From the NCBI GenBank assembly GCA_020056305.1, contig JAGVIA010000087.1:1-35166 (forward strand): a stretch of 35,166 nucleotides of DNA. Reading direction: 5' to 3'. Positions 1 through 35,166 of this stretch are shown here, one piece after another. This DNA comes from an archaeon (GTDB taxonomy: Archaea > Micrarchaeota > Micrarchaeia > Anstonellales > Anstonellaceae). Made by a program: the position numbers and the translations under genes. Every line of letters starts with the position of its first letter. Positions within the stretch are counted from its first letter, which is position 1. The notes under the pieces are model-generated. The model made no database searches, was not told where the DNA came from, and worked only from the letters and a program-made list of their open reading frames with translations.

Positions 1-60
1 AGAAGCAAAAGTTGAGGCAGAGCAGATGCGCTTGGTTTCTTTCTGCTGAGCCTTCACATC

Positions 61-92
61 AAGAAGCCCACGCCTTCAGGCGTGGGTCATTC
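61..92 (+). mobile_element. IS200/IS605-type terminal hairpin (right-end remnant)
   Basis: Perfect 8-bp hairpin CCCACGCC-TTCA-GGCGTGGG (67-86) in the context aagaagCCCACGCCttcaGGCGTGGGtcattcac, which resembles right ends downstream of tnpB genes. The overlapping frame reads ...SHQEAHAFRRGSFTP, resembling a TnpB C-terminal tail. No tnpB body is in the window. Confidence 0.5.
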
Positions 93-147
93 ACCCCGCA
101 GTTGTTGACCCCCAGCAAACGCCCTTTGCAAAAGGCCTTGGCAAATT

Positions 148-1509
148 TCAAAATTCCCGGCCCATGGAAAGTAATGCGCCTGCAATTCCAACTCCGGCAA
201 TCGCAGCAAGCAGCCAGAATCCCTCAAAGTTTGCCCGCGTTTCCCACCCAATTCTCATCCTCGCTTCGTTTGTGGGCCTTTTTTCATCGCTTCCGGGATA
301 CTCCAGGAGTGCAAAGCCTTCCAATATCCCATCACCACTTGGCGGAATTTGCAGTTCCCTTGCCTTAAAATCAAGCGAAACATTCCACTCATCGCCAAAA
401 TCATCGTAAAGCAATATGCTAGCGGGCTTTTTTCCAGCAACCCCCGTCCCATCAGTGAATTCAAGTGAGTACGCATGTGAATAATTGCGATTTTCTGCAA
501 GCCCGGCAGGCTCGATGTGGCGCCTTTCCAATCTCACCAGGCTTTGGTTTGCATCGCCAACCTCAAGCTTCCAAAAATCAAGCCCATTTTTTGCAATCGA
601 ATAGTTGTGCAAAATGGCCCCCATTCTCGCTGCCCCTACAGCCATGTCGTACTCGGATAGTTGCCTGTTGCTCAACACGACGACGGTGTATTTCTCCACG
701 GGCATTGTCTGCTCACGGAGCACGGGCACAAACGGGAAAACGAACGGCTCGCCAGTTTCGACAGTGTAGTTCGCATAGTCCAGTGCGTTTTTTTCAAAAG
801 TGACTGCAGTGGCTTTGCGATCCGTTGCGCAGCCACAGCCAGTACGGCAATCCCCGCCGCTGCAAAACGCCTGGCATGAATATCTGTTCTCTATCACCTC
901 TTTTGTATAGAAAAAAGTGCCACGCACTCTCAGTACTGCCTGCAAAACCGGCATCGCACTTGCATTCGAGCCATTCTCCGCAGATGGCCAGGCAGAGTCT
1001 AGCTCGGCATGCGAAAACGGTAGGGCAATCCGCGACTGCCCCTCTGCAATATCGACAACCCTTCTCTCATCCAGATATGCAAATTCCATCACTGCGTCTA
1101 TTTTCGGCTTCCTGCCACTCCGCAGCGTTATCAAGTCAGCCCCGCACTCATCATCCTTTTTCGCCTCGCCTAAAATTTCCTCCGCGTGCGACTCCTTCAC
1201 CGCAAATGCAATATGCGTTAGTTTCAAGCTCGATATCCTGCCCTCAGCCTCCGGTTCTGCCCCAAGTATCCGGGCATCAAATAGCGCAACCGGATCATCG
1301 ATATTCGGAGCTGCCGCCTTCTGCAGCCAGCCTTCAACCCCATCTTGGAGCCGCCCATTCATTTTCTTTGCCCAGTCATGCAAATCCGCAGGCGCATTCG
1401 CAATCAAAACGCCAGCCACAAGAAAAAGCACGAAAACAAAAAGCCTGAGGCGAAGGCGCATGCAAATGCACTGATTGGCATCCTCCTCCTTCAGCACGCA
1501 AAGACTCAT
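148..1509 (-). CDS. Membrane-anchored protein of unknown function (N- and C-terminal TM segments)
   Basis: Long ORF; N-terminal LRLFVFVLFLVAGVLIANA and C-terminal FWLLAAIAGVGIAGALLSMG hydrophobic segments; Cys cluster CQAFCSGGDCRTGCGC; ATGA overlap with the upstream gene on the same strand. Actual start may be the internal MRLRLRL. Confidence 0.75.
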   Translation of the reverse strand: MSLCVLKEEDANQCICMRLRLRLFVFVLFLVAGVLIANAPADLHDWAKKMNGRLQDGVEGWLQKAAAPNIDDPVALFDARILGAEPEAEGRISSLKLTHIAFAVKESHAEEILGEAKKDDECGADLITLRSGRKPKIDAVMEFAYLDERRVVDIAEGQSRIALPFSHAELDSAWPSAENGSNASAMPVLQAVLRVRGTFFYTKEVIENRYSCQAFCSGGDCRTGCGCATDRKATAVTFEKNALDYANYTVETGEPFVFPFVPVLREQTMPVEKYTVVVLSNRQLSEYDMAVGAARMGAILHNYSIAKNGLDFWKLEVGDANQSLVRLERRHIEPAGLAENRNYSHAYSLEFTDGTGVAGKKPASILLYDDFGDEWNVSLDFKARELQIPPSGDGILEGFALLEYPGSDEKRPTNEARMRIGWETRANFEGFWLLAAIAGVGIAGALLSMGREF

Positions 1510-3521
1510 ATCCTCCCCCTAAGCGAATCCAGTGTGCATGCATCTGCTTTGCCGTTTTCCATGGCAAGGCGGACTAGCGCGCCCCCATTGCCCCCGCCTG
1601 CCAAACTCCCCCTGAATTTTGCAAGCTCGTCACTTGTTTCAAAGACTATTATGATTTTGGCTTTTTTACGGAGCGCCAGCCTTACCTGTGCAACATCGGG
1701 CGATACAAGGATGCGCAATTCACTATCATCCTTCCTCACAATGCTGCGCTTAGGGTCAAATAGGGCGCCCGCCCCGATGCAGATATCCACTATCTGGCGC
1801 ATAACCGCCTTCTTGCAGATGTTTTTTTCCTTCCATCCACTTGGTGCAAAAAAGTCCCCATGCGACACGAGTTGGCCGCGCCTGGCAAGGTCCAAGAGCG
1901 CCATCTCCACACTCTCTATGCTCGGCGACACGCGCTCCCCTCTCCGCTGCAGTGCCTTTTCAATTCCGAACGCAACCTCGCTTTTGCGAAGCGGCATGTG
2001 CCTGTAGCCAAAGGTCGCATTGACTAAGTCAAACACAGCCAACATCTCGCCCAGTTTCATTTCAATTCGCTTCTCAGGTGCCGCAGCGCCCTCTTCTGCA
2101 ACTATTGTATATGTAGGCTTTCTCTTCCTGCTTGCGGCAAAAATGACAGCAGCGCACAAAACTACTGCCGCGGCGTACACTGCCCATTCTTGCCCACCCT
2201 CCTTCTTCACTACGAGGTGCGCAGTCCCGCCCCCTGCATAAAATACGAACTCTGGATTTTGTTCAGATGGCCTTGCGCGTATTTCACAAACGCCGTTCCA
2301 CACTGCGCATGAAACCCTGTTTTGCGAGCCTGCAAGCCCAACCTCGACCTGTTCAGACGCGATAGGCTTGCCATCCTTATGTATCAAAAAAACGTAAGAT
2401 TCACCATCATTTCTAAGCAGCGAGGCTGAAATGTTGAAAACGTGCAAAAGCGCATTTGCGGCTGAATTTCCACCAATATCTTCTATTGAAATCACATACT
2501 CGCCGCTCTCGCCAGGGCTTATGGAAAATGATCCGAAAAGCACGCCGCTGCTTGCAGAGCCTGTAAATCCCTTTGCCAGAACCGCCCCTTCTCTTCTTGC
2601 AGTCCATGCCCAGTCCCCGCCAGGCACGCCCTCCAGCCCTATGTCAAACGTGGCATTCGCACCGGCGTATATGGTTGCAGGCCCGAAAACCGAGCCTATG
2701 GCGCCAGGCTCCTCAATGTCGAAAACTCGGTGCAGCGCCTCTTCTCCGCACGTTGCACTTGCGGCAAGCCTGGCAAAACGTGCTCCTGCTGGCCATTTCA
2801 CAGTCCAGAGCTCCCCGATGCGCGCCATGTCCGCAATTTCACTCCCATTTTGCCACTTCTCAAAAAGCAGCGACTGCTCGATTTCATCTGCATTCTTGCC
2901 GTTTTGCGCAAGCAGGCTGCCGCCAGAAAAACCAATGGCATTCTTTTCCACCGTTCCGTTCATTGCAATGGAATAGTTTGCATTGCCAACAAGCAGCAGG
3001 GCATTTCCCCGCGATGCAAAATCAGCATAATTTCCGGCAATGTACTCGGGCACTGCCCCCGTCGCCGATATGAAAACAGAATCATGCGAGGTCCGCAGAA
3101 AATCAGGCATGGCATCCGTTAGCGAATACCCGTATTTTCCAACCCCACTGCGCAGGCTTGCATAAATCCTATTCCTCTCATCTGTGCTCACTGAAGGGTG
3201 CATTAGAAGGTATGCAAACTTCTTGGGCTTCTCTTGAAAGAATGCCGCGCGCACGCTTGCGCCCTCAGAGCAATTAATAAAACTGGAAACCAAATACGCG
3301 ACTTTCTGCCCGCCAAAATACGCGGCGCCGTAATCAGATACGCCAAGCTCCGTCCGGCCTGCAGGAATTTCCACGCGCTCGGCATTTCTTTCCTGCGGCA
3401 TTCCAACAGTCCAATAGAGCAGCCCTATGCCTAAAAGAAAAAGGAGGACAGCGGATGCAAATCTCGCAGCCAACACTGGGAAACTAGCTGCGGCACGCCT
3501 AATAACCCATAGCATTTGCAA
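1506..3521 (-). CDS. Large surface/membrane protein with C-terminal cytoplasmic region, unknown function
   Basis: 671-aa ORF; N-terminal TM, long predicted extracytoplasmic part, second TM (WAVYAAAVVLCAAVIFAAS), then a charged C-terminal part; 4-nt overlap with the downstream gene. Confidence 0.8.
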   Translation of the reverse strand: MQMLWVIRRAAASFPVLAARFASAVLLFLLGIGLLYWTVGMPQERNAERVEIPAGRTELGVSDYGAAYFGGQKVAYLVSSFINCSEGASVRAAFFQEKPKKFAYLLMHPSVSTDERNRIYASLRSGVGKYGYSLTDAMPDFLRTSHDSVFISATGAVPEYIAGNYADFASRGNALLLVGNANYSIAMNGTVEKNAIGFSGGSLLAQNGKNADEIEQSLLFEKWQNGSEIADMARIGELWTVKWPAGARFARLAASATCGEEALHRVFDIEEPGAIGSVFGPATIYAGANATFDIGLEGVPGGDWAWTARREGAVLAKGFTGSASSGVLFGSFSISPGESGEYVISIEDIGGNSAANALLHVFNISASLLRNDGESYVFLIHKDGKPIASEQVEVGLAGSQNRVSCAVWNGVCEIRARPSEQNPEFVFYAGGGTAHLVVKKEGGQEWAVYAAAVVLCAAVIFAASRKRKPTYTIVAEEGAAAPEKRIEMKLGEMLAVFDLVNATFGYRHMPLRKSEVAFGIEKALQRRGERVSPSIESVEMALLDLARRGQLVSHGDFFAPSGWKEKNICKKAVMRQIVDICIGAGALFDPKRSIVRKDDSELRILVSPDVAQVRLALRKKAKIIIVFETSDELAKFRGSLAGGGNGGALVRLAMENGKADACTLDSLRGRI

Positions 3522-3553
3522 TCCTTATTAAAACCAAAATCCAAACCAACCAC

Positions 3554-4318
3554 ATGTTGGCAAAGCTTGACGTAAGGAAATCCGCGATGCAAAATGCCTC
3601 TGCCTACTTTGATAAGGCAAAAACGCTTAGGGCAAAAGCAGAAGGGCTCAGAGATGCAATTGCAAAAACGAAGCTTGAGCTAAAAAGCGCGGAGCACGAG
3701 TCTGCGCAGGCAAAGTCAAAGGCATCTGTGCGGCGCAGGGAGAAAGCATGGCATGAGAAATTCCGCTTCTTTTTGACAAGTGGCGGCAAGCTTGCGATAG
3801 GCGGCAGGGATGCCAAGCAAAACGACACTGTTTTCCTGCGCCACTGCTCTGATGGCGACCTCTTTTTCCATGCGGACATCCAGGGCGCAAGCGCCATAAT
3901 ACTAAAGGATGGCGAAAAAGCGCCAGTGCAGGAAAAAAAAGAGGCTGCCGCATTTGCCGCATCATACTCGAATGCCTGGAAGAACGGCTCCAGCACGGTT
4001 GACGTTTACTGCCTGCCAAAATCCGGCGTCTCAAAGCACTCAAACGAGGGCTACATCCCGCAGGGCGGCTTTGCCCTCTTGGGGCAGCGCGAGTGGTTCC
4101 GCGCCACGCCCCTGGGCCTCAAAATTGGCATCGAAAACGGCATCGCCATTGCCTTGCCATACAACCACCCAAAAAAGCTTGAGAAGGAGCACCTGCTCTC
4201 GCCGGGCAAAGACGAGAAGGGCGCTGCGGCAAAAAAACTCGCAAAAATATATGGCATAAGCGCGGATGAACTAATCCTCCTGCTCCCAGCAGGCAAAACA
4301 ACAATTAAGCGCGAATGA
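3554..4318 (+). CDS. NFACT-R (DUF814) RNA-binding domain protein, RqcH/Tae2-like C-terminal half
   Basis: KAWHEKFRFFLTSGGKLAIGGRDAKQNDTVFLRHCSDGDLFFHADIQGAS...SVSKHSNEGYIPQGGFALLGQREWF is characteristic of NFACT-R; preceded by a short coiled coil; no NFACT-N region. Confidence 0.85.
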   Translation: MLAKLDVRKSAMQNASAYFDKAKTLRAKAEGLRDAIAKTKLELKSAEHESAQAKSKASVRRREKAWHEKFRFFLTSGGKLAIGGRDAKQNDTVFLRHCSDGDLFFHADIQGASAIILKDGEKAPVQEKKEAAAFAASYSNAWKNGSSTVDVYCLPKSGVSKHSNEGYIPQGGFALLGQREWFRATPLGLKIGIENGIAIALPYNHPKKLEKEHLLSPGKDEKGAAAKKLAKIYGISADELILLLPAGKTTIKRE

Positions 4319-4358
4319 ATGAACTGTGCAAATACTTTTCGTTCACCCGTTGATTTCC

Positions 4359-4904
4359 ATGCACAAAATTTCCGATGGCATATTAATGATGCGCACAAAC
4401 GAGCGCGTCTGCTCGACTGTTTACGTGCTCGAGCACGAGGGGAAGCGCCTCATCATCGATTCTGGCGATGGCAAGCTCGCATTTAATTTCACCCCGGAGA
4501 TATGCATCCTCACGCACGGGCACTACGACCACGCAAAAGGCGTTAAGCCCGAATGGAAAAATGTCTTTTTGCACCCAGCGGATTTTTCTAAAAAGCCCTA
4601 CATAACAGTGCCGCCAAATGCGAAAAAGCTCGACTTTGCCACATTATCCTTCGGTCCCTTCCAACTGGAAATGATCCACACGCCCGGGCACACGGATGGC
4701 TCAATCTGCATCCTTGAGAAAAAAAGCGGGCTGCTCTTTTCCGGAGACACGAAATTCGCGCAGGGCGATTACGGCCGCACAGACCTGGAGGGAAGCGAAG
4801 AGGAGATGCAAAAGTCCCTCGCCAGGATAGACAAGCTCGGCTGGAAATTGCTATGCCCTGCGCACGGCTACCTTGAGCAAAGGGAAGACGGAAAACTCAT
4901 TTGA
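4359..4904 (+). CDS. MBL-fold metallo-hydrolase
   Basis: ILTHGHYDHAKG (HxHxDH), HTPGHTDGSICI, LFSGDTKFA and PAHG motifs; start chosen at MHKISDGI. Confidence 0.9.
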   Translation: MHKISDGILMMRTNERVCSTVYVLEHEGKRLIIDSGDGKLAFNFTPEICILTHGHYDHAKGVKPEWKNVFLHPADFSKKPYITVPPNAKKLDFATLSFGPFQLEMIHTPGHTDGSICILEKKSGLLFSGDTKFAQGDYGRTDLEGSEEEMQKSLARIDKLGWKLLCPAHGYLEQREDGKLI

Positions 4905-4914
4905 CGTAGGCAAA

Positions 4915-5555
4915 ATGATAACATCAAAAGAAGAACTTGCAAAAAAATACGAAAAACTCAGGCCAGCAATTGAAAAACGGCTTCTTGAATTCAAGCAGGC
5001 AGGCGCAGGCAATGCAAAAACAATATTCGCGGAACTTTCCTTCTGCCTTCTTACTCCCCAATCAAAGGCGCGCTCAGCACATTCTGCAATAAAATCGCTC
5101 CTCCGCGGCGATTTGCTTTTTTCCGGCGCCCCTCCCCAAATCGCCCGGCCCTAAAAAAATACGGCGTGCGCTTTGCGAACAAGAAATCCAAATACCTCTG
5201 CAAAGCCCGCGGCGAATTTTTCTCATCGGATGGCTTTGCAGAAATTTTTAACCACAACTCGGGCAGGCGTTTGCGCAACCACCTGGCAGAGCGCATACTT
5301 GGCATGGGATACAAGGAATCCTCGCATTTCCTGTGCAATATAGGCAAAGGCAGCGAGCTTGCAATACTTGACCGCCACATCCTTGCAAACCTGCGCAGCC
5401 TCGGTGTAATCAGCGCAATTCCGCCGCACATGACTGCAAATAAATACCTGCACATAGAAAAGAAAGTGGAAAAATTCTCAGCGGAAACCAAAATCCCGCT
5501 TTCGCACCTAGATTTGTTTTTCTGGGCCGAGCAAACGGGAGAAATTTTCAAGTGA
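4915..5555 (+). pseudogene. N-glycosylase/DNA lyase (Ogg2-type), reading frame broken near 5143-5155
   Basis: ORF 4915-5154 (FAELSFCLLTPQSKARSAHSAIKSL) continues in another frame as KKYGVRFANKKSKYL...LAERILGMGYKESSHFLCNIGKGSELAILDRHILANL. Adding one G in cggccc restores IARALKKYGVRF. Confidence 0.7.
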
Positions 5556-5559
5556 TCGC

Positions 5560-6717
5560 ATGATAATCGGCGTTGTTGGCGCACCAAACAAGGGCAAGAG
5601 CACATTTTTCTCAGCAGTGACAATGGTTGACGCGGCAATCGCAAACTATCCGTTCACCACGATAGAGCCAAACCGCGGCATCGCGCTTGTCCGCTCGCCC
5701 TGCCCGCACACAAAAATCGGCAAGCAATGCACCCCAAAGGTGGGCTCGTGCGCAAACGGCACGCGCCTCATCCCAATCCAGTTCATTGATGTTGCCGGAT
5801 TGGTGCCTGGCGCGCACGAAGGAAGGGGGCTAGGCAACAAATTCCTTGACGATTTGCGCGCAGCAGATGCATTCATACAAGTGGTGGACGCATCCGGCCG
5901 CACAGACCTGGAGGGCAATCCCTCAACAGATGGCGATCCAGCCGAAGAAGTCCGTTTTCTCTACGAAGAGCTCTGCTTTTGGATGGATGGCATACTTTCC
6001 CGGAACTGGAACAAAATACATGGAAAAGGGGCGGCAGAGCTTGCCGATGCGCTTACAGGTCTTAACATCTCCCGCTTTGAAATTGAGCATGCGGCATCTG
6101 AATTATCACTCCCACTAACGCACATTGACTGGTCCGACACGCAGCGCTTGTCTTTCGCAAGGAAAATATTTGCAAAAAAGCCGTTTGTCATCGTCGCAAA
6201 CAAGATGGACCTTGATGGCTCAAAAGAAAATTTTGAACACATGCAAGAAGCCCTTTCTCCAAAGAAAGTAGTGCCCTGCTCGTCCGCAATTGAGCTTGCC
6301 CTGCGCAAAGCAGCAAAGTCAGGCGCAATCAGTTATCTGCCCGGAGACCCAACATTCCAGCTGCTCTCCGCAAATGACAAGCAGCGCGAAGTGCTCTCCT
6401 ACATGGCTGAATTCCTAAAATTGAACAATGGCACCGGCGTGCAGCAGGCAGTAGAGGCAGCAGTATACGGCGAGCTTGGGATGATTGTAGTCTATCCTGT
6501 TGAGGATGAGCACCACTGGTGCGACAATTATGGGAACGTGCTCCCGCACGCCTATCTCATGCCAAAAGGCTCAACAGCGCACGATTTGGCAGCAAAGGTG
6601 CACACCGACCTGGCAAAGAATTTCATTTCCGCAATCGACTGCAAAACAAAGATGCATGTCGGGAAAACGCATGCGCTAAACAATGGCGACGTAATCAAGA
6701 TTGTTGCAGGAAGGTAG
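5560..6717 (+). CDS. YchF-related Obg family GTPase with TGS domain
   Basis: GVVGAPNKGKSTFFSAVT P-loop, DVAGLVPGAHEGRGLGNKFLDDLRAADAFIQVVDASG, NKMD, C-terminal TGS-like segment. Confidence 0.93.
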   Translation: MIIGVVGAPNKGKSTFFSAVTMVDAAIANYPFTTIEPNRGIALVRSPCPHTKIGKQCTPKVGSCANGTRLIPIQFIDVAGLVPGAHEGRGLGNKFLDDLRAADAFIQVVDASGRTDLEGNPSTDGDPAEEVRFLYEELCFWMDGILSRNWNKIHGKGAAELADALTGLNISRFEIEHAASELSLPLTHIDWSDTQRLSFARKIFAKKPFVIVANKMDLDGSKENFEHMQEALSPKKVVPCSSAIELALRKAAKSGAISYLPGDPTFQLLSANDKQREVLSYMAEFLKLNNGTGVQQAVEAAVYGELGMIVVYPVEDEHHWCDNYGNVLPHAYLMPKGSTAHDLAAKVHTDLAKNFISAIDCKTKMHVGKTHALNNGDVIKIVAGR

Positions 6718-6771
6718 CAGTCTCCCTTCCAAAAGCGCAGGAATAAAACCTCAGATAATCAATATCCCATT

Positions 6772-8055
6772 ATGGATACCTTAGAGAAGGCGGCACGCAT
6801 ATTGGTGCTGCTCATCGCGCTTGCCGCGCTATACATGCTCTTCAATTCCATTTCCTACTACTGGATATTCATGGCCATAACTGTTGTTCTGCTCTATTCC
6901 GGCACCCTGTTCATCATAGCCTATAACGAGAACAGAAAGCCAGCGCCGGCAAAGCCGGAGGAATGGCCATCCCTTTCCGTAGTCATCCCATCATACAACA
7001 GCTCCGCGTTCATCAGCAAAACCCTTGATGCAGTAAAGGCAATCAAATACCCGAAGCCCCTCGAAATCATCGTGGTGGATGACGCAAGCACTGATGGCTC
7101 TTACGATATTGCAAAAAAAGTGCAGGGCATAAAAGTCATCCGCCGCGAGCGCAACGGCGGCAAGGCTGGCGCGCTCAATGTCGGCATAAAGGCTGCAAAT
7201 GGCGAGATTGTCGCGTGCATAGACTCTGATACGTTCCCAAAGCCGGAAGTTTTCATGGAAATGGTGCCGCATTTTGCGGAGAAAAAAACCGCCGCAGTCA
7301 CGACGGTTATAATGGTGAACGAACCTACTGGAATACTGGGCTATCTTCAAGAGATAGAATATTATGTCGCATTCGTATTCTTCCAAAAGAGCCTCTCGCT
7401 TTTAGGCTCGCTCATGACGACGCCCGGCCCGCTCTCCATTTATCGGAGGCAAGTGCTTCTAGATGTTGGCGGATTTGACGAAGACAACATAACCGAGGAC
7501 ATGGAAATCGCGCTGCGCCTCAAGGACAACGGATACGACATCGAATGCTGCACAACCGCGGCGGCATACACTGAAGTTCCCAAGACAATCTCCCACTGGC
7601 TTCGCCAGCGAACGCGCTGGTACCGCGGCAAGGTGGTTAATGGCATAAAATATGCCCATATATTCTTCAGCCCCCGCCATGGCGGATTCGGCAGTGTCAT
7701 ATATCCTCTTACTTTTGTAGCGGAATTCCTCACGGTTGTTTCCTTCTCCCTGGTCGTCTATCTGACCTTCTCAAACCTATCCGGCATTGCCGCATGGCTT
7801 GCGGTAAAAGAGCTTCCGACAATAGCCATCCCCACCTCGCTTATGGCGGTGCAGTCCTCATGGTATTTCTTGGCGCTCACGCTTATCCTCTGGTTATATT
7901 TCATCAAGATGAGCTTTGACATTTATGCAAGCAAAATAAGGTGGCGCCACCTGCCATTCATCGCAGCCTTCCTGCTCTTCTATTCGTTTTTAATATCAAG
8001 CGCGTATTTCATTAGCTACGCAAAGGAGATACTCGGCTCGAAATACAAGTGGTAA
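6772..8055 (+). CDS. Membrane glycosyltransferase family 2 (cellulose synthase/NAG transferase-like)
   Basis: SVVIPSYNSSAFISKTLDAV, IIVVDDASTDGS, ACIDSDTFP, TEDMEIALRL, RQRTRWYRG; N- and C-terminal TM segments. Confidence 0.93.
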   Translation: MDTLEKAARILVLLIALAALYMLFNSISYYWIFMAITVVLLYSGTLFIIAYNENRKPAPAKPEEWPSLSVVIPSYNSSAFISKTLDAVKAIKYPKPLEIIVVDDASTDGSYDIAKKVQGIKVIRRERNGGKAGALNVGIKAANGEIVACIDSDTFPKPEVFMEMVPHFAEKKTAAVTTVIMVNEPTGILGYLQEIEYYVAFVFFQKSLSLLGSLMTTPGPLSIYRRQVLLDVGGFDEDNITEDMEIALRLKDNGYDIECCTTAAAYTEVPKTISHWLRQRTRWYRGKVVNGIKYAHIFFSPRHGGFGSVIYPLTFVAEFLTVVSFSLVVYLTFSNLSGIAAWLAVKELPTIAIPTSLMAVQSSWYFLALTLILWLYFIKMSFDIYASKIRWRHLPFIAAFLLFYSFLISSAYFISYAKEILGSKYKW

Positions 8056-8056
8056 A

Positions 8057-8704
8057 ATGAACATCTACATCAAAGCCGCGATAATCACGCTTGGCATATT
8101 CCTCGCCGGCATGTATGCCATAAAGAGCGTTGACGAGCAGCGCATCGAAGCGCTCCGCGCCGACATCGACTCGTCTGTTCTTGACACGGAGGCGACAAGG
8201 CTGCTCTTTCTCTATCAGGATGCAACTGGCGACCCCAACTCCACGGCATTTTGTCGTGCACTGACTGAAATGTCAAAGAATCAGATGGAGCGCACATTCA
8301 AGCTTGCGACGCAGCTCTCCCTTGCCGAGAACAACAACGTGCTTGGGGACTATGAAATGCTCAAGCGAAAGTACTACCTTACGAATTTCGAGCTCTATAT
8401 CTACCAGAAGCAGCTTGAGCGCTCCTGTGGTGCAAAACCCTTCGAGCCGGTCCTGTATTTCTATTCCCTTAAGCCATGCCCGCAGTGCATTGTGCAGGGG
8501 CAGGTGCTTGACCGGGTCGTTTCCGAGTGCCCCAACGTGCGAGTGTTCGCATTCCCATCAGATTATCCCGAGCCTGTTCTTACTGCGCTTCTCTCGCGAT
8601 ACGGGATCTCCTCAGTGCCGACAATTATCATAAAAGAGCATTTCAAGCTTGAAGGCCCGCAGGAGAAGGAAAAAATCAAGGAGCTAGCAGGCTGCATGCA
8701 GTAG
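8057..8704 (+). CDS. Membrane-anchored thioredoxin-like protein with CPQC motif
   Basis: N-terminal signal/TM; LYFYSLKPCPQCIVQGQVLDRV...YGISSVPTIIIKEHF (CxxC and cis-Pro-like SVPT). Confidence 0.75.
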   Translation: MNIYIKAAIITLGIFLAGMYAIKSVDEQRIEALRADIDSSVLDTEATRLLFLYQDATGDPNSTAFCRALTEMSKNQMERTFKLATQLSLAENNNVLGDYEMLKRKYYLTNFELYIYQKQLERSCGAKPFEPVLYFYSLKPCPQCIVQGQVLDRVVSECPNVRVFAFPSDYPEPVLTALLSRYGISSVPTIIIKEHFKLEGPQEKEKIKELAGCMQ

Positions 8705-8719
8705 CATGGAATGTGTTTT

Positions 8720-8894
8720 CTTGGGGGGATGAACAGAGTCGAGCTTTGCTCGACTTGTTCACAAGTCGAACGGTTCGCCGTTCGACTGTGTGAACCCCTC
8801 AAGGGGGGCTTGTTAGACATTGTGCCCCTTATGGGATGTGCATTTTGCGGCGATACGCAAAATGCATCAGACATCGCCCTTCGGGCGATGCTGA
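8720..8894 (+). repeat. Modular palindromic array, left copy
   Basis: Successive hairpins: GTCGAGC/GCTCGAC (8738-8754); long stem GTTCACAAGTCGAACGG-TTCG-CCGTTCGACTgTGTGAAC (8757-8795); CCCCTCAAGGGG (8795-8806); GCATTTTGCG/CGCAAAATGC (8840-8865); CATCGCCC-TTC-GGGCGATG (8872-8890). Related to the reverse complement of 10585-10808. Confidence 0.9.
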
Positions 8895-8969
8895 CCGAAC
8901 GAAAAGATGCCCTTATTATTAACTTTTTCCCGCAAATATCATACCACCAAGTCCTACCGGGCGATTTCT

Positions 8970-10592
8970 ATGAAAGACACAAAAAATAAACCAGACCATG
9001 CCATCAGCCAGAAGGAGGCAGGATGGAAAACAGAAGCATCGGATGAAACAACCCCCGCCGCAAATGCACAATCAACGCCGGCAAGCGCGGAATCTGCAAC
9101 AAGCCCTCCCACAAAGCCCTTTCTAGGCACTGGTGAACTCATCATTGGTGCTCTCATCATCATTCTGATAGCGGCAGTTGCATACACCTATCTTCAGCAA
9201 CCGCCAGAATCCAAACCCGGCCCGCAGCCTGCGACAGGCAATGCAACAGACGCGTTCATCACGTCGCTTTACAAAATGCGGAACATTAACGGATATGAAA
9301 TGTCCTATGTCGAAACCGACGGCCCGATGGAGACGGAGATTTACCTGCAGTCAAACGTGACGCACCAGTTTGGCAGGTTCGACTCGATACTTGACTCGCG
9401 CGAATTCTACTTTGACGGCACGAATACGACATTGTGCCTCGATTACAAGGGCAAGCGCTGCTACCTAGTGGCAAAGAATGGGAGCGCCTTTGACAGCTAT
9501 GCCCAGAGCATCTATGCAAAATTCCTTGAAAGCCCGTCCGTGCGCAACTCGCTTCGCACAAGCGAGAAGCTCGTGCAGGTCGGCGCAATCAAATTCTCAA
9601 ACCAAACCTCGTCTTCAACAATCGCCGGGCGGAAATGCACTGCGGTTTCCTACGCAATAAACTACGGGGGCCTTTCAATAGACCAGCTTCGAAGCATTGG
9701 CATATCCCCTGATGACCCGTCCATAACCTCATTTGGCAATTTCAGGCTCAGCCAATGCGCCGATGACGAGTTCGGCCTGCCCCTCTCCGTTAATCTGTCA
9801 TATTCCGAGCTTGGCAAGGAGCGCGCATTTGGCTCGCTTTTCACATCGTTTGCCGAGGGCTTTGACAAGGCGGTTGTGCCCCCTCCAGAGAACAGCGGCA
9901 TCTACATCCAGGAAACGGAATTCGCGCAGCTTTTCAACAGTGCACAGAAGGAAATACGCGCGGCTTACCTCTGTGAAGCCCAAAACAGCACAGCAGAGCG
10001 TGACTCCTGCTACCGCACTCTTGCATATTCCGCAGACGATGGCAGGGTTTGCGGCCACGTAAGCGACTCGCTGACAAAGTCTCAGTGCTACCTTGCGGTC
10101 GCCCAGAAGCTCCTAAGCCCCAACGAGTGCGCCTTTGCAGGAGGCCTTGCAGACGAGTGCCTGATTAGCATCGCAGGCAGCACCGGCGCCAGAAGCCTCT
10201 GCGAACTGATATCAAACGAAACGCTGGTCTCTGAATGCAACAAGGCAGTGGGCGATGCAAACGCGCGGGGCATCTACCCCAAGAACCAGACTGCGGTGTG
10301 CAATGCGGACTCGGGCTGCGTGGTTGCCGGCTGCAACGGCGAGCTCTGCGTCCCAGCTGCAATCGCCAACCAGACAAATACTACCTGCGATCCGACGCTG
10401 ACCTGCTATAAGCAGTTTGCAAACTGCGCATGCTCAACATCCGGGCAATGCGAATTGAAGAAGCAGGGCGGCTTTGCCGCATGCCTTGACAAATGGGAAA
10501 CCGCCCAGACGCAAATGGCAATACAGCCGCTCATAAACGCCACGATGAACACGACTAATTCAACCACAAACCAGTCAAATCAAACCCCATAA
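8970..10592 (+). CDS. Membrane-anchored Cys-rich surface protein, unknown function
   Basis: TM segment ELIIGALIIILIAAVAYTYL; C-terminal Cys-rich repeats (AERDSCYRTLA..., SQCYLAVAQ...) and a CNADSGCVVAGCNGELC...CACSTSGQC cluster; start chosen at MKDTKNKP. Stop codon lies inside the right palindromic array. Confidence 0.8.
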   Translation: MKDTKNKPDHAISQKEAGWKTEASDETTPAANAQSTPASAESATSPPTKPFLGTGELIIGALIIILIAAVAYTYLQQPPESKPGPQPATGNATDAFITSLYKMRNINGYEMSYVETDGPMETEIYLQSNVTHQFGRFDSILDSREFYFDGTNTTLCLDYKGKRCYLVAKNGSAFDSYAQSIYAKFLESPSVRNSLRTSEKLVQVGAIKFSNQTSSSTIAGRKCTAVSYAINYGGLSIDQLRSIGISPDDPSITSFGNFRLSQCADDEFGLPLSVNLSYSELGKERAFGSLFTSFAEGFDKAVVPPPENSGIYIQETEFAQLFNSAQKEIRAAYLCEAQNSTAERDSCYRTLAYSADDGRVCGHVSDSLTKSQCYLAVAQKLLSPNECAFAGGLADECLISIAGSTGARSLCELISNETLVSECNKAVGDANARGIYPKNQTAVCNADSGCVVAGCNGELCVPAAIANQTNTTCDPTLTCYKQFANCACSTSGQCELKKQGGFAACLDKWETAQTQMAIQPLINATMNTTNSTTNQSNQTP

Positions 10593-10808
10593 GGGGCACC
10601 GCGTCTAACTCGGCCCCCCTTGAGGGGTTCACACAGTCGAGCGGCACACCGCTCAGCATCGCCCTCCGGGCGATCAGCATCGAGCGAAGCTCGATGTCTG
10701 ATGCATTTTGCAAAGGCAAAATGCACATGTCTGATGCGTTTTGCTCCGCAAAACGCACATCGACTTGTGAATAAGTCGGGCACAGCCCGACTGTATTCAA
10801 CCCCCAAG
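10585..10808 (-). repeat. Modular palindromic array, right copy (inverted relative to 8720-8894)
   Basis: Hairpins CCCCATAAGGGG (10585-10596), CCCCTTGAGGGG (10616-10627), GAGCGG/CCGCTC (10639-10654), ATCGCCC/GGGCGAT (10658-10674), CATCGAGC/GCTCGATG (10678-10696), GCATTTTGC/GCAAAATGC (10703-10724), GCGTTTTGC/GCAAAACGC (10736-10756), GTCGGGC/GCCCGAC (10775-10791). Confidence 0.9.
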
Positions 10809-10846
10809 ATAACACTGGAAGCTGTAATTTGCGGAAAAAAATAAAG

Positions 10847-10952
10847 CGGGCCCGGAGGGATACTCTAAGGCTATTCAAACCAGAAAAGCCCGTTCGAACC
10901 CTCGACACATTGGTTAAGAGCCAATCGCTCTACCAAGCTGAGCTACGGGCCC
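10847..10952 (-). tRNA. tRNA-Lys(CUU) interrupted in the T-loop
   Basis: Minus strand GGGCCCG-TA-GCTC..GAGC-G-ATTGG-CTCTTAA-CCAAT-GTGTC-GAGGG-TTCGAA[32 nt]T-CCCTC-CGGGCCC-G. Acceptor, D, anticodon and T stems pair; anticodon CTT; no CCA encoded. TATA-like TTTTTATA lies ~30 nt upstream. Confidence 0.92.
10861..10892 (-). other. 32-nt insert (putative intron) in the tRNA-Lys T-loop, position 59/60
   Basis: CGGGCTTTTCTGGTTTGAATAGCCTTAGAGTA between TTCGAA and T-CCCTC. Boundary is uncertain by about 1 nt. Confidence 0.8.
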
Positions 10953-11007
10953 GCGTGGAAAACTTATCGCCGTCAAGGTATAAAAATGCATTCGCACAAA
11001 CACACAC

Positions 11008-11202
11008 ATGAAATTCCTGCACTATCTGGTGCTCGTCCCGATGGCGGCTGCAATCGCATTCCTCCTCTCCTCAGACGACACGGTTGTGCGGGTGTTGTCG
11101 TTTGTCGCACTGGTGATACTTGAGCAAATCCGCGATGTCCTTGTAATAAAGGAAATATCCGAGTCGCTTTCTGCCAAAGCTTTGGGAAAGAAGCCAATGT
11201 AG
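11008..11202 (+). CDS. Small membrane protein, unknown
   Basis: 64-aa ORF with two hydrophobic stretches; TATA-like ggtataaaaatg about 28 nt upstream of ATG. Confidence 0.5.
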   Translation: MKFLHYLVLVPMAAAIAFLLSSDDTVVRVLSFVALVILEQIRDVLVIKEISESLSAKALGKKPM

Positions 11203-11378
11203 GAATTTAAAAGAAGAAGGCCAGCGCCCTTCGGCGCCGGCAAGGCGACCAGTTTTTCTGTCAAGGACAGACAGCAAAAGACGGAACTTTGCAAGAGAGT
11301 TTCGCCGGATGCCATATATAAGTTTATCGTCCAAAATAACATATTCGCACACAAATTTGTCGCTAAAAAGGTAGGATA

Positions 11379-12026
11379 ATGGGCATTATTGAAATAGGGC
11401 AGGAAATTGATTCGCTTACGGCGGAAAAAGGCAGGCTGATTGATCGCATAAAGAAGGTGCGGGAAGAGGCGCGCGGCATAGGCGCGCAGATAGCAAAGCG
11501 CGTGGCAGTCCTCAAAAAAACCGGGCACTCGCCCTCCTCACACTTGCGCGCAGGCATAGAAAGCATTGAATTCGAAATCGCTACCTCCGCGTTCACCCCC
11601 AAGCGCGAAAAAGAGCTCATCAAGGAAATCGCCGCATTGCAAAAGCAGCTATCGGCAGCAAAAAAATCCGATGCCCTTCAGGCGGAAGTTGACGCCTACC
11701 GCTCCAAGTTCAACGCGCTAAAAAACGAATACGATTCCCTCGACAAGCAAATCGGCGAGGCAAAGGCGAAAATAGAGGCGCTTTTTGCAGGCGCTAAAAA
11801 GGAAATGGACGAGTCTGCCGCAAAGAAAAAAGGCGCAGCGCTTGCGGCTGAAAGCAAGAGGCGCGCAAACGAATACCAGCGCCGCGAAAACGACTATCGG
11901 CGCCAGAAGGCGGATTTCCGCAAAAAGGAGCGCGATGAGATGGCGCCGTACCTGAAAAAGAATGACGAGTTCCTGACGCTTGAAGACAAGATAATCGAGA
12001 TAAAAAGAAAAGACAAGGCAGAATGA
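11379..12026 (+). CDS. Coiled-coil protein, unknown
   Basis: Charged heptad-rich sequence (EKELIKEIAALQKQLSAAKK...); upstream TATA-like catatataag. Confidence 0.8.
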   Translation: MGIIEIGQEIDSLTAEKGRLIDRIKKVREEARGIGAQIAKRVAVLKKTGHSPSSHLRAGIESIEFEIATSAFTPKREKELIKEIAALQKQLSAAKKSDALQAEVDAYRSKFNALKNEYDSLDKQIGEAKAKIEALFAGAKKEMDESAAKKKGAALAAESKRRANEYQRRENDYRRQKADFRKKERDEMAPYLKKNDEFLTLEDKIIEIKRKDKAE

Positions 12027-12034
12027 TTTTCTCC

Positions 12035-12754
12035 TTAAAGCATTGCCCCTGCCAGCGCCCCAATCGCATAGCCTACAAATGCCGCCATGCCTCCAATCAG
12101 CGCCATCTCACAGCCTGCCTTCACCCAGTGCCCGGTTGTCATCTTCGCCTTGACTGCGCCCGCCGCAAACAGCGTCACGATTGCAAGCACTGCAGCGGTG
12201 CCTGACGCAAGCGCGACTGCCGGAATGAAAATGAATGGCACAAGGGGCAGGAAAGAGCCTGCGAATGCCGAGCCGCCCACTATGAACGCCTCGCGCTTCG
12301 GATTTATCGCGTCTCCACTGCCCAATCCCAGCTCCTCTGTCATCATTACTTCCAGCCACATCTTCTTGTCAGAAGTGATCTTTTTCACAATGGATGAGAG
12401 CTGCTTGCCCCTAAAGCCCTTCTTGTAGTAAATGTGCTGGATTTCCTCGCGCTCCATCTCTGGCATCTCTTCAATCTCGCGTTTTTCGCGCAGAAGCTCG
12501 CTTTTGTAAAAATCCTCGCTTGCCCTGCTTGAAGTATATGCGACCGCCGCCATGGAAATCGACTCGGCAAAAGCAGCTGCCAATCCTGCAATAATGACAA
12601 TGCGCGCATCCCCTGTGCCTGCTGCAACGCCCAATATCACGCCAAGCGTGTTCACAAGCCCGTCCTGCCCGCCAAGTATTACCTGGCGAAGCATGGAGCC
12701 GTCGCGCTTCTCATTTATTTTCTCATGCTCAATTAGCGCTGCTGATTTTTGCAT
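12035..12754 (-). CDS. VIT1/CCC1 family (iron/manganese) transporter
   Basis: GGQDGLVNTLGVILGVAAGTGDARIVIIAGLAAAFAESISMAAVAYTSSRASEDFY is characteristic; start chosen at MQKSAALIEHEK. Confidence 0.9.
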   Translation of the reverse strand: MQKSAALIEHEKINEKRDGSMLRQVILGGQDGLVNTLGVILGVAAGTGDARIVIIAGLAAAFAESISMAAVAYTSSRASEDFYKSELLREKREIEEMPEMEREEIQHIYYKKGFRGKQLSSIVKKITSDKKMWLEVMMTEELGLGSGDAINPKREAFIVGGSAFAGSFLPLVPFIFIPAVALASGTAAVLAIVTLFAAGAVKAKMTTGHWVKAGCEMALIGGMAAFVGYAIGALAGAML

Positions 12755-12825
12755 ATAAAAAACTCCTCTATTGGTTTTGTATAACAAATGAGCAAATTTA
12801 TAACATTCGCTAGGCAAATCCATGC

Positions 12826-13512
12826 ATGGCAGGCGTCTTGGAATTATTGGAACAAGCTGCAAATCAAATTGTTTCTATTATCCCATACTCGAGGCTTAAA
12901 ATTTGGAAACAAATGATCTTCCATCCTTACGAAACAATACGGGCTGAGAAGAACAAGCCGTCTTTGAGAAATGCAGCGATGGATGTTGCAGCGGCATCCC
13001 TAGTCCTGGCTGCCGAATTGGTCATTATTTACCTGATTAGCGGAACATACTCGAATCTAGTCTACGCCGGCAAACCTGCCATGCTGATCCCACTAGTCGC
13101 CTTAACCTCAATTGCATTTTACCTTACTGTCTGGCTTGTATGGTCAGCAACACAATACCTCTCTGCAAAAGCATTGGGCGCGAAAGCCTCGTTCAAGCAG
13201 TATGCGTCCCTATTGGGGCTTGCATTTGCCGCGTTTCTGGTACTAGATTGGTTTTTGACACCAGCGCTGCACTTTTTGCCGGAAAACGCGCGGTCGTTTG
13301 TCGACGGCATAATTGGCGTATACTTGCCATTCCTGTCATTTATTCTGATACGGGAATTGTACGGGTTTAGCAACCTACGGACAACTGCAGTTCTGTTTTT
13401 GTCCTTCTTATTGACCTTCATCATTGTGCTAGTAGCGATATTCTTGCTAAATTTCCTAACCAACGGGCTTGTTTTGCAACTAATCTCGTCATCGCGGCAA
13501 GCTCCCATCTAA
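12826..13512 (+). CDS. Yip1-domain-like multi-spanning membrane protein
   Basis: IFHPYETIRAEKNKPSLRNAAMDVAAASLVLAAELVIIYLISG followed by several TM segments. Confidence 0.65.
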   Translation: MAGVLELLEQAANQIVSIIPYSRLKIWKQMIFHPYETIRAEKNKPSLRNAAMDVAAASLVLAAELVIIYLISGTYSNLVYAGKPAMLIPLVALTSIAFYLTVWLVWSATQYLSAKALGAKASFKQYASLLGLAFAAFLVLDWFLTPALHFLPENARSFVDGIIGVYLPFLSFILIRELYGFSNLRTTAVLFLSFLLTFIIVLVAIFLLNFLTNGLVLQLISSSRQAPI

Positions 13513-13557
13513 GCGCCACTCCGTTTCTTTATTAATTTTCATTGCCAATCCCTATTC

Positions 13558-15945
13558 ATGCCACTAAAGCGCGCCGTCCTAATTGATGTTGATTATACTA
13601 TCAAGGACGGCAAAACACTGGTGCGCCTTCTAATGAAGGGCAAGCGCTTTTTCCGCCTCTACGATTTCTACGACCCCTATTTCTACATTGACGCGCCGAT
13701 TTCGAAAAAAGACGAAATAATGAAAGCATCAGTTGACGAGCGCGGCCAGAAAGTCTCGCCAACTTCCGTTGAGGAAGTCACGCGCACGCTTTTCGGCAAG
13801 GAGAAAAAGCTCCTGAAAGTCACCTGCCTCATCCCCAGCGCAGTGCCAAAGCTCCGCGACAAGCTCCCGCACTTTCCGGCATACGAATACCGCATCCTGT
13901 TTGGCAGGCGCTACATGATTGACAAGAATATTGCGCCCTTCTCCACGCTAATTTACGAGCGCGAAGGAAAATTCCTGAAAAAAATCCACCGCACTGCCGA
14001 TTTGCCCTTCTCTCTTCGCACTGCCGCATTTGACATCGAAACATACAACCCCCGCGGCGCCCCCCGCCCCAAGCTCGACCCCACCATCATGATTTCCTAT
14101 GCAAATGGCAAGCAGCAAGTTATCACCACCAAGAAAATCGACAAGCCATTCATCGAGCATGCAAAGGATGAGAAGGAGATGATTACTCAGTTCTGCAAGC
14201 TTCTCTCCGAGCAGGACATTGAGGTTCTCCTTGGCTACAATAGCGCAGTGTTCGACCTGCCTTATCTCGCAGCGCGCGCCGACATTCTCAAAGTGCCCCT
14301 ATCGCTTGGCCGCGACGGCTCGTCTTTTCGCATCAGGAAGATGGGCATCCGCGAAACAGCGGAAATAACCGGCCGCCTGCACATCGATCTCTACTCAATC
14401 ATCCGCTTCCTCGGCTTCATAGGTGCGCTCAAGGTCTCAAAATTCACGCTTGAAAACGCCTACTCGGAAATCACTGGCAAGAAAAAATACATGGTGGACA
14501 GGCTTGCCATACACGAAATGTGGGACAAGGGCGGCGAGAAACTCGATACGCTTGCCGATTACTCCATGATGGACGCGAAAGCGACATTAGAGCTAGGCTC
14601 CGTTGTCATGCCCCTTGAAATAGAAATGAGCAAGCTGGTCCGGCTTCCGCTCTTTGACACTGCGAATGCAACTGCAGGGCAGCTTGTGGAATCCCTTCTC
14701 ATGCACCGCTCGTACCATGCAGGGGCAATAATTCCGAACAAGCCGGGCAGTGAAGAAGCAGCCGAGCGCGAAAAAAACCCAATACAGGGCGCGTTTGTGA
14801 AGCTCCCCCAGCCTGGCATTTATGACAATCTCGCAGTATTCGACTTCCGGGGATTGTATCCCTCAATCATTACATCGCACAATATCGACCCGTACACGCT
14901 CAACTGCGACTGCTGCAAGCAGGACAGCTACGTTTCCCCGCTTGGGCACCGCTTCTGCAAGAAAAAGAAAGGACTCATCCCAGCAGTGCTTGCAGATATC
15001 ATCTCCCAGCGCGCAAAGCTCAAAGGCGAGCTCAAAGCGCTCGAAAAAGATTCCAGCGAATACACGCGTCTCTTTGCGCGCCAGCAATCCCTCAAGATAC
15101 TTGCAAACTCCTACTACGGATATCTTGCGTATGCGCGCTCGCGCTGGTACTCGCGCGAGGCAGGCGAATCCGTCACCGCCTGGGGCCGCCACTACATACA
15201 GGAGACAATAAAAAAAGCGGAGACAGCAGGATTTGAGATTCTTTACGGAGACACTGATTCCATCTTCATCCTTCTTGGACAACACAGCAAGGACGACGCT
15301 CTTTCATTCATGAAGAAAATAAATGACGCGCTTCCGGGCGACATGGAGCTTGAGCTTGAGGCATTCTACCCCCGTGGCGTGTTTGTCACGAAAAAAGGCT
15401 TGGGCGGAAAAGGCGCGAAGAAAAAGTACGCGCTCATTGGCGAGGATGGCAAGATAAAGATACGCGGCTTTGAGCTTGTGCGCCGCGACTGGTCAAGGAT
15501 TGCCAAGGATACGCAGATGCGCGTGCTCGAAGCCATACTCAAAGAGGGCAGCAAGGAAAAGGCAGTGAAAATAGTGCGCGATGAGATAGAACGGCTGCGT
15601 GAAGGGAAAGTGCCCCTTGAAGACCTGACCATTTACACGCAGCTCAACAAGAGCCCAGGCAGCTACGAAATAAAATCCCCGGAGCTTTCCGCAGCGCAAA
15701 AGGCGGCAAAGGCAGGCATAAAATTCGACCGCGGCTCCCTCATCGGCTATGTGATTACGAAGTCCGGCTCAACAATATCGGATAAGGCAGTGGTGCTGGA
15801 GCTTGCGCAAGATTACGACCCTAACTATTACATTGACCATCAGGTGCTTCCATCTGTCCTAAAAATCCTAAAAGAGCTGGGCTTTTCAGAAGATGATTTG
15901 AAATTCAAAGGGACGCAAAAAGGGCTGGGGGGCTTTTTCGAATGA
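13558..15945 (+). CDS. Archaeal family B DNA polymerase
   Basis: Exo motif AFDIETY, polymerase motifs DFRGLYPSIITSHNI, KILANSYYGYL, YGDTDSIF, KKKYA; C-terminal PIP-box-like QKGLGGFF. Confidence 0.97.
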   Translation: MPLKRAVLIDVDYTIKDGKTLVRLLMKGKRFFRLYDFYDPYFYIDAPISKKDEIMKASVDERGQKVSPTSVEEVTRTLFGKEKKLLKVTCLIPSAVPKLRDKLPHFPAYEYRILFGRRYMIDKNIAPFSTLIYEREGKFLKKIHRTADLPFSLRTAAFDIETYNPRGAPRPKLDPTIMISYANGKQQVITTKKIDKPFIEHAKDEKEMITQFCKLLSEQDIEVLLGYNSAVFDLPYLAARADILKVPLSLGRDGSSFRIRKMGIRETAEITGRLHIDLYSIIRFLGFIGALKVSKFTLENAYSEITGKKKYMVDRLAIHEMWDKGGEKLDTLADYSMMDAKATLELGSVVMPLEIEMSKLVRLPLFDTANATAGQLVESLLMHRSYHAGAIIPNKPGSEEAAEREKNPIQGAFVKLPQPGIYDNLAVFDFRGLYPSIITSHNIDPYTLNCDCCKQDSYVSPLGHRFCKKKKGLIPAVLADIISQRAKLKGELKALEKDSSEYTRLFARQQSLKILANSYYGYLAYARSRWYSREAGESVTAWGRHYIQETIKKAETAGFEILYGDTDSIFILLGQHSKDDALSFMKKINDALPGDMELELEAFYPRGVFVTKKGLGGKGAKKKYALIGEDGKIKIRGFELVRRDWSRIAKDTQMRVLEAILKEGSKEKAVKIVRDEIERLREGKVPLEDLTIYTQLNKSPGSYEIKSPELSAAQKAAKAGIKFDRGSLIGYVITKSGSTISDKAVVLELAQDYDPNYYIDHQVLPSVLKILKELGFSEDDLKFKGTQKGLGGFFE

Positions 15946-17267
15946 GAAAAATGTTTTTTGCAGTTGCAGCTGTCTTTATTTTCCTCTTTTTGGCAGGATG
16001 CACGCAGAATGGCACTCTCCCTCCAGACATCGCCAAACAAAAGCAATTGTGCGAGGCAACTGGCGGCACTTTCACCTATTGCGAGCCTGGCGCCGTATGC
16101 AAGGTTGGAACAGGTTGCCAATGCCCCGAAGGCCAGCAATTCGACAGCATGCTCGGCTGCATGCACTTGCAGGATGCGAAAACAAAGATAATCTGCGAGA
16201 ATAGCGGAGGCAGATACAACTATTGCAAGGAGCAGGCATGCATTTCAGGCTGCATCTGCAACCCTGGCCAGAAATTCGATGCGCAGCTTGGCTGCACTGC
16301 AAAAAGTGCAAATACGACAGTTGCTGTGAATCAAACCATTGCTCCTGCGCCAAACCAACCATCAACATTACCTAATCGTATCTGGTATTTCGCCTTCGGT
16401 TCAAACCTCAATTTCAAGGGCATGCAAGGCCGCGTGGGCTACTGGCCCGAAGTGCGAAAAGCCATCCTGCCAAATTACCTGCGCACATTCGCAGGCGCAG
16501 GGGACATCCGCCAGAATTCCTCCTCTCTTGTCTATGGCGCAATCTATCTGCTAAATGAAACCCAGATGCAGGCGCTTGACCGCTACGAAGGCGTGGCATC
16601 AGGCAATTACCGCCGCATAAATGTCACGGTTGTCGCGTTAGGCAATCAGTCAAATGAAATGCTGCCCGCAGTTGCCTACCAATTCGTAACCCCGCGCCCG
16701 TTCTCACCCCCTTCAGAGGGCTACCTCAACACAATCATCGAGGGCATGCATGACAATGGCTATGGGGATTACGAAATAGGATTGCTGCTAAAAGAAGCAA
16801 GAAAGAGTGCGGCAACTCCGAATAAAACCAAGTCCGATTCATACTGGCGCGGCGAGGCAAGACCATTTTCGATACTGGAGCATACGGCAAATAGTTCTAC
16901 TATTACTTTGGTTGTGCAAAATGTTGAGTTTGACGTGCTCACCATCCGTGGCATCAGTATTGGCTCGGTGCCATGCCTGCCTGGAACTTTGCAAAGCCCG
17001 CCAGAAACGAGTTACACACCATGTTATGGTGGGCGGGGAGCAAGCTGCCCTTCTCTCCTTCTTATCAACGGGGCATACCTAAACATAACTTCGCTTGAAT
17101 TTGCAGGCGGCGCAAGAAAAGTGATGCGTTGCTCTACCGACATTTGCCAAGCGCTTGTCCGCGGCTCAACCTATGCTGCAGATATTTCCATATCTTACGA
17201 TTCGCAAGAGCTAAACAACCAAATCCAAAAAGGGTCAGAAAGGTTGGTTGGAGAGTGCACGGGCTAA
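15942..17267 (+). CDS. Lipoprotein with two Cys-rich modules and a gamma-glutamylcyclotransferase-like domain
   Basis: Lipobox FLFLAGC; LCEATGGTFTYCEPGAVCKVGTGCQCPEGQQFDSMLGC; then WYFAFGSNLNFKGMQGR...LVYGAIYLLNETQMQALDRYEGVASGNYRR. ATGA overlap with polB. Confidence 0.8.
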   Translation: MRKMFFAVAAVFIFLFLAGCTQNGTLPPDIAKQKQLCEATGGTFTYCEPGAVCKVGTGCQCPEGQQFDSMLGCMHLQDAKTKIICENSGGRYNYCKEQACISGCICNPGQKFDAQLGCTAKSANTTVAVNQTIAPAPNQPSTLPNRIWYFAFGSNLNFKGMQGRVGYWPEVRKAILPNYLRTFAGAGDIRQNSSSLVYGAIYLLNETQMQALDRYEGVASGNYRRINVTVVALGNQSNEMLPAVAYQFVTPRPFSPPSEGYLNTIIEGMHDNGYGDYEIGLLLKEARKSAATPNKTKSDSYWRGEARPFSILEHTANSSTITLVVQNVEFDVLTIRGISIGSVPCLPGTLQSPPETSYTPCYGGRGASCPSLLLINGAYLNITSLEFAGGARKVMRCSTDICQALVRGSTYAADISISYDSQELNNQIQKGSERLVGECTG

Positions 17268-17313
17268 ATCGAAGGAAAACAGGCGCCCCTTGCCATGAAA
17301 AAGAGAATCTGCC

Positions 17314-18177
17314 TCAGAACGTCAGTGCCATCAGCACGACCATGGCATCCCCGACAAAAACAGAAAACAGCAACCCAATCAGTATGTGCGGGGTGAAGCA
17401 CGGAAGATGCTTGTAAACCATCCACTTCTTTATCGGGAATTTGGCAGTCCTCTTCAATTCCGCCGCATCCATGAGCCTCTGCAGCTTGTATTTTTTCACA
17501 TCAGCAGCATCCATCATCTCAACGGCAAGTATGTCCTCCTCCTCTATTTTCGAGTGCGCCACTGCCTCAGCCATGCTTTCATTCACAATCTCCTTGAAAA
17601 ACAGGAAGAATAATGACACAAACACAAGGAAGCTCACAAATGCAAAATATGCTGGAGGGAATATGCCAAGCGTTCCCGCAGTGCTGTAAAGGAATACATA
17701 CGCAAGTAGCACCGCGCCTGCCTGGAACACTTTTGATGCCTGCAGCTTGAATTTCCCGGACGCCACCGCGCGCGCGGCAAGCGGCATGTTTTTCACCACT
17801 TCATAAACCATGAACGAAACGCCTGATGCGATAATCACGGACACAATGAATGGGTAATATACGGTGCCGGAAAATGCAACAGTGCTAGGCGCATATGGAA
17901 GCAAAAGCGCAATTGCCGCAAGGATGTAGATATCCGCGCCGCCCATCATGCCTGTTCTGTAAAGCACAAGATAGCCTATTGCAAACACTGCAGTCGCAAC
18001 CCCAAACACAAAGAGCGCATTTTGCGCGTTGAAATCCACGGCAGCAACAAGAAGGGAAATGCCAAGAAACGCATAGAGCAGTATGTTGGGGACATTTCTC
18101 CTGTTGAACAAGTCATAATAGGTGCATATCAGCACCCCAATAAACGCAAGCCCGATTCTTGCAAGCTCAAATCCCAT
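17314..18177 (-). CDS. A24 family prepilin/preflagellin peptidase-like protein
   Basis: ICTYYDLFNRRNVPN and GMMGGADIYILAAIALLLP (GxGD-type variant); multi-TM. Confidence 0.85.
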   Translation of the reverse strand: MGFELARIGLAFIGVLICTYYDLFNRRNVPNILLYAFLGISLLVAAVDFNAQNALFVFGVATAVFAIGYLVLYRTGMMGGADIYILAAIALLLPYAPSTVAFSGTVYYPFIVSVIIASGVSFMVYEVVKNMPLAARAVASGKFKLQASKVFQAGAVLLAYVFLYSTAGTLGIFPPAYFAFVSFLVFVSLFFLFFKEIVNESMAEAVAHSKIEEEDILAVEMMDAADVKKYKLQRLMDAAELKRTAKFPIKKWMVYKHLPCFTPHILIGLLFSVFVGDAMVVLMALTF

Positions 18178-18186
18178 CGGCGCACC

Positions 18187-19407
18187 CTATGCATCGCAAT
18201 ACTCCACAAACGCATCATGTATTCTCTCAACATTTAATAATTCGCATTTTGCCCCGCAGCCAAGCATTAAAACAAGCGAAGGCTTTGTCCTGCCGCCATC
18301 CCCGCTTGCAAATTCCTTTATGTATGTTCCCGCCTCGGCAAACAACTGAACGGACAGCTTGCCGCCTTCAATGCTTGCGCTTGCAGAATAAATCCTTCTC
18401 TTCCTCACCAAATCAGAGCGCCTCTGCATAACGCGAAGCGGCGTCTGCTGCAAAAGCAGCAGATTTTTTATCGCATTTATTTTCCCCACGTCTTCTTCTG
18501 TCGGCTCCCTCTCAAGTGCAACTATTGCAAAATATTCCTTGCCAAAATGCGAATTGCACACGATTTCAATCCATTTTGCCGAGACGAATTTCAAAGAGCG
18601 GGCAAGAACGCCCCTCGCTCCTTCCGCCGCAGCCATTTCCTGCGCCCCGCCGCTTTTTTTCATTGTATTGGAATTTCTATATTCCAATGCGGACAAATTT
18701 TTGCGAAAATTTGTCCCCGTCTTTGCGATTTCCGCCTCAAGCGCCCTGAGGTTCACGCCTCTTTTCCTTGCCCCATTCACCCGCAGCACAAACGGCCTGC
18801 CATCCCCAAGCATCTGCGCATCAATGTCCTCCCGCCCCGCGGCATGAAATGTGCATTCCTTTGCCTCAAAGAGCCTCTTTGCAGGATTGCAAATCGCCGC
18901 CTCAACAGACGCAAATTTCACTCCCTTCCCGCCGCACTCACTGCATCCGCTTCCCCTGCATTTTCTGCAGTGCCATTCGGATTGCGAGGTTTCCCTGCCA
19001 AGCTTGTTGTATCTCCCGAAAACGAAAATCGGCTGGGGCACTGCCTTCCCCCTCATCGAAAGAAAATCCATGGCAAAAACGGCATCCGGGTTCTTCCCCG
19101 ATTTCTTGCCAGTTTTCTCCTCCACAGAAGCAACAATCGCGGCATTCACTGCATTTTTCACACATATTCCGGCATCCGCACTCTCAGTGTCCCACAAATC
19201 CTCTTCGCGTGCAAAATCCTCCCTCGGAAGCGAGCTTTGCGCGCCAAAAGTAATCCATTCAAAATCAGCACCTGCAATTGCCTCTGCCACTAGCGCAGGC
19301 AGTTTTTCCAATTTCCCCCTGCAGATGTGGCATTCGCTTGCGCTCTTTGCAAGCAATCCAATAGGATGGCATTTTTTGCAAAATGAGCACAACGGATAGC
19401 TTTCCAT
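18187..19407 (-). CDS. pus10: tRNA pseudouridine synthase Pus10
   Basis: N-terminal CSFCKKC...CHIC zinc motif; catalytic-region FHAAGREDIDAQMLGDGRPFVLRV; QQTPLRVMQRRSDLVRKRRIY; AGTYIKEFASGDGGRTKPSL. Confidence 0.92.
   Translation of the reverse strand: MESYPLCSFCKKCHPIGLLAKSASECHICRGKLEKLPALVAEAIAGADFEWITFGAQSSLPREDFAREEDLWDTESADAGICVKNAVNAAIVASVEEKTGKKSGKNPDAVFAMDFLSMRGKAVPQPIFVFGRYNKLGRETSQSEWHCRKCRGSGCSECGGKGVKFASVEAAICNPAKRLFEAKECTFHAAGREDIDAQMLGDGRPFVLRVNGARKRGVNLRALEAEIAKTGTNFRKNLSALEYRNSNTMKKSGGAQEMAAAEGARGVLARSLKFVSAKWIEIVCNSHFGKEYFAIVALEREPTEEDVGKINAIKNLLLLQQTPLRVMQRRSDLVRKRRIYSASASIEGGKLSVQLFAEAGTYIKEFASGDGGRTKPSLVLMLGCGAKCELLNVERIHDAFVEYCDA
18665..18716 (+). repeat. 52-bp double-hairpin repeat, copy A (inside pus10)
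   Basis: gtattggaatttctatattccaatgcggacaaatttttgcgaaaatttgtcc: TTGGAAT/ATTCCAA and GGACAAATTTT/AAAATTTGTCC; 51/52 identical to 20411-20462. Confidence 0.95.
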
Positions 19408-19483
19408 GGCGTAAATTTGCCCCGCTCGAATTTAAGGGGATGCCGCCGGCTGCATGAGCGGAAAAAGTGGAATTTTAGTGAAA

Positions 19484-19634
19484 TTTATAAACTTGCCGTT
19501 CATAAGCTTGGAATAGTGGCTGTGGCATCCTGCGGAGGGGTGAAGGCAAAGCCTTATTAATACCTGTTGTGGTATAATAGGGTTTTGCAAGGGTATCGCT
19601 CCGGTGAGCGTGCTATTGTCGAAGGTGGAATTTT
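19484..19634 (+). promoter_or_regulatory. TATA box and structured 5' leader with SD-like AAGGTGG
   Basis: TTTATAAA at 19484-19491; ~12-bp hairpin CCTTATTA(a)TACC-TGTTGT-GGTATAATAGGG (19552-19582, one bulged A, one G-T pair); CGCTC-CGGT-GAGCG hairpin; aaggtgg just before ATG 19635. Confidence 0.6.
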
Positions 19635-20372
19635 ATGCCTCGCGGAAAACGCATCGTAATCGAGAAGAAGATAAAAGACCCAGTAATCACACGACTCAAG
19701 TCCATCCAAATTGGCACCATGAAGACCGAGCGCACCAAGGTTGAGGAGAGCATGGGCGACTCGATTTCAAGCGTTGTCGAGGAAGCTAAGGCTCTTTACA
19801 CCCAGAACAAGCTCGAGCGCGAGAAATTGCGCGCAATGGGGCTTCTCACACTTGAGGAGGCGCACGAGGAGCTAAAGCGCGGCGGCATCCCTATTTCCTT
19901 TAGGGCTTTTGGCGGCCGCGTCGAGAGGCGCTCTGTGCGCTCTGAGAAAATCGGCAAGAAAAGGCTGATTCCCCGCCAGGTAATACAAGATTGGGTCGCG
20001 CTTGCAAACGAGTATTATTCCGTCAAGCAGGCTTTCAACGAGCTTAAGAAATTCGAAAAAATCAACCTCCGTGCCTTCATCGGCCGCATCGAGAAGAACT
20101 CCATCGCATCCATAAAGATAGGCACGCAGCGCTGGGTGCCAAAGCAGGCAATCGAGGGCCTCACGCACGTCGCAAAGAACTATTACGATGTCGGCGATGC
20201 TGTGCAGGTGATGGGCACGCGCGGCGTGAAAATAAAGCGCAACGCGTTTGAGCGCAGGCTTGACCGCAACCGCATACCGCACGAGAAAATCGGCGGCAGG
20301 CGCGTCATTGCAAAGGAAGTGCTCGACGAGCTTATTTCAAAGGAAGTCGCGCTGATGTCTCGGCCGAGGTAA
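19635..20372 (+). CDS. Protein with three tandem HTH-like repeats, putative nucleic-acid-binding protein
   Basis: Three aligned repeats: TLEEAHEELKRGGIPISFRAFGGRVERRSVRSEKIGKKRLIPRQVIQDW; SVKQAFNELKKFEKINLRAFIGRIEKNSIASIKIGTQRWVPKQAIEGL; DVGDAVQVMGTRGVKIKRNAFERRLDRNRIPHEKIGGRRVIAKEVLDEL. Confidence 0.85.
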   Translation: MPRGKRIVIEKKIKDPVITRLKSIQIGTMKTERTKVEESMGDSISSVVEEAKALYTQNKLEREKLRAMGLLTLEEAHEELKRGGIPISFRAFGGRVERRSVRSEKIGKKRLIPRQVIQDWVALANEYYSVKQAFNELKKFEKINLRAFIGRIEKNSIASIKIGTQRWVPKQAIEGLTHVAKNYYDVGDAVQVMGTRGVKIKRNAFERRLDRNRIPHEKIGGRRVIAKEVLDELISKEVALMSRPR

Positions 20373-20410
20373 GTTTTCCTTTTTTCTTTTCAGTTTTTAC
20401 TTTATTTTTT

Positions 20411-20462
20411 GTATTGGAATTCCTATATTCCAATGCGGACAAATTTTTGCGAAAATTTGTCC
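20411..20462 (+). repeat. 52-bp double-hairpin repeat, copy B
   Basis: gtattggaattcctatattccaatgcggacaaatttttgcgaaaatttgtcc; one mismatch to copy A. Confidence 0.95.
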
Positions 20463-20495
20463 TTTCCAATGCGTAAAAAGACGAAGGTGATTCTG

Positions 20496-21011
20496 ATGCG
20501 TCTTCAAAAAATCATCTCTGCATCGCTTTTGCCGATAGTGGCGGCCCTCATAGTAATCCTAATTTTATCTGCATTGAGCCCTGTCAAAGTATCGGAAAAA
20601 GCAGACCAATCGATCGCGTCTGTGGAGAAACTAGCCCTTGATGCAGTCAGGTTCACACTCACCATTCTAAGCATAGCAATCACGTTCTGGCTCGGATACC
20701 GCGGCGTCAAACAGTTCAAATTCGGCTACGCTGATGCGGCAATAGCTGGTGGCATAATGGGCATAATCAACGCAGCCGTATCCGGAGTAATGGTTTTCCT
20801 TATCGTTTCTGGCACATTTGCGCCGTTCATGGCGTTCTTCGGACTCGTTGCTCAGGGTGTGAACCAATATGGAGGGCTTGCTGTCGGCGCATTTAGTGCG
20901 TTCATGGCCGGAATGTTGCTGGCTGCCCTGTTCGTTATGGGATTGCTCGGCACCGCGTTTGCGATAGCTGTTTCTCTTCTGGGCGCGCTGGTTGCAAAGA
21001 AGACGAAGTAG
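20496..21011 (+). CDS. Multi-spanning membrane protein, unknown
   Basis: Hydrophobic ORF MRLQKIISASLLPIVAALIVILILS...; ORF track extends upstream to 20409 through repeat copy B; true start uncertain. Confidence 0.65.
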   Translation: MRLQKIISASLLPIVAALIVILILSALSPVKVSEKADQSIASVEKLALDAVRFTLTILSIAITFWLGYRGVKQFKFGYADAAIAGGIMGIINAAVSGVMVFLIVSGTFAPFMAFFGLVAQGVNQYGGLAVGAFSAFMAGMLLAALFVMGLLGTAFAIAVSLLGALVAKKTK

Positions 21012-21080
21012 CGTTTTCCTTCCATTCCGGTTCTGCCGTTTCCTATGCACTATTTTAAATCCTGTTTCCGAAGTGAAATC

Positions 21081-21563
21081 ATGCAAAAAGTCCAAACGAT
21101 CGACATATGCTCTAATTCAGAAAACCATCCTTTGTTGAAAATACCTGCGCTCCTGGTTCTTCTTCTTGAGATGTTCTACTTGGTTTGGATGGGACTGGAG
21201 ATTAAAACGCGGCAACATTCCTTTTGGACATTGCTTCTCCTTACAATCCCATTGATTCCGGTTGGTGCATATCTTCTGGCCGGATTCTACGTCGCGGCAA
21301 AAGAAGGCGTAAGATCAGGCAAACTTAAGGTATTCAAGTCCATTTATGCCCTGCAATTTACCATATACACTGGAAGCAATTGGCTGTTTCTGCATCCGTT
21401 CATTGTGGGATTCGGATGGACTGCAAAACACATAATGGCAGAAAGCGGCAAAGACGCTTATGGCGAATATACTGTGCTAAGGTGCCTCTACGTAGTAAAG
21501 GTCAAAGTCTATGCAAAAAGAACCGAAATTGAGAGAGCAATAGCGCAGCTTCAAACTTCCTAA
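21081..21563 (+). CDS. Membrane protein, unknown
   Basis: TM segments LLVLLLEMFYLVWMGLEI and TLLLLTIPLIPVGAYLLAGFYVA; start chosen at MQKVQTID. Confidence 0.6.
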   Translation: MQKVQTIDICSNSENHPLLKIPALLVLLLEMFYLVWMGLEIKTRQHSFWTLLLLTIPLIPVGAYLLAGFYVAAKEGVRSGKLKVFKSIYALQFTIYTGSNWLFLHPFIVGFGWTAKHIMAESGKDAYGEYTVLRCLYVVKVKVYAKRTEIERAIAQLQTS

Positions 21564-21612
21564 TCCCGTCATTTGCTCAAAGTATTTTAAATCCCCAAAT
21601 CAAAATCCATCC

Positions 21613-22539
21613 ATGTCAGACAATCTCCTTTCCGTAAATCTCTGCGGCATGCATCTCTCCAACCCCACCATCCTCGCCTCCGGCGTATTTGGCATCACCC
21701 GCGACCTTCTCTCCCGCGCAAGCAGGAACGGCGCAGGCGCCCTCACCATGAAGACAATCACGAAAGAGCCGCGCAGCGGCCACCGTGCCCCAATCATCGT
21801 CTCCTTCGAATCCGGAATGATGAACGCAGTGGGATACGCGAACCCAGGCATCGAGGAAGTTTGCAGGGAATACGCAGACCTCTCGGATGTCAAATGCCCG
21901 GTAATTGGCAGCGCCCTTGGCGAAACGCCGGAAGAATTCGCATATGTAATATCCCGCATGGGCAAGCTCCCAGTTTCCGCAATCGAGCTCCCTCTCTCCT
22001 GCCCTCACACACCCGGCTTCGGCCTGATGAGCGGCCACACTGACCCAAAGCAAGCTGCAAAAATAACCGCCGCCGCAAAAAAAGCAACGAAAAAGCCAAT
22101 CATAATCAAGCTCAGCCCCTCAATTCCCAATGTCGGCGAGGTTGCATCAGCAGTCGAAAAGGCAGGCGCAGATGCCATCAATTGCGGCAATTCAGTCGGT
22201 CCCGGAATGATAATTGACATCGAGACAGGAAAGAGTGTTCTCGGATTTGGCATGGGCGGCGTGCACGGCCCGGCAATACGCCCATTGGCAGTGCGCTGCG
22301 TCTATGACATCTACGAGGCAGTGAAAATACCGATAATCGGCTGCGGTGGCATCACGACTGGCAGGGATGCAATAGAAATGATAATGGCAGGCGCAACAGC
22401 AGTTGGAGTGGGCACCGCAACATATTACCGCGGCGAGCGCGCCCTTGCGCTCATAGCAGATGAACTGCAGGAGTGGATGAAGAAGCGCAATTACAAATCA
22501 CTCGAAGAAATGCGCGGCATTGCGCACGGGAAAAAATAA
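21613..22539 (+). CDS. pyrD: Dihydroorotate dehydrogenase, class 1B-like catalytic subunit
   Basis: NPTILASGVFG, LPLSCPHTPGFG (catalytic Cys region), IIIKLSPSIPN, VGPGMIIDI, GCGGITTGRDAIEMIMAGATAVGVGTA. Confidence 0.92.
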   Translation: MSDNLLSVNLCGMHLSNPTILASGVFGITRDLLSRASRNGAGALTMKTITKEPRSGHRAPIIVSFESGMMNAVGYANPGIEEVCREYADLSDVKCPVIGSALGETPEEFAYVISRMGKLPVSAIELPLSCPHTPGFGLMSGHTDPKQAAKITAAAKKATKKPIIIKLSPSIPNVGEVASAVEKAGADAINCGNSVGPGMIIDIETGKSVLGFGMGGVHGPAIRPLAVRCVYDIYEAVKIPIIGCGGITTGRDAIEMIMAGATAVGVGTATYYRGERALALIADELQEWMKKRNYKSLEEMRGIAHGKK

Positions 22540-22552
22540 TTTAGCTGATTTT

Positions 22553-23389
22553 ATGGCATCCAATTATCCAAGCCTAAAGAACGAAGCAATCCCCATTTCC
22601 TACGAAGTCACAAACGTAATTTCCGAGAGCGCCACTGTGAAAACAATCTTCTTCAAAGGCCCGTTCAACGCGCTGCCCGGCCAGTTTGTCATGCTCTGGC
22701 TTCCAGGTGTTGACCAAAAGCCGTTCACCCTTTCCGCAACAGGCGCCAACCCTGCCATTTCCTTTCGAATTCATGGCGAATACACGCGTGCGCTTGCGAA
22801 AGTGAAAACATGTGACAAAATTGGCATCACCGGCCCGTTTGGAAACGGATTTGACTTGTCAAGCGCAAAATCGGTGCTCATCGTCGCAGGCGGGATAGGG
22901 ATAGCATCAGTAATCACGCTCATTGAGCAAGCCGCTGCAAAAAAAATCAGGACAGAAGTGATTTTGGGCGCGCGCACCAAAAACGAGCTTGTTTTCGAGA
23001 AACGCATAACTGCATCCGGCGCTTCCCTGCACCTCTGCACTGACGACGGCACTGCCGGGCATCACGGCTTCACGACCGAGGCTGCGGGCATATTGCTCCA
23101 GAAGCAGAAGCCCGATTGCATTTTCGCCTGCGGGCCCGAGCTTATGATGAAGGGCATCGCGGACATCGCAGCCGCTCACAAAATACCCGTGCAGCTCTCG
23201 CTTGAGCGCTACATGAAATGCGGCTTTGGCATGTGCGGCGCCTGCGAGATAAACGGCTTCCTTGTCTGCAAGGACGGGCCTGTTTTCACTGGAGAGCAGG
23301 TTGCAACAATGCCGGATTTCGGAAAAAGCGCACGGCTCAAGTCCGGAAAAAAGATTTCCCTGAAAGAATACTTCTCTCCGAAGAAATAG
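22553..23389 (+). CDS. pyrK: Dihydroorotate dehydrogenase electron-transfer subunit
   Basis: FMN/FAD reductase fold motifs (GPFGNGFDL, LIVAGGIGIASV, CGPELMMKGI) and CGFGMCGACEINGFLVCKDGPVF iron-sulfur Cys motif; adjacent to pyrD. Confidence 0.92.
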   Translation: MASNYPSLKNEAIPISYEVTNVISESATVKTIFFKGPFNALPGQFVMLWLPGVDQKPFTLSATGANPAISFRIHGEYTRALAKVKTCDKIGITGPFGNGFDLSSAKSVLIVAGGIGIASVITLIEQAAAKKIRTEVILGARTKNELVFEKRITASGASLHLCTDDGTAGHHGFTTEAAGILLQKQKPDCIFACGPELMMKGIADIAAAHKIPVQLSLERYMKCGFGMCGACEINGFLVCKDGPVFTGEQVATMPDFGKSARLKSGKKISLKEYFSPKK

Positions 23390-23438
23390 GCGGCAAAACA
23401 ATAGGGTTTATTAAGCATCAAATTGCATAATCTAACAC

Positions 23439-24332
23439 ATGAAGCCCATAACACTCCATTCCAACGGCAGCGTGCGCGTCGAGCGGCAGCTTGCGCACGA
23501 TGTAGAAGGCAGGGCGCACAAATTCTTCCGCGCGCAGCTTGGGGAAGGCGCATGCAAGCCAATAACCAGCGGCGATGCCATCAAGTGGCGCATCCTGCAA
23601 GACACGCATTTTTCCCGCAACATAATTGCCCGGCTTGAAATCTGCTCGCGCATAGAAATTCCCGCGTGCAAAGGAATTTACATCATCGACTCTGCCTCAT
23701 TCAAATTGCTTGAAAAGATTTTTCCGCTTGAAGACGAAAAGCTTGGCTTTGACTGCGACTTCTGGAACAGCATATACGCGGTCTTCCCGCTAAAAAATGC
23801 AAGGCCAGCAAGCACGGTGTTTGATTTGGCATTTGCCAGCTCAAAAGCAGGGGCAGGCGGCATGCGCATTTGCGCATTCTCGCGCGCGCTTGAGGCAGGA
23901 AGCCTCTCGTACCTTGATTATGCAATCCTCTCCCAGCTTGCCTACCAGCGCTACTGGGAAACATATCTTGCATCAGGCGCAAGCCGCCTTGCGCTTGGCA
24001 AGGATGGAATGGGCGGCTACGGCTATGCCCCTTTCCTGTTCAACATCTTCTCATTCGAACACGAAATTGCTTTGGGCATGAAAACAACGCTTGTCTTGCA
24101 CGACGCATTCATAGGCACGCCTCATACGTCCAGCATAACCTCCCTCGACCCCAGCCTTGGGCAGCTGCGCGGGAACTGCGATGGGCGTGCCGGCTACTTT
24201 TTGGGAGACGGCATACTGGCGCTTTATGTGCATCTTGCGCGGCTTCAGTCCATACGGGATTCTGACATAGACGCCGCGGCAATGGCGCTTCTCAGGGAAA
24301 GGGGACACCGTCCTGTATCGCTTATCGCATAA
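23439..24332 (+). CDS. Protein of unknown function
   Basis: 297-aa ORF with archaeal-like codon pattern; no family recognised. Confidence 0.65.
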   Translation: MKPITLHSNGSVRVERQLAHDVEGRAHKFFRAQLGEGACKPITSGDAIKWRILQDTHFSRNIIARLEICSRIEIPACKGIYIIDSASFKLLEKIFPLEDEKLGFDCDFWNSIYAVFPLKNARPASTVFDLAFASSKAGAGGMRICAFSRALEAGSLSYLDYAILSQLAYQRYWETYLASGASRLALGKDGMGGYGYAPFLFNIFSFEHEIALGMKTTLVLHDAFIGTPHTSSITSLDPSLGQLRGNCDGRAGYFLGDGILALYVHLARLQSIRDSDIDAAAMALLRERGHRPVSLIA

Positions 24333-24440
24333 GCAAGTGAAAGTAAGCACGCATTGTCGTTCCACCATACTGATTTCGGAAAGGGCAGCAGCCGAATATT
24401 TTGTGCAGGTTTAATATCCCTAACATAACACACCCTAAGC

Positions 24441-25400
24441 ATGAAAATTCACGCGCTTGTGGCGCCGGTCCTGTTTGCCATCCTGATCTTTGGCTGCACA
24501 CAACAAACCCAAAATGCTTTTGCCAGGCATCCGACAGACAACGGTACAATAGAGGCAACTGTGCTATCTGTAACACAGGATGCAAACGGGGCGAGGCCAA
24601 ATGACTACGCAACCATACGCGTAGACAGAATACTCTCATACCAGCGTGACCCGGCTGCAAACTATCCAAGCTTGCACGAGGGCGAGGTGCTCAATGCAAG
24701 CCTGGCATACAGCACAAGGCCAGCTATTCTGCGTCATGTGTCAATGGCTACCATCAAAAAAGAACAGGAGGCGAGAACTGAGATAAGCGGGAATGGTGAC
24801 ACATATCCTCTTCCAGATTCCGTTCCTAGGGAGAATGGCAAATATGTATACGAAGAATTGTCAAAAAAACCAGGCGGGACCGAGTACAAGACCTCGCTTC
24901 CAGGGATGCTGGACGGAGACAGAATCAAGGTGCAAGTATACTATACCGATCCCATATACCAAATGCCCTCGTGGGTCGCATCTGCCCGAATGATGTTGCG
25001 GGAGTATGAGCTGATTTCCGAAGGAAGCATACCAAGAAGGGTTTTTTCCGATGAAGACATTAACAACGAGCTTGCAAAACTAGAAGAGATGAATGCATTC
25101 ATCAAATGGGAAAGCAGCAGTGGATATGAAATAAAAACCATAGAATTCGAAAGGAACAAGTCAATCTCATATCTTACGGATAATGGCATCGATCCGTCAG
25201 GCAATCCAAAAGCTATTGGAATATTGGAAAACGGGCTCATAGTTGCAGAAAGGTACTGCTGTGATGGCGGATGTCCAATCAACGGCACCGTTCTTCTAAT
25301 CGTCCGCGATCCGAGCTACAATTGCGAAGAATTCGGCGCAGATCACAAGGGCAACGTATTCGGAACATGCGGAGAACGCTGCGTACTGGCGCCGCGCTGA
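24441..25400 (+). CDS. Lipoprotein, unknown
   Basis: Signal peptide and lipobox LFAILIFGC; C-terminal Cys-containing region. Confidence 0.75.
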   Translation: MKIHALVAPVLFAILIFGCTQQTQNAFARHPTDNGTIEATVLSVTQDANGARPNDYATIRVDRILSYQRDPAANYPSLHEGEVLNASLAYSTRPAILRHVSMATIKKEQEARTEISGNGDTYPLPDSVPRENGKYVYEELSKKPGGTEYKTSLPGMLDGDRIKVQVYYTDPIYQMPSWVASARMMLREYELISEGSIPRRVFSDEDINNELAKLEEMNAFIKWESSSGYEIKTIEFERNKSISYLTDNGIDPSGNPKAIGILENGLIVAERYCCDGGCPINGTVLLIVRDPSYNCEEFGADHKGNVFGTCGERCVLAPR

Positions 25401-25442
25401 TAGCACCCACCTCTTTTTATCCTCTTTTTCCCTAATCCCTCC

Positions 25443-26771
25443 ATGGACCTAGGTCGTGGCCTGCGCGCCGCGCTTGCAAAAATCACAAATGCGCCAATCG
25501 TGGACGAGCGGGTTGTAAAGGAGATGTGCAAGGAGCTCCAGCGCACGCTCATTTCCAACGATGTGAACGTGAAGCTCGTATTCGACCTCACAAAGCGCAT
25601 CGAGCAGCGCGCACTAGACACAAAACTTCTGCGCGGCCTCTCGCCCCGCGAGCACGTCGTTCAGATTGTCTATAATGAGCTTGCGAGCATGATGGGCGAG
25701 CATTACTTCCCCATTCTAAAACCACACAAAATACTTCTGCTCGGGCTCTTCGGCTCAGGCAAAAGTACAACGGCAGGCAAGCTTGCGCATTTTTACAAGT
25801 CCCGCGGCCTCTCAGTGGGAGTGGTCGCATGTGATGTGGACCGCCCTGCTGCATATGAGCAGCTTTCGCAGGTTGCAAAGAAGGCAGGCGCGGCATTCTA
25901 TGGCATTTATGATGAAAAGGATGTGCGCAAGATAACCTCCCTTGCAAAAAAAGAGGCAAAAGAAGACATTCTCATTGTGGACTCGTCTGGCAGGAGCGCA
26001 TTTGATGAGACGCTCATGGCACAGCTGCGCCTCATCAATTCCGAAATTGCGCCTGATGAAAAATTCCTAGTCATTTCCGCAGACATCGGGCAAGTTGCAG
26101 GGCGGCAGGCGGCAGAGTTTCACAACGCAGTGGGCTTAACCGGTGCAATCATCACTAAGCTTGACGGCAGCGGCAAGGGAGGCGGCGCGCTCTCCTCAGT
26201 CGCAACGTCGGGCGCTAAGGTAGCATTCATAGGCACTGGCGAAAAGCAGGAGGACCTAGAGCCTTTTGAGGCGCAGAAATTCGTTGGCAGGCTCCTTGGC
26301 TTTCCCGACCTTGCCGCGCTCATGGAAAAAGTGAAGAAAGTGGCAGAGGAACAGAACCTGCCGACAGATATTGAGGAAAAGCTCACCCTAAAGGCATTCT
26401 ACGAACAGCTAAAGGCGGCAAAGAAGCTTGGTCCGCTCTCATCTGTTTTCTCAATGCTTGGCGCAGCAGACATGCCAAAAGAGGCAGTGGCGCAATCAGA
26501 GGCGAACCTCAAGAAGTTCGAGTGCATCATCGCATCCATGACAAAGGAGGAGCGCGAAAATGCGGATTTGCTCAAAAAGAGCCGTTCGCGCATGCTGCGA
26601 ATAGCGCAGGGCTCTGGCACAACTGAGAAGGATGTCCGCAACCTGCTCACGCAATTTGAGAAAGTCGAGGGCATGATGAAAAAATTCAAGAAGAACCGCG
26701 GCTTCCGCGCGCAGATGGAAAAGGTGCTCAAGGGTGCAGGCGGTGCAGAGATGCTTGGCAAGGGCGGCTAA
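25443..26771 (+). CDS. srp54: Signal recognition particle GTPase SRP54
   Basis: NG domain GLFGSGKSTTAGKLA, DVDRPAAYEQL, DSSGR, TKLDGSGKGGGALS, FIGTGEKQEDLEPF; M domain SRMLRIAQGSGTT. Confidence 0.96.
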   Translation: MDLGRGLRAALAKITNAPIVDERVVKEMCKELQRTLISNDVNVKLVFDLTKRIEQRALDTKLLRGLSPREHVVQIVYNELASMMGEHYFPILKPHKILLLGLFGSGKSTTAGKLAHFYKSRGLSVGVVACDVDRPAAYEQLSQVAKKAGAAFYGIYDEKDVRKITSLAKKEAKEDILIVDSSGRSAFDETLMAQLRLINSEIAPDEKFLVISADIGQVAGRQAAEFHNAVGLTGAIITKLDGSGKGGGALSSVATSGAKVAFIGTGEKQEDLEPFEAQKFVGRLLGFPDLAALMEKVKKVAEEQNLPTDIEEKLTLKAFYEQLKAAKKLGPLSSVFSMLGAADMPKEAVAQSEANLKKFECIIASMTKEERENADLLKKSRSRMLRIAQGSGTTEKDVRNLLTQFEKVEGMMKKFKKNRGFRAQMEKVLKGAGGAEMLGKGG

Positions 26772-26803
26772 GGCAGCAGAGCATATTTGAATTGGGTGAA
26801 AAA

Positions 26804-27538
26804 ATGCCGGAAGAAAAAGCTCTTTTTCGTGATGCCATTGACACGCGAGGCAAGGATTCTCTGAAAACCGCATTTGTGTACTGGCTTGCAGCAACAATTG
26901 CCTGCTTAATCCTTGTGGCGCTGTTTTTCATATTTGCCCCAAAATGGCAAAAATACATCCCGATTCCGGACTTGCCATTCTATGCGGGCGCAACAGTGTG
27001 CATCCTTACTGCAGTTGCTGTGTTCTACACATTCATGGCTACCCCGAAGCAAACAGAAGTCACCGTCACTGCCGAGAAGCTTCGCGCATTCAATTCTGTC
27101 GGCTTGAAAAAATCATATTTTGAGGTTGGCTGGCAGGATGTTCTTGAGGTCAGGAAAATAGCAATGGACTCAAAGGCGATTGAGAAGGACATGGACGAAA
27201 AGATGTACAAGGAAGGCGTAAAGGAGAAGGTTGATTTGGGGCATGGCATCGAATACGATGAAATAAACGACAGGCGGGCCCATGAACGGCTGGAGGCAAC
27301 AAAACGGGCAGGCATGGCGTTCAATGACGCTGCAGAGGGCGTGCTTGGCAAAACCGCGCCAGGAAGGCCGGTTTCCTATGCCGCCATCACAAAAGAAAAC
27401 GCATACGTGTTCAGTGTGAATCGCGCAAGCGAAGCCGCATTCACTGGGGCAGTTGGCGGGCTAGGCAAGCTGAACAAAGAACCCATTTCATTTGGCGAAA
27501 TTTTCTCAAAGAAGAAAGGCGGGATGTTTGGGCGCTAG
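26804..27538 (+). CDS. Membrane protein, unknown
   Basis: Two TM segments near the N-terminus followed by a soluble C-terminal part. Confidence 0.65.
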   Translation: MPEEKALFRDAIDTRGKDSLKTAFVYWLAATIACLILVALFFIFAPKWQKYIPIPDLPFYAGATVCILTAVAVFYTFMATPKQTEVTVTAEKLRAFNSVGLKKSYFEVGWQDVLEVRKIAMDSKAIEKDMDEKMYKEGVKEKVDLGHGIEYDEINDRRAHERLEATKRAGMAFNDAAEGVLGKTAPGRPVSYAAITKENAYVFSVNRASEAAFTGAVGGLGKLNKEPISFGEIFSKKKGGMFGR

Positions 27539-27584
27539 GCGCAGTCCCATAAAGCCTTTTTAATTTCCTTAAAGAAACCGCACT

Positions 27585-35166: not shown

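Follow-up and report, generated by a model that had tools for sequence, protein, structure and literature searches.

The tRNA-Lys(CUU) gene described here is interrupted in its T-loop by a 32-nt insert, which is with high probability a non-canonical archaeal tRNA intron at position 59/60: judging from the sequence, its splice sites would lie in a bulge-helix-bulge motif built on the T-loop TTCR, to be cut by an epsilon2 endonuclease and joined by RtcB. The window (the whole stretch of DNA that was analyzed, 35,166 nt) is contig C104 of a Micrarchaeota MAG (1.38 Mb, 90% complete, 108 contigs) that shares its family with Ca. Anstonella. The features under discussion are as follows.

10952-10847, minus strand: tRNA-Lys(CUU), whole gene
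10893..10952, minus strand: 5' exon of tRNA-Lys(CUU), positions 1-59, with anticodon loop CTCTTAA; the 12 acceptor and T-stem pairs are complete with the 3' exon
10861..10892, minus strand: T-loop insert of tRNA-Lys(CUU), putative 32-nt intron at 59/60; the fold predicts the T-stem, a TTC/GAG helix, a 3-nt UA/U bulge and an intron helix GGGCU
10847..10860, minus strand: 3' exon of tRNA-Lys(CUU), positions 60-73, TCCCTCCGGGCCCG
10979..10986, minus strand: putative TATA-like box as read from the sequence, TTTTTATA, at a distance of 27-34 nt from the 5' end of tRNA-Lys
18187..19407, minus strand: Pus10, tRNA pseudouridine(54/55) synthase (NCBIfam TIGR01213, 272.7 bits, cut-off 200; Pfam Pus10_C)
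30097-30215, plus strand: tRNA-Glu(UUC), whole gene
30097..30157, plus strand: 5' exon of tRNA-Glu(UUC), positions 1-59
30158..30201, plus strand: T-loop insert of tRNA-Glu(UUC), putative 44-nt intron at 59/60, with a strong internal hairpin and a weak central helix (2/4 pairs)
30202..30215, plus strand: 3' exon of tRNA-Glu(UUC), positions 60-73, TCCCGGTCGGAGCA

On the minus strand, the Lys gene runs through GAGGG-TTCGAA into the insert CGGGCTTTTCTGGTTTGAATAGCCTTAGAGTA (10892-10861) and resumes with T-CCCTC-CGGGCCC-G, exactly as quoted in the earlier note, which had placed the inserts of tRNA-Lys and tRNA-Glu at the same position. Without the insert the Lys gene is a complete tRNA with perfectly paired acceptor and T-stems, and its joined exons form the complete cloverleaf expected around an archaeal bulge-helix-bulge tRNA intron; the Glu gene is likewise complete apart from its insert. 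Because the 3'-terminal base of the Lys insert is A, the spliced product would be identical for boundaries at 58/59 and 59/60, and the modeled bulge-helix-bulge geometry favors the latter. No match to a self-splicing (group I or II) ribozyme family was obtained for the 32-nt insert in an Rfam gathering search of the window, which returned tRNA only. Scans for bacterial-type promoters and terminators around the gene, which are ill-suited to archaea, found none.

With the T-stem as outer helix and a 3' splice site of the form NN/T60, positions 54-57 must pair with the intron bases three to six from its 3' end. In a set of 30 T-loop introns (partly non-independent, several coming from one repeat family), this central helix has a mean of 3.2 out of 4 pairs, compared to 1.68 (sd 0.17) for shuffled sequences, and none of 5000 shuffles matched the observed pairing. 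At least three pairs form at offset 2 in 24 of the 30 introns, versus 2-10 introns at other offsets, and YGAA-NN is the 3' end of many of them. Since the pairing occurs at the single offset expected, the invariant T-loop TTCR (54-57) appears to double as a strand of the splice motif. In the minimum-energy fold of the Lys precursor, TTC (54-56) pairs with intron GAG to give a 3-bp central helix and a 3-nt UA/U bulge; with three of four pairs and a G-A mismatch, this motif is relaxed, rather than composed of two 3-nt bulges and a 4-bp helix. The central helix is weaker still in Glu (two of four pairs) and Tyr (one), and a strong internal hairpin accompanies a poor central helix both in the Glu insert and in a similar 42-nt intron in tRNA-Thr(UGU) of G005, a genome from the same family as the host. 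Such weak central helices would require relaxed recognition by the splicing enzyme. A helix between GTTCGAAC and GTTTGAAT, suggested earlier to sequester the T-loop before splicing, is not supported by folding of the Lys precursor (pairing probability ∼0.001; -12.4 compared to -16.9 kcal/mol for the favored fold).

The host genome encodes a splicing endonuclease of 407 aa, of which residues 17-407 align with residues 3-387 of the ARMAN-2 EndA (PDB 4fz2) at 449 bits. By this alignment, the protein is an epsilon2-type three-unit fusion (alphaN-alpha-betaC), in which the catalytic residues Y236, H251, and K282, as well as K161 of the ARMAN-specific loop (ASL; numbering from PMC6379350), are all conserved; identity to the nearest Micrarchaeota records is 75-80%. 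According to reviews, endonucleases of the epsilon2 type accept relaxed motifs and cleave at diverse positions of tRNAs (PMC4033280; PMC6379350). The genome also encodes an RtcB ligase (568 bits), and, on contig C69, a second splicing-endonuclease-like protein with a single domain (192 aa; L032:1456-2034).

In the proposed precursor, the T-stem would act as the outer helix, and T-loop residues 54-57 would form a helix with intron bases shortly before the 3' splice site, giving the bulges A58 A59/C1 and U A/U60. Both bulges would be cut by the epsilon2-type endonuclease of the host, and joining of the exons by RtcB would restore the T-loop, which could then be open to Pus10, so that splicing would come before modification. 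The sequence itself shows the intact exons, the 59/60 position, the bulge-helix-bulge geometry at the population level, and the genes for the endonuclease, RtcB, and Pus10; excision, the exact cut sites, and the order of splicing and modification are inferred. Pus10 makes pseudouridine at positions 54/55, and given this target an intact T-loop would be needed. The location of its gene on the same contig as two T-loop-interrupted tRNA genes is probably a coincidence.

We surveyed the tRNA genes of the host by genome searches, extracting the stretches around the matches and reading each gene individually. Twelve of ∼38 genes carry an insert at 59/60: Lys(CUU), Glu(UUC), Glu(CUC), Val(CAC), Ala(CGC), Arg(UCG), Arg(UCU), Phe(GAA), Ser(CGA), Ser(GGA) and Tyr(GUA) (the insert limits of the latter two were set by eye, and the Tyr T-stem has one mismatch), and one tRNA tentatively assigned as Ile(UAU). 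The T-loop intron habit postulated in the earlier note is therefore genome-wide, and further cases were found in relatives, but it is not exclusive to the T-loop: in other host genes, as read by eye, introns occur at 37/38 (Asn, Trp, His, and Leu), and inserts occur in the D-loop (Gln(CUG), Leu(UAG), and Ser(GCU)) and at 53/54 (initiator Met) (loci L025, L034, L035, and L021). The sequence GCTTTT, pointed out near the 5' boundary of the Lys and Glu inserts, is present there and also in Tyr; it is limited to a few introns and was rejected as a general splice signal. The putative Ile(UAU) tRNA (C67:16730 onward; L036) has introns in both the anticodon loop and the T-loop; an Ile(UAU) tRNA would be unusual among archaea.

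Among the relatives, tRNA-Lys(CUU) has 59/60 inserts of 93 nt (G008), 97 nt (G005), 14 nt (G015), 22 nt (G007), and 65 nt (G027), and probably also an insert in G034; several other relatives have a 37/38 intron in this gene and many have none. Exon pairs that span the Lys insert show compensatory changes in 15 orthologues, with no broken pairs (the position 50 pair is AT, TA, or GC, and acceptor pair 7 is GC or AT). Inserts at 59/60 of tRNA-Glu(UUC) also occur in G034 and G007, and T-loop inserts were found at additional Micrarchaeota and Aenigmatarchaeota loci that had been retrieved via the endonuclease.

Some of the T-loop inserts in relatives belong to a repeat family. This ∼96-nt repeat, ACCTAGGGGG...CCCCTGAGGTTTCACCCC...GGTTGAAAA (R1), is found in T-loops of G005 and G008 and between genes. 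Its T-loop hosts, some of which were assigned to isoacceptors by eye, are Gly(GCC), Pro(GGG), Pro(CGG), Leu(CAA), Lys(CUU), Ser(GCU), Ser(CGA), Tyr, and a CAU tRNA; R1 also interrupts some Arg(UCU) genes at 37/38, and in several places it starts 0-1 nt 3' of an intact tRNA-Val or tRNA-Ala (L245, L250, L252, and L242). A covariance model of R1, whose fold is supported by few compensatory changes, matched 20 of 59 relatives at E 0.01 and, at E 1e-5, 12 of the 296 genomes searched from the phylum, most of them Anstonellaceae. Among the copies that follow a tRNA, one lies in the host genome, right behind tRNA-Val(GAC) (C51:3455-3535; L226). The non-intronic copies that were tested matched no Rfam family.

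The presence of R1 in the T-loops of several isoacceptors of G005 and G008, including tRNA-Lys(CUU), raises the alternative that a mobile intron of this sort was copied into the Lys gene, where it would be spliceable only secondarily. We regard this as improbable, since the 32-nt insert has no similarity to R1 or to any other sequence that was fetched, and recent copying is an unlikely source for it on this comparison. The covariance model gave no convincing match in the window, and R1 was rejected as the origin of the window inserts.

A reading as retained T-loop expansions of mature tRNAs, from which nothing is excised, is considerably less probable still. The stable hairpin of the Glu insert could protrude from such a molecule, but removal of the insert gives a standard T-loop in nearly all cases, insert lengths span 13-161 nt, presence varies between orthologues, and the splice-site complementarity of their 3' boundary is limited to one offset; these features argue for removable introns.

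Standard tRNA finders miss the interrupted genes, as might be expected of pseudogenes. ARAGORN detected neither the Lys nor the Glu gene in the window, and the Rfam model fitted the Lys gene wrongly, with its end placed inside the insert. We used a scanner for interrupted tRNAs, which requires 12-bp acceptor plus T-stem pairing across the gap in addition to the D-stem and anticodon stem; scores of 30.9 (Lys) and 29.5 (Glu), compared to a maximum of 25.2 on reversed sequence, indicate that the inserts are not due to chance. Searches of the 90% complete genome for another Lys(CUU) or Glu(UUC) gene gave none; one truncated tRNA at a contig end (C21) is of a type that is not assignable. The earlier note had named T-loop inserts missing from other tRNAs, together with intact copies of these two genes elsewhere, as the contrary outcome; we looked for both and found neither. 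Decay to pseudogenes is thus very improbable for what are the sole copies found of these isoacceptors, with intact exon stems, compensatory changes across the insert, and an architecture common to many tRNAs and genera. An assembly or sequencing artifact, conceivable in a MAG of 108 contigs, can be practically dismissed, as inserts at this very position recur in independent genomes that were obtained in other studies, among them LFW-35 and a number of records from Micrarchaeota and Aenigmatarchaeota.

A non-canonical 59/60 intron remains the preferred reading of the Lys insert, and some tRNA genes preserve what may be traces of how introns are gained at this site. In the host, a second copy of positions 60-73 occurs 82-115 nt downstream of Thr(CGU), Ser(UGA), Leu(CAA), and Ser(CGA) (L002, L015, L020, and L029), and such copies are also found with Glu(UUC) of G008 and G024 and with a Gly gene of G005 (L181, L201, and L161); over host and relatives, the spacing is 82-165 nt. 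The left edge of the repeats falls at or within 2 nt of position 60, with the exception of Ser(CGA), whose edge is blurred by a run of A. Complementarity typical of a splice site precedes the 60-73 copy in Leu only, and a search for 3' exon remnants within T-loop introns gave no convincing case. Either a link to the gain of introns or an origin as leftovers from integration at T-loops is conceivable for these duplicates. The Glu(UUC) gene of G024 has additional, decayed copies of positions 60-73, and in some cases an inverted copy of the acceptor lies between the tRNA and the repeat. Inverted acceptor repeats behind tRNAs were rejected as a general feature, with counts not clearly above those for permuted pairs.

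The niches of R1 (37/38, 59/60, and the nucleotide past the 3' end) are all cut sites of precursor tRNA, so copying may proceed through RNA: the endonuclease and RtcB would join an excised repeat to a cleaved tRNA, and the product would then be copied back into DNA. We offer only tentatively, and as a doubtful proposition, that a short RNA repeat with a defined structure spreads by this route among tRNAs of Anstonellaceae as an intron, with the 60-73 duplicates formed on the way to, or alongside, new introns at 59/60. In the Ser(CGA) T-loop intron, the first 35 nt are identical to the sequence just behind tRNA-Asp (C25:424-449 and C59:10226-10251; L253 and L254). The core palindrome of this stretch, CCTTTTCTTT..AAAGAAAAG, was considered as a widespread element and rejected as such, since the Ser(CGA) intron and the site behind tRNA-Asp hold the only two exact copies of the genome.

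Non-canonical bulge-helix-bulge introns, including some at 59/60, are known from archaea, mainly from Crenarchaeota and Nanoarchaeota (PMC4090602). The introns described here resemble these in the 59/60 site, the bulge-helix-bulge or relaxed motif, the (here predicted) cleavage by the splicing endonuclease, and the occurrence of several introns in some tRNA genes; they differ in the Micrarchaeota host, the dominance of 59/60 (12/∼38), and the use of TTCR as a central-helix strand. With ARMAN-1 and ARMAN-2 (PMC4033280; PMC6379350; PMC12397907) the host shares the endonuclease type, the phylum Micrarchaeota, and relaxed motifs at several tRNA positions, although it belongs to another order and family. 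Because both 59/60 introns and the broad-specificity epsilon2 endonuclease were already known, the Lys insert is ordinary for its kind, and very probably a real, removable intron of a known type. What may be new is the genome-wide 59/60 pattern in Anstonellaceae, TTCR as a splice helix across 30 introns, and R1; parts of all this could have been described previously. We found no description of T-loop introns of Anstonellaceae in the open papers covered, which treat ARMAN introns and the transposition of introns at second hand, and the genome paper for LFW-35 (Candidatus Anstonella stagnisolia, Anstonellaceae; PMC8561730) never mentions introns.

Transposable tRNA introns of Thermoproteales, as summarized in PMC4090602 and PMC4390854 from Fujishima et al. 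(2010), closely resemble one another in different isoacceptors. As far as these summaries go, R1 of the relatives is comparable in its similar sequence across isoacceptors and its canonical and non-canonical sites, but it also occurs 0-1 nt past tRNA 3' ends and between genes, in an unrelated lineage with a different endonuclease type; the Lys intron lies outside R1 and, unlike the introns so summarized, has no similar copy in other isoacceptors among the sequences fetched. In Caldiarchaeum, integration of a mobile element disrupts a tRNA, with a 5' tRNA fragment and a 1.9-kb insertion that has a putative recombinase gene (PMC3293823). Both cases have directly repeated tRNA fragments, which here may be linked to the gain of introns, whereas here the spacing is 82-165 nt, no gene is present, and the fragments are 3' fragments from position 60.

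With T-loop introns in up to one third of tRNAs, orthologues with and without an intron, and R1, the Anstonellaceae provide a natural series for intron gain, movement, and decay, of relevance to how archaeal tRNA introns arise. As the standard finder that was tried misses interrupted genes, both the number of tRNAs and any completeness estimate based on them may be too low for such MAGs.

Elsewhere in the window, three secreted-looking proteins on the plus strand (15942-17267, 28314-29444, and 29451-30047) have common Cys-rich repeats, CEKTGGSFTYC...CKVGTGCQC. A family search with the proteins at 28314-29444 and 29451-30047 gave nothing above the cut-off, and the protein at 15942-17267 has a gamma-glutamylcyclotransferase-like domain.
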